The notes under the pieces: generated by a model
The model's input: the letters and a program-made list of their open reading frames with translations, nothing else
Told to the model about the DNA's origin: nothing
Databases searched by the model: none
Shown here: positions 1-64,000 of the stretch, in pieces
Layout of the letters: the number at the start of each line of letters is the position of its first letter
Position numbering within the stretch: position 1 is the stretch's first letter
Translations under genes and position numbers: made by a program
Source: Chloroflexota bacterium
GTDB taxonomy: Bacteria > Chloroflexota > Anaerolineae > UBA4142
Length of the DNA: 64,000 nt
Assembly: GCA_016219275.1 (NCBI GenBank)
Contig: JACRBM010000088.1
Span: 1 to 64,000, forward strand
Reading direction: 5' to 3'

Positions 1-112
1 AAACGCTGGCCCTATCCTTTCTTGAAAAAGTAACCGTCACTTGATTATCCACCGCTGGCGGTTGCTACACACTTTCTGTCAGGAATGCGCTGGCGGTACG
101 GATGAACATTCA

Positions 113-444
113 ATGGTCAGCCATGCGCTGACGGTCAGCAACCAGGGAACGCCAGTGCCTCTCCGCGCATATCTTAAAGGGCACGCGGTTGACACAGCAT
201 ACGAATTGGAATGGGCTGAATTGCGAAACGGCGAATTGCTTGCCGCCGCCGAAAAGTACGGCTACCAACTTTTGGTGACGACCGATCAGAATCTCAAGCA
301 TCCGCAAAATCTGCGTAATAAAAAATTGGCAGTTCTGGTTCTGCTTTCTACCTCCTGGCGTCGCCTAATGTGCACGCGAAAACAATCGCGAAGACGATTG
401 AGACCATGCAAACCGGAGCATACGTCGAATTCGATCCGGAATGA
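113..444 (+). pseudogene. DUF5615 PIN-like toxin-type protein, frameshifted
   Basis: The segment NQGTPVPLRAYLKGHAVDTA, followed by LLVTTDQNLKHPQNL and VLLSTSW, matches the small DUF5615 PIN-like family, usually paired with a DUF433 antitoxin. The frame breaks near 361-367. After STSW the family tail (NVHAKTIAKTIETMQTGAYV, ending FDPE and TGA at 442-444) continues in another frame. The N-terminus is also odd, because the family normally opens with a short strand leading into DQGTP, and here the Asp is Asn. I place the start at ATG 113 with little confidence. No antitoxin is visible upstream, although only 112 bases are available. It is probably a decayed gene; a sequencing error could also explain the frameshift. 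Confidence 0.6.
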
Positions 445-668
445 TGAACCAATTCGCGCGCGCTGAATTTTCCGTTCGCCGCGACGCGCTCTCCACTGAC
501 TAACACCGCGCGCGGCGGAAACGCGGCGATGGCGCAGGGTGTAGCCGGTCACGGCGATGAGCACGAGGGTCGCGACGGGAGCGAGCGCGAGGAAAAGTGT
601 GTATTGCATGGGGGCAGCTCAAAAGACCTGTCAGGTTCGCTCCACGAAAACCTGACAGGTCTTGTAAC
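445..668. other. Intergenic region between the DUF5615 remnant and metK
   Basis: No convincing intact gene. On the minus strand, 609 down to about 505 reads as a hydrophobic stretch beginning MQYTLFLALAPVATLVLIAV, which could be the N-terminal remnant of a membrane protein, but it runs into sequence without family resemblance. The strong hairpin at 623-663 lies just downstream of the metK stop. Confidence 0.4.
623..663. repeat. 15-bp perfect inverted repeat, possible terminator
   Basis: The arms AAGACCTGTCAGGTT (623-637) and AACCTGACAGGTCTT (649-663) pair perfectly around an 11-nt loop. It sits 6 bases past the metK stop. There is no clear U-tract, so it may be a 3' end stabiliser or one of the dispersed palindromes rather than a classical terminator. 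Confidence 0.7.
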
Positions 669-1874
669 TCACAACCCGGCTTCCGCGCGAATCGCTTCCG
701 CCTTGTCCATCCGTTCCCAGGGCGCGTCAATGTCGTGACGTCCAAAGTGTCCGTACGCCGCGGTCGGTTGATAGATCGGGCGGCGCAAATTCAAATCGCG
801 AATGATCGCCGCGGGGCGCATGTCGAAATGCTTGTTCGCGAGCGCGACGATTTTTTCGTGCGGTACTTTTTCGGTGCCGAACGTTTCGACCATGACCGAA
901 ATCGGACGCGCGACGCCAATCGCGTACGCGACCTGAACCTCGAGGCGTTCGGCGAGTTCCGCCGCCACCAAATTTTTCGCGACGTAACGCGCCATGTACG
1001 CGCCCGAGCGATCCACCTTCGTCGGGTCTTTGCCGCTGAACGCGCCGCCGCCGTGTCGCGCGATGCCGCCGTACGTATCCACGATGATCTTGCGTCCGGT
1101 TAACCCCGCATCGCCAACGGGACCGCCGATGTTGAAACGACCGGTCGGGTTCACGTAGAATTTCGTTTTCGCATCGAGAAATTGCGCGGGAATGATCGGC
1201 TTGATCACGTGCTCGATCACATCGTCGCGAATTTTTTGCTGCGACACATTGTCGAGATGCTGGGTCGAGATGACGACCGCATCCACGCGCTTGGGTCTGC
1301 CGAACGCGTACTCGACCGTGACCTGGGATTTGCCGTCGGGTCCGAGGTACGGCAGAGCGCCGTTCTTGCGAACCGCCGCGAGTCGCTTGACGAGTTGATG
1401 CGCGAGCGCAATCGTCAGCGGCATGTACTCGGGCGTTTCGTTGCACGCGAAACCGATCATCATTCCTTGATCGCCCGCGCCGATCTTGTCAATCGGATCG
1501 CCGCCGCCGTCGCGCGTTTCGAGCGCGTCGTTCACGCCTTGCGCGATGTCGGGCGATTGTTTTTTGATCGCGGTGATAATGCCCGCGGTTTTCCAATCGA
1601 GCCAATACTTGGAATCGGTGTAACCGATTTTCTCAATCGTCCTTTGCACGATCTCGTACGGATTGAACGACGCGGTCGTTGTGATTTCACCCATCACCGC
1701 GACCAAACCGCCGCTTGCCGCCGTCTCGCACGCGACACGCCCCATCGGGTCTTGCGTGTAAATCGCATCGAGCACGCCGTCGGAAATTTGATCGCACACT
1801 TTATCGGGATGACCTTCCGTCACTGATTCGGACGTCAGAAACATTTGCGACGCAGCCATAAAAGTGGTACTCAT
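669..1874 (-). CDS. metK: S-adenosylmethionine synthetase
   Basis: Makes S-adenosylmethionine from methionine and ATP in the cytosol. The 401-residue protein has the usual family length. Signature motifs are [13 protein letters not shown] (residues 20-32), GAGDQG (132-137) and the glycine-rich [19 protein letters not shown] in the C-terminal third. An in-frame extension upstream is possible, but ATG 1874 is preceded by AAAGGAG at good spacing and yields the standard N-terminus, so I use it. It is the last gene of the operon mtnA-MNT-hepT-pfkB-ahcY-metK and would share the SAM-I riboswitch upstream of mtnA if the transcript reads through. Its product is the ligand of that riboswitch. Confidence 0.97.
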
Positions 1875-1890
1875 TGATACTCCTTTTGAT

Positions 1891-1938
1891 AAATTACCAA
1901 TTACCATTGACCATTTTGTAATTGGTAATTGGTAATTT
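1891..1938. repeat. Palindromic repeat, GGTAATT family
   Basis: AAATTACCAATTACCA (1891-1906) and TGGTAATTGGTAATTT (1923-1938) form a 16-bp perfect stem. Each arm is itself a short tandem repeat. It fills the gap between the ahcY stop and the metK ribosome binding site. A related copy lies in the SAM riboswitch at 6241-6280. Confidence 0.85.
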
Positions 1939-3207
<1,269 letters not shown>

Positions 3208-3235
3208 TTATCTCCTCGTCTTGGAATTTCGAAAA

Positions 3236-3306
3236 TTTCCCTCAGTTCCCTTATTCCCTCAGTTCCCTTGTTTCCGTTACCAGGGAACTGAGGGAACTGA
3301 GGGAAA
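3236..3306. repeat. Palindromic repeat, TTCCCTCAG family
   Basis: TTTCCCTCAGTTCCCT (3236-3251) pairs perfectly with AGGGAACTGAGGGAAA (3291-3306), and a second nested CCCTCAGTTCCCT/AGGGAACTGAGGG pairing lies inside. The element occupies the gap between pfkB and ahcY. A related element lies inside mutL at 7016-7100. Confidence 0.85.
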
Positions 3307-3318
3307 CGAAGGAAACAC

Positions 3319-4263
3319 CTACAACTCAACTGCTTCTCCGAACGCTTCGCGATAGCGCGCGGTAAATTCCTGCAAATCGTATTTGTGATTTTGCGTGCCG
3401 TACTCTTCGAGCACGTACGTCGCGGCGAGACTGCCCAGCCGTCCGACCGTTTCCCAGGGCAATCGCTTGAGATAGCCCTTGATGATGCCAGCGCGGTACG
3501 CATCGCCGACGCCGGTTGGGTCGGCTTGGCGGCGCGCGGGCACGATGGGTACGGTGATGGTCGTGTTGTCAGCGTGGATGTGCGAACCTTTTTCGCCCAG
3601 CGTAACGATCAGCGTTTGCGTTTCGTGCGCGACGCGCTGATCCGTCCACCCCGTTTTGTTTTTCAGCATCTCGAATTCGTACTCGTTCACGATCGTCATC
3701 GTCGAGCCGCGCACGCCCTCGGCGAGTTCGTCGCCGTTCAAGCGAATGATCTGCTGGCTCGGATCGTAGATGTACGCGAGACCCAGTTCCTTGCACTCGC
3801 GCGCGTATTGCACCATCGCGCGCGGATCGTTCGGCGAAATGACGACGAGATCAATCTTGCCGGGCGCGTGTTGCTTGAACGAAAGCGTATGCGCGTGCGC
3901 CATCGCGCCGGTGTAAAACATCGCGATTTGATTCTGCTTGCCGTCGGTGCTGACGAAAAACGACGCCGTGAAATCGTCCGGAATCGCGATGATCGCGCGC
4001 GTGTCCACGTGGTTTTCTTCGAGCCACGCGCGGTAATCGGAAAAATCCTGCCCGACCGTCGCCATGATCCTGGGTCGCTCGCCGAGCAACGCGAGGTTGT
4101 ACGCGATGTTCGTCGCGACGCCGCCGCGCTGTTTCTTCATCGAGTCCACGAGGAACGAAACCGACAGATTCGCAATCTTGTCCGGCAAAATGTGGTCGTG
4201 GAAATAGCCGGGGAATTGCATGATGTAATCGTACGCGATGGAACCGGTGATGAGTACACTCAT
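3319..4263 (-). CDS. PfkB-family sugar/nucleoside kinase, probable adenosine kinase
   Basis: The 314-residue protein has the ribokinase-fold hallmarks: GSIAYDYI near the start, GGVATNIAYNLALLG (47-61, substrate loop) and DPTGVGDAYRAG (248-259) with catalytic Asp254. Phosphorylating adenosine would pull the AhcY reaction forward, and the position directly before ahcY supports that role; substrate assignment is inferred from context. The start at ATG 4263 is chosen because GGAGCAATT precedes it and the protein then opens as family members do. An in-frame ATG at 4281 is less likely. The upstream toxin gene's readthrough frame ends at 4282, so the spacing is tight. Confidence 0.85.
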   Translation of the reverse strand: MSVLITGSIAYDYIMQFPGYFHDHILPDKIANLSVSFLVDSMKKQRGGVATNIAYNLALLGERPRIMATVGQDFSDYRAWLEENHVDTRAIIAIPDDFTASFFVSTDGKQNQIAMFYTGAMAHAHTLSFKQHAPGKIDLVVISPNDPRAMVQYARECKELGLAYIYDPSQQIIRLNGDELAEGVRGSTMTIVNEYEFEMLKNKTGWTDQRVAHETQTLIVTLGEKGSHIHADNTTITVPIVPARRQADPTGVGDAYRAGIIKGYLKRLPWETVGRLGSLAATYVLEEYGTQNHKYDLQEFTARYREAFGEAVEL

Positions 4264-4281
4264 AATTGCTCCAGAGTTCAC

Positions 4282-4755
4282 CTAGTCTTTTGACGGCAGG
4301 TGATTTATAAAAAATTCCAAATCACTTTTGGTTTGTGACCAAACTTGATCAACCAAAACCACCAATTTTTGCAACTCGTTCCAATCAATAAAGAACGATT
4401 AAGAATGGCGATAGAAATGACGAAAGCCCATATAGTCGCCCAATCGCTTTGCAGTTTCCGGCGGAATGACTGCGCCGCGACGAGGATTCGGTTTTGTCAT
4501 TTGCACCAAGAGATCGCGATGCGATTGATTGCCGGTTGGTACATTCTGGTCAACCTGTTTTGCCACGATCAAAAAGATATTTTCGACGCCATTGTAAAAC
4601 GAGTGCAAGACGGAGGCGACTGCCGCAATTTCAACTGTGTCCGGCTGGCGTTGTTGGACGCGCGTCAATAGTTCGATGTACACCCCGAATAGCTTGTCAA
4701 TCTGCGCTGTCTCAAAAGTGATTTGGGCAATCGCGCGCTCAACTGATTCGGACAA
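4282..4755 (-). pseudogene. HepT-like HEPN toxin with in-frame stop at the AMPylation tyrosine
   Basis: From TTG 4755 the frame gives a HEPN/HepT-like helical protein with the sequence RHFYRHS just before a TAA at 4399-4401. The same frame continues past the TAA for 38 codons (SFFIDWNELQKLVVLVDQVW and more) to TAG at 4282-4284, and that tail also fits the family. In this family the toxin motif is RX4HXY, so the stop replaces the final tyrosine, the residue that characterised MNT antitoxins AMPylate. The start is uncertain; TTG 4755 overlaps the MNT gene by 17 bases, typical of such pairs. It could be a nonsense-inactivated toxin, a truncated but functional one, or a sequencing error. Confidence 0.75.
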
Positions 4756-5041
4756 GTGCGCCCTCCTCTTGCAACCGATTCGCAAATGCGTCGGACGAAT
4801 CCAAGTTGACGAGATCAACTGGATGTTCAAGCTCAATCAGCAATTGTCCCAGGATGTGAAAGAATTGACCGGGCGGACAACCGCGCACGGCTAAATCGAG
4901 GTCAGAATCCGGTCGAACATTTCCGCGAGCGGCAGAGCCAAACAAGAATACTTCCGCGCAACCCGATGTTTTGAGAATGTTGATCGCACGACGAATATCC
5001 GGTTCGAGTTGTTCGGCGTGAATTAAATTTTCATTCATCAT
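4739..5041 (-). CDS. MNT-type nucleotidyltransferase antitoxin
   Basis: A 100-residue minimal nucleotidyltransferase. FLFGSAARGNVRPDSDLDLAV contains the GSX10DXD active site, with GS, a 10-residue spacer and DLD. Known MntA proteins neutralise their HepT partner by adding AMP to a tyrosine of the RX4HXY motif. The start ATG 5041 follows GAGG; an ATG one codon further on or an in-frame start at 5080 are alternatives. The gene begins 35 bases after mtnA and overlaps the toxin frame. The active site is intact although the toxin's target tyrosine codon is a stop. Confidence 0.88.
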   Translation of the reverse strand: MMNENLIHAEQLEPDIRRAINILKTSGCAEVFLFGSAARGNVRPDSDLDLAVRGCPPGQFFHILGQLLIELEHPVDLVNLDSSDAFANRLQEEGALVRIS

Positions 5042-5076
5042 CGCATTGCCTCGCATTTCTACGAGAATTCTTGTCT

Positions 5077-6102
5077 TCACATGATCTTGCGTAAATTCTC
5101 GACAAACGGCGGACGCACGACGCCGCGCTCTGTGACCAGCGCGGTGATGTACTTGTTCGGTGTCACATCGAATGCTGGGTTGCCCACATGCACTCCGTCT
5201 GGCGCGATGGGTATGCCTTCGATGTGCGTGACCTCGCGCGCGTCGCGCTCTTCAATCGGAATCAAATCGCCGTGCGCCAAATTCATATCAATCGTCGAGG
5301 TCGGCATCACCGCATAGAATGGCACGCCGTTCTCGTGCGCGACGACCGCGACTTTGTACGTGCCGACCTTGTTCGCCACGTCGCCGTTCGCCGCCACGCG
5401 ATCCGAGCCGACGAAGCATTTTTGAATTTTGCCGGCGCGCATATAGTGACCAGCGGCATTGTCGGCGATGAGCGTCATCGGTACGCCGGCTTGGGTCAAT
5501 TCCCAGGCGGTCAAACGCGCGCCTTGCAAACGCGGGCGCGTTTCATCAACAAGCACGTGGATTTTTTTGCCTTGCTTGTGCGCCTCGATAATGACACCCA
5601 GCGCGGTACCGACATCAACGGTTGCCAGCGCGCCAGCATTGCAATGGGTCAACACCGTGTCGCCGTCGTTGATGAGCGCCGCGCCGTGCTTTGCCATCGC
5701 GGTGTTGATCGCGATATCTGCCTCGGCAATCTTTTGCGCTTCCGCGACAACAAAATCGCGCAAACCGTTCGCGTCGAGATTCGTCGCGCGCGCCGCGCGC
5801 ATCACGCGATCGAGCGCCCACATCAGATTGACCGCGGTCGGTCGCGTGACGCGCAACACTTGGTCCGCCGCGTCGAGATCGCGTAACAATTCGTCGCGGG
5901 TCGTCGCTGGTGATTCGAGCGCGGCGAGCGCGAGTCCGAACGCCGCCGCCGCGCCAATCGCCGGCGCGCCGCGAATCGTCATATCTTTGATCGCGTGCGC
6001 AACCGCGCGATAATCGCGGCATTCGACAATTTCAAACTGACGCGGCAATTTGCGTTGGTCAATCATTTTGACGACACTGCCGATCATTTCAATCGTTCGC
6101 AT
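5077..6102 (-). CDS. mtnA: S-methyl-5-thioribose-1-phosphate isomerase
   Basis: Converts methylthioribose-1-phosphate to methylthioribulose-1-phosphate in methionine salvage. The protein is 341 residues, the normal length. Motifs are RGAPAIG (44-50), [10 protein letters not shown] with catalytic-type Cys154, [17 protein letters not shown] (187-201) and [11 protein letters not shown] with Asp234, the partner acid. The start ATG 6102 gives the family N-terminus ([10 protein letters not shown]); an in-frame extension to 6204 would run through the riboswitch terminator and is rejected. It is the first gene after the SAM-I riboswitch, so expression should fall when SAM is plentiful. Confidence 0.95.
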
Positions 6103-6145
6103 CCAACCCCCACCTGACCTCCCCCGTACACAGGGGAGGAGTTGG
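6103..6145. repeat. Palindromic repeat, CCTCCCC family, in the mtnA leader
   Basis: CCTCCCC (6118-6124) pairs with GGGGAGG (6133-6139), with outer arms CCAAC (6103-6107) and GTTGG (6141-6145). It lies directly between the riboswitch terminator and the mtnA start, where a ribosome binding site would be expected. Larger relatives are at 12945-12992, 15934-16056 and 61564-61679. Confidence 0.7.
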
Positions 6146-6146
6146 C

Positions 6147-6176
6147 AAAAAAAAATCTCTCCACGAAAGAGAGAGA
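6147..6176 (-). terminator. Intrinsic terminator of the SAM riboswitch
   Basis: On the minus strand TCTCTC, loop TTTCGTG, GAGAGA is followed by nine T residues. It lies 16-17 bases past the aptamer's P1 3' strand and before mtnA, the standard expression platform of a transcription-terminating S-box. Confidence 0.88.
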
Positions 6177-6192
6177 ATAACAAAACGCGCTT

Positions 6193-6339
6193 CTCATCTC
6201 CCAAGCCAGAATCGGCGGCTTGCCGGAATTGGCACCTTGTTTGGTAATTGGTAAATGGTAATTACTACTTACCACTTACGTTTCACCGCACCGGTTGCCG
6301 AGGTTTCACAGGGCCGGTCCCTCCACCTCTCTGGATGAG
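6193..6339 (-). promoter_or_regulatory. SAM-I (S-box) riboswitch upstream of mtnA
   Basis: The minus strand reads CTCATC, then AGAGAGGTGGAGGGACCGGC, then CCTGTGAAACCTCGGCAACC, then AAGGTGCCAATTCC, a GC-rich hairpin and GATGAG closing P1. This matches the conserved SAM-I core (GAGGUGGAGGGA, GGCAACC, AAGGUGCUAAUUCC). It binds S-adenosylmethionine and should favour termination at 6147-6176. The P3 arm, between GGCAACC and AAGGTGCC, is built from a GGTAATT-family repeat (6241-6280). Control of the downstream ahcY and metK genes is inferred from their position in the same run of genes. Confidence 0.95.
6241..6280 (-). repeat. GGTAATT-family repeat forming the P3 arm of the riboswitch
   Basis: The minus strand reads TAAGTGGTAA, a short loop, then TTACCATTTA, giving a 10-bp stem with one G-U pair, followed by AATTACC. 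The motif is the same short tandem GGTAATT unit seen at 1891-1938. It sits exactly where the variable P3 helix of SAM-I aptamers belongs. Confidence 0.75.
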
Positions 6340-6366
6340 TGTCCAGTAGTATTCAGTTGCGGCAAG

Positions 6367-6395
6367 TTTATAGCACAAGCGAAATGTTTTGTCAA
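6367..6395 (-). promoter_or_regulatory. Sigma70-type promoter of the mtnA operon
   Basis: TTGACA (6395-6390) and TATAAA (6372-6367) are separated by 17 bases on the minus strand. The predicted start near 6360 leaves about 20 bases before the aptamer. The -35 box lies 16 bases past the mutL stop. Confidence 0.85.
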
Positions 6396-6410
6396 TTTGA
6401 AACGCGCAAC

Positions 6411-8081
6411 TCAACGGCGCAAAAACCGGCGTTCCAATTCTGCGAGCGAGATCGCGACGAACGCGGGACGACCGTGCGGGCACGTCGCGGGCGAATAAAT
6501 CGCGAGCAATTCGTCGAGCAGGGCTTGTTGTTGCGCGAGGTCGAGCGCGTCGCCGGCTTTGAGCGCGCTGAGGCACGCGCATTTCGACGCGAGTTTATCG
6601 CGCAACGCATCGCCATCGAGCGCGCGATACTTGTCGTGCTCTTGCAACAACGCGGACAGAAATTCGTTTGCCGGCACGCGCACAAATTCCGGCAACGCGT
6701 TCACGCGAAACGTGTTCGCGCCGAACGGCTCGAGGTCAATACCGAGCGCACGGTACGTGTCGAAGTGCGCGATGAGCAACTCGGATTCGCGGGGCATCAC
6801 CTGAATGTGCGCCGATTTTGAATTTTGAATTTTGAATTCCGAATTCGAAATTCGAAGTTCGAAATTCGTGAGCCGTTCAAAATAGATTTGCTCCTGCGCC
6901 GCGTGTTGATCTACAATCACCATCCCATCCTGGGTTTGCGCGAGCAAGTACGTGTTGTGAACTTGTCCGAGCGCGCGCCAGTTGCTCAAATACTCGGCAC
7001 GCGCTTCGCGCATAGTTCCCTCATTTCCCTTATTTCCCTCTGCGTCCGCGAATGACCAATCACCGGGAATGGAAGAAACTGAGGGAATTAAGGGAAATTC
7101 GCGCGTTGCTTGCTCGACGGATTGTTGCACCGCGCCGTAAATCGCGCGCTCTTGGTAGAAACGCACTTCGGCTTTGCGCGGATGCACGTTCACATCCACA
7201 AGTTGCGGATCGAGTTCGATGTGAATGACCGCGAGTGGATGACGACCGGGCGGCAAGCGTCCGGCGAAAGGTCGTTCGAGCATCACCGCGAGCAAGCCGG
7301 AGCGAATCGGGCGACCGTTCACAAAAAAGTTTTGCCACTCGCGGCTCGCGCGCGCGAGCGACGAACGCGACACAAAACCGCGCACGCGCAAATCCACGCT
7401 CGTGTAATTGACCTCGATCATTTCACCGGCAAGGTCTCGTCCCCACGCCGCGCCGATGCGTTCAACCGGCGTCGCCGCTGGCATAACCACATTTTCGCGT
7501 CCGTCCACGATCAAGCGAAACGCGATGTGCGGGTACGCGAGCGCGTACTGCACAATCGTTTTCTGAATCAACTCGGTTTCGCGGAACGGCGATTTCAAAA
7601 ACTTGCGCCGCGCGGGTGCGTTGTAAAACAGATTGCGAACAACGACCTGGGTTCCAATCGGCGCGCCCGCAACCTCGGTTTCGACTTTGCCATCCGTGAC
7701 GCGTATGCGCGTGCCTTCGATGTCATCCTTGGCGCGCGTGAGAATTTCGAGTTGCGCCATCGCCGCGATCGAGGGCAGCGCCTCCCCGCGAAAACCGAGT
7801 GTCTTGATCGCGCGCAAATCCGCGTCCGTCGCGATCTTGCTCGTCGCAAAACGTTCGACCGCGAGCGTGGCATCGTCGCGCGACATGCCAATGCCGTTAT
7901 CGCTCACGCGCATCAGTGCGACACCGCCCTCGCGAATCTCAATCGAGACCGCGCTCGCGCTCGCGTCAATCGCGTTTTCGATCAACTCTTTCACGACCGA
8001 GGCAGGACGCTCGACGACTTCGCCCGCGGCGATGCGTTCGGCGAGGGATTTATCAAGGACGTGGATGCGTTGCGCGCTCAT
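6411..8081 (-). CDS. mutL: DNA mismatch repair protein MutL, endonuclease type
   Basis: Couples mismatch recognition by MutS to strand nicking. The 556-residue protein opens with the GHKL ATPase: KELIENAIDA, DNGIGM and LGFRGEALPSI. The C-terminal domain carries DQHAAQEQIYFE (about 392-403), the DQHAX2EX4E endonuclease motif, and CPHGRP near the end. Two short palindromic repeats are embedded in frame, encoding about residues 328-356 (in the linker) and 405-422 (just after the endonuclease motif). ATG 8081 is chosen because it gives the exact family N-terminus and overlaps the vapC stop as ATGA. Expression is probably driven by the vapBC promoter. Confidence 0.96.
   Translation of the reverse strand: MSAQRIHVLDKSLAERIAAGEVVERPASVVKELIENAIDASASAVSIEIREGGVALMRVSDNGIGMSRDDATLAVERFATSKIATDADLRAIKTLGFRGEALPSIAAMAQLEILTRAKDDIEGTRIRVTDGKVETEVAGAPIGTQVVVRNLFYNAPARRKFLKSPFRETELIQKTIVQYALAYPHIAFRLIVDGRENVVMPAATPVERIGAAWGRDLAGEMIEVNYTSVDLRVRGFVSRSSLARASREWQNFFVNGRPIRSGLLAVMLERPFAGRLPPGRHPLAVIHIELDPQLVDVNVHPRKAEVRFYQERAIYGAVQQSVEQATREFPLIPSVSSIPGDWSFADAEGNKGNEGTMREARAEYLSNWRALGQVHNTYLLAQTQDGMVIVDQHAAQEQIYFERLTNFELRISNSEFKIQNSKSAHIQVMPRESELLIAHFDTYRALGIDLEPFGANTFRVNALPEFVRVPANEFLSALLQEHDKYRALDGDALRDKLASKCACLSALKAGDALDLAQQQALLDELLAIYSPATCPHGRPAFVAISLAELERRFLRR
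6816..6868. repeat. GAATTC/TTCGAA simple repeat inside mutL
   Basis: Tandem TTTTGAA units followed by TTCGAA units that can fold back on them. Translated in mutL as NFELRISNSEFKIQNSK, a stretch unlike MutL family sequence, placed right after the DQHA endonuclease motif. Confidence 0.75.
7016..7100. repeat. TTCCCTCAT-family palindromic repeat inside mutL
   Basis: TTCCCTCATTTCCCTTATTT (from 7016) and the opposing GAGGGAATTAAGGGAAATTC (to 7100) form imperfect inverted arms. Related to the intergenic element at 3236-3306. It encodes about residues 328-356 of MutL, in the poorly conserved linker. Confidence 0.75.
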
Positions 8082-8503
8082 TCTGCTTGACGCCAGTTTT
8101 CCAATCTTAGCGGGTATCCCAGTTTCTGGATACGTTGATAGTGATCCATATTTCCCGTCACTAATGTCAACCTGTGCTGGATCGCGATAGCGGCGATCAT
8201 CGGATCCGCGCGCCCAACCGTTTGTCCAGTCCGGTCCAAATCGCCGTAAATCCGTCCAGCGGTTTCGGCGCATGATTGATCGAACGCTAACACATCGCTG
8301 GATTTGATGTTCGTCAGAAATTTTTTTATCGCGTCAGCGCGACTGACCTGATGAAAACCTTTGACAATTTCCATTACCGTGATTGCCGAAATTGTGAGAC
8401 GTGCGTGTTCGGCTTGATACTGTTTCGCGCGTTCGACGACGAGCGGATTTTTGGCTTTGAGGATCTCTGAGAGTATGTCGGTGTCAAGCAAGGATGGCTC
8501 CAC
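8078..8503 (-). CDS. vapC: VapC-type PIN-domain ribonuclease toxin
   Basis: A 141-residue PIN protein starting at GTG 8503. Acidic active-site residues sit in LLDTDI (Asp7, Asp9), VMEIVKG (Glu45) and RADPMIA (Asp100), with a further Asp in TGNMDHY (Asp120). PIN toxins of this type cleave RNA, often tRNA. The stop codon overlaps the mutL start as ATGA, so the toxin is translationally coupled to a DNA repair gene. Two bases separate it from the antitoxin stop. Confidence 0.92.
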   Translation of the reverse strand: MEPSLLDTDILSEILKAKNPLVVERAKQYQAEHARLTISAITVMEIVKGFHQVSRADAIKKFLTNIKSSDVLAFDQSCAETAGRIYGDLDRTGQTVGRADPMIAAIAIQHRLTLVTGNMDHYQRIQKLGYPLRLENWRQAE

Positions 8504-8505
8504 GA

Positions 8506-8754
8506 TTACCTCGTTACCCGCAAGGGTGTTTTTTCTCTCAGTTCCAACGCTCTTTCGGTGATGGAGTCAATCAATTCTGCGTCATCCGAAAATAACCCCA
8601 CGAGCGAATGGTGGCGCGGAGAAGGTTTTAAATACGCACGAATTGCGTCTGCCGCTAGTTCGGCTTCGGTTTTCCGTTTTTGTTCAGCCGCGCGCTTGAG
8701 CGCGCGATAGACACTTGCCGGCAACACAATTTTGATACCAAATGAATGGCTCAT
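8506..8754 (-). CDS. vapB: VapB-type antitoxin
   Basis: An 82-residue protein whose first half (IKIVLPASVYRALKRAAEQK, then a second helix ending AIRAYLK) resembles a ribbon-helix-helix DNA-binding domain; the rest would wrap the toxin. It sits directly before vapC and probably autoregulates the pair. ATG 8754 has GGAG about 8 bases upstream. The transcript likely continues through vapC into mutL. Confidence 0.85.
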   Translation of the reverse strand: MSHSFGIKIVLPASVYRALKRAAEQKRKTEAELAADAIRAYLKPSPRHHSLVGLFSDDAELIDSITERALELREKTPLRVTR

Positions 8755-8787
8755 TTTACGACTCCATTGACAATCCTCACTGGAATT

Positions 8788-8815
8788 ATTCTAGCACTAC
8801 CGAATGTTTTTGCAA
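8788..8815 (-). promoter_or_regulatory. Predicted promoter for vapB-vapC-mutL
   Basis: On the minus strand TTGCAA (8815-8810), 16 bases, TAGAAT (8793-8788). The expected transcript start is about 27 bases before the vapB ATG. Confidence 0.55.
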
Positions 8816-8830
8816 AGTGGTTCCGCCCGC

Positions 8831-8862
8831 GCCATACGCTATTCGCAATTCGCCATCCGCAA
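8831..8862. repeat. ATTCGCCAT-family simple repeat at the 3' end of the K+ channel gene
   Basis: Short ATTCGC/ATTCGCCAT units overlap the last codons and stop of the channel gene, so its final residues (RMANCE) are encoded by the repeat. Similar runs occur at 31290-31340, 36886-36927, 45036-45065 and 54505-54537. Confidence 0.6.
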
Positions 8863-9858
8863 CAATTCCTGCAATTGCTCCGGCGAACCGAGCGCGAGGA
8901 TTTGCATGTTCGCTTGCAGAATCATTTCCGCGTTCGGCGCGATGCGCGTCCTGGCGTTCGGCAATTTACACGCGAGCACGGTGACGCCGACGCGCTCGGT
9001 AAGCTGTGCTTGCGCGAGCGTCTTGCCGACGAGCGGTGAGGTCGGCGCGATGACCACTTGCTCGATCAACAATTCTTCGTTGCCGACGTGCGCGACCTCG
9101 TCGAGAAAATCGGCGACGGCGGGGCGCACGAGCGTCGTCACCATGCGCCGCCCGGCGATGCGGTACGGCGAGATGACGTGATTCGCCCCGGCGCGCAACA
9201 ATTTCGATTCCGATGCTTCGTAATTCGCGCGCGCGATGATTTCCAAATCGGTGCGAATGCCGCGCGCGGTCAACACGATGAACACATTCTCTGCGTCTGA
9301 GTTCACCGCGACTACAAGCGCACGCGCGCGTTCGATGCCGGCTTGTTTCAAAATCGTCTCGTCCGCCGCGTTGCCATGCAAGGCAACGTGACCCAACTCG
9401 CGCACATGCGCGATGATCTCGGCGCTAGGATCAATCACGACGAACGGCATCTTCTCGGCAAGCAAGGTATGCACGACGTGTCGTCCGACGCGTCCGTACC
9501 CGCAAACGATCGTGTGATTTTTCAATTGCTCCAACATGCGCCGCTCCCTTTGGTGTTCCAGTCGTTCGCGCCATTCGCCGGACACGATCAAATTCGTGAT
9601 GATGCTCGCGGTGTAGAATGTGATCGTCGCCGCGGATGCAATCAAGCCCATCGTGAACACGCGTCCCGCCGGCGAGAGCGGATGCAGTTCGCCAAAGCCG
9701 ACGGTGCTGATCGTGATGACGGTCATGTACAACGCGCTGAGCGGGTCCATCGCTTCGAGGACGACAAAGCCGGTGGTGCCGACGACAAGCACGAGCACCG
9801 ACGCAACGAGCGCGAGCCAGAACCGGTGTGTGATTGACGAGCGCGGGTGAGTGCTCAT
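8839..9858 (-). CDS. Two-TM potassium channel with RCK (TrkA) domains
   Basis: A 339-residue inner-membrane K+ channel. TM1 spans about residues 14-34, the selectivity filter is TVGFGE (52-57), and TM2 spans about 68-92. A cytosolic RCK_N domain follows, with the nucleotide-binding CGYGRVGRHV (119-128) and an acidic residue after the second strand (VIDPSAE). The C-terminal RCK_C domain starts near LLIEQVVI. Ligand gating by nucleotides or Ca2+ is known for the family but cannot be read from the sequence. The last residues are encoded by a dispersed simple repeat, so the native end may have been altered. Confidence 0.93.
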   Translation of the reverse strand: MSTHPRSSITHRFWLALVASVLVLVVGTTGFVVLEAMDPLSALYMTVITISTVGFGELHPLSPAGRVFTMGLIASAATITFYTASIITNLIVSGEWRERLEHQRERRMLEQLKNHTIVCGYGRVGRHVVHTLLAEKMPFVVIDPSAEIIAHVRELGHVALHGNAADETILKQAGIERARALVVAVNSDAENVFIVLTARGIRTDLEIIARANYEASESKLLRAGANHVISPYRIAGRRMVTTLVRPAVADFLDEVAHVGNEELLIEQVVIAPTSPLVGKTLAQAQLTERVGVTVLACKLPNARTRIAPNAEMILQANMQILALGSPEQLQELLRMANCE

Positions 9859-9893
9859 AGATTGCAGATTTTAGATTTTAGATTTCTGATTTG
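9857..9893. repeat. AGATTTT simple repeat between channel and DUF457 genes
   Basis: Tandem GATTTTAGATTTTAGATTT units run from the channel start into the 3' end of the DUF457 gene. They supply that gene's last codons. Confidence 0.45.
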
Positions 9894-10522
9894 CAAAAAC
9901 AGTATCCAGCTATCCGCTGTGCAACAATGTTTTGTAAGGTTGGTATCATTAGCAGAAACGCGACGGTAAATACGGCTAATCCACCGACAAGTCCGACCAG
10001 GATCGCGTTCTTGAATCGAGGTGCGATTCTTCGTTGAGCAATCCAGTGCGCCAACGCTAGCGTCGACAAGATGGGTTCTGCTAAAAAGATTGGATCGGTG
10101 ACGTACGCCAAGAAGCCGCCTTCGAGAACGCGGACAGCGAATGGCGCGACAAACACGCGGAGCGAAAGGGGATACAAGAGAGTTGTGCCATGTGCGATCA
10201 CATCCAAAAGCAAATGTGACACGCCGCCGATTGCCGCGAGACCAACGAGTGTTTGGAAATAATGCCAACGACCGATTCGACGTAACAACAACCAACCTAA
10301 CACGATTGCACTGTGAACAAAGATACTATGTGTCCAAAGTGTACTGTGATTGAAGAATCCGCGAAACAGCCCGTTGTAGATGACATCCAAATCCGGCGCG
10401 AATGTACTGAAGATCGCAGCGCTCCAAAGCGCAACGCGCCGATTGTGGCTCCACTCTGGATGCCACTGCGATTGCGAGTGAACTGCGGCAAAGTAACCGG
10501 GAACGAGATGGGCTGCTAACAT
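9878..10522 (-). CDS. DUF457/YdjM-type membrane-bound metal-dependent hydrolase
   Basis: A 214-residue multi-pass membrane protein. Conserved polar positions typical of the family are AHLVPGY near the start, APDLD (about 42-46), the His pair in NHSTLWTHS, and HLLLD (about 103-107). These would form a metal site at the membrane face. The substrate of the family is unknown. It overlaps the preceding ComJ-like gene by 7 bases. The base composition is more AT-rich than that of the mut genes on either side, as in the neighbouring ComJ-like gene, which suggests the two arrived together. Confidence 0.8.
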   Translation of the reverse strand: MLAAHLVPGYFAAVHSQSQWHPEWSHNRRVALWSAAIFSTFAPDLDVIYNGLFRGFFNHSTLWTHSIFVHSAIVLGWLLLRRIGRWHYFQTLVGLAAIGGVSHLLLDVIAHGTTLLYPLSLRVFVAPFAVRVLEGGFLAYVTDPIFLAEPILSTLALAHWIAQRRIAPRFKNAILVGLVGGLAVFTVAFLLMIPTLQNIVAQRIAGYCFCKSEI

Positions 10523-11031
10523 TGTTCACCTATGTCTCGCGTCACTCTGGTCGCTTTGATTGCGTCACGATTTTTCCATTTCTTCAACACAACCGGCTCT
10601 ATCTTTTCGCCGAGCCACAGAATTATCTTGTAGTAATCATCACCTTTCAGTCCATCTTCGCTAATCTTATCGAGATTAGCATAATAGATTCTTGCTCTGT
10701 ACGTACCCGGAGCCATATTGATTCTTGGGGCGTCCGGGGGGAAGTCGGTACAACCCATAATAACGATTTCCTCTGCAGGAACATCTATGCTACAGTCAGC
10801 GATATGATCCCAAGCATCGCAATTCGGTTCTGGTTCTTGAGCATGTATTTCTATCGTCACTGGCACTGTTGAAGTTCTTACCGTACTGACAGCAATTCCG
10901 CCGGGCACAACCGCCAACATATTTTCCACAGTCTGCTTATCCCAAGAGTCGGAGAAATCTCCTTGTGACTCCGCATCTATCAGGTAAATTTGGGAATAAT
11001 CAGCAAAAAGATCAAACGCGTGTTTTTCCAT
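10516..11031 (-). CDS. ComJ-like beta-sandwich protein, function unknown
   Basis: A 171-residue protein without signal peptide or membrane segment. The pattern FADYSQIYLIDAES, then WDKQTVENMLAVVPGGIAVS, alternating strands and PGTYRARIYY resembles ComJ, the inhibitor of the competence nuclease NucA, and related immunity proteins. No nuclease or toxin gene is adjacent. ATG 11031 follows AAGGA at 8 bases. The region is clearly AT-rich compared with mutS, suggesting acquisition. The resemblance is at the level of motif order, so the call is tentative; an orphan immunity protein is the main alternative. Confidence 0.5.
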   Translation of the reverse strand: MEKHAFDLFADYSQIYLIDAESQGDFSDSWDKQTVENMLAVVPGGIAVSTVRTSTVPVTIEIHAQEPEPNCDAWDHIADCSIDVPAEEIVIMGCTDFPPDAPRINMAPGTYRARIYYANLDKISEDGLKGDDYYKIILWLGEKIEPVVLKKWKNRDAIKATRVTRDIGEQC

Positions 11032-11058
11032 GACTTGATCCTTGAATTGAGATCTTGA

Positions 11059-13899
11059 CTACTCGACCACCTGACTATCCGACTTGATTTTGATTTGCAT
11101 CGCATTCAACAAATTCAACGCCTGCACCGGCGTCATGTTCGCAATGTCCACATCCGCAATCTGTCGCAACACCTCGCGCCACATTTCCGCGCGCGCGTCG
11201 TACACGGCACGTTCCTCGCGAACAACCGACGGATGACCGACGACGGATGACGGAACCAGATTGTCTTCCGTCCGCCGTCCGCCGTCCTCCGTCTCGCGTT
11301 CCGATTCCAGCCGCGCTAACACCCCCTCCGCGCGCTCCACCACGCGCCCCGGCAACCCCGCCAACCGCGCGACGTGAATGCCAAAACTTTTTTCCGCGCC
11401 GCCCGCGATGACTTGACGCAAGAAGATCACTTCGCTCCCTTGCTCCTTGACCGCCATCGTAAAATTCTTGATCGCCTCGCTCTGCGATTCGAGTTGCGTC
11501 AGTTCGTGATAGTGTGTCGCGAACAAGGTTTTCGCGCCGACGATGTTGTGAATCTCTTCCGCGATTGCCCACGCGAGCGAGATGCCATCGTAGGTCGAAG
11601 TGCCGCGCCCCACTTCATCGAGCACGATGAGCGAACGCGGCGTGGCGTGGCGCAAAATGTGGCTCGTCTCGCTCATCTCGACGAGAAACGTCGAGCGACC
11701 TTGCGCGATGTCGTCACTCGCGCCGACGCGCGTAAAGATGCGGTCGGTCAATGCGATGCGCGCGAAACTCGCCGGGACGAAACTGCCGATCTGCGCCATC
11801 AACACGATGAGCGCGACCTGGCGCACGAACACGCTCTTGCCCGACATGTTCGGTCCGGTGAGAATGATCACGCGTTGCGCTTCGTGGTCGAGCCGCGCGT
11901 CGTTTGGGACGAACGTCTCGTCATCGCGCAAAAATCGCTCGACAACGGGGTGACGCCCCTCGCGAATCTCGATCAGGTCGCCATCGTCCACGTTTGGCTT
12001 GACGTAGTTGTATCGCGCGGCGACCTCAGCGAACGCCGACAACGCATCGAGTTGCGCGAGGATGCGCGCGGCGGTTTGCAAACGCGCCGCGTGCGCGGCA
12101 ACCTCGCGGCGCACTTGCGCGAACAAATCGTACTCCAAATCGTTGCTGCGATCCTGGGTCGCGAGGATGTGCGTCTCTTGCGATTTGAGTTCGGGTGTGA
12201 CATAGCGTTCCGCGTGCGTGATCGTCGCGCGGCGTTCGTAATTCTTTGGGATCAAATGTCCCTGACTGCGCGGCACTTCGATAAAAAATCCAAACACTTC
12301 GTTGTAGCGCACGCGCAAATTCTTGATGCCGGTTTTCTTGCGTTCCTTCTCTTCGAGTTCCGCAAGCCAGGTCTTGCCGTGCGTCGCGCTTGCGCGCAAT
12401 TCGTCGAGCGTCGCATCGTAACCCGATTTGATCAGCCCGCCTTCCTTGATAAAAATCGGCGGATCATCCACAAGCGCGCGGTCAATCAACGCGGCGATGT
12501 CGGGACATTCATCGAGGTCGTTTGCCAATCGGGCAAGTAGGGGCGAGGCATTCGCAGAATCAAATTCCGAACGCGATTCCGTCTTCTCATCACGAATATG
12601 TTCACCCGACATTCGCGATTTGGCGAATGCCTCGCCCCTACCGACCAACTGCGATTTTATTTTCGGCAAGCGCATCAACGCGCGTTTCAAGCCGATCAAA
12701 TCGCGCGCGTTCGCGTTGCCGAACCCGATCCGTCCGACGAGTCGCTCGACATCGTACAATCCATCGAGCAATTTGCGAATGTCGCCGCGCAAGAACGCAT
12801 CGCGATGCAATTCGTCCACGGCATCGAGTCGCGCGTGAATCTGTGCGAGGTCGAGGAGCGGTTGCGTGATCCAACGCTTGAGCAAGCGCGCACCCATCGC
12901 GGTGACGGTGTGATCGAGTACGCCGAACAAACTGCGCGCGGTGGCAACCCTCACCCCACCCTCTCCCTGAAAGGGCGAGGGAGAAATCGGCGCGGTCAAT
13001 TCCAAATTGCGACGCGTTGCGGCATCGAGCGTCATGTAATCCGCGAGCGAGTACGTCCAGAGATGTTTGAGGTGTTGTAGGGGCGGCGTCGTGCCGCCCG
13101 TTGTCGGTTGGTTTGTTTTCAAGTATTGCAACGCGAGATTCGCCGCGACCATCGCGAGCGGCAAATCATCGCAACCAAAACCGGCGAGCGTCGCCACATC
13201 GAAATGCGCGCACAACTCACGTCGCGCATCGTCGGCGTTGCTCACGCGATCATCCATCGGCGAAATGCGCGCCGGGCGAATCGCTTTCAAGCGCGCGATA
13301 AATTCTGCGTCGTTCGCAAGCGATTGCGGCAGAACGATTTCACTTGCCTGCACGCGCTGTAACTCGTCGAGTAATTTCTGCGTCGCATCGGCGTCCGCGC
13401 CTTGAATCTGGGTCGTCGCAAATTCGCCAGTGGAGATGTCAACGATAGACAAACCGAACGTGGTTTGTAGGGACGACGCATGCGTCGTCCCTACATCACG
13501 CACAATCCCCGCAAGATAATTATCACTCTTGGCGCGCAACAACGCATCCTCGACGACCGTCCCAGGTGTGATGACACGAATCACATCGCGCTTGACGAGC
13601 CGCTTGACCTTCTTCGGGTCTTCGAGTTGCTCGACGAGCGCAACTTTGTAACCCTTGTCAATGAGTTTCGCGATGTACGATTGGACGTGATGATGCGGCA
13701 CGCCCGCCATCGGCAAGCGCACACCTTTCGCGAACGAGCGCGACGTCAGCACGAGTTCGAGTTCGCGCGCGGCAATTTTCGCATCGGTATCGAAGGTCTC
13801 GTAAAAATCGCCGAGACGAAACAGCACCATCGCATCGGGAAAGCGCGCTTTGATTTGCCGATACTGCGAGAGCATCGGCGTCAGTCTTTTCTCATCCAT
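11059..13899 (-). CDS. mutS: DNA mismatch repair protein MutS, with five repeat-derived insertions
   Basis: Recognises mismatches and recruits MutL. The mismatch-wedge motif is DFYETF near the N-terminus; the ATPase shows TGPNMSGKSVFVRQ (Walker A), VLDEVGRGTSTYDG and FATHYHEL. At 946 residues it is longer than most MutS proteins (about 850-900). The excess corresponds to five inverted-repeat segments read in frame: about residues 136-145, 267-275, 303-319, 420-455 and 869-892. I choose ATG 13899 (MDEKRLTP) because a promoter -10 box overlaps the in-frame ATG at 13911, placing that codon upstream of the transcript. An AUG-proximal transcript start implies leaderless or nearly leaderless translation. 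Confidence 0.95.
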   Translation of the reverse strand: MDEKRLTPMLSQYRQIKARFPDAMVLFRLGDFYETFDTDAKIAARELELVLTSRSFAKGVRLPMAGVPHHHVQSYIAKLIDKGYKVALVEQLEDPKKVKRLVKRDVIRVITPGTVVEDALLRAKSDNYLAGIVRDVGTTHASSLQTTFGLSIVDISTGEFATTQIQGADADATQKLLDELQRVQASEIVLPQSLANDAEFIARLKAIRPARISPMDDRVSNADDARRELCAHFDVATLAGFGCDDLPLAMVAANLALQYLKTNQPTTGGTTPPLQHLKHLWTYSLADYMTLDAATRRNLELTAPISPSPFQGEGGVRVATARSLFGVLDHTVTAMGARLLKRWITQPLLDLAQIHARLDAVDELHRDAFLRGDIRKLLDGLYDVERLVGRIGFGNANARDLIGLKRALMRLPKIKSQLVGRGEAFAKSRMSGEHIRDEKTESRSEFDSANASPLLARLANDLDECPDIAALIDRALVDDPPIFIKEGGLIKSGYDATLDELRASATHGKTWLAELEEKERKKTGIKNLRVRYNEVFGFFIEVPRSQGHLIPKNYERRATITHAERYVTPELKSQETHILATQDRSNDLEYDLFAQVRREVAAHAARLQTAARILAQLDALSAFAEVAARYNYVKPNVDDGDLIEIREGRHPVVERFLRDDETFVPNDARLDHEAQRVIILTGPNMSGKSVFVRQVALIVLMAQIGSFVPASFARIALTDRIFTRVGASDDIAQGRSTFLVEMSETSHILRHATPRSLIVLDEVGRGTSTYDGISLAWAIAEEIHNIVGAKTLFATHYHELTQLESQSEAIKNFTMAVKEQGSEVIFLRQVIAGGAEKSFGIHVARLAGLPGRVVERAEGVLARLESERETEDGGRRTEDNLVPSSVVGHPSVVREERAVYDARAEMWREVLRQIADVDIANMTPVQALNLLNAMQIKIKSDSQVVE
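11225..11294. repeat. CCGTCCGCCGTC/GACGGATGACGGA palindromic repeat inside mutS
   Basis: CGACGGATGACCGACGACGG in the first arm opposes TCCGTCCGCCGTCCGCCGTC in the second. Encodes about residues 869-892 (ETEDGGRRTEDNLVPSSVV and flanks), between the ATPase domain and the C-terminal helices. Confidence 0.8.
12537..12641. repeat. 19-bp perfect inverted repeat inside mutS
   Basis: GTAGGGGCGAGGCATTCGC (12537-12555) and its exact complement (12623-12641) enclose 67 bases. The 105-bp unit is 35 codons. It encodes about residues 420-455, rich in Ser, Arg and Glu, in the lever region. Confidence 0.88.
12945..12992. repeat. CCCTCTCCCT/AGGGCGAGGG hairpin inside mutS
   Basis: Arms at 12959-12968 and 12972-12981 pair with one mismatch. 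Encoded peptide contains PSPFQGEGGVR, closely resembling PSPWQGEGERG encoded by the related element at 15934-16056. Confidence 0.8.
13077..13099. repeat. GGGCGGC hairpin inside mutS
   Basis: GTAG, then GGGCGGC (13081-13087), a 5-nt loop and GCCGCCC (13093-13099). Shares the GTAGGG opening with the elements at 12537 and 13467. Encodes part of TTGGTTPPL in MutS. Confidence 0.65.
13467..13494. repeat. 28-bp perfect palindrome inside mutS
   Basis: GTAGGGACGACGCA (13467-13480) is followed directly by its exact reverse complement (13481-13494) with no spacer. It encodes the run THASSL at about residues 136-145 of MutS. Confidence 0.9.
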
Positions 13900-13909
13900 G
13901 TTGACTGTC

Positions 13910-13938
13910 ATTATAAATGGATTGGCGCGTCTCGACAA
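13910..13938 (-). promoter_or_regulatory. Promoter of mutS, implying a leaderless message
   Basis: TTGTCG (13938-13933), 17 bases, TATAAT (13915-13910). The expected start point is around 13903, only a few bases before ATG 13899, and no Shine-Dalgarno sequence is present. Confidence 0.65.
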
Positions 13939-13954
13939 GACACGCAATAAATTT

Positions 13955-14017
13955 AGGACGCGGATGAACGCAGATGAAAGAAAATTATCCGCGTTCATCC
14001 GCGTTCATCCGCGTCCT
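13955..14017. repeat. Palindromic repeat, CGCGGATGAACGC family
   Basis: AGGACGCGGATGAACGC (13955-13971) pairs perfectly with GCGTTCATCCGCGTCCT (14001-14017); the GCGTTCATCC unit is repeated in the second arm. It lies upstream of the mutS promoter. A related copy lies in the glycosyltransferase gene at 15590-15672. Confidence 0.88.
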
Positions 14018-14040
14018 ATCATTTTGATTCATCACAATAT

Positions 14041-14118
14041 CTTCGCCAATCAAAAACTGAATGCAAAATCGTTGGGCAATTTTCCAAAATTGCCAAACAG
14101 AATCCGCGTTTGGCGAAG
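14041..14118 (-). terminator. Nested inverted repeats downstream of the membrane glycosyltransferase operon
   Basis: Inner stem GGCAATTTT (14075-14083) with AAAATTGCC (14086-14094); outer arms CTTCGCCAA (14041-14049) and TTGGCGAAG (14110-14118). It begins 13 bases past the stop of the last operon gene, so a terminator or 3' stabiliser is likely. The U-run on the minus strand is weak. Confidence 0.5.
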
Positions 14119-14131
14119 GTGTTGCTATCAA

Positions 14132-16525
14132 TTACGGAAATTGAATCGTACTCAATGTAATCGCGTCGCCGCCGTTGACCGGCAAGCGCGTGACATCGCT
14201 CGCGCGATACAAACCGACGATCACGCGATACTCGCCGGGTGGCGCATCGCGCGGCAGTGTCAACGCGTACTCGTCCGCGACAATTTCGCCGGCGTCCCAA
14301 AGCGAGGTCGGGTACGCGCCGTGTTGCGGTTGATCGTCTTTTTGCGCGATGAGCTTGCCATTCGCATCAACGAGATGCACGAACACGGTGTAATCCTCGT
14401 CCAGCGATTTGAGCGCGCGCCAGAACAAGCGGACGCGCAGCGATTCACCCGCGTGCGCGTTCGGCGCGATGGCATAGCCGACCAACGCGACCTGATCCGC
14501 GAAATCGTACCGCACCGGATTTTCGATTTGGATTTGCGATTGCCCCGCGATTTTGAAACGCGCGACGTTCGGCGTGATGGCGTTGCCGCGCGGGTCACGC
14601 GCGGTCAGATTTTCGAGCGGCGCGCGGCGATAGAGCGTCACGTCTACGCGCGCACCTTGCGCCGTGCGCGCGTCGGATACGAGCGGCACGCGGTACTCGT
14701 CCACGACGATTTCGCCCGGTTGCCACACGCGTGTCGGATACAAGCCGCGACCGGAGAACGCATCCCAGCGTCCGACGACATTCCCATCTGAATCAATCAA
14801 GCGAATGCCCACCGAAAAATCTTCGCCCATCGTTTCGCGCGCGCGCCAGTAAAGCGTGATCGGCAACTCACCGCCGGGCGCGATGGATTTTTGTGCGAGT
14901 GCGTAACCAATCAACTCGGCTTGATTGTCGAAAATGATTTGCGTTTGATTCGGTACGCGGGACGCATCGGCAAAACGCGGCGGCAAGGTGTAGGTTGGCG
15001 CGATGAGAGTGAAGGGCGCGAGCAAGGAGAAAGCTAAAAGTAAAAAGGCGAAAGGCAAAAGTAAAACGTGATTCTGAATTCTGAATTCTGAATTCTGAAT
15101 TCTGAATTGTCCCAGCCCGTACACGAACAACACCGCCAGCGCGCCAATCGCCGGAAAAATCAAACGTCCCTGCGACGCCATCGTGAGCCACGTCCAGCGA
15201 ACGAGCGAGAGGTTGATGAGCACAAACCACAACGCGGGAATCGCGAGCAAACCCGGCAGCGCGCGCCGCCACACGCCAATCAACAAACCAACGAGCGCGA
15301 GCACGGTGAACGCATCGAGAATCGAATACACCCACTCGGGCGCGATGATGTTGACGCCGCCAAAGTTGCCCCAGAACGAAATGCGAAAACCCTGGAACTC
15401 GTTGAACAGACCAGTGATGGTCATTGGCGTTGGTCGCCCGCCGGCTATCGCCACCCACACATCGAACGCGGACGGATCGCCGTACAACATCCAGTTGCGC
15501 GCATACCACCAGAACGCGATGAGGACGACGAGCGCGGCGCAAATCAGACTGCCAATTATAATGGGACGCGGATTGCGTAGCACGCGGACGAGCGTAGAAA
15601 TATATTTTCTATCCGCGTTCACACCTGCCCTTGCGGGCGATACAAGGGTCCGCGTTAATCCGCGTCCCAAAAGCAAATACACAAACACACACCCCGCGAC
15701 GCCGAGTAAACCCAGGTTGCTGATTTTGGTCAGTGCGCCTAAGCCGAGCACGACGCCCAGGACGACGAATCGCCGCATCGTTACGCCGCGTGTGACGAGT
15801 CGCGCCATCAGCACCAGCGCCAGTGTCGCAAGCAGCGTCGCGAGATTGTCGTTGTTCACCGACGCGCTGATGAACAGGAACATTGGATTGAACGCGACGA
15901 ACGCGGCGGCAAATGCGGCGAGTGTTTTGTCGTTTGTCATTGCGAGGAGCGATTTTTGCGACGCAGCAATCACCCCTCTCTCTCCCTCCCCTTGCCAAGG
16001 GGAGGGCTGGGGTGGGGTTGGGAATTGCTTCACCGCGGTGTGGCTCGCAATGACAAGCACAAGCGCGTACGTCAACGTGACGGTACCTGCTGACATCAAA
16101 ATCGAGAGCAAGCGGATGAGGTGAACGGCGAGCGCGGTGTTGTGCCACGGAAAACTTTCCGCGCTTGTGTGCACGACGAGATTCTTGTTGCCGAAATCGA
16201 GTGGAATACCGATGCGCGCGTGCGGATTCAACCACAACCGGTCCGGCAAATCGCGCGTGTCAATCCAAAACGTCGCGAGCGCGTTGATCGCGTAATAGAG
16301 TGGCGGCTGTCCGCCCTCTTGTTCCCACAACGTTTTCACGTTCGGGTCTTGAATCGGCAAGCCGTGACCAGCCGCGAGATGTTGGACGAACGGGTAATGC
16401 CAAATCTCGTCGCCCGCTTCAAAGATTGGCGTGATGATCGAGTACGTCACGCCCAGCGCGATGAACGCGGCAAGAATCAACACGAGCGCGCGATGCTCGA
16501 CCCAGGTTTTCGTCAGAGTACTCAT
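14132..16525 (-). CDS. Multi-pass GT-C glycosyltransferase (DUF2142/GT39-like) with two C-terminal beta modules
   Basis: A 797-residue membrane enzyme. FEAGDEIWHYPFVQHLAAGH and GGQPPLYYAINALA near the N-terminus match the DUF2142/GT39-like group, which transfers sugars from polyprenyl phosphates on the outer face. About ten membrane segments are followed by two beta modules starting near residues 537 (AELIGYAL) and 677 (VALVGYAI), each with LYWRA, a PT.(V/L)W motif and PPGEY- or equivalent endings. Three repeat-derived insertions lie in frame, at about residues 157-197, 285-312 and 473-500. Its ATG overlaps the upstream stop as ATGA. Acceptor and sugar are unknown. Confidence 0.85.
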   Translation of the reverse strand: MSTLTKTWVEHRALVLILAAFIALGVTYSIITPIFEAGDEIWHYPFVQHLAAGHGLPIQDPNVKTLWEQEGGQPPLYYAINALATFWIDTRDLPDRLWLNPHARIGIPLDFGNKNLVVHTSAESFPWHNTALAVHLIRLLSILMSAGTVTLTYALVLVIASHTAVKQFPTPPQPSPWQGEGERGVIAASQKSLLAMTNDKTLAAFAAAFVAFNPMFLFISASVNNDNLATLLATLALVLMARLVTRGVTMRRFVVLGVVLGLGALTKISNLGLLGVAGCVFVYLLLGRGLTRTLVSPARAGVNADRKYISTLVRVLRNPRPIIIGSLICAALVVLIAFWWYARNWMLYGDPSAFDVWVAIAGGRPTPMTITGLFNEFQGFRISFWGNFGGVNIIAPEWVYSILDAFTVLALVGLLIGVWRRALPGLLAIPALWFVLINLSLVRWTWLTMASQGRLIFPAIGALAVLFVYGLGQFRIQNSEFRIQNHVLLLPFAFLLLAFSLLAPFTLIAPTYTLPPRFADASRVPNQTQIIFDNQAELIGYALAQKSIAPGGELPITLYWRARETMGEDFSVGIRLIDSDGNVVGRWDAFSGRGLYPTRVWQPGEIVVDEYRVPLVSDARTAQGARVDVTLYRRAPLENLTARDPRGNAITPNVARFKIAGQSQIQIENPVRYDFADQVALVGYAIAPNAHAGESLRVRLFWRALKSLDEDYTVFVHLVDANGKLIAQKDDQPQHGAYPTSLWDAGEIVADEYALTLPRDAPPGEYRVIVGLYRASDVTRLPVNGGDAITLSTIQFP
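15024..15108. repeat. GAATTCT tandem repeat inside the glycosyltransferase gene
   Basis: Five GAATTCT-type units (15071-15108) preceded by AAAAGTAAA/AAAGGCAAAA units. Encodes RIQNSEFRIQN and neighbouring hydrophobic residues. Each GAATTC is self-complementary, so the array can fold in many registers. Confidence 0.7.
15590..15672. repeat. CGCGGATTAACGC-family palindrome inside the glycosyltransferase gene
   Basis: TATCCGCGTTCACACC opposes GGTCCGCGTTAATCCGCGTC on the same strand, with an inner CCCTTGCGGGCG hairpin. It resembles the intergenic element at 13955-14017. Encodes about residues 285-312, containing VSPARAGVNADRKY. Confidence 0.65.
15934..16056. repeat. Composite nested palindromic element inside the glycosyltransferase gene
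   Basis: Outer arms TTGTCATTGCGAG (15934-15946) and CTCGCAATGACAA (16044-16056) are exact complements. Inside them AGCAATC opposes AATTGCT, and the core is CCCTCCCCTTGCCAAGGGGAGG. The 123 bp equal 41 codons, inserting about residues 157-197. The same nested plan recurs at 61564-61679. Confidence 0.9.
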
Positions 16526-18330
16526 TCAATCACCCAGATCGGCGCAACACGAATGTGATCGCCCATCGGTTCGCCGCTGGCGTTCAAAAGTTCGAGGCGG
16601 TGCATCGTCGTCAGATCGTACCAACCAAGCGCCAGCGAGTACTCGCCCGGCGGAACGTCCGCGTCTACCGGAATAACCATCCCGTCCGCCGTAGACTGAT
16701 TCGCGCGCCATCGGCTGGTCGGCGATGCGCCATGTTGCGGTTGCGTATCTACGCCGGCGACGATCTGTCCGCGCGCGTCAATCAATTGAGCAAAGATTGT
16801 GTAATCGCGATTAATCGCGGCAGTCGCGCGCCAATACAACGACAGTCCAATCGCCTGCCCAGGTTTGACGCGAGGGTTGGCGAGTTCGAATTCCTCCAAT
16901 TGGATCACTTGAAAGCGCGCCGGCAAATTCGGCGTGGTCGTCACCGAAAAGTTTTTTGCGACCGAAATAGATTGCCACCTGGTCTCATCGTCTTGATAAA
17001 AAATCCACGCGGCATGGTGCGCGGATAAACGCGCGGGCAGGTCAATATCCGTGCCGCTTGCGGAAACGCCGCGACCATAACGCAGAAACATCAAGCCGGA
17101 AATATACGGACTTTGCATCGGTGGGTTGAGAAAATACACTAACGTATCCGGCGGGAAAGTGGGGAACGCTTGAAAGATCGGACGAAACTGGGAACGTGTT
17201 TGCCGCGCCGTTCCTTCAAACGCGACCGCGCTTTCGGCAATCGTCGCGCTGTTCCACACCAACAATCCCGTGCCGATCAACGCGGCGAGTGGCATCATCC
17301 AACGCCGGCGCGTCAGCAATTCAAATGCGAGTCCAACACCGATTGCCGAACCCATCAGCGGCAAATACAAATAGCGCGCCGACGATGACAACACGACCGG
17401 AAAAGGCAGGATCGGCAATAGCGTAAGCAGGATCAGTGCGACGAGAAACAACCCGCGTCGTTCGCCGCGCAGAATCGTGACGGCGACCAGACCCAGGATG
17501 AGCGCGAGCCAAACATAATTAACCGGCGACGGCAAACCCCAGGGAAACGCGAGCGTCGCCGCGTGTTGCGCCAGTCCCAGCCAAATGTGTCCGCCCGCGC
17601 CGTACCCCAACGAATTTGTGAACAGACCGCGCGTCAATACATTCAGTTCGAGCAAGCCATAGAGCGCGCCGAGAAAGACGAACAACGCATAGCGGCGCGC
17701 CAAGCCGAACCACGTCGTCGGTTTCGCGCTGACCCAGCGATCGGCAAGGAACAGCGCGACCGGCAACGTCGCGCCGAGTTCTTTCGACAGCAGCGCGCCG
17801 ATCAAGGTCAGCGTCGTGAACACAAACCAACGGCGGCGTCCGTCGGCAAGATATTCCAACCAGAGACGCAAGCTCAGTAAATAAAAAAACGACACGAGCG
17901 GATCCGCCACGCCGACCCAGAGTACGGCTAGACTGTCCACCGAGAGAACCGCGTAGACGAGCGCCGCGAGCAACGCCGGTCGCCAGCGGCGCGTGATCGC
18001 GCGCGCGAGTTCGAATAGCAAACACGCGTTGAGCAAATGCAAAACGAGTTGAAGGATGTGATGCCCGCGCGCATCATCGCGAAAAAGCAAATAACCGATC
18101 CACCATGCTAGTCCCTGCATCGGACGATACCAATGCCACTGCAATCGCGGATCAAAGTACGCGCCCAAGTAATCCGGAAAATCGAGTCGCCCGATGGCGT
18201 CGAGAAACGCATAGTCATCGGTCCAGAAACCGATGTTCAAACCAGGATGATAGACGATCAGACCCACCGCGACGATGACGATAAAGCAAATGATGATCCA
18301 CCATCGCGACGAAATCAATGCCCCGCTCAT
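16522..18330 (-). CDS. GT-C membrane glycosyltransferase, tandem paralogue 3
   Basis: A 602-residue multi-pass protein. The first outer loop shows FWTDDYAFLDAIG and YRPMQGLAWW, a DDxxFL-type acidic pair as in PMT/TMTC-like GT-C enzymes; LLSKELGATLPVALFL follows. A soluble segment with FPPDTLVYFLNPP and SGLMFLRYGRGVS precedes a beta module (about 478-602) with LYWRA, PTSRW and PPGEYSLAL. These landmarks recur in the next two genes, so the three are duplicates. The start codon directly abuts the upstream stop. Sugar specificity cannot be read. Confidence 0.82.
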   Translation of the reverse strand: MSGALISSRWWIIICFIVIVAVGLIVYHPGLNIGFWTDDYAFLDAIGRLDFPDYLGAYFDPRLQWHWYRPMQGLAWWIGYLLFRDDARGHHILQLVLHLLNACLLFELARAITRRWRPALLAALVYAVLSVDSLAVLWVGVADPLVSFFYLLSLRLWLEYLADGRRRWFVFTTLTLIGALLSKELGATLPVALFLADRWVSAKPTTWFGLARRYALFVFLGALYGLLELNVLTRGLFTNSLGYGAGGHIWLGLAQHAATLAFPWGLPSPVNYVWLALILGLVAVTILRGERRGLFLVALILLTLLPILPFPVVLSSSARYLYLPLMGSAIGVGLAFELLTRRRWMMPLAALIGTGLLVWNSATIAESAVAFEGTARQTRSQFRPIFQAFPTFPPDTLVYFLNPPMQSPYISGLMFLRYGRGVSASGTDIDLPARLSAHHAAWIFYQDDETRWQSISVAKNFSVTTTPNLPARFQVIQLEEFELANPRVKPGQAIGLSLYWRATAAINRDYTIFAQLIDARGQIVAGVDTQPQHGASPTSRWRANQSTADGMVIPVDADVPPGEYSLALGWYDLTTMHRLELLNASGEPMGDHIRVAPIWVIE

Positions 18331-20040
18331 TCAATCCCCTTCGACGACAATCGGCTCAATCGTCATCACCGATGTGTCCGTCAAACCGATAATGAGCCGA
18401 TATGTGCCCGGCGCAAGCGATTGCGGGAGGACGATGGCTTGCGTACCCAGTTCGCGCGGCGACAGGGTTTGCGCGCGTTCGATCCGCGCGACTACGCGAT
18501 TGTCCGGCGCGACCAGTTCCACGCGCGCGACCAATTCGCGCGGCTCGTTCGCGCGCCAGTACAGCAGCACCACAATCGGCTCGCCGCGTTTCACGCGCGC
18601 CCGCGCGAGTTCGTACGCTTCGAGTTGCATCCCGTCGCCGGATGGAACCGGCAACGCGCGCGTCGCGCGAACCGTAATTTCTTTTTCGACGCGCTGCTCT
18701 TTTTGATCGCCTTGCGCGTTCCAGTAAACCACATACGCGTCCGCGTGGTCGCGCAAGTTCGCCGGGCGACCCGAGTCGGTTGCCCCGGCAAACGCGCGCG
18801 TACCGTACTGCCACAAAAACATCCCCGATAAATTCGGACCTGGCACCGGCGGATTGATGAAATAAAAGTACGTGTCGTCCGGCAAAGTCGGATGCGCTTG
18901 GCGCACATTGCGGAACGGCACGCGCGCGACGCGTCCATCTTCCGCGTACTGCGCCGCCGCATCCGCGATGTTCACGCAACCCCACGCGGCAACGAGCACA
19001 AGCAAAGCGAGTGTCAGCCGACGCGGCAACCGTTGCGCGAGCCATTCGAATGCAAGCGCGCACAGAATCGCGGACGCGACCAGCGACAAGTACAAAAAGC
19101 GCGGCGCAACAAATGGAAACGGCGCGACCGGCAAAATCGCCATCACCGCGCCGGCGACGAGCGGCACGAGCACAAATCGTTTTCTTGCGATGACCAAGTA
19201 CGCAAGCAACACGATCACAATCACAAGCCACAAGTAACTGAATGGCGGCGCGAACACCCAGGGGAACGCGAGCATACTCAGATAATCCGCGAGGTTCTGC
19301 GCGATTTGCGCGCCCGCCGAGTACCCCTCGCGATTCACAAACACACTGCGCCGCGTCACGATCCACTCGATCATCCCGAACGGAATCAACGCGAGGACGA
19401 ACAGCGCGTATCGCCGCGCGAGTTGCGCGAGCGATGCCGGTCGCGCAACGTGAAAACGATCCAGCAAAAACAACGTCACCGGCAGAGTCACGCCCAGCTC
19501 TTTCGAAAAGAGCGCCAGCAAGAACGCGATGAACGCCAACACGTAATCGCGCACGCGTTCCTCGCGCAGGTACGCAAGCCAGAACCAAATCGCCGTGAGA
19601 TAAAAAAATGTTTCGAGTGAATCAATCACGCCCGCCCAAAACACGGCGAGCGCGGCGGTCGGCAGAGTGGCGAACACGAGCGCGGCGACAAATCCGACGC
19701 GCGCGTTGCGCGTTTCGCGCTGCACGAGCGCGAACAGAAGCAGAACATTCGCGAGGTGAATGACGACGTTGACCGCGTGATAGCCGAGTGGATTCGTACC
19801 GAACATCGTGTAACCGATACGCCAAAGCACACCTTGCACGGGGCGAAACCACGCGGTCTGCGCGTTCGGATCAATGTACTTGACGAGGTAATCGGCGAGA
19901 CTCAAACGTCCGGCGAGATCGTAGAAAATCCAGTCGTCGCCGTAAAATCCCAGTTGCAACGCGGAAGCGTACGCGAGCAAGACCGTCGCCGCAAGCGCGA
20001 ACATTGCAAGCGGAAATTTAGATCGCGCGAGCATACTCAC
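18331..20040 (-). CDS. GT-C membrane glycosyltransferase, tandem paralogue 2
   Basis: A 569-residue paralogue of the genes on both sides. Landmarks are FYGDDWIFYDLAG, FRPVQGVLWRIGY, FSKELGVTLPVTLFL, LPDDTYFYFINPP and SGMFLWQYG. The C-terminal beta module (about 471-569) is shortened: it keeps LYWRA and APGTYRL but lacks the P-T-x-W segment seen in the others. The start is GTG 20040, which overlaps the upstream stop as GTGA; an in-frame ATG at 20034 is an alternative. Confidence 0.82.
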   Translation of the reverse strand: MSMLARSKFPLAMFALAATVLLAYASALQLGFYGDDWIFYDLAGRLSLADYLVKYIDPNAQTAWFRPVQGVLWRIGYTMFGTNPLGYHAVNVVIHLANVLLLFALVQRETRNARVGFVAALVFATLPTAALAVFWAGVIDSLETFFYLTAIWFWLAYLREERVRDYVLAFIAFLLALFSKELGVTLPVTLFLLDRFHVARPASLAQLARRYALFVLALIPFGMIEWIVTRRSVFVNREGYSAGAQIAQNLADYLSMLAFPWVFAPPFSYLWLVIVIVLLAYLVIARKRFVLVPLVAGAVMAILPVAPFPFVAPRFLYLSLVASAILCALAFEWLAQRLPRRLTLALLVLVAAWGCVNIADAAAQYAEDGRVARVPFRNVRQAHPTLPDDTYFYFINPPVPGPNLSGMFLWQYGTRAFAGATDSGRPANLRDHADAYVVYWNAQGDQKEQRVEKEITVRATRALPVPSGDGMQLEAYELARARVKRGEPIVVLLYWRANEPRELVARVELVAPDNRVVARIERAQTLSPRELGTQAIVLPQSLAPGTYRLIIGLTDTSVMTIEPIVVEGD

Positions 20041-21869
20041 TCAACCACACTGAACGGCGCGAGCGTCACCGCGTCCGCGATTGGGTTGCCGCGTGCGTCG
20101 AGAATCATCGCGCGCCGCATCGTTTGCGCGTCGTACGCGCCCACGCGAATCTGGTAATCGTTCGCGATCGGCGCGTCCGCCGGAACGGTCAACACAATCG
20201 CGTCTGCGATCATTTGGCGCGGTTCCCACTTGCTCGTCGGCATTTTGCCGCGCCGTGGTTCGCCGTCGAACTGCGCGATCAATTTTCCGTCCGGCGAAAC
20301 GAGATGCGCGAAGAATGTGTAATTCGTTTCCATCGTTTCCGCGCCGCGCCAGTACAACGCCACGACAATGGGCTGACCGCGTTTCACCGTCGCGCGCGCA
20401 AGCTCGAATCCTTCGAGTTCCATCGGCGCGTCGAATTTTGCCGGGAGTGCGGGCGTTGCATGCGTTGCGACAATCGGCTCGACCGCGATTTCAACCGGGC
20501 GGCGTTGCGCGTCGAAATAGTACACGAACGCGTTCGCGTGCTCGCGCAAGCGCGCGTATTGATCCCAGCCGCCGACCGAAATGCCGCGACCATAACGCGT
20601 GAAAAACATTCCCGACAACCCGCCCGTCACCGGCGTGATTGGGTCAACAAAGTACAACCGCGTGTCCGGCGGAAACGTCGCGTGCGCGCGTTGAATATCG
20701 TTGAACGGCACGCGCAATTGCCGCGCCCACTCGGCGGCATCGCGCGCGGAGGTATCGAGCGCGAACGCATTGCCGAGCGCGAGCAAAGCCAGCAAACCCG
20801 CGGCGATGCCGCCGCGCGGCAAGCGCGCCGACGCAAAATCGAAAATGAGCGCGAGGAAAATCGCGGCGGACATGATGGGCAGATAAAGGTAACGATGTTC
20901 GATGAACGGAAACGGCAATACCGGCGCGAGCGTAACCAACGTAAAGAGACACAGCAACAGCAACGCGCGATGGCGTTTCCGCGCGAGGACAACGACGAGC
21001 AGGATCAGCGCGACGACGACCCAGCCGTACGTGATGAATGTGCCCGCTTCTTCTACGTTGTAATCAATCGAAGGAAAATCGCCCCAGGGAAAAAAGAAGA
21101 GGACGAGGTACTGCAAAAAAATAAACGCCATCTTGACGCCGACTTGCCAACCGAACACGCTCGCAAACGTGTGCGTGCTTTGCGTCGTGTATTGAATCAG
21201 CGCGAAAATTCCGGCGAGCACGCCAAAAGATGCGTAGCGTCGAATCGTGCGCATCCAATCGAACGGTTGCCGCGCGATCCACAGCTCGACGAGAAATAAA
21301 ATCGGCGGAAGCGTGAACGCGGTTTGTTTGCTCATCAGCGCGAGTGCGAACATCACGAGCGCGAACGCGTAATGTCGCCGTGTCCCGCGTTCGAGGTACG
21401 TCAGCCAAAACCAGACGCTCGCCAAGTACGGCATCGTCGCGAGCGGGTCTACGATGCCAACCCAATTGACGCCGGAAATGTACACGGTAAACGTCGCGAA
21501 GAAAAACGCGCTCGCCAATCCGACGAACCGCTTTTGCGTTACCCGTCCAACCAGCGCGCCCAGCAAGAGTGTGTTGATCGCGTGCCACGCGATGTTGACG
21601 ACGTGATAGCCGTTCGGATTGCCACCGAAAATCTGCCACTCGATGAACCACTGAATCGCCTGGAGCGGACGGTACCACACTGTCCACACGCGCGGATCAA
21701 AAATCTCGACGAGTGCGTTCGCCCAATCCGTTCGCCCGGCTCGTTCGACGTAAATCCAATCGTCAAGATAAAAACCCATCCGCAATCCTGGATGGTAACT
21801 GACGAAAATCATCGCGCACAACACGAATGCGCCCGTGAGATAGATCTTGCGCGTCATTTTGTTTTCCAT
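20037..21869 (-). CDS. GT-C membrane glycosyltransferase, tandem paralogue 1
   Basis: First gene of the four-gene operon, 610 residues. Landmarks shared with the paralogues are FYLDDWIYVERAG, WYRPLQAIQWF, LMSKQTAFTLPPILFL, FPPDTRLYFVDP and SGMFFTRYGRGIS. The SKE of the others is SKQ here. The beta module covers about 483-610 with LYWRG, PTSKW and a TLAPFSVVE end. ATG 21869 is chosen over longer in-frame starts because a good promoter places the transcript start about 6 bases upstream; no Shine-Dalgarno sequence is visible. Confidence 0.83.
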   Translation of the reverse strand: MENKMTRKIYLTGAFVLCAMIFVSYHPGLRMGFYLDDWIYVERAGRTDWANALVEIFDPRVWTVWYRPLQAIQWFIEWQIFGGNPNGYHVVNIAWHAINTLLLGALVGRVTQKRFVGLASAFFFATFTVYISGVNWVGIVDPLATMPYLASVWFWLTYLERGTRRHYAFALVMFALALMSKQTAFTLPPILFLVELWIARQPFDWMRTIRRYASFGVLAGIFALIQYTTQSTHTFASVFGWQVGVKMAFIFLQYLVLFFFPWGDFPSIDYNVEEAGTFITYGWVVVALILLVVVLARKRHRALLLLCLFTLVTLAPVLPFPFIEHRYLYLPIMSAAIFLALIFDFASARLPRGGIAAGLLALLALGNAFALDTSARDAAEWARQLRVPFNDIQRAHATFPPDTRLYFVDPITPVTGGLSGMFFTRYGRGISVGGWDQYARLREHANAFVYYFDAQRRPVEIAVEPIVATHATPALPAKFDAPMELEGFELARATVKRGQPIVVALYWRGAETMETNYTFFAHLVSPDGKLIAQFDGEPRRGKMPTSKWEPRQMIADAIVLTVPADAPIANDYQIRVGAYDAQTMRRAMILDARGNPIADAVTLAPFSVVE

Positions 21870-21881
21870 CAATGTGCGCCG

Positions 21882-21910
21882 AGTATAGCAGAGAAAAACA
21901 GCCGAGACAA
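21882..21910 (-). promoter_or_regulatory. Promoter of the four-gene glycosyltransferase operon
   Basis: TTGTCT (21910-21905), 17 bases, TATACT preceded by TGC (extended -10; 21887-21882). The leader before ATG 21869 would be about 6 bases, pointing to nearly leaderless translation. Confidence 0.7.
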
Positions 21911-21982
21911 ATTCAAGCACGCGACTGCCGACTGCCGTAAGAAAATCGCGAGGGTGTGCGTCAAGTTTTTGAGTGGTGAAAA

Positions 21983-22042
21983 AACCTTGCGAAGGTTGAA
22001 CGGCAATCCTATTTGATTTGTCGTCAAAACCTTTGCAAGGTT
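21983..22042. repeat. Pair of AACCTTGCGAAGGTT-family palindromes
   Basis: AACCTTGCGAAGGTT (21983-21997) and AACCTTTGCAAGGTT (22028-22042), each nearly self-complementary, lie 30 bases apart in the divergent promoter region between the glycosyltransferase operon and the MBL-fold gene. Related copies are at 23863-23958 and 49037-49075. Apart from the two promoters I see nothing else in 21870-22180. Confidence 0.85.
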
Positions 22043-22086
22043 GAGTGTTCCAAAATTTTGACGGACACCCAAATCGCGACAACCAT

Positions 22087-22115
22087 TTGAACGCATAACG
22101 AATCCGCGTTATAAT
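22087..22115 (+). promoter_or_regulatory. Strong promoter of the MBL-fold hydrolase
   Basis: TTGAAC (22087-22092), 17 bases, TATAAT (22110-22115). The predicted leader from about 22122 is about 60 bases and contains the self-complementary CTCTCGAGAG before AGGAG. Confidence 0.85.
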
Positions 22116-22180
22116 TGGCGTGTCGGAAACCTAGCGGCGGTCGGCGCTGTGCCGTCGTCCGTCTCTCGAGAGGAGCAACG

Positions 22181-22801
22181 ATGGAAGACAACATTTTCTG
22201 GCTGGGGCACGATTCGTTTCGTTTCAAAGGGGAAAAAGTTGTGTACGTGGATCCGTGGAAACTTGCGGCGGACGCGGAAAAAGCAGACGTGATTCTCGTG
22301 ACGCACGATCACCACGATCATTTTTCCAAGGACGACATTGCCCGCCTCTCGAAAGCGGACACGATCATCGTCGCGCCTGACGCGGTGACGAAACAACTGA
22401 GCGGCACAGCGACAACCGTCAAACCCGGCGATCATCTCACCGTCGCCGGCATCGCGCTAGAGGTTGTGCCGGCGTACAATCCGAACAAACGCTTTCATCC
22501 CAGGTCGGCGGGATACGTGGGCTACATCGTCACGTTGCAAGGCAAACGCATCTACCACGCGGGCGACACCGATTTGATTCCGGAGATGGCGCACATCAAA
22601 ACCGATATCGCGTTATTGCCGGTGAGCGGCACGTACGTGATGACCGCACTCGAAGCCGCCGAAGCTGCGAACACGCTCAAACCCGCGCTCGCGATACCCA
22701 TGCACTGGGGCGATCCCGCCGTCGTTGGCACGCGGCGCGACGCGGAAGAATTCAAACGCTTGGCAACCGTGCCGGTCAAGATTCTCGACAAGTCAAAATA
22801 A
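22181..22801 (+). CDS. MBL-fold metal-dependent hydrolase, UPF0173-like
   Basis: A 206-residue metallo-beta-lactamase fold protein. Metal ligands are visible in THDHHDHFS (residues 43-51), HAGDTD (about 126-131) and PMHWG near the C-terminus. GHDSFRFKG at the start is typical of the UPF0173/UlaG-like group, whose natural substrates are mostly unknown. ATG 22181 follows AGGAGCAACG at normal spacing and is driven by the promoter at 22087. It is a single-gene unit facing a convergent transporter gene. Confidence 0.9.
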   Translation: MEDNIFWLGHDSFRFKGEKVVYVDPWKLAADAEKADVILVTHDHHDHFSKDDIARLSKADTIIVAPDAVTKQLSGTATTVKPGDHLTVAGIALEVVPAYNPNKRFHPRSAGYVGYIVTLQGKRIYHAGDTDLIPEMAHIKTDIALLPVSGTYVMTALEAAEAANTLKPALAIPMHWGDPAVVGTRRDAEEFKRLATVPVKILDKSK

Positions 22802-22807
22802 AAACAA

Positions 22808-22836
22808 CCGACCTCCTGCAAAAAACAGGAGGTCGG
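22808..22836. terminator. Terminator hairpin between convergent genes
   Basis: CCGACCTCCTG (22808-22818), 7-nt loop, CAGGAGGTCGG (22826-22836). On the minus strand a T-rich tract (TTGTTTTTATTTTG) follows, so it terminates the FNT transporter gene best and may act for the MBL gene as well. Confidence 0.88.
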
Positions 22837-22843
22837 CGCTTGG

Positions 22844-23773
22844 TTATGCTCCCTCGTCCGAATTCATCTTTTTGCTTAACCACTCACGAATACGAGTGCT
22901 GATCGCCCTGGGCAGTTCGCTGATCGGTCGCGTGCGCATAAAGACAAACCAGTAGATAAACCCGACCAGGACCGCGCCGCCGACAATGTTGCCGAGCGTC
23001 GAAGGAATCAGATTGTTCATCACGAACGCGACCCAGTTCAGATTCGTCAGTTTATCCGCGCTCAGCCCGGCTGCCTGCACGACGGCTGGCTCGTTCGCCA
23101 AAAAAATGCCGAGCGGAACAAAGTACATATTCGCGATGCAGTGTTCCATCCCCGCCGCGACGAAGGCGGTGATCGGCGGGATGATGCTCAGAATCTTGTC
23201 CGTGTTACTGCGCGCGCTGTACGCCAGCCACACTGCGAGACACACCAACGCGTTCGCGATGATCCCGCGCACGAACGCGACCTCCCAGGTCAGGTTGACT
23301 TTGGTGTTCGCGAGTGCGAGCGCATTCGCGCCCACTTTGAAATTGTCCGCCGTCCATTGCAATGACCAATAAATCGCCAACGCAGTGAGCGCCGCGCCGA
23401 CGAAATTACCGATGTAGACGAGCACCCAATTGCGCGCGAGTTCCTCGATACGCACTTTGCGCGCGGCGAATGCCATCACGATCAAGTTGTTGCCGGTGAA
23501 CAATTCCGCGCCCGCGATCACGACCAGGATCAATCCCAGCGAAAACGCCGCGCCCGCCAGCAACCGATTGATGCCATACCCCACCCCGGTATCCGTGCTC
23601 ACAATCGTCGAGAACAGCGCGCCGAGCGCGATGAACGAGCCAGCCAAAATCGCGAGCACAACCGTATTTGCCGCGCTCAAGCGCACTTTTGCCAAGCCGA
23701 TCTTTTCCGCGCGCTCCGCCATCTCCATCGGCGAGTACGGATCAATTTGCACTATGACATTGCTATCGTTCAT
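22844..23773 (-). CDS. Formate/nitrite transporter (FNT) family channel
   Basis: A 309-residue membrane protein with six predicted helices and the FNT pattern: [27 protein letters not shown] (first half) and [18 protein letters not shown] with [15 protein letters not shown] (second half). FNT channels form pentamers that move formate, nitrite or hydrosulfide; which one applies here is not determinable. ATG 23773 follows AAAGGAAG. Upstream lies a perfect CRP/FNR-type operator (23793-23810), consistent with control by redox or energy state. Confidence 0.92.
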
Positions 23774-23792
23774 CTTCGTCTTCCTTTCATTA

Positions 23793-23820
23793 TTGTGAAA
23801 ATAGTCACAATACGTATTGT
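23793..23820 (-). promoter_or_regulatory. CRP/FNR-family operator with a second overlapping palindrome
   Basis: TTGTGA, six bases, TCACAA (23793-23810) is a perfect match to a CRP/FNR-superfamily site. It overlaps the perfect 14-bp palindrome ACAATACGTATTGT (23807-23820). The site begins 20 bases upstream of the FNT start codon, near the expected transcript start, so repression or overlapping control is as likely as activation. Confidence 0.7.
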
Positions 23821-23862
23821 ATTCGACTTGCAAAAAAAGTCAACCGCGCTGTCGCAGGATCG

Positions 23863-23958
23863 AGCCTTGCGAAGGTTGCCAACCACTTTACCAAGACCTC
23901 GCGCGACGATACCAAATTCGATTTCAAGAGAATTACGCCTTCAAACCTTCGCAAGGTT
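23863..23958. repeat. Two AACCTTGCGAAGGTT-family palindromes flanking a spacer
   Basis: GCCTTGCGAAGGTT (23863-23877 region) and AACCTTCGCAAGGTT (23944-23958) lie in the divergent gap between the FNT gene and glyA. The second copy ends 13 bases before the glyA -35 box. Nothing else is visible in 23821-23970. Confidence 0.8.
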
Positions 23959-23970
23959 GGGCTACCAATT

Positions 23971-23999
23971 TTGTCCAAACACGGTGCGTGTGCTATACT
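23971..23999 (+). promoter_or_regulatory. Promoter of glyA
   Basis: TTGTCC (23971-23976), 17 bases, TATACT with a preceding TGC (23994-23999). The leader of about 37 bases carries a CGCGCG(GT)CGCGCG hairpin and AAAGGAG. No glycine riboswitch is visible. Confidence 0.75.
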
Positions 24000-24042
24000 T
24001 GAAACGCGCGGTCGCGCGCAGATTTCAAAGGAGTATTCAATT

Positions 24043-25296
24043 ATGGGCGCTATGGCGCAACTGAATCTAGTGGACCCAGCCGTTGCCGCGATTATCGAGC
24101 AGGAATGCCGGCGACAAAAAGAGGGGTTGGAACTCATCGCCTCCGAGAATTATGCGAGTCGCGCGGTTCTCCAAGCGGTCGGCTCGGTACTGACGAACAA
24201 GTACGCGGAAGGGTACCCCGCCAAGCGGTACTATAACGGCTGCGAGTACGTGGATCAAACCGAGACGCTCGCCATCGAACGGGCGAAAAAATTATTCGGC
24301 GCGCATCACGCGAACGTACAACCGCACTCGGGTTCGCAAGCGAATCTCGCGGCGTACCTCGCATTGATCAAGCCGGGCGACACGGTGCTCGCGATGAGTC
24401 TCGCGCAAGGCGGACACCTCACACATGGCGCGCCGGTCAACTTGTCGGGGCAACTGTACCATTTCATCGGGTACGGTGTGAATCGCGAAACCGAAACGTT
24501 GGACTATGACGAATTGGCGCGTCTCGCCGAAACGCATCGCCCTAAACTCATCGTCGGGGGCGCGACCGCATACCCGCGCGCGTTTGATTTCGCGCGGATG
24601 CGCGCCATCGCGAATTCGGTCGGCGCGCGGTTGATGGTAGACATGGCGCACATCGCCGGTTTGATCGCGGGCAAGGTTCATCCCGATCCGGTGCCGGTCG
24701 CGGATGTCGTGACGACAACGACGCACAAAACGTTGCGCGGTCCCCGCGGTGGAATGATTCTCGCCACCGAAGAATTCGGCAAGGCGATTGACAAAGCCGT
24801 TTTTCCCGGCACCCAAGGCGGTCCACTCGAACACGTCATCGCGGGCAAGGCGGTCGCGTTGAAAGAAGCGCTCGATCCGTCGTTCGCCGAGTACCAAAAG
24901 CAAATCGTCAAGAACGCGCGCGCGCTCGGCGAACAACTCGCCGCGCGCGGCATTCGCCTCGTGTCCGGCGGCACCGACAATCACTTGCTCCTGGTGGACT
25001 TGACGAAGCAAGGCGTGAGCGGCAAGGACGCGGCGAATACGCTGCAAAGCGTCGGCATCACGTGCAACAAAAATCTGATTCCATTCGATCCGCTCGCGGC
25101 GACCATCACGAGCGGCGTGCGCATCGGCACGCCGGCGGTGACGACGCGCGGCTTGTGCGAAGACGATTTGCGTCAAGTCGCGGATTGGATTGCCGATGTG
25201 GTCACGCACATGGACGACGCGGCATTGCACGCGCGCATTCGTGAAGCAGTGCGAAACTTTGCCAGCCAATTTCCGATGCCAGGAATTGACGGATAA
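24043..25296 (+). CDS. glyA: Serine hydroxymethyltransferase
   Basis: Interconverts serine and glycine with tetrahydrofolate, supplying one-carbon units. The 417-residue length is standard. Landmarks are [10 protein letters not shown] (residues 30-39), [13 protein letters not shown], the PLP lysine in [15 protein letters not shown], and [14 protein letters not shown] near the end. ATG 24043 has AAAGGAG 9 bases upstream; an ATG three codons later is possible. The gene is monocistronic, bounded by its own promoter and terminator. Confidence 0.97.
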
Positions 25297-25303
25297 CGCA
25301 AAA

Positions 25304-25336
25304 AACGGGGCGCGGTGACTCGCCTCGTTTTTATTT
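25304..25336 (+). terminator. Intrinsic terminator of glyA
   Basis: AACGGGGCG, loop of 8, CGCCTCGTT (one G-U pair), then TTTTATTT. Confidence 0.85.
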
Positions 25337-25348
25337 AGCGCGCGCCAT

Positions 25349-25377
25349 TTGCCCGCGCCCGTGATGTATGCTATATT
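25349..25377 (+). promoter_or_regulatory. Promoter of the lipoprotein gene and exopolysaccharide locus
   Basis: TTGCCC (25349-25354), 17 bases, TATATT (25372-25377). It lies directly after the glyA terminator and about 37 bases before the lipoprotein start, with GGAGG in the leader. Confidence 0.65.
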
Positions 25378-25413
25378 CCACCGCGAAGCAATCAGTCGCA
25401 TTCGGAGGTGTGT

Positions 25414-26352
25414 ATGATTGGGCGTTTGATGCGCGCGCTCGCGCCGTGGTTCGTGCTCGCCGGGCTGACAACACTTGCATGTGATTTGACGACGCTGGGA
25501 CTCGGCGCTCCATCCAAGCCGCAAGTTTTGATTCAAGCCCCGGCATCGAACAGCCAATTTCGCGACGGCGAAGAAATCATCGTGCAATCCACCGCGACCG
25601 ATGCGAGCGGCATCACGCGCGTCGAACTCGCCGTGGATGGCGCGAGCGTGGAAACATCCGCGCCGCCGATTGTGCAAGGTCAAGCTTCGTTCACGGTGAT
25701 TCAACGTTGGAAAGCGACGACCGGTTCGCACACGCTCACCGTGCGCGCGTACAACGCGTCCGGCGCGGCGAGTGATCCAGCGTTAGTGACAGTGAATGTC
25801 ATCGCCGCCGCGCCGACCTCGCCCATCGCGCCGCCGACGATTCTCGCGCAACCGCCGCTCGGCAGCACACCTGGGCTAGGCGTCGTCCCGACATTGCCGC
25901 CGAGTGAAACGTCAACGCCGCTCGGCGCGACGCCCACGCGCACGCGCACGCCGACGCCGCGTCCGACGAACACACCCGCCGCGCCGCCCGGCGTTTACGC
26001 GACCTCGATTCGCGTGGACCCCGCGTCTCCCAAACGCGGTCAAGCGGTTGGCTTTATTGTTACTTTCTTGAACACGACCGGCGCGCCGCAATCGTACCAG
26101 TGGCGCGTGCGCATCTTTGAACCGGACAAACGCAACTCGTTTGGTGACACCGCTATCTCAAAAAGCGATATTCCGGTCGGCGCGAACGAACTCCCTTCCA
26201 TAGTCAATTGGGGCGTGTTCGGACCGACCGGTTGCCGCACGTTTATCGCGCGCGTGTTTTGGGTTGATCCAACCAACAAAAACGAAACTGAATTTCTCAA
26301 ACCGGACGGGAGCGGTGGACCCGCGACAACCTTCCCGCTCGAATGTCCGTGA
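25414..26352 (+). CDS. Surface lipoprotein with Ig-like domain and Pro/Thr linker
   Basis: A 312-residue exported protein. The signal peptide ends in a lipobox (TTLAC, Cys near residue 23). An Ig/CARDB-like beta domain follows (DGEEIIVQSTATDASGITRV and VELAVDG), then a linker of about 60 residues rich in Pro and Thr, and a second beta domain from GVYATSIRVDPASPKRG to the C-terminus. The second domain resembles that of the lipoprotein at 50606. Start chosen at ATG 25414 because GGAGG precedes it; GTG 25408 overlaps that site. It stands first in the exopolysaccharide locus and may anchor or guide the polymer; that role is inferred. Confidence 0.8.
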   Translation: MIGRLMRALAPWFVLAGLTTLACDLTTLGLGAPSKPQVLIQAPASNSQFRDGEEIIVQSTATDASGITRVELAVDGASVETSAPPIVQGQASFTVIQRWKATTGSHTLTVRAYNASGAASDPALVTVNVIAAAPTSPIAPPTILAQPPLGSTPGLGVVPTLPPSETSTPLGATPTRTRTPTPRPTNTPAAPPGVYATSIRVDPASPKRGQAVGFIVTFLNTTGAPQSYQWRVRIFEPDKRNSFGDTAISKSDIPVGANELPSIVNWGVFGPTGCRTFIARVFWVDPTNKNETEFLKPDGSGGPATTFPLECP

Positions 26353-26366
26353 GCATGTGACCGGTG

Positions 26367-27209
26367 ATGAGCGAGACCCAGACTTTGGATATTTTGCGTC
26401 GGCGTTGGTGGATCGTCCTTGCGATGCCGGCGCTCGCGTTGATCGTTGCCGCGCTCGTCACGTTCGCGCAGAAGCCGACGTACGAAGCGACCGCGACGAT
26501 AGCGCTTGCGCCCGCTACGCTTTCGATCCCGACGACGAATCAGTTGCCGCCGTACTATTTGACGGTGGATTCGCCGCGCCGCTTGCCGCCGGCGTACACG
26601 CCGACATATTACATCGCGATGTTGAAAGACGCCGCGCTGGCGTCCGCCGCGTCCGGTGCGACGATCGCGCTGGGCGTGAACGGCAACGATCGCGCGCTGA
26701 TCGAAATCACCGCGCGCGGCGCGGACGCGACCCAGGTGGCGAACGCGGCGAACGCATACGCGAACGCGGGCGCGCAACAGATCGAAAAATTGTTACAGCC
26801 GAATGACGCCGATGTTGCCGCCGCGCAAAAAAAATTGGATGCGGCGGAACAGGCGCTCGTCAAATTTACGCGCGACCATAATCTGGGCGAATACGATCCG
26901 ATCAAATTGTCAACGCTCACCGGTCTGTCCACGGACAAGCGGCTCGAACTGAATCGGTTGCTGCGCGAGCGCGACACCGCGGAAACGGTCTATCGCGATT
27001 TTGCCGGCGATTACGCGCGCGCGGCGATTCTCGCCGCCGGCGCGTACAAGCCGCGCGTGATTGCCGCGCCGACGCCGACCGTGCCGGTCGCGCCGCAACT
27101 CGCGCAGAACGTGTTGATCGGCGCGGCGTTCGGCTTGGTGATTGGAATTCTCGGCGCGTTCGCGGTGGACAGCGCGCAGCGCAAGTACGGCGGTAATTCG
27201 GCGCGGTAA
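26367..27209 (+). CDS. Wzz-type polysaccharide chain-length/co-polymerase protein
   Basis: A 280-residue protein with the Wzz topology: TM1 at about residues 14-34 (WWIVLAMPALALIVAAL), an extracytoplasmic helical region with a coiled coil around 150-215 (AQKKLDAAEQALVKF), and TM2 at about 246-266 followed by a short tail. No C-terminal kinase is attached and no partner BY-kinase gene is visible nearby. It would set polymer length together with a Wzy polymerase encoded downstream. ATG 26367 is used; GTG 26364 is equally possible. Confidence 0.82.
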   Translation: MSETQTLDILRRRWWIVLAMPALALIVAALVTFAQKPTYEATATIALAPATLSIPTTNQLPPYYLTVDSPRRLPPAYTPTYYIAMLKDAALASAASGATIALGVNGNDRALIEITARGADATQVANAANAYANAGAQQIEKLLQPNDADVAAAQKKLDAAEQALVKFTRDHNLGEYDPIKLSTLTGLSTDKRLELNRLLRERDTAETVYRDFAGDYARAAILAAGAYKPRVIAAPTPTVPVAPQLAQNVLIGAAFGLVIGILGAFAVDSAQRKYGGNSAR

Positions 27210-27215
27210 TTTCTG

Positions 27216-28259
27216 ATGACCAAAACTTGGCGAATAATCGGTGTGATCCTCGCGCTCGCGACGACGGTGTTCGTCCTGCCATCGGCTGCGAGCGTGTGGT
27301 TGCAGAACTGGGCAAACGCGCAGATCGCGCGCGCGGCGACATCGCCTCCCGGCAACGAAGCGCTCGGACTGGCGCGGACACAGCTTGAGCAGGCGCGGCA
27401 ATTTGCGAACGAGCCGCGCCTTTCGCTTGCCCAGGCGCGTCTCGCGCTCGCGCAGAACGACGCGCCCGGCGCGCTCGATGCGCTGGCTCAGGCAGACGCG
27501 ACCGATTTCATCGCGCCATGGTTGCGCGGGAATGCGGCGTACCAATTGCGCCAAACCGATCTCGCGTTTGCGGCTTGGCGGGACGCGGGCGCGCGCGATT
27601 ATTTTTCGAATCAAGCGCATCGCGCCTTCGACAAACATCAATGGGAACTCGCCGAGCATTACGCGCGGCTCGCGTTAGGCGTCGCGCCGGAAATTGCCGA
27701 TTTGCATTTACTACTGGGCGAAGCGATTTCGCGACGCGAGGTGAACGATCCCGAAGCGTGGCGCGAACTTGACCGCGCCGAGGCGCTTGCGCCGAACGAC
27801 GAATTTCGCGCGACCGTGCTCTCTCGCCGCGCCGAAATGCTCGCCGCGCAAAACAAACTGGGCGACGCGCTCGCGTTGTTTGAACGCGCGATGCAGATCG
27901 CGCCGATTGATGCGCGCCCGCGCACCGGGTACGCGTTGACACAACTGCGCCTCGACGCGCGCGCGAAACCGCAAGCCGTCGCGATGCTGACCCAGGTCGT
28001 CGGCGATTCGCCATGGTACGTGGCGGCGTACCTCGCGCTCGCGCAACTCGCGGAAAACGATCGCGGCGCGGAGACGTGGCTCCAACGCGGATTGGACCAG
28101 AATCCAAACGACGCGCGGTTGTTGTTGCCGCTCGGAGAACTGTACGCGCGGCAAGGGCGCATCACGGAGGCGCGTGCGATGCTCGAACTCGCGCTCAAGC
28201 GCGAAACGCGCGTGGACAATCGCGAGGCAATCGCGCGCGCGTTGGAGCAACTCAAGTGA
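27216..28259 (+). CDS. Membrane-anchored TPR protein
   Basis: A 347-residue protein with one N-terminal membrane segment (about 7-27) and then tetratricopeptide-like helical repeats through the rest, for instance LGDALALFERAMQIAPIDARP and ARLLLPLGELYARQGRITEA. TPR proteins beside Wzy polymerases often act as assembly partners. It starts six bases after the Wzz-like gene and overlaps the Wzy start as GTGA, so the three are a coupled unit. No catalytic motif is seen. Confidence 0.8.
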   Translation: MTKTWRIIGVILALATTVFVLPSAASVWLQNWANAQIARAATSPPGNEALGLARTQLEQARQFANEPRLSLAQARLALAQNDAPGALDALAQADATDFIAPWLRGNAAYQLRQTDLAFAAWRDAGARDYFSNQAHRAFDKHQWELAEHYARLALGVAPEIADLHLLLGEAISRREVNDPEAWRELDRAEALAPNDEFRATVLSRRAEMLAAQNKLGDALALFERAMQIAPIDARPRTGYALTQLRLDARAKPQAVAMLTQVVGDSPWYVAAYLALAQLAENDRGAETWLQRGLDQNPNDARLLLPLGELYARQGRITEARAMLELALKRETRVDNREAIARALEQLK

Positions 28260-29698
28260 AGGCGACCCGCGTGTGGAAAACGGACGCGACGATCTACGCG
28301 CTCACCGCGTTGATCGCGATTGTTTTCGGCGCGTTCGCCGCACTCGCTTCAAGCGCGTGGCTTGGCTTTGTGAGCATCGTCGCGCTGATCGCCCTGCTCG
28401 CGTTTGTTTTGCCGCGATCATTCATCGCACCGGCGCTGGTCGGGTTTGCGGTCTTGCAATTCTACCTGACGATTCCTGGCACGGCGGCGACGCTGCGCGG
28501 CGCGCTTGTGTTCGTCGCGTGCGTTGCATTGCGCGCGCTGGCGACCCAACCAATCGAGTGGCGCGCCAATCGGACGTGGTTGCTCGCGGCATGCGCGTTT
28601 GTGTTCGCCGCGCTCGTCGCCGCGTATGGCGCGCCAAATCGCTACGCCGCGCTCAAAGGCGTGTACGATTGGGGCGCGGTATTTCTCACGATCTTGGTCG
28701 CCAGCGCGATTATCACCACGCCGCCGACGCGCGTGCGTATGCTCATCGCGTTGCTTGCGATGGGGACCCTGGAAGCAATCCTGGGTCTAGCGCAAGCCGC
28801 GCTCGGCGTCGAGCGCGTGCGCGCCATATTGAGTTTGCCCGGGAGCGAATTGTTTTTTCAACCGAACCTGTTGCGCGAACGGATCGCGGCGATGAGTTTT
28901 AATTGGATCGTGTTTGATCGCGTGCTCCCGTTTGGCAATTTCATCAACGGGATTGATTACGCCGTGTTTCTCGCCGCGATGATTGCGCTTGCGCTCGCGT
29001 GGCTATTCGCCGAGCGCACGCGCCGCCAAATGATCGCGTTGCTCGCGAGTGTGAGCGCAATGGGCGTCGCGTTATTGCTTACCTTCAAGGGGTCGGGCGT
29101 ACTCGCGTTGATCGGCGGCGCGTGTGTCATCGTGATCGCGTACGCGCAGCGCTTGTCGCGCCGCGTCGTGATGCTGGGTCTGGCGCTCGGCGTGATTGCG
29201 CTCGCGCTCGCCGCGCCGCTCGCCGATGCGCTCGCGCAACGCGCGCTCTTTTTGATTCAACGCGAGTCTGGGTCGGTGTTCACCACGGGACGGCTCGCGA
29301 TTTGGGTCGAGTTGTTGGACGTGTGGACACGCCATCCCTGGTTCGGCGTGGGGTTGAACAATGCCGAAGGATTCATCGAACCGCTATCGTCGTTGAACGG
29401 AGGCGCGTTCACGCTCGTCGTACCGTCGCCGGAAAGCGCGTACGTCGCCGCGCTCGTCGAAACCGGCGCGGTCGGTTTGCTCGCACTCGGCGCGATGTTC
29501 GCGTTGACGCTCACGCGCGCGTGGCAACGGTGGCGCGCGTCGCGTGACGCGCTAGACCTGGGAATGCTCGCGGCAATCGTCGCGTGGTTGGTCGGCAATG
29601 TGACAGTCGCCGGATTCACGACTGATCAGAATGGAATGGTGTTGGGATTGATGGTGGGAATGTTTTGGGCAAGGCAGGACGCGCGCGTTGGAAACTAG
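28256..29698 (+). CDS. O-antigen ligase/polymerase (Wzy_C) family membrane protein 1
   Basis: A 480-residue multi-pass protein with about twelve hydrophobic segments. The Wzy_C signature region is TGRLAIWVELLDVWTRHPWF, followed by GVGLNN and a long extracytoplasmic loop ending at SAYVAALVETGAVGLLALG. Such proteins polymerise lipid-linked repeat units or ligate polymer. GTG 28256 is chosen for the GTGA overlap. A second Wzy-like gene lies at 45759, so the locus may make two polymers. Confidence 0.85.
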   Translation: MKATRVWKTDATIYALTALIAIVFGAFAALASSAWLGFVSIVALIALLAFVLPRSFIAPALVGFAVLQFYLTIPGTAATLRGALVFVACVALRALATQPIEWRANRTWLLAACAFVFAALVAAYGAPNRYAALKGVYDWGAVFLTILVASAIITTPPTRVRMLIALLAMGTLEAILGLAQAALGVERVRAILSLPGSELFFQPNLLRERIAAMSFNWIVFDRVLPFGNFINGIDYAVFLAAMIALALAWLFAERTRRQMIALLASVSAMGVALLLTFKGSGVLALIGGACVIVIAYAQRLSRRVVMLGLALGVIALALAAPLADALAQRALFLIQRESGSVFTTGRLAIWVELLDVWTRHPWFGVGLNNAEGFIEPLSSLNGGAFTLVVPSPESAYVAALVETGAVGLLALGAMFALTLTRAWQRWRASRDALDLGMLAAIVAWLVGNVTVAGFTTDQNGMVLGLMVGMFWARQDARVGN

Positions 29699-29720
29699 AG
29701 AACTCGCGGCTAAACCTGGG

Positions 29721-31280
29721 ATGCACTCGCTCAAACGCATCGCGTCGTTCACGACGATTATCGCCGCGGGATTCGTGCTGGGTCGTGTGAGCGGCTTGGC
29801 GCGCGAGATGATCGTCAGCGCGCGCTTTGGTCTTTCCGCCGATCTCGACGCGTACTTTCTCGCCTACGTCGTGCCGACCGTCATCAACAACATTGTCGCC
29901 GGCGGTTCGATCACCGTCGCGGTGATGCCGGTCTTTGCGCGCTATCTCGCGCACGGCGACCGCGCCGAGTTTTGGCGCGTCGCGAGTATCATTACCAATT
30001 TTTTGCTCGTCGTCACCGGCGCATTGACCTTGCTCTGCATCTTGTTCGCGTCGCCGATCATCGCGATCCTGGGTTCGGGTCTTGCCGCGCCGACCCAAAC
30101 GCTCGCATCTGCGCTGCTTGTCATTATGATGCCGACGCTGTTCCTGAACGCCGCGCTCAACATGTTGCTCGCGATGCTCAACGCGCTCGATCGGTTTGTG
30201 GGACCGGCGTTGATCTATCTCGCGCTGAACGTCGGCATCATTGTCGCGGTCATCGCGCTCGCGCCCGTCATCGGCGTGTACTCGGTCGCGTGGGGCTTTT
30301 TATTCGGTGTCGCGTTGCAAACCGCGATTCAATTCGTCGCCCTGCGGCGCGAGCATCCGCAGTTCGCGTGGCAGATTGATTTGCGTCACCCCGCGCTGCG
30401 TCAAGTCGCGCTCGCGTTCGTGCCGGTCACCGCGCTCTCAATCCTCGCGCAGATCAACTTTGCGGTAGACAAGGCGATGGCGGGCACGCTCGCGACCGGG
30501 AGCATTAGCGCGTTGTCGTATGCCGACACGATCACCGGCACATTTTACATGCTCGGCGTCAGCGTGGGCATCGCGGTGTTTCCCGCGCTCAGTCGCATGG
30601 TCGCGATGGACGACCTGGCGAATGCGGCGCATGCGATCACCGCGTCTCTGCGGATGTTGCTGTTCGTCCTCGCGCCCTTGACGTGTTTGCTGATTCTATT
30701 CGCTGCGCCGACCATCGGGCTAGTCCTGGGTCGCGGCAAGTTCGATACGAACGCGGTGAACCTGACCGCGCAAGCGTTAGCGATGTACGCGATTGGCTTG
30801 ATGGCGATTGCGGTCATGTTCGTGCTGCAGCGCGCGTTCTACGCGTTGCGCGACAATGCAACGCCGTTCGTCGTCGGCGCGGTCGGCGCGGCGGTGCACG
30901 TTGCCTTGAACTGGGTCTTGATGCGCGATTTTGCGCACGCCGGCATTGCGCTTTCGACCTCGCTCACGGCGATTGCCAGCGCGCTCGTGATGCTCGTGTT
31001 GTTAGCGCGCCGCCTGGACGATTTTTCGCTGACGCGCCTGGGACTCTTTTTGCTTCGTTGTGGGGCGCTCGCGGTACCAAGCGCCGCGTTTGTCGCGTGG
31101 CTGTTTGCGCTGACCGGGCTAGGCGACGAAACATTCGGCGCGCGCGCGGTCGGTATTGCGTTTGCCGGACTAGGCGGACTGATTTATCTAGGACTCGCGT
31201 TCCTGTTGCGCGTGCCAGAAAGCGCGCTACTCTTCAAAACCGCGCGCGATTTGCTGACCAGATTTCCCGTTCGCCGCTAA
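29721..31280 (+). CDS. MurJ/MviN-like lipid-linked oligosaccharide flippase
   Basis: A 519-residue protein with about fourteen membrane segments. The N-terminus LKRIASFTTIIAAGFVLGRV and GLAREMIVSARFG matches MurJ-type MOP flippases; SISALSYADTITGTFYMLGV is also typical. MurJ flips lipid II; within this locus an exopolysaccharide Wzx role is equally reasonable. ATG 29721 aligns with the family start; an in-frame TTG at 29688 overlaps the wzy gene and is a weaker alternative. Confidence 0.85.
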   Translation: MHSLKRIASFTTIIAAGFVLGRVSGLAREMIVSARFGLSADLDAYFLAYVVPTVINNIVAGGSITVAVMPVFARYLAHGDRAEFWRVASIITNFLLVVTGALTLLCILFASPIIAILGSGLAAPTQTLASALLVIMMPTLFLNAALNMLLAMLNALDRFVGPALIYLALNVGIIVAVIALAPVIGVYSVAWGFLFGVALQTAIQFVALRREHPQFAWQIDLRHPALRQVALAFVPVTALSILAQINFAVDKAMAGTLATGSISALSYADTITGTFYMLGVSVGIAVFPALSRMVAMDDLANAAHAITASLRMLLFVLAPLTCLLILFAAPTIGLVLGRGKFDTNAVNLTAQALAMYAIGLMAIAVMFVLQRAFYALRDNATPFVVGAVGAAVHVALNWVLMRDFAHAGIALSTSLTAIASALVMLVLLARRLDDFSLTRLGLFLLRCGALAVPSAAFVAWLFALTGLGDETFGARAVGIAFAGLGGLIYLGLAFLLRVPESALLFKTARDLLTRFPVRR

Positions 31281-31289
31281 CCATTTCAC

Positions 31290-31340
31290 GATTTACAATT
31301 TGCTATTTGCCATCTGCCATTCGCCATTCGCCATCCGCAA
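31290..31340. repeat. ATTCGCCAT-family simple repeat between flippase and glycosyltransferase genes
   Basis: TTTGCCATCTGCCATTCGCC and further ATTCGCCAT units fill nearly the whole 65-base gap before the glycosyltransferase ATG, leaving no recognisable ribosome binding site. Confidence 0.7.
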
Positions 31341-31345
31341 TTCCT

Positions 31346-32560
31346 ATGAACATCTGTATGTTCTGTCGCATCATGCCCGCGCACGCGATAGGCGGGATGC
31401 AAGATCACGTTCAAACATTGAGTGTTGGGCTGGCTCAACGCGGGCATCGCGTCGTCGTCCTCACGAGTTCGCGCACCGATGGCGTCGCGTTTGAAAACGT
31501 GCGCGGCGTTGAGATTCATTATTTGCCCAACACACCGAGCGGACGAAATTCGTACGCATACTGGCGTGCGTCCGCGAACAAGTTTGAGAAACTGCACCGG
31601 CAATCGCCGTTCGATATTTTGCACAGCCAGAGCGCGGGCGCGTACGGAATTTTCGCGCGCGCGTTGCCGCGAAAATATCGCGTGCCACTCATCGCGTCGT
31701 TTCACGGCACGCATTCGGATGTGCTGACGACGAGTTGGCACACTGATTTCAGTTTGACGAATCCGCGTGGCACGGTGCGCTTTATCGCGATCGCACTCGA
31801 TTTGTTATACCGCTATCTGCGGCGCGATCTGTGGTTCACGCGCGCGATGGACCTACTGATCGCAACGAGCGACGCGGACGCGCACAAGTACCAGGCGCAC
31901 TATGGCTACCCCGCGTCGCGCATTCGCACGGTGTACAACGGCATTGACACTGACTTGTTTGCGCCGCGCGACGCGAGCGATTTGCGCGCGCACCTGGGAA
32001 TCGGCGCGGACGAAAAGATGCTCCTCGCGCTGGCGCGGTTGCAAAAAGACAAAGGCGTGCAAAACGCCATCGCGGTATTGGCGCGCGTGCGCGAACAATT
32101 TCCCGCGCGCTTGGTCGTCGTCGGCGACGGCGATTATCGCGCTGCGCTCGAACGCATGGCGCGCGACCTGGGTGTCGCCGCGCACACGCACTTTGCCGGC
32201 GCGCAAACGCTCGCCGAATGTGCGCGCTATTTCAACGCGTGCGATGTTTTTCTCGATCCGACGCTACGCACCGACGGGTACGACCTGACGATTGCGGAAG
32301 CGATGGCGTGCGCCAAGCCCGTGATTGTGTCCGATGTCGGTGCGAACTCGACACTGATAGATGTGGCGACGCAACGCGATGGCATGCTCATCCCGCGCGG
32401 CGACAACGATGTGCTCGCGCGCGCGATCACCGGTATTCTCGGTGATGCGCCGCGCGCGCGCGCGATGGGCGAATCCGCGCGCGCGAAAATCGTCGCGCGG
32501 TTCAGCATCGCGGCGATGGTGGAAGGCATGGAACGCGTGTATCGCGAGTTGACGCGATGA
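31346..32560 (+). CDS. GT4-family glycosyltransferase
   Basis: A 404-residue GT-B enzyme. The N-terminal domain has MPAHAIGGMQDHVQTLSVGL, the nucleotide-sugar domain begins near TVYNGIDTDLFAP and ALARLQKDKGVQNAIAVLAR, and the donor-binding acidic motif is TDGYDLTIAEAMACAKPVI. It retains the sugar configuration of an NDP-sugar. ATG 31346 lies right after a simple repeat. The stop overlaps the next start as ATGA. Confidence 0.9.
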   Translation: MNICMFCRIMPAHAIGGMQDHVQTLSVGLAQRGHRVVVLTSSRTDGVAFENVRGVEIHYLPNTPSGRNSYAYWRASANKFEKLHRQSPFDILHSQSAGAYGIFARALPRKYRVPLIASFHGTHSDVLTTSWHTDFSLTNPRGTVRFIAIALDLLYRYLRRDLWFTRAMDLLIATSDADAHKYQAHYGYPASRIRTVYNGIDTDLFAPRDASDLRAHLGIGADEKMLLALARLQKDKGVQNAIAVLARVREQFPARLVVVGDGDYRAALERMARDLGVAAHTHFAGAQTLAECARYFNACDVFLDPTLRTDGYDLTIAEAMACAKPVIVSDVGANSTLIDVATQRDGMLIPRGDNDVLARAITGILGDAPRARAMGESARAKIVARFSIAAMVEGMERVYRELTR

Positions 32561-33192
32561 GCGATAATCGCAATTACATCTGGAGCGACCAGGTTAGCCA
32601 GCGCCCCGAATATGCGACGATTCTTGAATGGATTCCGGAACACGCGCGTGTGATTGACCTGGGATGCGGCAACGGTTCGCTTTTGCATTTGCTCAAAACG
32701 CGCAAACAGATTGTCGAGTTCGGCATCGAACTTGCGCCAAGCGGCGTCGCGGCGTGCCAGCAGCGCGGCGTGGATGCGCGCGTTGGTCGCATTGACGTGC
32801 CGCTCGACGATGTGCCCGATCAATCGTTCGACATCGCGGTGTGCAACGTGACGTTGCAAATGGTGATGTATCCCGAAGTCACGCTACGCGAGATGAAACG
32901 CATCGCGCACCAACAAATTATTTCGTTTCCGAATTTCGCGTTCGTGTTGAATCGGCTCGAACTACTTTTCGCCGGGCGCATGCCGCGTTGGGGTTTGTTC
33001 GGCTATGCGTGGTACAGCACCGGGCACATTCATCAATTTGCCATTCGCGATTTCCGTGAAACCGCGCGCGCGGTGGGATTGACGATTCGCGCGAGCCGCT
33101 ATCTGAGCAAGTTTGGCGCGCTGGCGAAGCTCGCGCCGAATTTGCTAGCGCAGACGGCGCTCTTTCGATTGGAAGCGACTCAACCTGATTAG
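32557..33192 (+). CDS. MetW-like class I methyltransferase
   Basis: A 211-residue SAM-dependent methyltransferase. RVIDLGCGNGSLLHLLKTRK is motif I; FDIAVCNVTLQMV, ISFPNFAFVLNRLELLFAGR and the WYSTGHIHQF segment give the MetW-like pattern. MetW acts in methionine biosynthesis with MetX, but no metX is nearby and the gene is coupled (ATGA) to a glycosyltransferase. Either a methionine role or modification of a glycan or lipid intermediate is possible. Confidence 0.82.
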   Translation: MSDNRNYIWSDQVSQRPEYATILEWIPEHARVIDLGCGNGSLLHLLKTRKQIVEFGIELAPSGVAACQQRGVDARVGRIDVPLDDVPDQSFDIAVCNVTLQMVMYPEVTLREMKRIAHQQIISFPNFAFVLNRLELLFAGRMPRWGLFGYAWYSTGHIHQFAIRDFRETARAVGLTIRASRYLSKFGALAKLAPNLLAQTALFRLEATQPD

Positions 33193-33201
33193 AGTATTGT
33201 C

Positions 33202-35466
33202 GTGCAACGCGTACAACAGACAGTAAATGACTTTTTCAGCCAACGGCGGAAACACGCCGCCGACATCGGCGTGCTTGTCCTGGGTGTGCTCTATGCGCTT
33301 GGGTTCAGCATACTCTCGATCCAACGCCACGATTCTTTTAACACCGGACTTGACCTTGCATTGTTCGATCACTATTCGTGGAACCTGGTGGCGGGTTATT
33401 TCCTTAGAAATACGATCATTGAACCATCACTCATCTGGAATTATTATTTTTCCCCCTTACTTGTTCTCGTCGTTCCATTTTACGTTCTATGGAGTGACGC
33501 GCGCGTTCTGCTGATTCTACAATCGGTCGCACTCGCGTTCAGTGTTCTGCCGATCTACTGGTACGCCAAACATCAGTTAAGCGCAGGGCTTACAGGGCTC
33601 ATAGCGATTTCGTTTTTCCTACACCCAGTTCTTGGATTTGTAAATCTCTCCCAGTTTCACATCATCGCGCTGACCATTCCACTCTTATCACTGACCCTGT
33701 ATTTTTTGCTGAAACAAAAAGACCGTCCGTTTCTGGTGTGCGTCCTGCTGTTGCCTTTGGTAAAAGAAGAAGGGGTGCTTGCCGTGTTGGGGCTTGGATT
33801 GTATGCGCTTTTCTTTCAACGGAGACGATGGCTTGGCTCAGCGCTCGTTCTAGGATCGATAATTTGGTTCTTGGCGCTGATCAATATCGTGTTTCCGGGG
33901 ATCACCGGTCGAAGTTATTTCGTAGGGCGGGCGCATCTCTTTGGCGAATTGGGAATGACTTTTCCGGAAATTACCCGAACCATACTTTTCCAGCCCGATC
34001 AGGTCTGGTCTATGCTGGTCACGTCGCGCAATTTGGAATTGCTGTGGTGGCTTTTGGTTCCCCTTGCCTTGATCCCTTTGCTCGGCATAGACATCTTGTT
34101 GATTGCCGCGCCTCTGTTAGGAATGACCGTGCTAACAAAAACCGCCTGGCTCGAATCGCATTACCCAGCTCCCTTCATGCCGATTATTTATTTTGCGGCG
34201 ATTGTGGGGTTACGCCGCTGGCGCACCAGGACGCGCCGGTCGGCAATGATTCCCACCGTGCTGCTGGTCTGTTCGAGTTTGGTTAGTTATGCGCTAATTA
34301 GTCCCAGCCCACTCGGTGGACGCTTTGACCCGGCGTGGTATGGCGGACTGGATCCCGCCGCGACTGCCTCGTTTCGCCAAGTGCGTCAACTCGTTCCGCA
34401 CACGGCGACCGTCACAACGCAAGAAGAGTTGTTGCCCCACTTTTCCGCGCGACGAGATGTGTATTCATTTCCGATCGTACCCGATTATCGGCAGATCGAA
34501 TACCTCGTCGCCAACAAGGGTCTTTTCTTTTTTAATTATCACAAAAAAACCTGGGATGCGTGGATGGCGACCGGTTACTTTGAAACCATTTTCGATCAAA
34601 ACTCATTTGTGCTCGCGCAACGGCGCACGCCAGTTTACACTACGCGGATTCGATTTGGCGACCATTTATTTTTGCTGGGATATACGGCGACGCCCACCAC
34701 GACACTCAAAGGCGGCATGACCGTGCGCCCATCAATGATTTGGCAAACCGATCGGTTGACGACAGAACAATCAAAATTCTTGATCCAAGTAGTGGACCAA
34801 CAAGGACACATTTGGGCGACCAGTTACGGCGAGCCGCAAGATGGCAACTTGCCTACAGCGCAATGGCGCGTCGGCGCACGGATCGGCGACCAGTACCGCT
34901 TGAATCTGCCGGTTACCATGCCCGCTGATGAGTACCACCTGGTACTTCAAGTCACCGATTTGAATGGCGCGGCGCGCCAAGCATTTGATTCGCAAAATAA
35001 TTCGCTGGGACATCTTGTGGTTGTGGCGTCTCTGCCCATCGAAAAGAACAAGCAATCCGTGCTGGGTAGTCAACTCGAAATGGGCAATCGTCTGTTTGCC
35101 GATTTTGCCGAAATTCGATTGTTGGGGTTTGAACTCGATCAACACGAATTCAAGCCCGGTCAAATCGTTTCGCTCGGTCTCTACTGGCGCGCGCGCAACC
35201 AGCCCCAGGGCGATTATCTCGTGCGAGTCGAATTGCGCGACGATTCTCGAAACGTCGTGTACGCGCAGACACAGCGTCCGGCGCACAACGCGTATCCCAC
35301 CACCGAATGGGATGCCGGCGAAGTGCTCTTGGATTGGCGCGACCTGACCCTCCCGGAAAAAATTCACCCAGGGACGTACAGCGTGAACGTCGCGCTGGTT
35401 CGTGCGCGTGACAATTCGATTCTGGGTCAAGTTGCCCTGACGGACATTCGCGTGACTGGGCAATAA
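33202..35466 (+). CDS. DUF2079-type membrane protein with two C-terminal beta modules
   Basis: A 754-residue protein starting at GTG 33202. The membrane part shows FNTGLDLALFDHYSWNLVAG and HFSARRDVYSFP, typical of DUF2079 proteins, a GT-C-like family of unknown substrate. Two beta modules follow (about 475-590 and 630-754) with LYWRA, NLPTAQW/YPTTEW and HPGTYSVNV. They match those in the four glycosyltransferases at 14132-21869. Its codon and base use is visibly less rich in GCGCG than the neighbours, suggesting a different origin within the locus. Confidence 0.8.
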   Translation: MQRVQQTVNDFFSQRRKHAADIGVLVLGVLYALGFSILSIQRHDSFNTGLDLALFDHYSWNLVAGYFLRNTIIEPSLIWNYYFSPLLVLVVPFYVLWSDARVLLILQSVALAFSVLPIYWYAKHQLSAGLTGLIAISFFLHPVLGFVNLSQFHIIALTIPLLSLTLYFLLKQKDRPFLVCVLLLPLVKEEGVLAVLGLGLYALFFQRRRWLGSALVLGSIIWFLALINIVFPGITGRSYFVGRAHLFGELGMTFPEITRTILFQPDQVWSMLVTSRNLELLWWLLVPLALIPLLGIDILLIAAPLLGMTVLTKTAWLESHYPAPFMPIIYFAAIVGLRRWRTRTRRSAMIPTVLLVCSSLVSYALISPSPLGGRFDPAWYGGLDPAATASFRQVRQLVPHTATVTTQEELLPHFSARRDVYSFPIVPDYRQIEYLVANKGLFFFNYHKKTWDAWMATGYFETIFDQNSFVLAQRRTPVYTTRIRFGDHLFLLGYTATPTTTLKGGMTVRPSMIWQTDRLTTEQSKFLIQVVDQQGHIWATSYGEPQDGNLPTAQWRVGARIGDQYRLNLPVTMPADEYHLVLQVTDLNGAARQAFDSQNNSLGHLVVVASLPIEKNKQSVLGSQLEMGNRLFADFAEIRLLGFELDQHEFKPGQIVSLGLYWRARNQPQGDYLVRVELRDDSRNVVYAQTQRPAHNAYPTTEWDAGEVLLDWRDLTLPEKIHPGTYSVNVALVRARDNSILGQVALTDIRVTGQ

Positions 35467-35478
35467 GGGAATTTATAT

Positions 35479-36390
35479 TTGAGCATCGAATCAACCCTCC
35501 ACCCCGACTATTTGGACGCGCTCGACGCGCGGCTTGCCTCGTTCGACGCGTACATCGAGTACCAAACGCAAGAGGCGCAGCGCGCGCTGCCGTTTCTCGC
35601 GCGCTTTTTCGACATTCGGACGGCGCGCGTGTTGGAACTTGGCGCGGGACGCGGGGGCAAAGGCATCGCGTACGCGCACGAAGGAATGCGCGTGACCGCG
35701 CTCGACGTGGATGTGCCCGCGCTCGCGCTCGGCGCGCGCGCCGCCGCACAGCATCGCGCGGATATTCGTTTTCTCGCGGGCGATGGCGTGAGTTTGCCAT
35801 TTCCGTCGGACTCGTTTGACGCGATTTTGCTCGACAGCGTCATCGAGCACGTCCGCGATCCACTCGCCGTGTTGCGCGAGTGCGCGCGCGTGCTCACGCG
35901 CGGCGGCTTGGTGTTCGTCGTGTTTCCGCCCTTTTACGGTCCTTTGTCGGGACACATTGACGACTATATTTCGATTCCATGGTTTCATCTGTTGCCGCGT
36001 CGTATCGTCGAACGCGCGTTGATGCGCCACAAACCGATTGGTATTCTCACGCCGCGTGAAGCGTTCGAGGTGTACGCGACGCTGAACGGCTTGACGATTT
36101 TCAACTTTCGCCGCTGGGCGCGGCGCGCGGGGTTTACGGACGACTATTTTCGCGCGCGTCCGTTTTTGACACATCCCGGCACGCGTTTAACCGTTGGCTT
36201 GTTTGACGCGCTCCGGCGTCCGCCGCGCGCGCAAAAAATCCGCGCGGTGTTTCAGCGCGCGCGCCGCGAGTTTACGTTCGGCACGGCATTGCTGTTCGCG
36301 TTGCTCGTCGCGCTCGCACCGCTCGTGTTCGTTCCGCTGTTGCAAGAAATCGCGGCAGGCGGCGTCAAGTGTGTGTTGCGGAAATCTTGA
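35479..36390 (+). CDS. Class I methyltransferase with C-terminal membrane anchor
   Basis: A 303-residue protein starting at TTG 35479 after AAGGGA. The SAM site is RVLELGAGRGGKGIAYAHEG (about 50-69) with the acid in TALDVD, and FDAILLDSVIEHVRDPLAVL is the motif II/III region. A hydrophobic helix at about 270-293 (ALLFALLVALAPLVFVPLL) would hold it at the membrane. The substrate is probably a glycan or lipid-linked sugar, judged from neighbours only. Confidence 0.8.
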   Translation: MSIESTLHPDYLDALDARLASFDAYIEYQTQEAQRALPFLARFFDIRTARVLELGAGRGGKGIAYAHEGMRVTALDVDVPALALGARAAAQHRADIRFLAGDGVSLPFPSDSFDAILLDSVIEHVRDPLAVLRECARVLTRGGLVFVVFPPFYGPLSGHIDDYISIPWFHLLPRRIVERALMRHKPIGILTPREAFEVYATLNGLTIFNFRRWARRAGFTDDYFRARPFLTHPGTRLTVGLFDALRRPPRAQKIRAVFQRARREFTFGTALLFALLVALAPLVFVPLLQEIAAGGVKCVLRKS

Positions 36391-36406
36391 TGCGAAAGGT
36401 GTTTGT

Positions 36407-37612
36407 TTGAATCGGCAGACAATCGCGCTCGTCGTGCTCGGACTCGCGTTGCGCGTGTTTTTGATTTTCCCCGGACCGTTCGAATCCAAGGTCGAGTTCT
36501 TGACGAACAAAGCCGACCTGCGGAATTATTATTGGCCCGCGCAAACCGCGTTACGCGGCGAGAACCCGTACGCGCTCTGGGCGTCCGGCGCGTCCGGCGA
36601 ATTTCGCTCCGACATGGCACCGCTCGAACTCGCGATCTACGTGGCGACCGTCGCGGTGTGGAATGATCCGCGCGCGCTCCAGGTGTTGTTCGCGTTGTTC
36701 GACGCGTTGAACATTGGATTGCTCGGCGTGCTCTTGCAACGTTCGCTCTTGCGCGCGCCATTTCAGATTTTCTACGCGCTCGGTCCGCTCACGCTGTACA
36801 ATCTGACACTTGTGCCGCAAGACAAGACGATATTACTCACGCTCACTTTCGCGCTGTTCTACTTGCTTACGCAACTCGCAGCACATAATTCGCCATTCGC
36901 TATTCGCAATTCGCCATTCGCCATACTCGCCATCATCACCGCCGCGCTCATCGCCGCGTTCAAGTGGTTGAGTGTGTTCTATCTGTTACCCTTGTTGTTG
37001 TTCGTCTCGCGCGATGTTCGCGACGTTATCAAGTACAGCGCATTGTTCGGCGTGGTCGTTGCGTTGGCGCATTTGTTCTGGTTTCCCGATTGGTTGATCG
37101 TTTACACGTTTCGGTCGGGACGCGTCGTCGCGCCGATGCACATCGCCCCAGCAGTTTTGTTGAACGCGCTCGGTTTGTTCGACCGCACGGTGTTGCTCGG
37201 CGCGCTCGTCGTCTCGCTCGGCGCGATCTACGCGCTGTTCTGGTTCAAGCGCATTGACATTCTCGAAACCATCGCGCTGTCCGTGATGGTGGGAATTTTG
37301 TGGACGCCGGATATGGACCCGGTGCATCTTTCGATTATCGTGATTCATTTCTTGTTGATCGTAGATTGGACGCGCGGCGCGCGCTGGCTAGCGACCTGGG
37401 GCTTGAGCGCGTGGGTCGCGTTCGTTTATGCCGTTTCGACGCGCGTCGGTTTTACGCGCTACGGCTTGCCCGATCCGCGTATTTTCACCGGCGCGTACGG
37501 TTCACCGCAAATGATTCTGCTGGCGTACCCATTATTCATCATCGTCCTGGGATTTTATGTGGCGGATAAATTGCGCGGGCGGGTGGTTGGCGAAGGGATC
37601 ATAACTCAATGA
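36407..37612 (+). CDS. Multi-pass membrane glycosyltransferase-like protein (GT87/GT-C type)
   Basis: A 401-residue protein with about ten membrane segments starting at TTG 36407, seven bases after AAAGG. LRNYYWPAQTALRGENPYAL in the first outer loop, and LYNLTLVPQDKTILLTLTFA, resemble GT87-type polyprenyl-dependent enzymes. A simple repeat (36886-36927) is translated in frame as HNSPFAIRNSPFAI between two helices. Activity is inferred from architecture and neighbours. Confidence 0.65.
   Translation: MNRQTIALVVLGLALRVFLIFPGPFESKVEFLTNKADLRNYYWPAQTALRGENPYALWASGASGEFRSDMAPLELAIYVATVAVWNDPRALQVLFALFDALNIGLLGVLLQRSLLRAPFQIFYALGPLTLYNLTLVPQDKTILLTLTFALFYLLTQLAAHNSPFAIRNSPFAILAIITAALIAAFKWLSVFYLLPLLLFVSRDVRDVIKYSALFGVVVALAHLFWFPDWLIVYTFRSGRVVAPMHIAPAVLLNALGLFDRTVLLGALVVSLGAIYALFWFKRIDILETIALSVMVGILWTPDMDPVHLSIIVIHFLLIVDWTRGARWLATWGLSAWVAFVYAVSTRVGFTRYGLPDPRIFTGAYGSPQMILLAYPLFIIVLGFYVADKLRGRVVGEGIITQ
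36886..36927. repeat. ATTCGCCAT-family simple repeat inside the GT87-like gene
   Basis: Alternating ATTCGCCATTCGC and TATTCGCAATTCG units, translated as NSPFAIRNSPFAI, lie in a loop between predicted membrane helices. Confidence 0.75.
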
Positions 37613-38541
37613 ACCACGCGGCGCTGGCTCGCCGGCTCAATCAATTGTTGCTGACGCATCCGTTCAAAGGATCGGTGCGTCTCAAGTTTTTGCTTTGCCG
37701 AATTTTGCTTCCCGCGCCCCAGGGTCCTCAGGTAACGCAGACGATTTACGGTTTCCCAATCCACATTGATCCATCCACGGATCGCGGTTTGGAAGAATCG
37801 TTGTACTATTGCGGCACGTACGAACCGGGCACCTTGCGCGTAATGGCGGCTTGTTTGCGCGCGGGGGACACGATGATTGACGTCGGCAGCAACATTGGGT
37901 TGATGGCAATCTTTGCATCGCGCATCGTTGGCAATACAGGTTGTGTCCATGCGATTGAACCCAACCCGGAAACGATTCCGCTGTTGCGACAAAACATCGC
38001 GTTGAATCGCGCTGACAATATCCGCGTGCATGCACTCGCGTTCGGTTCGATGCCGCGCGACCAAGACTTGTATCGCGGCATCGCGTTGAATCGCGGTGCG
38101 GCTTCGCTCGTCGCACCGGCGCAACGCGACGCGCCGGTCGCGTCGGTGCGCGTGCAAACGTGCGACGAGTTTATCGCGCAGAATGTCGGCGCGCCGCCGC
38201 GTTTCGTCAAGATTGATGTGGAGGGCTGGGAGTTGCCAGTGCTGGAAGGAGCGCGGCAATTGCTATCCATTCCCGCCGCGCCGATCTTGTGTGTCGAGTA
38301 TAATCGCGCGACACACACTTCGGCGCAGGACCTTCAGGACGTGTACGAACATATCCTCTCGTTCCAGCGATATCAGATATTCAAATTGGCGCACGGCAAA
38401 GAAAGTATCGGCAAACTAGTTCGCATCCAGCGTCCCGCCGATTTGCCGGCGCACGATAATTTATTTTGTTTTCTACCCGCCCAGCTCGACCAAGTGCCGC
38501 GCGATTTATTCGCGTCGGCGCGCAAATCGAAAATCCCATGA
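37609..38541 (+). CDS. FkbM-family methyltransferase
   Basis: A 310-residue methyltransferase. GDTMIDVGSNIGLMAIFASR is motif I, HAIEPNPETIPLLRQNIALN the ribose-binding region, and PRFVKIDVEGWELPVLEGA the hallmark KIDVEG segment of FkbM O-methyltransferases. It likely methylates a sugar hydroxyl of the polymer. The gene overlaps neighbours at both ends by ATGA junctions. Confidence 0.92.
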   Translation: MNHAALARRLNQLLLTHPFKGSVRLKFLLCRILLPAPQGPQVTQTIYGFPIHIDPSTDRGLEESLYYCGTYEPGTLRVMAACLRAGDTMIDVGSNIGLMAIFASRIVGNTGCVHAIEPNPETIPLLRQNIALNRADNIRVHALAFGSMPRDQDLYRGIALNRGAASLVAPAQRDAPVASVRVQTCDEFIAQNVGAPPRFVKIDVEGWELPVLEGARQLLSIPAAPILCVEYNRATHTSAQDLQDVYEHILSFQRYQIFKLAHGKESIGKLVRIQRPADLPAHDNLFCFLPAQLDQVPRDLFASARKSKIP

Positions 38542-39659
38542 GAATCGCTATTATCGCGAGTGATTACGCGCCGACCATCGGCGGCGTGCAAACGGCGGTG
38601 CGTAACATCGCGCATCACGCGGCGGAGCGCGGACACGCGATCACGATCATCAGTTATCAAGTACCTGGGTCGCGCGCGACCGAAACGGTTGATGGCATTG
38701 CCGTTCATCGCTTGCCCTGGGGACGACGCCCGGTGTGGTCGCTCCCGCTGCGCGCGGCGCAAACGCTCATCGGCATGGCGCGCGTGCTACGCGCGTTCAA
38801 ACCCGATGTCGTCTACGTTCATTTCTTGAGCATCAACGCGTTATGGGTATTGCTGTTGCATTACCTGATGCCGTTTCGTCTCGTCGTGTCCGCGCGCGGC
38901 AACGACATTCAAGGCATTCCGCAGCGCTCGCGCTTGCAACGCGGGATGCTCGCGCGGCTCTTTGCGCGCGCGGACGCGATTTTGTTTTGCTCCTCGTACG
39001 TGCAACGCGATGCCGCGCCGTACTTAAGCCACGCGTCGCCGCGCGCGTTCGTTGGCGTCGTCGGCGACGGGTACGATCCGGCAGAATTCATCGAGCCGAG
39101 TCCATTCGTTCATTCTGCGCCGTATCTGCTCGCGATGGGGCGACTCGTTCACAAAAAAGGATTCGACGTTCTGATTCGCGCCTTTGCGCAGATTTCCCAC
39201 GATTTCCCACACGTGGATTTGCTCGTCGCGGGAGACGGCGATGAACGCACGGCGCTCGAACAATTGATTGACGCGCTCGAAATGCGCGGGCGCATCGTAC
39301 TTTTGGGCTTTGCCGACCGCCCGACGAGTCTCGCGCTGTTTTGGGGTTGTACGTGTTTTGTGTTATCATCACGACTCGAACCATTCGGCATTGTCGTAGT
39401 CGAAGCGATGGCAGCGCACAAACCGGTGCTCGCAACCAAATCTGGCGGCGTCGTAGATTTGGTGCAAGAAGGCGTCAGTGGTATGCTTGTCGCGCCGGAT
39501 GATGTGGACGCGTTGGCGCGCGGTCTGCGCGCCATGCTCGCCGATCCGGACGCGACGCGCGCGATGGGCGAACGCGCGTTCGCGTCGAATCGAGCGCGCA
39601 CCTGGGACGCGGTGACGATGGAATTTTTGCAGGTGTTTGAGCGGGTGATGAATCGCTGA
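38538..39659 (+). CDS. GT4-family glycosyltransferase
   Basis: A 373-residue GT-B enzyme: SDYAPTIGGVQTAVRNIAHH (N-terminal glycine loop), LLAMGRLVHKKGFDVLIRAF (donor domain) and SSRLEPFGIVVVEAMAAHKP with the EPFGIVVVE form of the EX7E motif. Start ATG 38538 from the ATGA overlap with the FkbM gene. Confidence 0.93.
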   Translation: MRIAIIASDYAPTIGGVQTAVRNIAHHAAERGHAITIISYQVPGSRATETVDGIAVHRLPWGRRPVWSLPLRAAQTLIGMARVLRAFKPDVVYVHFLSINALWVLLLHYLMPFRLVVSARGNDIQGIPQRSRLQRGMLARLFARADAILFCSSYVQRDAAPYLSHASPRAFVGVVGDGYDPAEFIEPSPFVHSAPYLLAMGRLVHKKGFDVLIRAFAQISHDFPHVDLLVAGDGDERTALEQLIDALEMRGRIVLLGFADRPTSLALFWGCTCFVLSSRLEPFGIVVVEAMAAHKPVLATKSGGVVDLVQEGVSGMLVAPDDVDALARGLRAMLADPDATRAMGERAFASNRARTWDAVTMEFLQVFERVMNR

Positions 39660-39678
39660 ACAGTTTGTAGCGAGAGAA

Positions 39679-40848
39679 ATGCAAGACGAGACGATTATCA
39701 TTTTGGCGAATGCCGAGTGGGACTGGAGCAATCGCGTCAACTGTCATCATATCGCGGCGCGCTTGGCGAAACACAATACGGTTCTGTTCGTGGACACGAT
39801 TGGCGGACGCACGCCCGCCCCGCGCGAATTCAAAAAGATCGCGCGGCGTTTGCGCCGAATCGCCGGGGGCGTGCGCCAGATCGGCGATGGGTTGATCGTG
39901 TTGTCGCCATTCGTGTTGCCGTTTTATCGCAGTGAGTTCGTGCGCCGAATCAACACCCGTTTGCTCGCGTGGCAAATTCGCCGCGCGTTGCCGCGCGGTG
40001 CGACGCGTCCGATCGCGTACTTGTTTCTGCCCGCGCTCGTCGGCTTGATCGGCGCGTTGAACGAAAAACTCGTCGTCTATCATTGCGTGGACGTACACGC
40101 CGCGAACCCGAACGTGCCGGCGCGCGAGGTGCGCGCCCGCGAGGAACAGTTGTTACGCGCGGCGGATGTCGTGTTCACTTCGGCGGCGACGTTATACGCG
40201 GAAAAGCGCGCGCTGAACGCGCACACGTACTATGTGCCGAACGTCGCGGACGCGGAACATTTCGCGCGCGCGCGCGACGCGGCATTGCCGATTGCCGATG
40301 CGGTACGCGATCTACCGCATCCGCTCGCGGGGTTTATCGGCAACCTCACCGCGTACAAAGTGGATTTCGATTTGTTGAGCGCGGTCGCGGCGCGCGCGCC
40401 CGGATGGACGTTCGCGTTGATCGGTCCGATCGGACGCGGCGATCCGTCTACCGACTTGGCGCGTTTGCACGCGCAGCCGAACATTCGCGTGCTCGGCGAA
40501 ATGCCGTACGCCGAATTACCGCGAGCGGTCAAAGCGTTCGACGTGTGCTTGATTCCGTTCAACCAAAACGCATCCACGCGCGGCACGTTTCCGATGAAGT
40601 TTTTCGAGTATCTCGCGGCGGGCAAGCCGGTCATTGCGACCGATCTGCCGGCGCTCGCCGAGTTTAGTCCATATTTTTACACCGCGCGCAACGCCGACGA
40701 ATTTCTCGCCGCGCTCGACGCGGCGCAACACGAGGATGCGACATGCATCAACCAACGCATGACCATCGCGCAAAAGTATTCCTGGGACGCGCGCATACGC
40801 GAAATCGAAACGATTCTCACGAACGCGCTCGCGGAGCGCGCGCGATGA
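39679..40848 (+). CDS. GT-B glycosyltransferase, TuaH-like
   Basis: A 389-residue protein. NRVNCHHIAARLAKHNTVLF and VVYHCVDVHAANP in the N-terminal half and PLAGFIGNLTAYKVDFDLLS in the donor half resemble TuaH-like enzymes of exopolymer loci; the donor end is FPMKFFEYLAAGKPVIATDL. ATG 39679 follows a weak GAGAGAA. The stop overlaps the sugar transferase start as ATGA. Confidence 0.87.
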   Translation: MQDETIIILANAEWDWSNRVNCHHIAARLAKHNTVLFVDTIGGRTPAPREFKKIARRLRRIAGGVRQIGDGLIVLSPFVLPFYRSEFVRRINTRLLAWQIRRALPRGATRPIAYLFLPALVGLIGALNEKLVVYHCVDVHAANPNVPAREVRAREEQLLRAADVVFTSAATLYAEKRALNAHTYYVPNVADAEHFARARDAALPIADAVRDLPHPLAGFIGNLTAYKVDFDLLSAVAARAPGWTFALIGPIGRGDPSTDLARLHAQPNIRVLGEMPYAELPRAVKAFDVCLIPFNQNASTRGTFPMKFFEYLAAGKPVIATDLPALAEFSPYFYTARNADEFLAALDAAQHEDATCINQRMTIAQKYSWDARIREIETILTNALAERAR

Positions 40849-41456
40849 ATGCTTGGCGCGATTTGCAACGCGCGGTCAAACGCGTCGCGGATGTCGTTAC
40901 CGCGGCGGTTTTGCTGATCGTGCTCGCGCCCGTCCTCGCGTTGATCGCGCTGGCGATTCGCGTGACGAGCGGCGCGCCAGTCTTTTTCGAATGGAACGTC
41001 GTCGGCGAAGAGGGACGCGCGTTTACCGGTTACAAATTTCGTACGATGGTCGTCGGCGCGGATTTGATCAAACAAGAATTGTTGCACCTGAACGAAATGC
41101 AAGGTCCGGTGTTCAAGATCAAAAACGATCCGCGCATCACGCCCGTCGGTCGCGTTTTGCGAAAATACTCGCTCGACGAATTGCCGCAATTGTGGAGCGT
41201 GCTCAAAGGCGATATGAGTCTGGTCGGTCCGCGCCCGCCGCTCGTCTCCGAGTTCGCGGAATTTACCGAAGAGCAAAAACAGAAACTCGCGGTGCGACCC
41301 GGCATGACCTCGTTGTGGCAAGTGCGCGGCAAACCGCAAGATTTCGGCGAATGGCTCACACTCGATCTGGAGTACATCGCGCGGTGGTCGCTCTGGCTCG
41401 ATTTCGAAATTCTGGTGCGGACGTTCTGGGTGGTCATCACGGGAGGCAATCATTGA
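40845..41456 (+). CDS. Polyprenyl-phosphate sugar-1-phosphate transferase (short, PglC-like)
   Basis: A 203-residue monotopic phosphoglycosyl transferase that starts lipid-linked glycan assembly. One re-entrant hydrophobic helix (about 15-37) is followed by GYKFRTMV, FKIKNDPRITPVGRVLRKYS, the catalytic pair in SLDELPQLW (Asp111, Glu112), and MSLVGPRPP. It is complete without the extra N-terminal membrane domain seen in the two other copies at 43652 and 49091. Confidence 0.92.
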   Translation: MNAWRDLQRAVKRVADVVTAAVLLIVLAPVLALIALAIRVTSGAPVFFEWNVVGEEGRAFTGYKFRTMVVGADLIKQELLHLNEMQGPVFKIKNDPRITPVGRVLRKYSLDELPQLWSVLKGDMSLVGPRPPLVSEFAEFTEEQKQKLAVRPGMTSLWQVRGKPQDFGEWLTLDLEYIARWSLWLDFEILVRTFWVVITGGNH

Positions 41457-41484
41457 TAGGCACGGCTAGACAGGAAGGGGATCA

Positions 41485-42624
41485 ATGAAGATTCTAGTTA
41501 CCGGTGGCGCAGGTTTTATCGGCTCGCACACGGTTGATCTATTGTTGGAGAAAGGACACAGTGTCCGGATTTTGGATAGTCTCACTCCGCCAGTGCACAT
41601 TGACGGACAAATGCCGGCGTATGTGCCGCGCCAAGTCGAATTCATGCGCGGCGACGTACGCGATCGCGATGCGTGGGCGCGCGCGCTCGCCGGGGTGGAC
41701 GCGGTCTTTCATTTTGCCGCGTACCAGGATTATCTGACCGATTTCGCCAAATTCTTTCACGTCAATACGGTCGGCACGGCATTGTTGTACGAAATCATCG
41801 TCGCGAAAAATCTGCCGATTCGCAAAGTGGTGTTCGCCAGTTCGCAAGCCACCTATGGCGAAGGCAAGTACGTGTGCGAGCGCGACGGCGTGCAATATCC
41901 GCCCCTGCGTTCGCTCGAGCAATTGATGCGCCGCGATTGGGAACCCGATTGCCCGGTGTGCGGTCGCAAGATGAAATCGGTCGTGACGGACGAGGCGCAA
42001 GTGACGCCGCACAATCAGTACGCCATGTCCAAGTACACCCAGGAAATGATCGCGTTGAACCTGGGCAAGCGCTACGGTATTCCCTCGGTCGGATTGCGTT
42101 TTTCGATTGTGCAAGGTCCGCGCCAATCGTTTCGCAACGCGTACTCCGGCGTCTTGCGTATTTTCGCGACGCGCTTGTTGAACGACCAAACGCCGGTCTG
42201 TTACGAGGACGGTCAGCAGTTGCGCGATTATGTGTCGGTGCACGACGTAGCGCGCGCGAACGTGCTGGTGCTCGAAGACCCGCGCGCTGATTACCAGGTG
42301 TTCAACGTCGGCGGCGGTCGCGCGATCACGGTCGAAGAGTACGCGCATCTCGTCGCGCGCGTGATCGGCAAGGATGTCGTGCCGCGCATCCCCGGCGAAT
42401 TTCGGTTCGGCGACACGCGGCACATCGTCTCCGACATTAGCAAACTGTGCGCGCTCGGTTGGCAACCACACGTCCCGTTCGAAAGCATCGTCGCGGAGTA
42501 CGTCGCGTGGGTGCGCGCCCAGGCGGACGCGCGCGATTATTACCAAGACGCCGAACGTCAGATGAAAGCGATGGGAACCATACGCATGGCGAGTGACACA
42601 CACCAACTGGTGAACGATATCTAA
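41485..42624 (+). CDS. NAD-dependent sugar epimerase, dTDP-L-rhamnose 4-epimerase-like
   Basis: A 379-residue extended SDR. TGGAGFIGSH (residues 6-15) binds NAD; the catalytic Tyr and Lys are in NQYAMSKYTQE. An insert with a CPVCG knuckle after YVCERDGVQYPPLRSLEQL is typical of enzymes annotated as dTDP-L-rhamnose 4-epimerase; only one CxxC is present here, so a full zinc site is doubtful. ATG 41485 follows GAAGGGG. Specificity is inferred. Confidence 0.82.
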   Translation: MKILVTGGAGFIGSHTVDLLLEKGHSVRILDSLTPPVHIDGQMPAYVPRQVEFMRGDVRDRDAWARALAGVDAVFHFAAYQDYLTDFAKFFHVNTVGTALLYEIIVAKNLPIRKVVFASSQATYGEGKYVCERDGVQYPPLRSLEQLMRRDWEPDCPVCGRKMKSVVTDEAQVTPHNQYAMSKYTQEMIALNLGKRYGIPSVGLRFSIVQGPRQSFRNAYSGVLRIFATRLLNDQTPVCYEDGQQLRDYVSVHDVARANVLVLEDPRADYQVFNVGGGRAITVEEYAHLVARVIGKDVVPRIPGEFRFGDTRHIVSDISKLCALGWQPHVPFESIVAEYVAWVRAQADARDYYQDAERQMKAMGTIRMASDTHQLVNDI

Positions 42625-43662
42625 ATGCTAATCACACGCGCACCCGTTCGCATCAGTTTTGCCGGCGGCGGCACCGATCTACCGGCGTACTACTCACAGT
42701 ACGGCGGCGCGGTTGTCAGCACGGCGATTGACAAGTACTTTTACGTGTTCCTCAACGTCAGCGGCGATGACACGATTCAAATCACGTCGTCGGACTATCG
42801 CACGTTCTATCGGCACGACGGTGACCTGCCCTTGCTGTTCGACGGCGACTTGAGTCTGCCGCGCGCGATTTTGCACCATTTCGGTTTGGCGCGCGGCATC
42901 GCCATGTTCCTCGCGTCCGAAATTCCGCCGGGCACCGGCTTGGGTTCGTCCTCGACCGTCACGGTCGCGATCATCAAAGCGGTCGCCACCGCGCGCGGGT
43001 TGATGCTTTCGAAAAAACAAATCGCGGAACTCGCGTGCCACATCGAAATCGAAAAGATGACGGAGCCAATCGGCAAACAAGACCAGTACGCCGCCGCCTT
43101 TGGCGATCTCAACTTGATTCAGTTTTCGGCGGACGGCGTAACGGTCGAGCCGTTGCGCGTGGCATCCGAAACGCGGCGCGCGCTCGAACGCAACTTGATG
43201 TTATTTTTTACTGGGGCGACGCGCGCGGCATCTTCGATTTTGCGCGCGCAAAAAGCCTCGTCGGAGAAACAAGACCCGCGTGTGATGGACGCGCTCCACG
43301 CGGTCAAAGCGATGGCGTTTCAAGCGAAAGAGTACTTGGAACGCGGCGACCTCCCTCGCTTTGGCGCGTTGCTCGATACCGCGTGGCAGAACAAGAAGAA
43401 ATTCGCGAGCGGCGTTTCGAACGCGTTGATTGACGAGTGCTACGACCTCGCGCTTGAAAACGGCGCGCTGGGCGGCAAGGTCACCGGCGCAGGCGGCGGC
43501 GGCTTTTTGATGATCTACTGCGAACCCGAACAGCAACCCGCCGTCACGCAAGCTCTCGAAGCCAAAGGACTTAAGCGGATGGATTTCCGTTTCGACAGCG
43601 AAGGCGCGCGCGTCTTGGTCAACGCGGGATTGCGAATTCCGGAAAGCGCGTATGCGGCGTAA
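42625..43662 (+). CDS. hddA: GHMP kinase, heptose 7-phosphate kinase-like
   Basis: A 345-residue GHMP kinase. RAPVRISFAGGGTDLPAYYS opens it, the ATP loop is PPGTGLGSSSTVTVA, and KVTGAGGGGFLMIYCEP is motif 3. The FAGGGTDLP start is the D-glycero-D-manno-heptose 7-phosphate kinase (HddA) / fucokinase-like type. The GmhB-like phosphatase 1.5 kb downstream supports a heptose pathway; gmhA and hddC are not in the window. The start codon directly abuts the epimerase stop. Confidence 0.82.
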   Translation: MLITRAPVRISFAGGGTDLPAYYSQYGGAVVSTAIDKYFYVFLNVSGDDTIQITSSDYRTFYRHDGDLPLLFDGDLSLPRAILHHFGLARGIAMFLASEIPPGTGLGSSSTVTVAIIKAVATARGLMLSKKQIAELACHIEIEKMTEPIGKQDQYAAAFGDLNLIQFSADGVTVEPLRVASETRRALERNLMLFFTGATRAASSILRAQKASSEKQDPRVMDALHAVKAMAFQAKEYLERGDLPRFGALLDTAWQNKKKFASGVSNALIDECYDLALENGALGGKVTGAGGGGFLMIYCEPEQQPAVTQALEAKGLKRMDFRFDSEGARVLVNAGLRIPESAYAA

Positions 43663-45025
43663 CGAATATCTTTATCTCATTGCTTTGTGGTTGATCGGCG
43701 ATGCGCTCGCGATCTTTGTCGCGTTGAACGCCGCGTTTTTTGTGCGCTACAATTTCGATTGGCTCTTGCCCTTTATCGAGCGGCTCGATCCGATTGCCGA
43801 ACGGTACGCGGTGATCATTCCGTTCGCCGTGCCCTTGTGGCTCGCGCTCTTTGCGTTCAATCGTTTGTACGATCGGCGCTATTTGCTCGCGGGGTTGCAG
43901 GAGTATGGCAAAGTCGCGGCGAGTTCGGCGATGGGCGTGCTCGCGCTCGTCGTGCTCAGTTACTCTGTGCCGAACCTCAGCATTTCGCGCAGTTGGCTGG
44001 TGCTGTCCTGGCTCTTCGTCACGTTCCTGGTCAGTGCGACGCGTTTTACGATTCGGCGTTTGGTGCGCGTCGCGCGCGCGCGCGGGCAATTTGTCGCGCG
44101 CGCGCTCATCGTCGGCGCGAACGAACACGCGATTGCCATCGCGCAACAATTGACCCCGGCGACGGCGTCCGGCATTCAGGTCGTCGGCTTTCTCGACGAT
44201 TTTCTGCCGCGCGAGATGCGCGTGCTTGGCGATTTGCGCGTGCTCGACCGCGCCAGCGCGTTGGCGCGCGTGGCGCGCGAAACCGGCGCAACGCAAGCGA
44301 TTGTCGTGCAAGGCGCGATTGCCTGGGAAAGTTTCGCCGAGATCATCACGCAAAGCATCTCGACGCTCGACGGACTCGAAATCAAACTCTCGCCCGGCTT
44401 TTACGAGATCATGGCGACCGGCGTACGACTGACCCAGGATGGTTTCGTCCCGCTCCTCGCGCTCGAAAAGAACCGCATCACCGGTTTGGATGCGGCGCTC
44501 AAGTATCTGCTCGATTATTCACTCGGCTTGTTCTTCGCGATGCTTGCTTCGCCGTTCATTCTGTTGATCGCGGCGCTCGTGAAAATCGTTTCGCCGGGGC
44601 GCGTGTTCGATCCGTACCCGGTGCTGGGTCTGCGCGAGAAACAATTTGTCACCTGGAAATTTCGGACGCGCCATCTCCAGTCGGATCAAGATCACGCATT
44701 CGGTCATCTGATTTACCGGCTCGGTCTCGACAAACTGCCGCAATTTTTCAACGTATTGCGCGGCGAAATGAGCATGGTCGGTCCGCGCCCGGTGCCGCGC
44801 ACGAGCGTGCTGAAATATCAAGAATGGTTGCCCACGCTGGCGAGCGTCAAGCCCGGCATCACCGGACCCTGGGTCGTCGCCGGCGATACCATAGACTCGT
44901 TCGAAGCCGAGATTCGGCTCGACCTTTACTACATTCGCAACTGGACGATCTGGCTCGACGCGCAAATTCTCCTGCAAACGGTCTTGCGCCTGTTCCAGGG
45001 TGTACGACCGAAAACGAAACGCTGA
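43652..45025 (+). CDS. Polyprenyl-phosphate sugar transferase-like protein with altered catalytic pair
   Basis: A 457-residue WbaP/WcaJ-type protein: four N-terminal membrane helices, a CoA-binding-like fold (ARALIVGANEHAIAIAQQL) and a C-terminal transferase domain with TWKFRTRH, MSMVGPRPV and KPGITGPWVV. The catalytic pair is Asp360-Lys361 (GLDKLPQFF), where active enzymes have Asp-Glu, and the usual NDPR-type segment before it is missing. It may be inactive, regulatory, or mechanistically different. It overlaps the preceding gene by 11 bases. Confidence 0.85.
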   Translation: MRRNEYLYLIALWLIGDALAIFVALNAAFFVRYNFDWLLPFIERLDPIAERYAVIIPFAVPLWLALFAFNRLYDRRYLLAGLQEYGKVAASSAMGVLALVVLSYSVPNLSISRSWLVLSWLFVTFLVSATRFTIRRLVRVARARGQFVARALIVGANEHAIAIAQQLTPATASGIQVVGFLDDFLPREMRVLGDLRVLDRASALARVARETGATQAIVVQGAIAWESFAEIITQSISTLDGLEIKLSPGFYEIMATGVRLTQDGFVPLLALEKNRITGLDAALKYLLDYSLGLFFAMLASPFILLIAALVKIVSPGRVFDPYPVLGLREKQFVTWKFRTRHLQSDQDHAFGHLIYRLGLDKLPQFFNVLRGEMSMVGPRPVPRTSVLKYQEWLPTLASVKPGITGPWVVAGDTIDSFEAEIRLDLYYIRNWTIWLDAQILLQTVLRLFQGVRPKTKR

Positions 45026-45028
45026 CGA

Positions 45029-45202
45029 ATGACGAACAAAATTCGCAATTTGCAATTTGCAATTCGCAATCTCGCGTGGTTTTTCTTCGCCGTGCTGCTC
45101 GCCGTCGTCGTAATTCAGCGGTCGGCATTCCTGGGTCTCGCCATCGCGATCACTGGCGGTATCGTATTTGGCATTCTCATCACGCGCGAGGTGAAGGCGT
45201 GA
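45029..45202 (+). CDS. Small two-helix membrane protein, 57 residues
   Basis: Begins ATG three bases after the sugar transferase stop and ends in TGA overlapping the next GTG start (GTGA). The product has two hydrophobic segments, about residues 15-29 (LAWFFFAVLLAVVVI) and 34-51 (FLGLAIAITGGIVFGILI), joined by QRSA, and a charged end REVKA. The first codons are made of an ATTCGCAATTTGC simple repeat (KIRNLQFAIRNL). Function unknown; coupling on both sides suggests a real gene, perhaps a helper of the sugar transferase. Confidence 0.72.
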   Translation: MTNKIRNLQFAIRNLAWFFFAVLLAVVVIQRSAFLGLAIAITGGIVFGILITREVKA

Positions 45203-45762
45203 CCACCCGCCGCGCGATCTTTCTCGACCGCGATGGCGTGATCAACGTCAACCGCGCCGATCACGTCAAATCCTGGGACGAATTTGTGTTTCTCCCCGGC
45301 GCGCTTGAAGCGTTGCGCGACCTTGCCGCGAGCGAATTCGTGATCATCGTGACGACGAACCAAGCCGCAATCGCGCGCGGCATGACGAGCGAAGTGGTCG
45401 TGCGCGACATTCACGCGCGGATGTCCACGGCGATTGCGCGCGCCGGCGGACGCGTGGACGCGATTTATTTTTGTCCGCATCGTCCCGAAGACGCGTGCGC
45501 GTGTCGCAAACCTGAAACGGGAATGTATCGCGACGCAGCGCGCGCGCTGGGCATTGACACGACGCGCTCGTACGTCATCGGCGACGCGCAGGCGGACGTG
45601 GACGCGGCGCGCGCGATTGGCGCGCAGGGCATTCTCGTGTTGACCGGGCGCGGCGGCGAGCACCACAGCCAAATGCAGGCGTGCGCGCGGAACGATTACG
45701 TGGTCGTCGCGGATTTGCCCCGCGCGGTCGAATGGATTCGGCAGAGAGAAACGTGGCGATGA
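45199..45762 (+). CDS. gmhB: D-glycero-D-manno-heptose-1,7-bisphosphate 7-phosphatase-like HAD protein
   Basis: A 187-residue HAD phosphatase. FLDRDGVINVNRADHVKSW carries the DXD nucleophile pair; TTNQAAIARG is motif 2; FCPHRPEDACACRKPETGM is the zinc-binding loop typical of GmhB; VIGDAQADVDAA is motif 4. With the HddA-like kinase it covers two adjacent steps towards a nucleotide-activated heptose. GTG 45199 overlaps the small membrane protein stop. Confidence 0.88.
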   Translation: MTTRRAIFLDRDGVINVNRADHVKSWDEFVFLPGALEALRDLAASEFVIIVTTNQAAIARGMTSEVVVRDIHARMSTAIARAGGRVDAIYFCPHRPEDACACRKPETGMYRDAARALGIDTTRSYVIGDAQADVDAARAIGAQGILVLTGRGGEHHSQMQACARNDYVVVADLPRAVEWIRQRETWR

Positions 45763-47057
45763 TCGAGCGCGGCGCGCGCGGACTGCTCCGCCTCGAATTT
45801 GTTTTGCTCGCGGCGATTTATTTCTACTTTGTGATTTCCGACCGGACGCCACTCGTCGCGTGGATCGTGATCGCGCTTATCTGGATCGCGCGCGTGACGA
45901 CGCAAGGAATTCGGCGCACACCTTTCGATTTGCCCATCGTGATCCTGCTCGCGCTGTTGCCGGTCAGTCTCGCGGTCTCGACGAACTGGTCACTCAGCGT
46001 GCCGAAAGTATACGGCGTGGTGTTGAGCGCGCTGTTTTTTTATGCGCTCGTCAATCAAGTTGCTACGCGCGACGATTTGAACAATACGATGTTCTGGCTG
46101 GTGGTTGTGTTTGCCGCGATTGCGCTCGCGGGAATCATCGGCACGGATTGGGCGCAAAACAAGATCGTTTCGGCGACCTGGCTGTACGACCGATTGCCGC
46201 GCTTCATTCAAGGGATTCCGCGTTCGATTGCCGGCGGGTTCGCACGCAACGGCGTCGGCGGCACGCTCGCGTTGACGATTCCATTTCTCGCGGCGCTCGC
46301 TAGCCAGTATTCAGTGTTCAGAGTGCAGTATTCAGTATTCAGTGTTCAGTATTCAGATAAGAAGAGACTGAACACGGAATACTGGACACTGAACACTGTT
46401 GTTCTCGTTGCGCTCGTCTTGTCGCTTGTCGCGCTCGCGCTGACGCAATCACGCGGCGGGATGCTAGGCACGGCGGTCGGTTTGCTCGCCATTGCGATTT
46501 GGCGCGAGCGACGCTTTGCGTGGCTCATCGTCGCGGGCGCGCTCGCGCTCGGCGTGCTGTTCGCGCTGGGCTATGGCGACGCGCTGCTCGCGTTCATCTT
46601 GCGAATGGACGCGGGGGCGGGAACATTCGCGAGCCGGCTCGAAGTGTGGTCGCGCGGCGTGATGATGGTGCAGGATTTTCCGTACACCGGGATCGGCATC
46701 GGCACGTACAACGACCTCGCGCACGCGCTCTATCCGTTTTTCATCGCCGCGCCGGACGAAGTCGTCGCGCACGCGCACAATAATTTTTTGCAGGTTGCCG
46801 TGGATTTGGGTATTCCTGGGTTGATCGCGTACACCGCGTTGATGACACTGTTCGTCATTCTCGCATGGCGCGCCTATCGCGCGTTGCCGGAAGCGCGCGC
46901 GCTGATTGTCGGAGTGTCGGCGGGGATGCTCGCGCATCAAGTCTTTGGCTTGACGGATGCGTTCATGCTCGGCACCAAGCCAGGTGTGTTGATGTGGATT
47001 TTTCTCGCGCTCGTCGCGGCGCTCGACCGCCAGCGCGTGATGGATGAACGAACGTGA
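45759..47057 (+). CDS. O-antigen ligase/polymerase (Wzy_C) family membrane protein 2, with repeat insertion
   Basis: A 432-residue multi-pass protein. ALTQSRGGMLGTAVGLLAIA, then FASRLEVWSRGVMMVQDFPY and TGIGIGTYNDL form the Wzy_C region, and HAHNNFLQVAVDLGIPGLIA is its conserved end. A palindromic repeat at 46305-46398 is read in frame (about residues 183-213, QYSVFRVQYSVFSVQYS and onward) just before the helix leading to SRGG. ATG 45759 is taken from the ATGA overlap with gmhB. Confidence 0.86.
   Translation: MIERGARGLLRLEFVLLAAIYFYFVISDRTPLVAWIVIALIWIARVTTQGIRRTPFDLPIVILLALLPVSLAVSTNWSLSVPKVYGVVLSALFFYALVNQVATRDDLNNTMFWLVVVFAAIALAGIIGTDWAQNKIVSATWLYDRLPRFIQGIPRSIAGGFARNGVGGTLALTIPFLAALASQYSVFRVQYSVFSVQYSDKKRLNTEYWTLNTVVLVALVLSLVALALTQSRGGMLGTAVGLLAIAIWRERRFAWLIVAGALALGVLFALGYGDALLAFILRMDAGAGTFASRLEVWSRGVMMVQDFPYTGIGIGTYNDLAHALYPFFIAAPDEVVAHAHNNFLQVAVDLGIPGLIAYTALMTLFVILAWRAYRALPEARALIVGVSAGMLAHQVFGLTDAFMLGTKPGVLMWIFLALVAALDRQRVMDERT
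46305..46398. repeat. CAGTATTCAGTGTTC palindromic repeat inside wzy 2
   Basis: Tandem CAGTATTCAGTGTTCA units in the first arm oppose GAACACGGAATACTGG and ACACTGAACACTG in the second, with a short AAGAAGAGA loop. Translated as a Ser/Tyr/Gln-rich stretch between two membrane helices. AT content is much higher than in the surrounding gene. Confidence 0.85.
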
Positions 47058-48049
47058 CACAAACGCCGGTGTGGAAGACGAATTGGTTTCGCATCGCGCT
47101 CGGTACGTTAGTGAGCGCGCTGTTTTTGTATTTGGCGCTCCGCGATGTGCCGCTGGAACAAGTCGCGGAGACGTTGGCGCGCGTGAACCTGGGTTGGGTC
47201 GCGCTCGCGATGCTCGCGCTGTTCGCGCAATCGTTCTTGCGCGCGATCCGCTGGATTTTGCTCTATTATCCGCAACAACGCGGTTTGCGCGTGCGCCAAA
47301 TGACCGAAATCATTATCGTCAGCCAGATGATCAACATCGTATCGCCGTGGCGCATCGGCGAACTCGTCCGCATCGTCCTCGCCGACGAAATCGAAAAACG
47401 CAGCAAGGCGCAATCGCTCGCGACGATTGGGATCGAGAAAATATTCGACGGGACGATGTTGCTTGCGCTCATGCTCATCCTGCCGCCGTTTATGACGCTG
47501 CCCGATTGGCTCGAAAGTCCGCGCGAAGGATTGATGATCATGAGCGTCGCACTGTTCGTCGGCGCATTCGTGCTCATGCTTGTGCGCGAACGGATCGTTC
47601 GCTTGCTCGGTGGAATCAAATTGCCGTGGTTTCGCCAATCGCTCGATACGCACGCGGAGGTCGCGCTCAGTTCGCTTGATGTGTTCAAACACTGGAACCT
47701 GCATCTCGGACTTCACGCGCTTTCCGTGACGCTGTGGTCGCTCGGCGTCCTCATCAACTATATCGTGTTGCTCGCGATGAATTTGGATTTGCCGTTCATC
47801 AGCGCGTTTCTTTTGCTGGCGGTGTTGCAAGTTGGCGGTCTCGTGCCTTCGTCGCCGGGCAAGGTCGGCGTGTTCCAGGCATTGTGCATCCTGGGTCTGT
47901 CGCTCTTCGGCGTGGACAAAGGGCTGGGCTTGACCTACGGCATCTTGCTCTATCTCGTCACCTACGCGCCGATGACGCTCGCCGGCATCGCGTTGATGTG
48001 GCATCAAGGGTTGAGTTTTCGACGCGTCGTCGCCGGAGGCGCGTCGTGA
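47054..48049 (+). CDS. Lysylphosphatidylglycerol synthase TM-region/UPF0104 family membrane protein
   Basis: A 331-residue protein with about eight membrane helices. ARVNLGWVALAMLALFAQSF, SQMINIVSPWRIGELVRIVL and GGLVPSSPGKVGVFQALCIL follow the UPF0104 (YbhN-like) pattern, lacking the soluble synthase part. Members are proposed lipid or lipid-linked sugar translocators. GTG start in a GTGA overlap with wzy 2. Confidence 0.85.
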   Translation: MTQTPVWKTNWFRIALGTLVSALFLYLALRDVPLEQVAETLARVNLGWVALAMLALFAQSFLRAIRWILLYYPQQRGLRVRQMTEIIIVSQMINIVSPWRIGELVRIVLADEIEKRSKAQSLATIGIEKIFDGTMLLALMLILPPFMTLPDWLESPREGLMIMSVALFVGAFVLMLVRERIVRLLGGIKLPWFRQSLDTHAEVALSSLDVFKHWNLHLGLHALSVTLWSLGVLINYIVLLAMNLDLPFISAFLLLAVLQVGGLVPSSPGKVGVFQALCILGLSLFGVDKGLGLTYGILLYLVTYAPMTLAGIALMWHQGLSFRRVVAGGAS

Positions 48050-49020
48050 TCAGCGTTGTCGTCCCGGCGTTCAACGTCGCGCCAACGCTGGGCGCGTGTC
48101 TCGACGCGTTGCACGCGCAAACGTTGCCGCGCGACGCGTACGAAGTGATCGTTGTGGATGACGGCTCGACCGACGCGACGCGCGCGGTCGCCGAGTCGCG
48201 CGGCGTGCGCGTGATCGCGCAGGCGAACGCGGGCGCCGGCGCGGCGCGCAACGCCGGCGCGCAGAACGCGCGCGGCGAGATCGTCGTGTTCATTGACGCG
48301 GATTCGGTTCCCGATGCGGGCTGGCTCGCCGCGATGGCGCGACCGTTCGCGGACGCGACGATTGCCGGCGCGAGCGGCGAAAAGAAATCGCGGCAGACGA
48401 ATCTCTGGGCGCGCTTGACGCAACTCGAGTACGATTTTCGCTACGACCGCATGACGGCGCACGGCGTGATTGATTTCGTGGACAGTTCGACCGCGGCATA
48501 TCGCCGCGCGGTGTTGCTCGCGCGCGGCGGATTCGATACGACCTTGAAAGAAGCCGAGGATACCGAGTTGTCGTTTCGTCTTGCCGAGCACGGTTGTCGC
48601 ATGGTGCTCGTGCGCGACGCGGTCGTTTATCACACGCACCCGACCGCGCTGGGCGAATTCTTGCGGCGCAAGTTTCACTACGCGATAGGACGCGCGACCG
48701 TGTACGCGCGGATGCCGCGCAAAGCCGCACGCGATCAACGCACGCCGACGTGGCAAAAGTTTCAACCCTTGCTCGCGCTCGCGTTGCCGCCGGTCATATT
48801 GGGCGCATTCGTGTGGCAGCCGCTCGCGTGGATGGCGTTCGCGTTGCTCGCGATTTTTTTCGCGACGACCTTGCCCTTTGCGCGATATTGTTGGACTCGC
48901 GAGCCGCGCGTCGCGCTCGTCGCGCCGGTGACCTTGTTGCTCATCGCGTACGCGGCAGGCGCGGGCATGTTTGTCGGCGTGCTTGCCGCGCGCCGGTCAT
49001 CGGCACAAGTGGATCAGTGA
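48046..49020 (+). CDS. GT2-family glycosyltransferase with membrane tail
   Basis: A 324-residue GT-A enzyme. ISVVVPAFNVAPTLGACLDA opens the fold, VVDDGSTDAT binds UDP, and FIDADSVPDAGWLAAM holds the DXD metal site. GGFDTTLKEAEDTELSFRL is the acceptor-side acidic motif. Two or three hydrophobic helices from about residue 245 anchor it. Start GTG 48046 overlaps the preceding stop. Confidence 0.9.
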   Translation: MISVVVPAFNVAPTLGACLDALHAQTLPRDAYEVIVVDDGSTDATRAVAESRGVRVIAQANAGAGAARNAGAQNARGEIVVFIDADSVPDAGWLAAMARPFADATIAGASGEKKSRQTNLWARLTQLEYDFRYDRMTAHGVIDFVDSSTAAYRRAVLLARGGFDTTLKEAEDTELSFRLAEHGCRMVLVRDAVVYHTHPTALGEFLRRKFHYAIGRATVYARMPRKAARDQRTPTWQKFQPLLALALPPVILGAFVWQPLAWMAFALLAIFFATTLPFARYCWTREPRVALVAPVTLLLIAYAAGAGMFVGVLAARRSSAQVDQ

Positions 49021-49036
49021 AATGGAGTGGCGGTTC

Positions 49037-49075
49037 GACCTTGCGAAGGTTTCGAAGCGCCTTTGCAGGGTTGGG
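49037..49075. repeat. AACCTTGCGAAGGTT-family palindromes before the third sugar transferase
   Basis: ACCTTGCGAAGGT (49038-49050) and a degenerate CCTTTGCAGGGTT (49060-49072) fill the 70-base gap between the GT2 gene and the next gene. No promoter is clear here. Confidence 0.7.
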
Positions 49076-49090
49076 CTGAGTTAATTCGAA

Positions 49091-50470
49091 ATGGAAGAAC
49101 GTCGCACAATTTTGGTCGCGGTTGATTTGATGCTGGTGAATGTCGCCGTCGCGTTGGCGTTCGCGATTTGGTCGGTGCGCGGCGAAATAAGCTGGGTCAC
49201 GCTCGTCACCACGCAATTCTACTGGTTCGTCGCGCTATCGGTGCTGTGGCTGGGCGCGGCGTTCGCCACGGGCATGTACGATCTGCGTCTTGCCGCCGAG
49301 TTTAGCGCGACCGCGCGTGCGTTGAGCCGATCGCTCGTCCTCGTCGTCGTCGTGTATCTCGTCGTCTTTTTTTCGTCGCCGACGGAATTGCCGCGCGGGA
49401 TCGTGTTGTATCATGGCGTCCTCGCGGCGGGTTTGCTCGCGGTGTGGCGCGCGGTGTATTTGCGGATTGCGTGGCGCGGCGCGTTCCGGCGCAATGCGTT
49501 GATCATCGGCGCGGGCAACGCCGGGCAAACCATCGCGCGCGCGATGCGGGAACACGCGCGACCGCATTATTGGATCGTCGGATTTCTGGACGACGACCCA
49601 GCCAAACTCGGCAAACCGGTCAGCGCGCAATCCGATCTGCGCGTGCTCGGCGCGTCACGCGATCTGACGCGGTTGATCGCCGAGCACGACGCGCACGAAG
49701 TCGTGCTCGCCATCACGCGCGATGTATCGGACGAAACGTTTCGCGCGTTGCTCGACGCGCAGGAACGCGCGGTCGAAATTGTTCCGATGCCCGTGTTGTA
49801 CGAGCGACTGACCGGGCGCGTGCCGGTGGATTACATCGGCGATAGTTGGTACGTCGCCTTGCCGCTCGGTCACGCCGCGACGCGCAGTATTCAACCGCTC
49901 GTCAAACGCGCGTTCGACCTCGCGGCGGCGACGCTGGGATCGCTGCTGTTCGGCATCGCGTTGCCGTTCATCGCGCTCGCGGTAGGGTTCGATTCGCCGG
50001 GTCCGTTGTTTTACATGCAAGAACGCGTGGGACAGGGCGGACGCGTGTTTCGCGTTCGCAAAATTCGTACGATGCGCGTGGATGCGGAGCAGAACGGCGC
50101 GGTGTGGGCGACCAAAAACGATCCGCGCGTGACACGCGTGGGAAAACTTTTACGCAAAACGCACGTGGACGAGTTTCCGCAATTTTGGAACATTTTGCGC
50201 GGCGAGATGAGCGCGGTCGGTCCGCGTCCCGAACGTCCGGAATTCGTCGCGCAGTTGGAAAAAAAGATTCCGTTTTATCGTTTGCGGCACGCGGTCAAAC
50301 CCGGCATGGCGGGCTGGGCGCTCGTGAATGCGGGCTACGTGGACAGCATCGAGGACGCGCAGACACGCGTTGAATACGATCTCTATTACATCAAGCATCA
50401 ATCGCTCTGGTTCGATCTGTGGATTCTGTTTCGCACGGTCGCGCAAACCATCACGTTCGGCGGACGCTAA
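49091..50470 (+). CDS. Polyprenyl-phosphate sugar-1-phosphate transferase (WbaP/WcaJ type)
   Basis: A 459-residue initiating glycosylphosphotransferase: four N-terminal helices, a nucleotide-binding-like fold ([20 protein letters not shown], with [12 protein letters not shown]), a further helix near 285, and the catalytic domain with [35 protein letters not shown], Asp360-Glu361 in HVDEFPQFW, and MSAVGPRPE. All expected catalytic positions are present. Last gene of the exopolysaccharide locus before a strong terminator. Confidence 0.93.
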
Positions 50471-50476
50471 GTCGGA

Positions 50477-50521
50477 AAAATCGGCGGAGGGAAAATCGCT
50501 CTCCGCCGATTTTGTTTTTTT
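50477..50521 (+). terminator. Strong intrinsic terminator ending the exopolysaccharide locus
   Basis: AAAATCGGCGGAG (50477-50489) and CTCCGCCGATTTT (50501-50513) pair over 13 bp, followed by GTTTTTTT. Confidence 0.95.
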
Positions 50522-50524
50522 CGT

Positions 50525-50581
50525 TTGACCATGCGCGACAAAAAATGTTATAATGACGCACGCCTCTGATGAATGGAGGCG
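50525..50581 (+). promoter_or_regulatory. Promoter and 5' hairpin of the second lipoprotein gene
   Basis: TTGACC (50525-50530), 18 bases, TATAAT (50549-50554). The predicted start coincides with a hairpin CGCCTC (50561-50566) / GAGGCG (50576-50581) at the very 5' end of the message, which may protect it from decay. Confidence 0.75.
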
Positions 50582-50605
50582 TTTGAACCGCAAGGAGAGA
50601 ATGTG

Positions 50606-51256
50606 ATGTTCAAATCAATTTGGATGGTGGGTGGTCTGATCCTCATAACCTCCGCGCTCGCCGCGTGCGCGGCGACGCCCACCCCGGTTCCACCCACGCC
50701 GACATCGCGCCCGTCTCCAACTGCGCCGCCCACGCTTCCGCCGACACCGGAGCCGCCCGCCACGCTCGCGCCCACCCCTACGCTTTTACCGACTGCGCCC
50801 ATCGCCGCATCGCCTACGCGCGCCGGCGTCGTGGCAACCGCGACCCGCGCGTCCACGCGCGCGCCGACGATCACGCCCCCGCCGGCGCAAGCCGGTCTGT
50901 TCGTGAACAACTTGCGCATCGCGCCCGATCCGCCGGTGCGCGGCACGGATTTGGAATTCTATCCGACGTTCATCAACAACACAAACGTCGTACAGAACAA
51001 ACGCTGGATCGTCTACATCTATCGTTCGGAAACGCCGAATCGTTCCACCGGCGAAACGCCGCGCACGAACACGAATATTCCCCAAGGCGTTTCGGAACAA
51101 AAAACAACGGTCGGTTGGAAATTAGGTGTGGGCGGTCCGTGCGAATATTTTTTCGCGCGAGTCGCGTACATTGACGAGCAAGAGAACAAGCCGGTCTTTT
51201 TCACTCAACCCAACGGCAAGGTGTTTGAAAAACCATTCACGCTTTGCCCGCCGTAA
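50606..51256 (+). CDS. Lipoprotein with Pro/Thr-rich linker and beta domain
   Basis: A 216-residue exported lipoprotein. The signal peptide ends in LAAC (Cys about residue 16). About 75 residues of Pro/Thr/Ala-rich linker follow, then a beta domain from GLFVNNLRIAPDPPVRGTDL to the end, with WIVYIYRSETPNRSTGETPR and FFARVAYIDEQENKP. The last domain resembles that of the lipoprotein at 25414, so the two flank the exopolysaccharide locus. ATG 50606 has AAGGAGAG upstream. Confidence 0.82.
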   Translation: MFKSIWMVGGLILITSALAACAATPTPVPPTPTSRPSPTAPPTLPPTPEPPATLAPTPTLLPTAPIAASPTRAGVVATATRASTRAPTITPPPAQAGLFVNNLRIAPDPPVRGTDLEFYPTFINNTNVVQNKRWIVYIYRSETPNRSTGETPRTNTNIPQGVSEQKTTVGWKLGVGGPCEYFFARVAYIDEQENKPVFFTQPNGKVFEKPFTLCPP

Positions 51257-51268
51257 TTTTGCCCCCCA

Positions 51269-51421
51269 TTGACATTCACCCGGTTTGGCTATAGATTGTG
51301 CGACACTTGATTGATGAATGGGACTGCTGGTGGTCCGCGATGACAGATAATTTGATTCGACGAACAGGCGTCTGGTTCGGTCGCTCATCGGAAACCCGCT
51401 CGCTACGCGGAAACGGGTTTC
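51269..51421 (+). promoter_or_regulatory. Possible promoter and leader hairpin upstream of the hybrid kinase
   Basis: TTGACA (51269-51274) with TAGATT (51292-51297) at 17 bases is a fair promoter. Further on GAAACCCG (51391-51398) and CGGGTTTC (51414-51421) form an 8-bp stem ending 19 bases before the ATG. Nothing else is evident in 51257-51440. Confidence 0.45.
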
Positions 51422-51440
51422 GTCAGTATTCACGCGTGGC

Positions 51441-54400
51441 ATGGTGACGATGAGCGCACCGGCAACCCCTCCCATGTCCCCGGCGCGTCTCCTCTTCCGC
51501 CCGGCGATTGGCTTGATGAATCGCTTGGCATTCCCACAAAAATTTGCGCTGATCAGTTTGCTTTTTGCTTTGCCGCTCGCGCTGGCGCTCGTCCTGTTCA
51601 TTCGCCAGGTCAACGCGAATATCGAGTTCGCGCAAAAAGAGCAACGCGGCGCGCTGTACTTGCGCGCCGCGCAAGCGATGTATCTCAGCGCGTTGCAAGG
51701 CGCGGTCCGCGAACAAGATTTCCTCAACGGCAAAACCTCCCGCGCTGAATTGGAACGCGTGCGCGCCGAGATTGATCAGAACTTGGACGCGTTGAGCCAG
51801 GTCGAAGCGTTGTACAGCGCCGACCTCGACACGGCGGACAAGTTCCACGCCGTCCTCGCCGATCTGCAAGCGATTCGCGCGCGCGAGATCAGTCCGCAAA
51901 CCGGCGGCGATGATTTGATGTACCGCTTGATTGGCGACACGCGCGCGCTGATGACGAGCGTCGTCAACACGTCCAACCTCGCTTTCGATCCTATGCTCGA
52001 CAGCCACTATGTGATTGACGCGGTGATCGTCAAACTGCCGGAAGGTCAAGACCTGATCTCGCAACTCATCGCACTCGATATTCCGACGATGGCGCAGGAA
52101 GGGTCAGCCGCCGGACTCGCGCGCACTTCGACCTTGAGCGGATTGTTGCAATCGAACACGTCGGCGATGCGCAACGCGTTGCAAACCGCGTTCCAACAAT
52201 CGCCGTCGCCCACGCTCCGCCCGGCGATGGAGAAATCGTTGCAGGACACGGTGGATGCGACGAATCGCTTTGTCAATTCCGTCGGGCGCATTTGGAGTTT
52301 GCAAAATTCCGGCGCAACCCCTTCGGACGAATATCGCAACGCCGGGTTGGTCGCGCTGAATGTCGGCGCGCGTTTTTGGAGCGCGGGCATTACCGAATTG
52401 GATGGTTTGCTCCAGAGTCGCATTGACACGCTGAGTCAACAACGCACGCTCGCGCTCGCGCTCACGGCGGCGATGCTCGCGCTTGTCGCGTACCTCTGGG
52501 TCGGCTTTTATCTCGCGGTGATGCGCACCGTGTCGAGTCTCGACGCGGCGTCGCGCCGCATGGCGAGCGGCGAACTGGACGAGACGGTCAACCTCGACAC
52601 GCGCGATGAACTGGGGCGCATCGTCGCCGCGTTCAACCACATCGCGTCCGCGCTCGTGTCCGCGTCCCAGTATCGCCAAGCGATTGTGGACAGCGCGCCG
52701 GACGGTATCATCACGACCGATGAAACCGGCGCGCTCGTTTCGTTCAATCCCGCCGCCGAAACGATCTTCGGGTACACCGCATCCCAGGTCATCGGCAAAA
52801 AAGTGAATCTGCTCGTACCCGCCGCCAATGACGAAATGTTCGCGTCACTCAGCCAGGGTTTTCGCATGGGGCGCAATCGCCGCGAGACGACGGGCACGCG
52901 TCAAGATGGTTCGTCCTTTCCGCTCGACCTCGCGGTGACCGAAGCGCACTATGGCAATCAGCATTTGTACATCGCGTTGATGCGCGATATTACCGAACGC
53001 AAACGCGTGATGATCGAGTTGCAGCAAGCCAAGGACGTTGCCGAAGCCGCGAACGAATCCAAGGGCGCGTTTCTGGCGAACGTGAGTCACGAACTCCGCA
53101 CGCCGCTCACGTCGGTGCTTGGTTTCGCGCGCATCATCCAAAAACGCTTGGACGAAAGCATCTTTCCGCGCGTGCCCATGGACGACCGCAAGACCGACCG
53201 CGCGATTACGCAAGTGCGCGAAAATCTCGGCATCATTTTATCGGAGGGCGAGCGCCTGACCGCGCTCATCAACAACGTGCTCGACCTTGCCAAGATCGAA
53301 GCCGGCAAAATCGAATGGCACATGCAATCGGTCGCGATCAAAGACGTGGTCGAACGCGCGACGACGGCGACGGCATCCCTCTTCGAGATCAAGCCGGTGC
53401 AGCTGGTCGCCCAGATTGAAGCGGATTTGCCGGCGGTGAGCGGCGACCGTGACCGCTTGATCCAGGTCGTCATCAATCTCATTTCGAACGCGGTCAAGTT
53501 CACCGAACGCGGAACGGTAACATGCCGCGCGCAACGCGAGGGTGATAACGTCGTCGTCAGCGTGACGGACAGCGGCATTGGCATTGACCCCAAAGATCAC
53601 GGCAAGGTGTTCGAGCAATTCGTCCAGGTCGGCGACACGTTGACGAACAAGCCGATGGGCACCGGTTTGGGCTTGCCGATTTGCAAACAAATCGTCGAGC
53701 ATCACGGCGGACGCATCTGGGTCGAGAGTGAACTGGGCAAGGGGAGCACTTTTTCGTTCACCTTGCCGATTCCCGCGCAAGTACCAGAGATGCCGCCGGT
53801 CGAGCCATTTGTGACGACGATGCTCAACATGGATTTACTCGTCGCGCAACTCCGCGCACACATCGAAAGCGCGACGAGCGTCGAGAACAACGGGCAACGC
53901 AACGTCCTCGTCGTGGACGACGACAAGAGCATTCGCGAATTGTTGCGGCAAGAACTCGAAGGCGCGGGCTATCGCGTGTGCGAAGCGCGCGATGGACGCG
54001 AAGCGTTGGCGCAGGTCAAGCGCGAACGCCCGGACTTGATCGTGCTCGATGTGATGATGCCGGAGTTGAGCGGGTTTGACGTGGCGGCGGTTTTGCGGAA
54101 CGACCCGCAAACGTTCAACATTCCAATCGTGATGCTTTCGATTTTACACGATCCCGAACGCGGCTATCGGTTAGGCGTGGATCGGTATTTCACCAAACCG
54201 ATGGACATCAAGATCCTGCTCGGCGAAATCGGCGCGTTACTCGCGCAACGCGTCTCGAAGAAAAAAGTGCTCGTCGTGGATGAAGACGCCGCGACGATTC
54301 AAGTCTTGACCGACGCGCTCACCTCCCAGGGGTACACCGTCGTCGCCGCGCTCAACGGCGAAGAAGGCATCGCGAAAGCGGTCGCGGATCAACCCGACAT

Positions 54401-54500
54401 GGTCATCGCGCGGTCGGTGCTTTCCGAAAAACACAACCTCGTCAAGACGTTGCGGTTTGAAAAGGGACTCGAAAAAGTTTTCTTTTTGTTATTCCAGTGA
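51441..54500 (+). CDS. Hybrid sensor histidine kinase with receiver and pseudo-receiver domains
   Basis: A 1019-residue membrane kinase. TM1 about 33-55, a large helical sensor about 56-343, TM2 about 344-368, HAMP about 369-420, PAS about 421-533, then HisKA with [11 protein letters not shown] (His550) and HATPase with [21 protein letters not shown] and [19 protein letters not shown] receiver follows with Asp870 in [11 protein letters not shown] final receiver-like domain (about 945-1019) has VIARSVL where the phosphorylated Asp should be and is truncated, so it is probably a pseudo-receiver. Phosphate may pass to the CheY-like regulator encoded next. ATG 51450 is an alternative start. Confidence 0.92.
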
Positions 54501-54626
54501 TTGCGGATGGCGAATGGCGAATAGCAGATGGCAGATAGTGAATCGCGAAACCTTTCGCTCCGAGAAAAAAAGAATCCAGGTTTCTCGGAGAAACCTGGAT
54601 TCTGACGAAGGTGCTGAAGGAGAGAC
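54501..54626. other. Repeat-filled gap between kinase and response regulator genes
   Basis: 54505-54537 is an ATGGCGAAT/AGCAGATGGC simple repeat of the ATTCGCCAT family. 54571-54603 is a perfect palindrome: AGAATCCAGGTTTCTC, one central base, and the exact complement. It could end the kinase transcript, although no U-tract follows. AAGGAGAGAC then leads to the regulator start. Confidence 0.75.
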
Positions 54627-55016
54627 GTGAATCAAAAAATTCTCATCGTGGATGATGAGGCGCATATTCGTTTGTTGATCGAGCAGACGCTCGAAGATTT
54701 GCAAGATCACGGCATCGAAATCACAACGGCAGACAATGGCGCGGACGCGCTCGAGCTGATCAAGCGCGAAAAGCCGCGCCTCGTTTTTCTCGATGTGATG
54801 ATGCCGCGCATGAATGGCTTTGACGTGTGCCGTCAGGTCAAGCGCGAACTGGGGATGACCGATGTCTTTATCGTGTTGCTGACCGCCAAGGGTCAGGAGT
54901 TCGACCGCCAGCGCGGCGATCAAGTGGGCGCGGATGTGTACATTACCAAGCCGTTCGATCCAGACGAGTTGCTCGCCCAAGCCCAACACGTGCTGGGACT
55001 GGACGCCCAAGTCTGA
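54627..55016 (+). CDS. Single-domain (CheY-like) response regulator
   Basis: A 129-residue receiver domain without output domain. Acidic pocket DDE (9-11), phosphorylated Asp56 in LVFLDVMMP, Thr in LLTAKG (86-88) and Lys108 in YITKPF. GTG 54627 follows AAGGAGAG. It lies between the hybrid kinase and the SpoIIE-type phosphatase and probably links them by phosphorelay or by binding. Confidence 0.92.
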   Translation: MNQKILIVDDEAHIRLLIEQTLEDLQDHGIEITTADNGADALELIKREKPRLVFLDVMMPRMNGFDVCRQVKRELGMTDVFIVLLTAKGQEFDRQRGDQVGADVYITKPFDPDELLAQAQHVLGLDAQV

Positions 55017-55028
55017 CCTCGAAGTTGA

Positions 55029-56942
55029 ATGACCACTACGGCTCAACCCACTCTGCCGCGTCTGATCACGCGACGCGACGTTGACGCCTTGCTGTCCGCG
55101 TTCGCGCTGCCCTGCGCGCTTGCGCTCCCCGACGGCAAACTCTTTGCGCGTGCCTCGACCTGGTTGCACGATCACATTGATCTGGACGAACGCGATGCGT
55201 ATCGCGTGTATCCGTTGAACGCGAATGGCGTCGCGCTCGGCGCGCTTGCTGTTGCTGGCGATACGACTAACGCGGAACGCGCGTTACACCAAACACTTAT
55301 AGTGTTGCTCGCGCAGGCGCTCGAAAAGCGCGAGGTTGCGAACGAGGCGCTCGAACGTTATCGCGAAATCAACTTGATGTATCGCGTTAGTGAGACGATT
55401 GGTTTGTCGCACGACGCGGACGCGATTCCGCGCCTCGTGCTCGAAGAATCCAAACGCGTGATTCATTCCTCGACCGGCATCGTGCTCATCGGCGAAGAGG
55501 TCAAGGCATCTTTTGGTTCGGACGCGCAAGCAGTCGCGCTGCGCCAAGCCGCGCGCGAGGTGATCGGAACCGACCACGCCGCGATTATCAGCGACACCCA
55601 CGTACCGGAATTCGGCGCGATTTTGTGGACGCCGCTCAAGACCCAGGAACGCGTGCTTGGCGGTATTGTGCTGGGACGCGGCGCGGGCGAACCGATCTTT
55701 TCCGCGAGCGATGAAAAATTATTGATGGCGCTCGCCGGTCAAGCCGCGATCGCGCTGGAGAACGTGTCGCTGCATCACGCCGAACTCGAAAAGGAACGCT
55801 TCCAACGCGAACTGCAACTCGCGTACGACGTGCAGGCAAGTTTGATCCCGCGCGAAACGCCCATTGTGCCGGGCTGGGATTTCGCCGCGTACTGGCAACC
55901 GGCGCGCGAGGTCAGCGGCGATTTCTACGATTTCTTTCCCGTGCCTGCCGGGCAAAGCATCGTCATCGCCGACGTGTCCGACAAAGGGATGCACGCCGCG
56001 CTGTTTATGGCGTTGACGCGCAGCACCGTGCGCGCGAGCACGCTCGCCGCCGAATCGCCAGCAGACGGACTGACGCGCGCGAATCGTTTGCTCTGCGCCG
56101 ATTCGACCGGCGGAATGTTCGTGACGCTGTTTTACGCGCAACTCGATCCGCTGAAAAAGGAAATCACGTACGTCAACGCGGGACACAACCCGCCGCTGGT
56201 GTTGCGCGCGGCGACGCGTGAATTGATCGAATTGCCGCGCACCGGGGTGATGCTGGGTTTTAACGAGGGGATGGAATTCGCGCAAGCGAACGTCGCGCTC
56301 GAACTCGGCGACATGATTTTGTTTTACACCGACGGCGTGACCGAGGCGAACGACGCGTCGGGCGAGCAATTCGGCGAGGAACGCTTGCGCGCGTGGATGC
56401 TCGAACATGCGGACGCGTCGCCCGCCGCGCTGCTCGACGCGCTCAAGCGCGCGCTCGGCGAATTTATCGGGAGCGCCGCGCCCTTCGACGACATCACGGT
56501 TGTGATTGCCAAGCGCGTGCCTGTCACACATCAACGCATCGCCATTCCGGACGCGACGGTCGAATGCGTGCCGCGCTTGCACGAGTTCGTCGAAGCGGCG
56601 TGCGCGGCGGCGGACGCGGACGACGACCTGGCTTTCGCGTTCAAACTCGCGGTCGAAGAAGCGTGCACGAACATCGTCGAGCACGGTTATCGCGCGCGAC
56701 CTGGGATGATCGAATTGGAACTCGATGCGAGCGCGACGCGCATCGTCGTGACGATCACCGATCACGCGCCGCCGTTCGACCCGACCCAGATTCCCGCCCC
56801 CGATCTCCGCGCGGACTGGCAAGCGCGCAAGATCGGCGGATTGGGCTGGTATTTGATTCGCCAGTTGATGGACGACGTGCAGTACGAACCCAGCACCGCG
56901 CGCGGCAATGTGCTGACGCTCGTCAAGCAGAGAAGGATGTGA
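55029..56942 (+). CDS. GAF - SpoIIE/PP2C phosphatase - RsbW-like kinase fusion
   Basis: A 637-residue cytosolic protein. An N-terminal region with a helix (about 85-125) leads into a GAF-like domain (about 130-250), a coiled linker (ELEKERFQRELQLAYDVQAS), a SpoIIE phosphatase (about 275-510; SGDFYDFFPV, IADVSDKGMHAALFMA, YVNAGHNPPLVL and FDDITVVIAK hold metal-binding Asp residues) and a C-terminal HATPase_c_2 anti-sigma-type domain (about 520-637; KLAVEEACTNIVEHGY, GGLGWYLIRQLMD). Phosphatase and kinase of a partner-switching pathway are thus in one chain. No STAS antagonist or sigma factor lies in the window. Confidence 0.92.
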   Translation: MTTTAQPTLPRLITRRDVDALLSAFALPCALALPDGKLFARASTWLHDHIDLDERDAYRVYPLNANGVALGALAVAGDTTNAERALHQTLIVLLAQALEKREVANEALERYREINLMYRVSETIGLSHDADAIPRLVLEESKRVIHSSTGIVLIGEEVKASFGSDAQAVALRQAAREVIGTDHAAIISDTHVPEFGAILWTPLKTQERVLGGIVLGRGAGEPIFSASDEKLLMALAGQAAIALENVSLHHAELEKERFQRELQLAYDVQASLIPRETPIVPGWDFAAYWQPAREVSGDFYDFFPVPAGQSIVIADVSDKGMHAALFMALTRSTVRASTLAAESPADGLTRANRLLCADSTGGMFVTLFYAQLDPLKKEITYVNAGHNPPLVLRAATRELIELPRTGVMLGFNEGMEFAQANVALELGDMILFYTDGVTEANDASGEQFGEERLRAWMLEHADASPAALLDALKRALGEFIGSAAPFDDITVVIAKRVPVTHQRIAIPDATVECVPRLHEFVEAACAAADADDDLAFAFKLAVEEACTNIVEHGYRARPGMIELELDASATRIVVTITDHAPPFDPTQIPAPDLRADWQARKIGGLGWYLIRQLMDDVQYEPSTARGNVLTLVKQRRM

Positions 56943-56958
56943 GAAAGGGTTTTGTCTT

Positions 56959-57044
56959 TGTCATTTCGACGAGCCGCGAAGCGTTTGCGAGGAGAAATCT
57001 CTGTTCACACAGGAAAAAGATTTCTCGCTCCGCTCGAAATGACA
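56959..57044. repeat. Nested palindromic repeat, TGTCATTTCGA family, between convergent genes
   Basis: Outer arms TGTCATTTCGA (56959-56969) and TCGAAATGACA (57034-57044) are exact complements; inner arms AGAAATCT (56993-57000) and AGATTTCT (57019-57026). It may also serve as a two-way terminator. Related in plan to the TGTCATTGCGAG elements at 15934 and 61564. Confidence 0.88.
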
Positions 57045-57074
57045 GACTGAGTATTGCGTCCGGCAATCGGTCGT

Positions 57075-57992
57075 CTACGAATCCTTGAACAAATCGTCCA
57101 GCCCGGTCTGCCACACATCGTCGAGCGGCATAAACGAAAGTTCCTCGAATTCCTCGGCGGCTTTGCGTAAAAACTCCCGGACGTTCGCGTCCGGCATTTT
57201 GTTTTCCAGCGTGTCAATCTGCTCGCCGACCGAGCGCACGAGTTCGCGGCTTTTCGTTTCGAGATTGCTCAGGTCGAGACCCAGTTTGCACATGTAATCC
57301 ACGCGCCGCATAATGTCGTACCACGCCTTCCAATCCTGCTCGACCGACAACCCTTTGAGCATCGGCGAAAGTTGCGAGAGATCGTACATCGGCACGAACG
57401 CGTACATCGAAATATATTCGAGTTCGAGTTGCTCGGCGCGATCCACCAAGTACGAGCCGATGCTGACGCCGCCTTCGTAATTCGAAAAGCGCACCGCGTA
57501 TTCTTTCAACTCGTCTTTCAAGCGCGGCAAACTGTACGTGCACGAGACCTGACGATCCTTGTCGTACGGCACGCCGGCATATACGCCGCCAAAACTGATC
57601 ACGCGCCGCGCGCGCAACTCGCGCGCAATCGTAAAGAACACGTCGGCGTAGCGTTCCGCGTTCAGGTGCGGTTCCTCGCCGGTAAAAATCACCAACCCTT
57701 TGTGCGCGCTGCCCGAATAGAAAATTTGGTTCTCGTGCCGCTGCAACTCTTTGCGATAGCCGTCGGCAAGTTTGATTTCCGGACGCAAAAAATCTTGCGT
57801 GCCGGGAACCTGAAACAAGTAAAACGACTCGGGGAGAATTCTGCCGATTTTGCGCGCGCCGGTCTGTTCGATCAAATAGTTCGGCAACGCCGACGACACC
57901 GAGCCAGCATCCGCCCACTGCCGCCAACCGGCGAGCATATACACTTCGTCCGCGCGTGGCTTTTCCAAAAGTTCGAGCGTCTCGTTAATCAC
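57075..57992 (-). CDS. PAC2 (proteasome assembly chaperone) family protein
   Basis: A 305-residue soluble protein. YMLAGWRQWADAGSVSSALP, GLVIFTGEEPHLNAERYADV and ISFGGVYAGVPYDKDRQVSC follow the PAC2/DUF75 pattern known from Actinobacteria and Chloroflexota. The biochemical role in bacteria is unclear. GTG 57992 follows AGGTGA. The gene has its own promoter and no partner; no proteasome gene is in the window. Confidence 0.85.
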   Translation of the reverse strand: MINETLELLEKPRADEVYMLAGWRQWADAGSVSSALPNYLIEQTGARKIGRILPESFYLFQVPGTQDFLRPEIKLADGYRKELQRHENQIFYSGSAHKGLVIFTGEEPHLNAERYADVFFTIARELRARRVISFGGVYAGVPYDKDRQVSCTYSLPRLKDELKEYAVRFSNYEGGVSIGSYLVDRAEQLELEYISMYAFVPMYDLSQLSPMLKGLSVEQDWKAWYDIMRRVDYMCKLGLDLSNLETKSRELVRSVGEQIDTLENKMPDANVREFLRKAAEEFEELSFMPLDDVWQTGLDDLFKDS

Positions 57993-58011
57993 GGTTCACC
58001 TCGTGACTGTA

Positions 58012-58039
58012 AGTATACCAACCTTGTCGCTCAAGTCAA
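58012..58039 (-). promoter_or_regulatory. Promoter of the PAC2-family gene
   Basis: TTGACT (58039-58034), 16 bases, TATACT (58017-58012) on the minus strand, with the start expected about 13 bases before the GTG. Confidence 0.7.
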
Positions 58040-58041
58040 CC

Positions 58042-58097
58042 ACGCGATTTTTCGCCGAAACAAAAAATCGCGTCGTGTAATTTGTGGCGCGATTTTT
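58042..58097 (-). terminator. Terminator of the haem/peptide-transporter operon
   Basis: On the minus strand AAAAATCGCG (58097-58088) and CGCGATTTTTT (58072-58062) pair around 15 bases, followed by a short T-rich tract. A third copy of the arm (ACGCGATTTTT, 58042-58052) allows an alternative hairpin with 58063-58073. Confidence 0.7.
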
Positions 58098-58121
58098 CCA
58101 TCAGGCAGAAATAATCTGTGT

Positions 58122-59036
58122 TTATCTGTGGTTAGCATTGATTCTCAGGCGCGGGTCGAGCCAATCGCGCAAGCCGTCGCCGAAGAGATTCAGTCCCGCC
58201 GCGGCGAGCGTGATGCTCGCGCCCGGAAAAATCGCAAGCCAGGGCGCGGTCTCCAAGTAATCGCGACCCGACGCGAGCAACGTGCCCCACTCGGGCGTGG
58301 GCAGCTGCGCGCCCAGCCCGACGAAACTCAGCGCGCCGGCGGACAAGACAAGCACGCTAGCGCGCAAGGTCGCCATCACGATGAGCGGCGACGCGAGATT
58401 CGGCAAGATGTGGCGCACGAGGATGCGCCGCTCTGGCACGCCGACCGCTTCGGCGGCTTGTACATACAACATGCGCCGCGCGCACATCGTTGCGCCGCGC
58501 GTCACGCGATAAAACCCCGGCACGCCGACGATCCCCAACGCGAGCACGCAATTTTCGAGCGATGGTCCCAGGCGCGCGACGATGACCAACGCGAGAAGCA
58601 ACCCAGGAAAGGCGAGCCATACATCCAGCGCGCGCGAAATGATTTGGTCAGTCCAGCCGCCGCGATAACCGGCGACCAGTCCCAGTGCGATGCCGATGAA
58701 CGCGCTGATCGCCACGCCTATCGTCGCGATGCCAACCGCGATCTGCGCGCCGAACAGTACGCGGGTGAACACATCGCGACCGAGCGCATCGGTACCGAAG
58801 AGATGCGCCGCACTCGGCGCGCTCAGTTTTGCGCCGGCGAGAACCTTGTCCGGCGCGTACGGCGCGATGATTGGCGCGAGTGTCGCCGCGAGAATCCACA
58901 GCGCGAGAATCGCGCCGCCGATCCACAAACTCGGCGTGGCGTGACGCGGGCGGGGTTTGCTCGCGGCGTCGTCGTGAATCCTGGGTCGCGTGTGAACATT
59001 CACGCGTCGCGTTGTAAACGTGATCGCCATCGTCAC
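58122..59036 (-). CDS. Dipeptide/oligopeptide-type ABC transporter permease (DppC/OppC family)
   Basis: A 304-residue inner-membrane permease with six helices. HLFGTDALGRDVFTRVLFGA is the family signature; the ATPase-coupling EAA-type loop is AQAAEAVGVPERRILVRHIL-like (QAAEAVGVPERRILVRHILP). Start GTG 59036 (GTGA overlap with the DppB-like gene) or ATG 59030. The last codons (NANHR) and stop come from an ATCTGTGTTTATCTGTGGTT-type repeat. No ATPase gene follows. Confidence 0.9.
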   Translation of the reverse strand: MTMAITFTTRRVNVHTRPRIHDDAASKPRPRHATPSLWIGGAILALWILAATLAPIIAPYAPDKVLAGAKLSAPSAAHLFGTDALGRDVFTRVLFGAQIAVGIATIGVAISAFIGIALGLVAGYRGGWTDQIISRALDVWLAFPGLLLALVIVARLGPSLENCVLALGIVGVPGFYRVTRGATMCARRMLYVQAAEAVGVPERRILVRHILPNLASPLIVMATLRASVLVLSAGALSFVGLGAQLPTPEWGTLLASGRDYLETAPWLAIFPGASITLAAAGLNLFGDGLRDWLDPRLRINANHR

Positions 59037-59962
59037 ACCGCCGCGTGCGCGACTTGCGGGTCGAGCCAACCCTGCGCGAGGTCAACGAGCAAATTGATCG
59101 CGAGATAAATCGCGGCGACGGTCAGCGTCGCGCCGAGCACGACCGGCGCATCGCGATCAAAGATGGCTTGCACCGTCAAGCGTCCGAGACCCGGCAACGC
59201 GAAAATCGTTTCGACGATGAACGCGCCGCCAAGCAAATGACCCAGGTGCAAGCCGACGACCGTGACGACCGGAATCAAACTGTTTCGCAGTGTGTGGCGC
59301 GTCAGCACGTCGCGCGGGGCGATGCCTTTGGCGTGCGCGGTGCGAACGAAATCCGCGCCCAGCACATCGAGCAAACTCACGCGCACGAGTCGCGCAATCA
59401 CCGCGCCGGTGGGCAACGCGAGTGTCGTCGCGGGCAAAACCAAATGCCAGGGCGTTTCCGCGCCGACGACGGGAAGCCAACGCAGTTTGAGCGAGAACAA
59501 CAACATCAGCATCAATGCGCTCCAAAACGTCGGCACGGCGAGCATGAATGCCGCGCCGCTCATCAGCCCGGTATCGAGCCACGACCCGCCCCGCATCGCC
59601 GCGAGCGTGCCCATCGTCATGCCAAGGATGATGGCGAGGAACGTCGCGGTGAACGCGAGTATGAGCGTGTACGGCAAACGTTCCAACACGAGTGCGCCGA
59701 CCGCGCGCCGACTGACGAGCGAGCGACCCAGGTCGCCGCGCGTAAACACCTGGGTCGCAAACGTGGCATAGCGCGTGAACAATGATTGGTCGAGACCCAG
59801 CTCGGCGCGCACGGCTTGCAATTGCGCGCGCGACGCGTTCTCGCCGACGAGCGCGCTCGCGGCGTCGCCTGGCGTCGCATCGAGCGCCCAGAACGTGACG
59901 AGACTGACGACGACGAGCGTCACGAACGTGCTCGCCAATCGTCGCGCCAAATGCCGCGTCAT
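59033..59962 (-). CDS. Dipeptide/oligopeptide-type ABC transporter permease (DppB/OppB family)
   Basis: A 309-residue permease. RHLARRLASTFVTLVVVSLV opens it, GDAASALVGENASRAQLQAV is the conserved outer loop, and DFVRTAHAKGIAPRDVLTRH is the EAA-type coupling loop. ATG 59962 overlaps the binding-protein stop as ATGA. Substrates of this family include peptides, nickel, 5-aminolevulinate and haem. Confidence 0.92.
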   Translation of the reverse strand: MTRHLARRLASTFVTLVVVSLVTFWALDATPGDAASALVGENASRAQLQAVRAELGLDQSLFTRYATFATQVFTRGDLGRSLVSRRAVGALVLERLPYTLILAFTATFLAIILGMTMGTLAAMRGGSWLDTGLMSGAAFMLAVPTFWSALMLMLLFSLKLRWLPVVGAETPWHLVLPATTLALPTGAVIARLVRVSLLDVLGADFVRTAHAKGIAPRDVLTRHTLRNSLIPVVTVVGLHLGHLLGGAFIVETIFALPGLGRLTVQAIFDRDAPVVLGATLTVAAIYLAINLLVDLAQGWLDPQVAHAAV

Positions 59963-61716
59963 TGTTTGACTACCTGCGCGTCGTTTAACAACATTCGTCC
60001 CATGTAACCGATCTTGACGCCTTCGACGCGATTGCTCAACACCATCACATCCAGCGGCGCATAAAGTGGTTGCCACGGCGCGTCTTGCATGATCATTTTT
60101 TGCGCCTCAAAATAAATGCTCCACCGTTTGGCTTCGGTCAGCTCGTGCGCGGCTTGAGCGAACAATGCATCCACTTGCGCGTTGCGATAGCCGACGCGAT
60201 TCGTACTGCCGATGCGATCCGAACCCAGGAAAATGTTCAGCGCATCTGCGTCGTTCCAATCGTACCGCCACAACAGAAAATCGAATTGCCCTTCGTTCGA
60301 CGCGGTCATCACCGCTTTGCTATCGAGTTGTCGAATCTCGACGCCGACGCCAATCGCTTTGAGTTGACTCTGAAGCAACGTCGCAATGGAATCGTTCGGC
60401 GCGCGGTTCGACGTGAGTAGAACGCCTTTGAGCGACTGACCGTTGCGCGTCCAGGTTCCATCGCTTGCTTTGACGAAACCGGCTTGCGACAACAATGTCT
60501 GCGCTTGTTTTGCATCGTACTGCAATTCGTACTGTTTCAACTGCGGATCAAACCCAGGTATGGTTGGCGCGAGCGGCGCGTACGCGACCTTGCCCAGTCC
60601 GCCGAGCGCAACGCTGACGATTTCCTCTTTGTTGATCGCGTGCGAGAGCGCGCGGCGCACGCGCGCATCGTCGAAGGGTGGCTTGCTCGTATTGAATCCC
60701 AGGAAGATGAGACTGTTCAACACGGTCTCTTGCAAATGCACGGACGCGTCGTTCTGTAATTTCAAACGATGTTCCGGCTGATTGATGAAGATCGCGTCCA
60801 CTTCACCGGCTTGGAGCGCGGCGAGTTGCGTCGTCGCATCAGGAATCACTTTCAACACGACCGTATCGAGGTACGGCGCGGCGCGATTTTGCGTGACGGC
60901 GGCGCCCCACGCGTACGCCGGATTGCGTTTGAGCGTCAGCGATTGCCCCGCGCGCCACTCGGCAAGCGCGAACGCACCCGTGCCAACCAGGTAGCCCTTG
61001 CCGGTTTCGGCAACCTTGCGCGCCGAGGCGGGGCTGATGATGCCGGCGTAGGGCATCGTCACCGTGCTCCAAAAATTCGCGGTGGGCTGCGCGAATGTGA
61101 AACGCACCGTCAAGTCGTCCATGCTTTCGATGCCGCCGATTTGTTTGACATTCTCATAGATCGGTGATTTCGTTCCCGCGTCTTTGAAACGTTGGAATGT
61201 AAAGCGCACCGCGTCCGCGTTGAACGGCGCGCCGTCTTGAAACGTAACGCCTGCGCGTAATTTCATCGTGATGGCTTTGCCATCGGACGCGACCTGCCAA
61301 CTCTCCGCGAGGTGCGGTAAGATTTTATTGTCGAGATCGCGCACGACGAGCGTGTCGAACAAGTACGGCAACACGACGCTCAAACCGGAATTGGGCGCGC
61401 CTTGCGGATCAATGATGGCTGGTTCGGATGTAATCGCGCGGATGAATGTACCGCCGTTCGCGGTCGTCGTCATCGAACTGGTTTTGCTCTGCGGGGTCGC
61501 GGCGGCGCACGCAACGACGATGCCAGCGAGCATGATCAGCACAAAAAACGCACCAACGCGAGTTGTCATTGCGAGCGAAGCGACGAAGCAATCTACCCCT
61601 CCCAACCCTCCCCTTACTAAGGGGATGGCTAGGGTGGGGTCATGGATTGCTTCGGGCAAAGACCGCCCTCGCAATGACAGAGAACCTGATCGAAATATCA
61701 AACTGATTTTTTTCAT
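59959..61716 (-). CDS. Extracellular solute-binding lipoprotein (SBP family 5), repeat in signal peptide
   Basis: A 585-residue binding protein of the peptide/nickel type (SWQVASDGKAITMKLRAGVT and FQDGAPFNADAVRFTFQRF). ATG 61716 has the strong site TAAGGAGTAGGAG. The first residues MKKISLIF look like a signal peptide start, but a palindromic element (61564-61679) then supplies about residues 13-51, after which TTRVGAFFVLIMLAGIVVAC gives the hydrophobic core and lipobox (Cys70). An internal start at ATG 61569 would restore a normal signal peptide but lacks a clear site. Coupled to the DppB-like gene. Confidence 0.9.
   Translation of the reverse strand: MKKISLIFRSGSLSLRGRSLPEAIHDPTLAIPLVRGGLGGVDCFVASLAMTTRVGAFFVLIMLAGIVVACAAATPQSKTSSMTTTANGGTFIRAITSEPAIIDPQGAPNSGLSVVLPYLFDTLVVRDLDNKILPHLAESWQVASDGKAITMKLRAGVTFQDGAPFNADAVRFTFQRFKDAGTKSPIYENVKQIGGIESMDDLTVRFTFAQPTANFWSTVTMPYAGIISPASARKVAETGKGYLVGTGAFALAEWRAGQSLTLKRNPAYAWGAAVTQNRAAPYLDTVVLKVIPDATTQLAALQAGEVDAIFINQPEHRLKLQNDASVHLQETVLNSLIFLGFNTSKPPFDDARVRRALSHAINKEEIVSVALGGLGKVAYAPLAPTIPGFDPQLKQYELQYDAKQAQTLLSQAGFVKASDGTWTRNGQSLKGVLLTSNRAPNDSIATLLQSQLKAIGVGVEIRQLDSKAVMTASNEGQFDFLLWRYDWNDADALNIFLGSDRIGSTNRVGYRNAQVDALFAQAAHELTEAKRWSIYFEAQKMIMQDAPWQPLYAPLDVMVLSNRVEGVKIGYMGRMLLNDAQVVKQ
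61564..61679. repeat. Composite nested palindromic element in the binding-protein signal sequence
   Basis: Outer arms TGTCATTGCGAG (61564-61575) and CTCGCAATGACA (61668-61679); inner GAAGCAATC opposing GGATTGCTTC; core CCTCCCCTTACTAAGGGGA. Same plan as 15934-16056, but translated in a different frame. Confidence 0.9.
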
Positions 61717-61726
61717 CTCCTACTCC

Positions 61727-62821
61727 TTACGGTTCATACGAACAAAATGGATCGCTAGCCAACGCGTTGCCGGTGAACGCGAACGCACGCGCGCGCGAGC
61801 CGCCGCAAATGACGCGATGCTCGCAGTACCCGCACTTGCCCTCGAAGACGTTGGGGTTGTGCAACGCGCGAAAGATCGGCGCGCGGCGATACACGTCCAC
61901 CAAATTATCGCGTCGAATGTTGCCGGCGAACGCCGGCAAAAAACCCGCCGGGTAAATATCGCCATAGTTCGCGACGAACACGATGCCGTGTCCATCGCGA
62001 ATGCCAAAGCCGTGATAAACCGACGTGCGTTGAATCTGCTCCGGCGTCATACCTTCGGCGCGCATCCGATTCAACGCGATGCGCCGGTACGACGGCGCTT
62101 CGGTTGTCTTGATCGCAAAAGGCGCGTCGCGTGTGAGATCGTACACCCAGTTCATCAACGCTTCGCCGCGCGCGGGCGATACCGGTTGCAACACCTTGCC
62201 GCGCCCAACCGCGATGAGAAAAAACAAACTCCATCGCATCACCTTGAGCGATTTGAGCAATTCGTACGTTGCGGGCAAATCGTCCGCGGTCTCTTGCGCG
62301 ACGAGCGTGTTGACCTGGATCGGAAAATCGAATTCGGCGGCGAGTTGCGCCGCGCGAATCGTCCAATCGAAACAGCCGGGAATGCCGCGCACCGCGTCGT
62401 GCGTTGTCGCGGACGCGCCGTCGAGCGAGAGACCCAGACTCGCGATGCCGTGCTCTTTCAAGCGCGCGAGAATGTCGTAGGTCACGTTTTGGGTTGCGCT
62501 CGGCGTAATCGAAACTTGAAGACCCAGGTTGCGCGCCTCGTCAATCAACTCAAACAGGTCGGTGCGTTGGAGCGGGTCGCCGCCGGTGAGAATGAGATGC
62601 GGCAACGGTTCGCCGAACGCGGCAATCTGACGAAGCAGGTGTTTGCTCTCGGCGGTGTCGAGTTGAAGCGGATGCGGTAGCGGCATCGCTTCGGCGCGGC
62701 AGTGGCGGCACGCCAAGCCACACGCCTGCGTCATCTCCCAGTAAACGATCATCGGTCGGTCGCTGTAATCGCGCGCGACGCGATGCGAATGTGTTTCGGT
62801 TGGTTTGATTACGACGGTCAT
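61727..62821 (-). CDS. Radical SAM/SPASM protein, AhbD/TIGR04053-like
   Basis: A 364-residue radical SAM enzyme. WEMTQACGLACRHCRAEA holds the CxxxCxxC iron-sulfur site; ILTGGDPLQR and LSLDGASATTHDAVRG bind SAM; the C-terminal SPASM-like region has GKCGYCEHRVICGGSRARAF and a Cys in DPFCSYEP. This pattern is that of TIGR04053 and resembles AhbD, which decarboxylates Fe-coproporphyrin to haem. The gene 20 bases upstream encodes a porphyrinogen oxidase, supporting a haem role. ATG 62821 follows GGAGAAAC. The stop is part of the next gene's TAAGGAG site. Confidence 0.87.
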   Translation of the reverse strand: MTVVIKPTETHSHRVARDYSDRPMIVYWEMTQACGLACRHCRAEAMPLPHPLQLDTAESKHLLRQIAAFGEPLPHLILTGGDPLQRTDLFELIDEARNLGLQVSITPSATQNVTYDILARLKEHGIASLGLSLDGASATTHDAVRGIPGCFDWTIRAAQLAAEFDFPIQVNTLVAQETADDLPATYELLKSLKVMRWSLFFLIAVGRGKVLQPVSPARGEALMNWVYDLTRDAPFAIKTTEAPSYRRIALNRMRAEGMTPEQIQRTSVYHGFGIRDGHGIVFVANYGDIYPAGFLPAFAGNIRRDNLVDVYRRAPIFRALHNPNVFEGKCGYCEHRVICGGSRARAFAFTGNALASDPFCSYEP

Positions 62822-62841
62822 CGTTTCTCCATTCAATTATT

Positions 62842-64000
62842 TTACGCGGCAAACGCGGTGAGAATTTGTTCCGCCGCGCGTATGCCATCCTGAATGCAAT
62901 CGGGAACGCCCACGCCACGATACGCGCTGCCCACCAGATACAAACCTGGGTGTCGCGCCGCTTGTTGTTCGATCTGTTCCACCCGGCGTTGATGTCCTAC
63001 CGCGTACTGCGGATTGGATTTTTGCCAACGATACACGCGCGTCACCACCGGTTGCGCGGCGATGCCCATCGTCGCGGCGAGTTCCGCACGCGCGATTTCC
63101 GTTAGCGTCGCGTCATCCTGTTCGGCGAATTGTTCCGCGTGTGCGCCGCCGATAAAGACGCGCACCAACGCGTACTCGGCGTGCGCGCGGTGATCGAATT
63201 TGGTGGACGACCACGAGCACGCGATCAATTTGCGCTTTTCACTGCGCGGCACAACAAAGCCAAATCCGTCGAGCGGGTGCGTCAACTCGGCGCGTTTGAA
63301 TCCGAGCGAGACGGTCGCGGTCGAGACGTAACGAATCGCGCGCAAGCCAGTCGCCAGATCGGGATCGAAATTTGAAACGAGGTTGGCGGTTTCATACGCG
63401 GGCGTTGCCAGGACAATCGCATCGGCGTGCAAGGTTTCGCCATCGCGCAATGTGATTTGATAATTACCGTTTCGCGCAAGGTGAACGGCGCTTTGATTCG
63501 TTACGAGCGTGCGTTCGTCCAAACGCGCGACGAGTGTATCAACCAATTCTTGCATCCCACCGCGCAGCGACATGAACATCGGAGTGGCGGGCGTGGTGGG
63601 ACGCGCGCGCGCGCTGGCGCGTCGTTGCGCGATGATCGCGCGCAGCAAACCGCCGTGCTTTTTTTCCATATCGAGAAAACGCGGGAACGTGCTTTGCAGA
63701 CTCAGATATTCGGCGTCCGCCATGTGAATGCCGGCGATCATCGGCTCGGCGATGCGATCGAGCGCCTCCGCACCGAGACGCCGCCGCACGAAATCCGCGA
63801 GACTTTCATCGCCCTCGCCGCGACGCGGCGGAATGAACAGTTCCATACCCATCCGCAGTTTGCCGAGCGGCGAAATCAACGACGACTTGACGAACGGCAT
63901 CACGCGCGTCGGGATGATGAGCATCACGCCGTCCGGCATCGGGCGCAGGCGACCGCGATTCAATACAAAGACGCGGCGCGCCGGATCGTTCGTGCCGATC
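62842..64000 (-). CDS. Protoporphyrinogen/coproporphyrinogen III oxidase, partial (5' end outside window)
   Basis: The C-terminal 385 or so residues of a HemY/CgoX-type FAD enzyme; the frame is open to the window edge. NRGRLRPMPDG, FVRRRLGAEALDRIAEPMIA and GIHMADAEYLSLQSTFPRF are characteristic, and GLYLVGSAYRGVGVPDCIQD is the C-terminal FAD-contact motif. The N-terminal FAD fold lies beyond base 64000. It oxidises porphyrinogen to porphyrin in late haem synthesis. Confidence 0.93.
   Translation of the reverse strand, partial: IGTNDPARRVFVLNRGRLRPMPDGVMLIIPTRVMPFVKSSLISPLGKLRMGMELFIPPRRGEGDESLADFVRRRLGAEALDRIAEPMIAGIHMADAEYLSLQSTFPRFLDMEKKHGGLLRAIIAQRRASARARPTTPATPMFMSLRGGMQELVDTLVARLDERTLVTNQSAVHLARNGNYQITLRDGETLHADAIVLATPAYETANLVSNFDPDLATGLRAIRYVSTATVSLGFKRAELTHPLDGFGFVVPRSEKRKLIACSWSSTKFDHRAHAEYALVRVFIGGAHAEQFAEQDDATLTEIARAELAATMGIAAQPVVTRVYRWQKSNPQYAVGHQRRVEQIEQQAARHPGLYLVGSAYRGVGVPDCIQDGIRAAEQILTAFAA

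Follow-up and report, generated by a model that had tools for sequence, protein, structure and literature searches.

A lineage-specific hairpin in the centre loop of a TGTC-tagged inverted REP dimer

At positions 15934-16056 of the window, the 64,000-nucleotide stretch of DNA analysed here, one palindrome lies nested inside another within a gene for a membrane protein. A preliminary description of the locus offered two readings of such nesting: that the loop of one element serves another as a target, or that the composite moves as a unit. By what means (C/T)GTC-tagged REPs, which lack a dedicated transposase, are spread is a question raised in the literature (PMC3733652). A guest hairpin confined to one lineage and present in only some of the dimers is a natural tracer: comparing close strains at dimers with and without it would distinguish the movement of whole dimers from the swapping of loops.

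The nested architecture itself is as first described: the arm TTGTCATTGCGAG occupies 15934-15946, its reverse complement occupies 16044-16056, and between them lies the CCCTCCCCTTGCCAAGGGGAGGG hairpin (Table 1). The 123 bp correspond to 41 codons that are open in the host reading frame, and the insert, whose predicted peptide is VIASHTAVKQFPTPPQPSPW, lengthens the PMT_2/DUF2142-like membrane enzyme by ~40 amino acids. The exact codon length holds for this copy but is not a property of the family, since nested forms range from 109 to 156 bp. The 797-aa host protein matches PMT_2 with an E-value of 1.6e-8, and its match to DUF2142 falls slightly under that family's cut-off. Folding of the composite gives -34.7 kcal/mol as DNA and -58.8 kcal/mol as RNA, with z = -5.9 in both cases; a search of region 15000-17000 against Rfam, at E up to 1, returned no match.

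Table 1. Coordinates of the composite elements, their parts and their host genes in the window
Feature	Position	Strand	Basis or remark
Composite element: TGTC-tagged REP inverted dimer with core hairpin in the centre loop	15934..16056		in-frame in minus-strand gene 14132-16525
Left REP unit: TGTC tag, ATTGC stem, tip GAGCGATTTTTGCGAC, GCAAT stem; YCCAA tail absent	15935..15971	+	sequence reading and comparison with other dimers
Core palindrome (guest element), ACCCC...GGGGT, 47 bp	15972..16018		ends defined against solo cores
Inner hairpin of the core, CCCTCCCCTTGCCAAGGGGAGGG	15984..16006		pattern search and folding
Right REP unit, inverted; tail TTGGGA kept	16019..16055	-	sequence reading and comparison with other dimers
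Host gene, 797 aa, PMT_2 / DUF2142-like membrane protein	14132..16525	-	ORF, domain matches, orthologues
Type-B REP dimer GTCATTTCGA...GAGAAATC, without core	56959..57044		arm search, dimer comparison
Host gene of the second composite, SBP_bac_5, 585 aa	59959..61716	-	ORF and domain match
Second composite	61563..61680		signal-peptide (N-terminal) region of the SBP_bac_5 gene; core ~61595-61640

The same nesting had been reported from another gene at 61564-61679, and it is present there, at 61563-61680 in the SBP_bac_5 gene; from TGTC to GACA this copy measures 116 bp, which is no multiple of 3. Within the window the core pattern matches both composites and, with a mismatch in a single arm, one further position at 4761. 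The two places where the core had been thought to occur alone proved to be something else: the hairpins at 6103-6145 (ACCTCCCCC..AGGGGAGG) and 12945-12992 (CCCTCTCCCT..AGGGCGAGGG) are C/G-rich as well, but belong to other families with related yet different sequences. The former lies immediately 5' of what is probably the ATG start codon of a gene of the IF-2B family, a position resembling that of many solo cores elsewhere in the genome. The gene mutS seems to hold two unlike in-frame palindromic inserts, a GTAGGGGCGAGGCATTCGC inverted repeat at 12537-12641 and the CCCTCTCCC-type hairpin at 12945-12992, and inverted repeats of CAGTATTCAGTGTTCAG units at 46304-46398 represent a further repeat family.

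The outer element is a REPIN-like, TGTC-tagged REP inverted dimer whose family is common among relatives. It fits the (C/T)GTC-tagged REP group, judging by its tag, its arrangement in dimers, its tail and its occurrence inside genes rather than by comparison with the consensus sequences of the four published families. The CGTC-tagged REP superfamily, which includes Rickettsia RPE-4/RPE-6 and Neisseria dRS3, has been listed in five phyla, with dimers inserted within other palindromes; its criteria are an unpaired CGTC tag (TGTC and CCTC being accepted), an 8-9 bp stem starting with AT, a 4-5 bp loop and a CCA-like tail (Di Nocera et al. 2013, PMC3733652). Here, similarly, TGTC or more rarely CGTC stands at the dimer ends, a short AATC-YCCAA tail is found in core-less dimers (one tail being lost in nested ones), head-to-head dimers prevail (~53 inverted dimers of type A and 15 of type B), some copies are intragenic, and no RAYT flanked by TGTC repeats was found. 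The stem also starts with AT, but only ATTGC/GCAAT pairs uninterrupted, with tips of ~6 to 50 nt, and this outer uninterrupted stem looks shorter than that of the superfamily. The nesting is the reverse of that described, with a palindrome inside the dimer; the guest, which occurs alone as well, is specific to this lineage.

Other known systems share parts of this design. A REPIN consists of two inverted REPs with a spacer, forms one hairpin and spreads as a doublet (Bertels and Rainey 2011, PMC3116915); an inverted REP doublet with a spacer, folding into a hairpin, is seen here too, whereas REPINs are tied to a RAYT near matching REPs and the only Y1 gene here adjoins a GTAG pair. Rickettsia palindromic elements are 105-146 bp inserts read in-frame in conserved proteins (PMC2229807), much as the composites lie in-frame in the PMT_2-like gene, rsmD and a heparinase-like gene for which empty orthologues exist; organism and sequence are different, however, and the present insert is built of two families. 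The closest of the genomes compared, with long conserved orthologues, are fellow members of this genome's family and class and not Rickettsia. Correia/NEMIS elements come in 107-bp and 155-bp forms, the longer with an internal insert (PMC2229807), and thus also pair a short form with a longer one, but the inserted part here forms a palindrome family of its own, some copies of which stand alone. REP-targeting insertion sequences (Tobes and Pareja 2006, PMC1525189) likewise occupy one fixed REP position, while the guest here is a ~47 bp hairpin without coding capacity. Literature searches for the GTCATTGCGAG and CCCTCCCC palindromes gave chance matches only. Nested REP palindromes have precedents, but in the literature consulted we found no inner hairpin described that, besides being a guest specific to one lineage, occurs alone with other site preferences. 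The composite itself is real and non-random.

Our census combined genome-wide pattern searches, which give positions for the first matches only, with direct reading of ~1.24 Mb plus numerous loci of 3-5 kb, on contigs that were picked for having matches and hence form no random sample; complete dimers were those that are inverted with both arms at ≤1 mismatch. Across the 6.16 Mb genome 63 copies of the core pattern were counted, against 0 for a reversed control, and the arm TGTCATTGCGAG, at ≤1 mismatch, has 126+128 matches genome-wide against 2+4 for the control. Of the 63 cores 57 were read: 24 of these are nested, another 24 stand alone, and the remaining 9 are remnants or nested in part. 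The ~53 complete type-A dimers divide into 32 without core (33 rows, one overlapping pair having been entered twice), 20 with core, one of which (L021) holds two, and a single dimer (L203) with a different C/G-rich hairpin. The count of outer-only, core-only and nested forms proposed in the preliminary description thus comes to 32 core-less dimers, 24 solo cores and 20 dimers with a core, and, as that description had it, the core does occur outside the composite. Type-B dimers (GTCATTTCGAG, GAGAAATC), in which ATTGC/GCAAT is changed to ATTTC/GAAAT with stem pairing preserved, contained the core in 0 of the 15 read, and identical tip modules are found in dimers of both types. The idea that two unrelated palindromes overlap by chance has nothing in its favour beyond the two window copies taken alone. 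With type-A centre loops of ~15-20 bp each, 53 loops amount to ~1 kb of the 6.16 Mb; an arithmetic estimate puts ~0.01 of the 57 cores there by chance, against 24 observed, and this explanation can practically be disregarded.

The junctions define where the guest begins and ends. Core-less dimers have the centre AATC-YCCAA-(short)-TTGGR-GATT, and nested ones AATC(T)/ACCCCTCCC...GGGTGGGGT/TGGR-GATT, the slashes marking the junctions. In nested copies one REP tail is missing and the other intact, on a constant side relative to the core's own asymmetry, and the junctions are uniform across all of them; in type-A dimers the core occupies the centre loop only and is found in none of the arm tips. 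Solo cores keep the same ACCCC...GGGGT ends amid unrelated flanks, which argues that the core is a discrete unit. They also differ in location: 11 of 19 solo cores lie ≤30 nt upstream of a start codon; the corresponding figures are 2.2% for random positions, 6 of 33 for core-less dimers and 3 of 21 for nested copies. Solo cores are therefore possible candidates for an effect on the 5' leader, as far as their placement suggests.

These features bear on a reading in which there is only one element, the solo cores being leftovers of composites stripped of their outer arms. Nine partial forms would fit it, as would the ATC that precedes several solo cores just as it does nested ones. Against it stand the sharp ends and unrelated flanks of solo cores, their membership in a different core subfamily, an in-frame solo copy in hflX, and their strong start-codon bias, which is much weaker in dimers; we consider it very improbable.

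Several solo cores sit directly 5' of a Shine-Dalgarno sequence and start codon (L122, L125, L128, L132, L169, C40:2879, C40:326201, C86:12785 and C58:169848). In other places core hairpins form short arrays with regular spacers (L166 ~1750-2360; L127 ~1500-1602), as if the inner hairpin were able to multiply in tandem.

Comparison with relatives orders the two families in time. Each of 19 relatives, drawn from the same family, order or class, has the core pattern in 0-1 copy, while a composite query finds matches, mainly to the outer arm, in 12 of the 14 genomes searched (its own included), some of which yield >200 first-look candidates. None of the 28 dimers of relatives that were read contains the core, and no nested form was seen in relatives at the loci compared. 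In three genes empty, core-less and nested states share one linker. The PMT_2-like gene, nested in this genome, carries a dimer without core in G001 and G012, and its site is empty in G002, G004, G010 and G011 (for example ALEIKPNDKTL). The gene rsmD, also nested here, has a core-less dimer in G006, another C-rich hairpin in G012 and an empty site in most others; the heparinase-like gene, again nested here, has a core-less dimer in G012 and is empty in G002 and G011. The 61563-61680 site of the SBP gene is empty in four relatives. The empty orthologues of the first three genes belong to other genera, at a divergence too great for a target-site duplication to be defined. Of the two families in this genome, the outer one is old and the core one younger; within dimers the core is confined to the type-A centre loop with fixed junctions. 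The core hairpin is a separate C/G-rich element with a recent expansion limited to this genome's lineage. The proposal that one element targets the loop of another is thereby well supported: the core is near-absent from dimer-rich relatives and restricted to the centre loop of type A, and three genes that are outer-only or empty in relatives are nested here. A search of other species with the exact junction pattern gave at least 118 matches, with no true composite among the matches listed, the pattern being too unspecific and the sequence set one that may omit records close to this genome.

Whether the outer-only copies of relatives are ancestral to the dimer at 15934 is a separate matter. A three-gene tree groups this genome (G000) with G001 at a support of 0.997. 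We do not treat the copies of G001 and G012 as ancestral: G001, though sister, has its copy 2-3 codons off, and G012 is a more remote relative, separated from this genome by others whose site is empty. Judging by their positions, the outer-only copies in relatives may have arisen by parallel insertion instead of being ancestral, and because they are scattered on the tree, the linkers look as if they have been used repeatedly as sites.

Core sequences carry information about how the guest came to occupy so many dimers. The mean distance is 0.173 within nested cores and 0.217 between nested and solo cores, a difference that 0 of 5000 permutations equalled; the nearest neighbour of a nested core is another nested core in 23 of 24 cases, and CCCAA precedes the core in 11 of 24 nested but 0 of 24 solo copies. 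Many independent insertions of solo cores straight into the centre loop, as a preferred target, would be in keeping with the discrete ACCCC/GGGGT ends of the solo element and with some nested cores that are solo-like, such as C58:176304 with CCCTCA. Against it, nested cores are nearest to one another in all but one case, and it is always the same REP tail that is lost, which would not be expected from random insertion; we find this reading quite unlikely.

Alternatively, the core could have entered a single REP dimer, the composite then being copied as a block while its arms diverged or were exchanged later. The uniform junctions shared by all nested copies and the nested-core subfamily are what a single founder would leave. 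The arms, however, tell another story: those of nested dimers are as diverse as those of empty dimers and not distinct from them (972 of 2000 permutations), near-identical cores lie between unlike arms (core distance 0.02 and arm distance 0.29 for L009/L010; 0.06 and 0.83 for C86/C88), and core and arm distances within nested copies are uncorrelated overall (r 0.05, 1683 of 5000 permutations), although at n = 20 and with arms that are short and variable the missing correlation is weak evidence. We regard a single founder as rather unlikely; a moving block with fast arm exchange is possible. The composite may, as suggested earlier, move as a unit: the junctions and the core subfamily speak for it, and the arms speak against it, being alike in nested and empty dimers and varying without relation to the cores.

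Because near-identical cores sit between different arms, we lean towards a loop cassette that would be passed between dimers while the arms turn over independently, in preference to a composite moving as a block; the identical junctions would follow from a single founder too. On the cassette reading, one or a few insertions of the core into REP dimers would have given rise to a loop-adapted core subfamily, which would then have been handed from dimer to dimer with the centre loop as the cassette position. The simplest route would be template switching or gene conversion between shared hairpin stems; alternatively, a hypothetical single-strand nuclease or transposase might cut at the hairpin foot. 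Intragenic composites would persist where they are in-frame and in tolerant linkers, with no benefit to the host protein implied. A more elaborate scheme, which we advance tentatively and hold to be unlikely, would make the dimers modular palindrome docks, with a separate class of hairpin cargo for the centre loop and for the two arm tips, swapped between dimers via a dedicated single-strand mechanism; the core would then belong to the centre only, and CCTGGCACTTGC-type and CTGAGC..GTCGAAGG-type hairpins to the tips.

The genome has one Y1 transposase gene (C40:90181-90528). Around it (C40:90181-90720), a REP pair of two GTAG-CATTGTTG hairpins, the sole two in the 1.24 Mb read, lies 3' of the gene, GGACGCT hairpins flank it on both sides, and a TGTC arm is absent from the nearest 1.5 kb. 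Given these neighbours, this Y1/RAYT gene was rejected as the mobiliser of the TGTC dimers, for which no enzyme was found. A single Y1 gene without TGTC neighbours agrees with the statement that CGTC repeats have no dedicated transposase (PMC3733652).

Palindromic inserts in the loose linkers of conserved proteins are a source of new protein sequence, and in RsmD and HflX such linkers have been refilled repeatedly by unrelated palindromic inserts across genera. The HflX linker 3' of the NKxD motif has a different insert in nearly every genus (L168 ~1950-2080 here; L250-L256 in relatives): an in-frame solo core in this genome (L168), a type-A dimer in G007, a type-B dimer in G010, and other palindromes or purine repeats elsewhere.

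The arm tips of some dimers carry further hairpins of their own, CCTGGCACTTGC..GCCAGGGCAAGTG and CCTTCGACT..GCTCAGGA (C58:7288-7448, L174, L177, L188, L191 and C88:90399-90554). Near-identical tips occur in 0 of 50 pairs, against 3.3 expected, and the two tips within one type-A dimer differ more than under random pairing (P 0.0023). Both tip-hairpin families are also found standing alone, and one tip hairpin appears to enclose a third palindrome.

Follow-up and report, generated by a model that had tools for sequence, protein, structure and literature searches.

What role is left to a large phosphoglycosyl transferase (PGT) homologue in which the Asp-Glu dyad of its family reads Asp-Lys? This question is raised by a gene in a 64,000-nucleotide stretch of DNA from a Chloroflexota bacterium (contig JACRBM010000088.1 of assembly GCA_016219275.1), which as a whole is called the window here. 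The Asp-Glu dyad occurs in all monotopic PGTs, as stated in the accessible part of PMC10519829. We call the protein and its relatives DK, for Asp-Lys type. The relevant features of the window are as follows.

40845..41456, + strand: small PGT with an intact SLDELPQ motif, the proposed catalytic partner, 2.2 kb from the DK gene
41485..42624, + strand: SDR, an NAD-dependent sugar epimerase/dehydratase, its upstream position conserved in several families of the class
42625..43662, + strand: GHMP kinase, nearest to HddA (D-glycero-D-manno-heptose 7-phosphate kinase) and under that model's cut-off
43652..45025, + strand: DK-type large PGT homologue, 457 amino acids, with a membrane four-helix bundle, a CoA_binding_3/DUF domain, and a Bac_transf domain with Asp-Lys
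44729..44734, + strand: codons GAC (44729–44731) and AAA (44732–44734) of Asp360-Lys361, at the site of the family's Asp-Glu dyad
45029..45202, + strand: 57-residue membrane protein, with relatives confined to part of the nearest family
45202..45762, + strand: GmhB, a HAD phosphatase (heptose 1,7-bisphosphate 7-phosphatase), over its NCBIfam cut-off
49091..50470, + strand: second large PGT, with an intact HVDEFPQ motif

Domains and predicted structure of the DK protein

The Asp-Lys pair described in the first-pass annotation is real. The translation of 43652–45025 (+ strand; 457 amino acids, including YRLGLDKLPQFFNVLRGEMSMVGPRP) reads GLDKLPQ, with D360 encoded by GAC and K361 by AAA, and the other two PGT motifs of the window also read as described, SLDELPQ (Asp codon at 41175) and HVDEFPQ (Asp codon at 50168). 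The protein matches the whole PF02397 (Bac_transf) profile at 134 bits (cut-off 27) and has a CoA_binding_3 domain (PF13727, 49 bits, cut-off 25), a combination that marks it as a homologue of the large PGTs. In a search of its own genome its PF02397 score, 137 bits, is the weakest among the nine such proteins, the others scoring 191–231 bits, and TIGR03025 (EPS_sugtrans) gives it 286 bits, under the cut-off of 296. By motif, seven of these nine proteins are Asp-Glu (two of them reading SIDESPQ and SLDELPE), one is Asn-Glu (KLNELPQ), and one is Asp-Lys.

An AlphaFold2 model of the DK protein, calculated from an input alignment of 40 sequences, has a mean pLDDT of 84.9. It consists of four N-terminal helices, a Rossmann-like domain, a long helix (278–313), and the catalytic domain. 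The long helix occupies the place expected for the re-entrant helix, and its helix-breaking proline is present (P301, in ASPF), as it is in 34 of 36 members of the DK clade. The model superimposes on PglC (8e37; Z 20.4, rmsd 2.4, 174 residues) and on WbaP (8t53; Z 22.6, 391 residues), for which the rmsd of 14.2 indicates that domain positions differ between the model and 8t53. Solved structures found by a sequence search with the DK protein were WbaP and PglC relatives only, and matches of the model to Rex and dehydrogenase structures involve only the Rossmann-like middle domain. The predicted match to PglC and WbaP supports retention of the fold, which had been claimed as intact.

Lysine is fixed in a single clade

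A profile made from 18 orthologues was searched against 396 genomes of the class, of which 115 had a match at E ≤ 1e-80; the motif was read in every match of at least 396 bits, giving 36 with Lys and 51 with Glu. Each of the 36 Lys proteins belongs to a different genome, and these genomes represent eight families of the class (12 in f1, 5 in f2, 8 in f5, 2 in f16, 1 in f17, 6 in f22, 1 in f32, and 1 in f33). The residue preceding Lys is acidic in all 36 (Asp in 32, Glu in 4). By column counts, position 361 is Lys throughout the clade (36/36) versus Glu in 63 of 63 other PGTs, which were taken from the fetched loci by motif pattern with duplicates removed. Two PGTs of the window's own genome (L005 and L007), both Asp-Glu, fall outside the motif pattern and hence are not among the 63. 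As these column sets are split by the motif itself, the independent test is a tree of 92 large PGTs from which the motif columns were removed (one truncated DK protein omitted, and the late-fetched Asp-Glu rows, 40 in all, represented by 20). In this tree, the 35 Lys rows form a single clade (SH-aLRT 100), and their sister clade, from the same class, is Asp-Glu. This topology indicates one origin of Lys, with no loss of Lys observed. Thus the survey of homologues proposed in the first-pass annotation returned Lys in 36 of 36 and no random loss at the site; on this tree, Lys at 361 is not a random loss.

A search of 400 genomes sampled from the phylum (55 of the class, the window's own genome among them) with the DNA pattern GLDK[L/M/I]PQ gave hits in eight, of which only the window's own is a PGT, the other seven being chance or unrelated frames; the pattern is weak as a negative, since it misses GLEK, GADK, and TTR-Leu codings, and it missed a GADK genome in the sample (G115). 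A scan of genome contigs with peptide patterns, which were narrow and drawn from the N-terminal half, gave 21 loci, all from Chloroflexota. Most named relatives are from metagenome assemblies, and single odd residues (as in L047 and L146) may therefore be errors. The sister-clade PGT of L146 (G283) reads SLDELLQ, with Leu replacing the otherwise invariant Pro of the motif.

Selection on the DK gene

For seven DK pairs, dN/dS across the whole gene was 0.07–0.23, and judged by these ratios the DK gene is under purifying selection. It is highly improbable that the gene is a decaying pseudogene or a sequence error. A change of a single residue at the catalytic site and the many draft metagenome assemblies among the relatives would suit such an explanation; it is opposed by the same Lys in 36 genomes, open frames, these low ratios, and synteny over eight families.

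Constraint is distributed differently within the protein in the DK clade and its sister. The median ratio of catalytic to N-terminal distance, calculated for close pairs sharing no row, was 1.16 for DK (17 pairs) versus 0.64 for the Asp-Glu sister (16 pairs; Mann-Whitney p = 4.6e-5). The DK catalytic domain evolves, when scaled to the N-terminal part, at ~2 times the rate seen in the sister clade, which indicates looser constraint on this domain than in the sister, though it is far from free. The relaxed rate could alternatively mean a change of substrate.

Substrate-binding positions lost and kept

Positions were mapped by alignment to PglC and by column counts in the 36 DK proteins and 63 other PGTs. 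The Met of KFRTM (PglC Met63) and the Arg of NDPR, which by our own positional mapping corresponds to PglC Arg79, are each present in 63 of 63 other PGTs and lost in the DK clade. The lack of an NDPR-type segment, which had been remarked upon from the sequence, was borne out: the stretch from KFRT to GLDK is shorter than in PglC (8e37), and the residue at the Arg79 position is not Arg. According to the portion of PMC12550135 available, Arg79 and Met63 of PglC are predicted uracil contacts, and the earlier remark therefore touches a possible nucleotide contact. The Arg88 position is Arg in 63 of 63 other PGTs, versus Tyr in 24, Phe in 4, Arg in 4, and other residues in 4 of the DK clade; the Arg145 position is Arg or Lys in 57 of 63 others and no longer basic in most DK members. 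The window protein has Tyr355 and Asp412 at these two positions. The accessible text of PMC10519829 has PglC Arg88 and Arg145 binding undecaprenyl phosphate, with a ~100–200 fold loss for R145A/Q and minimal activity for R88Q. The DK protein lacks both the Asp-Glu dyad of the catalytic monotopic PGT superfamily (D360-K361, with Lys in 36 of 36) and the undecaprenyl-phosphate arginines, which are both lost in most of the clade. By alignment, the DK clade is without the positions for uracil and undecaprenyl-phosphate binding.

Other positions are retained. The PRP substrate-binding motif is present as GPRP in the window protein; Arg379 of GPR is found in 35 of 36 DK proteins, and the second Pro is not general (GPRT in some families). 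Also kept are a basic residue at 336 (35/36), Ser374 (36/36), Pro363, and Gln364. Gly358 and Arg429 are new invariants of the clade (36/36 each), and Glu420 occurs in 32 of 36.

These retained and new residues bear on the possibility, which we consider unlikely, that the DK protein is still an enzyme, with Asp/Glu360 as nucleophile and Lys361 as a built-in cation in place of Mg2+. Such a protein would be a metal-independent phosphosugar transferase, maybe with another nucleotide or acceptor (e.g., GDP-heptose). The invariant acidic residue, Lys, Ser374, Gly358, and Arg429 and the nearly invariant Arg379, residue 336, and Glu420 all suit a working site, and loss of the proposed uracil contacts could mean a different nucleotide. 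The conservation of [Asp/Glu]-Lys (36/36) and Arg379 (35/36) in particular is stricter than a mere scaffold needs, and it keeps a metal-free enzyme in play. Speaking against such an enzyme are the loss of the undecaprenyl-phosphate arginines, the faster evolution of the catalytic domain, and the need of PglC-type enzymes for Mg2+, CapM being inactive with EDTA (PMC6441080, in the part accessible).

A small PGT upstream of the DK gene

The start of the window's small PGT, 40845, was chosen through overlap with the upstream gene, and searches used 40848–41453. PGT domains were searched for in 34 DK loci, the window's own excluded, and in 20 sister loci. Contigs end too soon upstream in six DK loci (L049, L052, L108, L110, L111, and L112), which leaves 28 informative. 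A small PGT, without a membrane/DUF part of its own, lies upstream within ~7 kb in 26 of these 28; the copies in L050 and L125, which our script labeled large on N-terminal matches of 25–29 bits (versus >310 for true large PGTs), were counted as small. No small PGT lies upstream in the sister loci (0/20, three of which, L176, L180, and L187, hold <5.5 kb of upstream DNA), and L186 has one 5.4 kb downstream. The difference between DK and sister loci has a Fisher p of 1.4e-11 for upstream copies only and 3.4e-10 if L186 is counted, values that ignore the kinship of loci and, because the loci share ancestry, overstate their independence.

Some loci count against a partnership of the DK protein with the small PGT. 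The exceptions among the 28, L040 and L048, have no adjacent copy, and both genomes have small PGTs elsewhere. The motif is Asp-Glu in 25 of 26 small PGTs of DK loci and SLVELPQ in L047. In this L047 copy (L047:3261-3860, G008), Val stands where the nucleophilic Asp is expected, which may reflect faulty assembly or mean that this copy, too, is disabled.

The small PGTs of DK loci differ in ancestry. Those of f5 and f16 branch from within the clade of sister-type catalytic domains, whose basal node has an SH-aLRT of 100, and those of f1, f32, f33, and part of f2 are in another group of the tree. The separate groups indicate that an active small PGT was placed near the DK gene at least twice, which is a further point against a metal-free DK enzyme. 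The window's type of small PGT (at least 59% identity) occurs in 16 of the 396 class genomes, and 15 of these 16 carry a DK gene, the exception being G091.

Other candidate partners in the window

The first-pass annotation had also proposed co-purification with the 57-residue protein. Relatives of this protein (E < 1e-3) were found in just 4 of 34 DK loci (L040, L044, L045, and L125), and it is ruled out as a general partner. In these four loci, and perhaps L049, the relatives follow the DK gene. The large PGT with HVDEFPQ has close syntenic relatives in the nearest family only. Since the window and its nearest relatives encode this further large Asp-Glu PGT nearby, the choice of partner is uncertain. 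Given the distribution of these genes, the likelier partner is the small PGT at 40845–41456 rather than the 57-residue protein. The earlier proposal of a pseudoenzyme partnered with another copy in the locus is partly supported: the Lys clade, lost sites, relaxed domain, and upstream small PGT agree with it, and the 57-residue protein as its partner found no support.

A neighborhood of putative heptose genes

In the set of 34 DK loci, an HddA-type GHMP kinase gene is upstream of the DK gene in all 32 with DNA there (3.8 kb off in L047), and a GmhB-type phosphatase gene follows downstream in 24 of the 33 whose contigs continue that far, L124 ending just past the DK gene. Sugar isomerase (SIS) and nucleotidyltransferase genes come directly after in several families. 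Going by family models, with GmhB above and HddA below its cut-off, we take the SIS, nucleotidyltransferase, HddA-type, and GmhB-type neighbors to be the pathway to activated D-glycero-D-manno-heptose. At least two of the HddA-, GmhA-, GmhB-, and HddC-type genes are near the Asp-Glu sister PGT in 13 of 20 loci. It thus looks like the DK and sister clades are both located among genes for activated D,D-heptose, and the sharing of these genes with the sister clade indicates that the link to heptose probably predates Lys.

The neighborhood bears again on a DK protein that is still an enzyme. The combined proposal, that the clade is a metal-independent transferase with Lys361 for Mg2+, Asp/Glu as nucleophile, an altered nucleotide site, and perhaps a different acceptor, using the D,D-heptose of its neighbors, draws support from genes that look like an activated-heptose set. 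The same heptose linkage in the Asp-Glu sister leaves Lys unexplained, and we consider this fuller version rather unlikely. As a cause of Lys, the heptose genes were ruled out, since the Asp-Glu sister is also beside them in those 13 loci.

As a separate observation, the Asp-Glu sister large PGTs (L171–L190) often adjoin HddA-, GmhA-, GmhB-, or HddC-type genes, and it may be that they start heptose-containing glycans.

The DK gene of the nearest family has HAD, Wzy, flippase-like, and GT2 genes for neighbors. This setting would suit a DK protein that acts as a stand-alone sensor of nucleotides or nucleotide sugars, or as a scaffold of the polysaccharide machinery, with no binding to the small PGT. 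WbaP is a homodimer whose DUF senses and binds uridine nucleotides (PMC10942596, as far as its text was available), and this domain is kept in DK, where it is now in the slower-evolving part. Such a role leaves unexplained why small PGTs from different lineages were repeatedly placed nearby, and we think it improbable.

A proposed non-catalytic subunit for a small PGT

We consider it fairly probable that the DK protein is a large PGT without chemistry of its own that works as a non-catalytic subunit, a pseudo-PGT. The membrane bundle, a dimer-like surface, and the DUF that senses nucleotides would come from the DK protein, and the active site would come from the small PGT, which would perform the transfer, so that the two together would equal one homodimeric large PGT elsewhere. 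On undecaprenyl phosphate, the pair would begin a surface glycan associated with heptose. Lys361 is probably at the place of Mg2+ beside the kept acidic residue, where it may stand in for the metal as a structural charge and would hold the empty site in a fixed shape. This two-subunit proposal is prompted mainly by the comparison of sister loci, which have one intact large PGT, with DK loci, which have a disabled large PGT and a small one. Adjacency of the small PGT and DK genes is not contact: the sequences show the residue changes, the clade, the selection, and the adjacency, and from there we infer inactivity, complex formation, regulation, and a heptose-containing product.

Comparison with known systems

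The DK protein resembles large monotopic PGTs (WbaP/WcaJ type; TIGR03025; 8t53) in its membrane bundle, CoA_binding_3/DUF domain, Bac_transf domain, GPR motif, re-entrant helix, and predicted fold. It is unlike these in having Asp-Lys, in having lost the positions of Met63, Arg79, Arg88, and Arg145 (PglC numbering), and in scoring below the TIGR03025 cut-off (286 versus 296 bits). With the small monotopic PGTs it shares the fold of the catalytic domain, as seen in the superposition of the model on PglC. However, a single small domain with Asp-Glu makes up the whole of PglC, whereas the DK protein is without the catalytic pair and the lipid-phosphate arginines. A dependence of large PGT activity on a non-catalytic protein partner is described for Myxococcus EpsZ/EpsW in the available portion of PMC12802240, but EpsZ is the enzyme there and the partner is a response regulator, while the DK homologue would itself be the non-catalytic partner. 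In S. aureus, the small PGT CapM is stimulated by CapAB, a partner associated with the membrane, which unlike DK is a tyrosine kinase system and no PGT homologue (PMC6441080, in its accessible part). Searches of the open-licence literature of PubMed Central turned up no description of an Asp-Lys PGT, nor of a PGT that is a pseudoenzyme, which is not proof of absence.

From its sequence relationships, DK is a real variant within a known family, and a conserved one. A clade in eight families has fixed Lys at a residue of the dyad that PMC10519829, in the part available, puts in all monotopic PGTs. If the two-subunit reading is true, the first step of surface-glycan synthesis can be divided between a subunit with the active site and a pseudoenzyme that serves as membrane and sensor part, and the role of the N-terminal domains of large PGTs becomes testable separately from catalysis.

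Two other PGT genes have unusual features. The Asn-Glu protein of the window's own genome (L008, C58:62408-62989; KLNELPQ) has Asn for the nucleophilic Asp and a long branch in the tree. In L125:13653-15446 (− strand; G011), and likewise in L041, a GT4-type glycosyltransferase and a small PGT share a single open frame and may be a natural fusion that joins two steps of glycan building.
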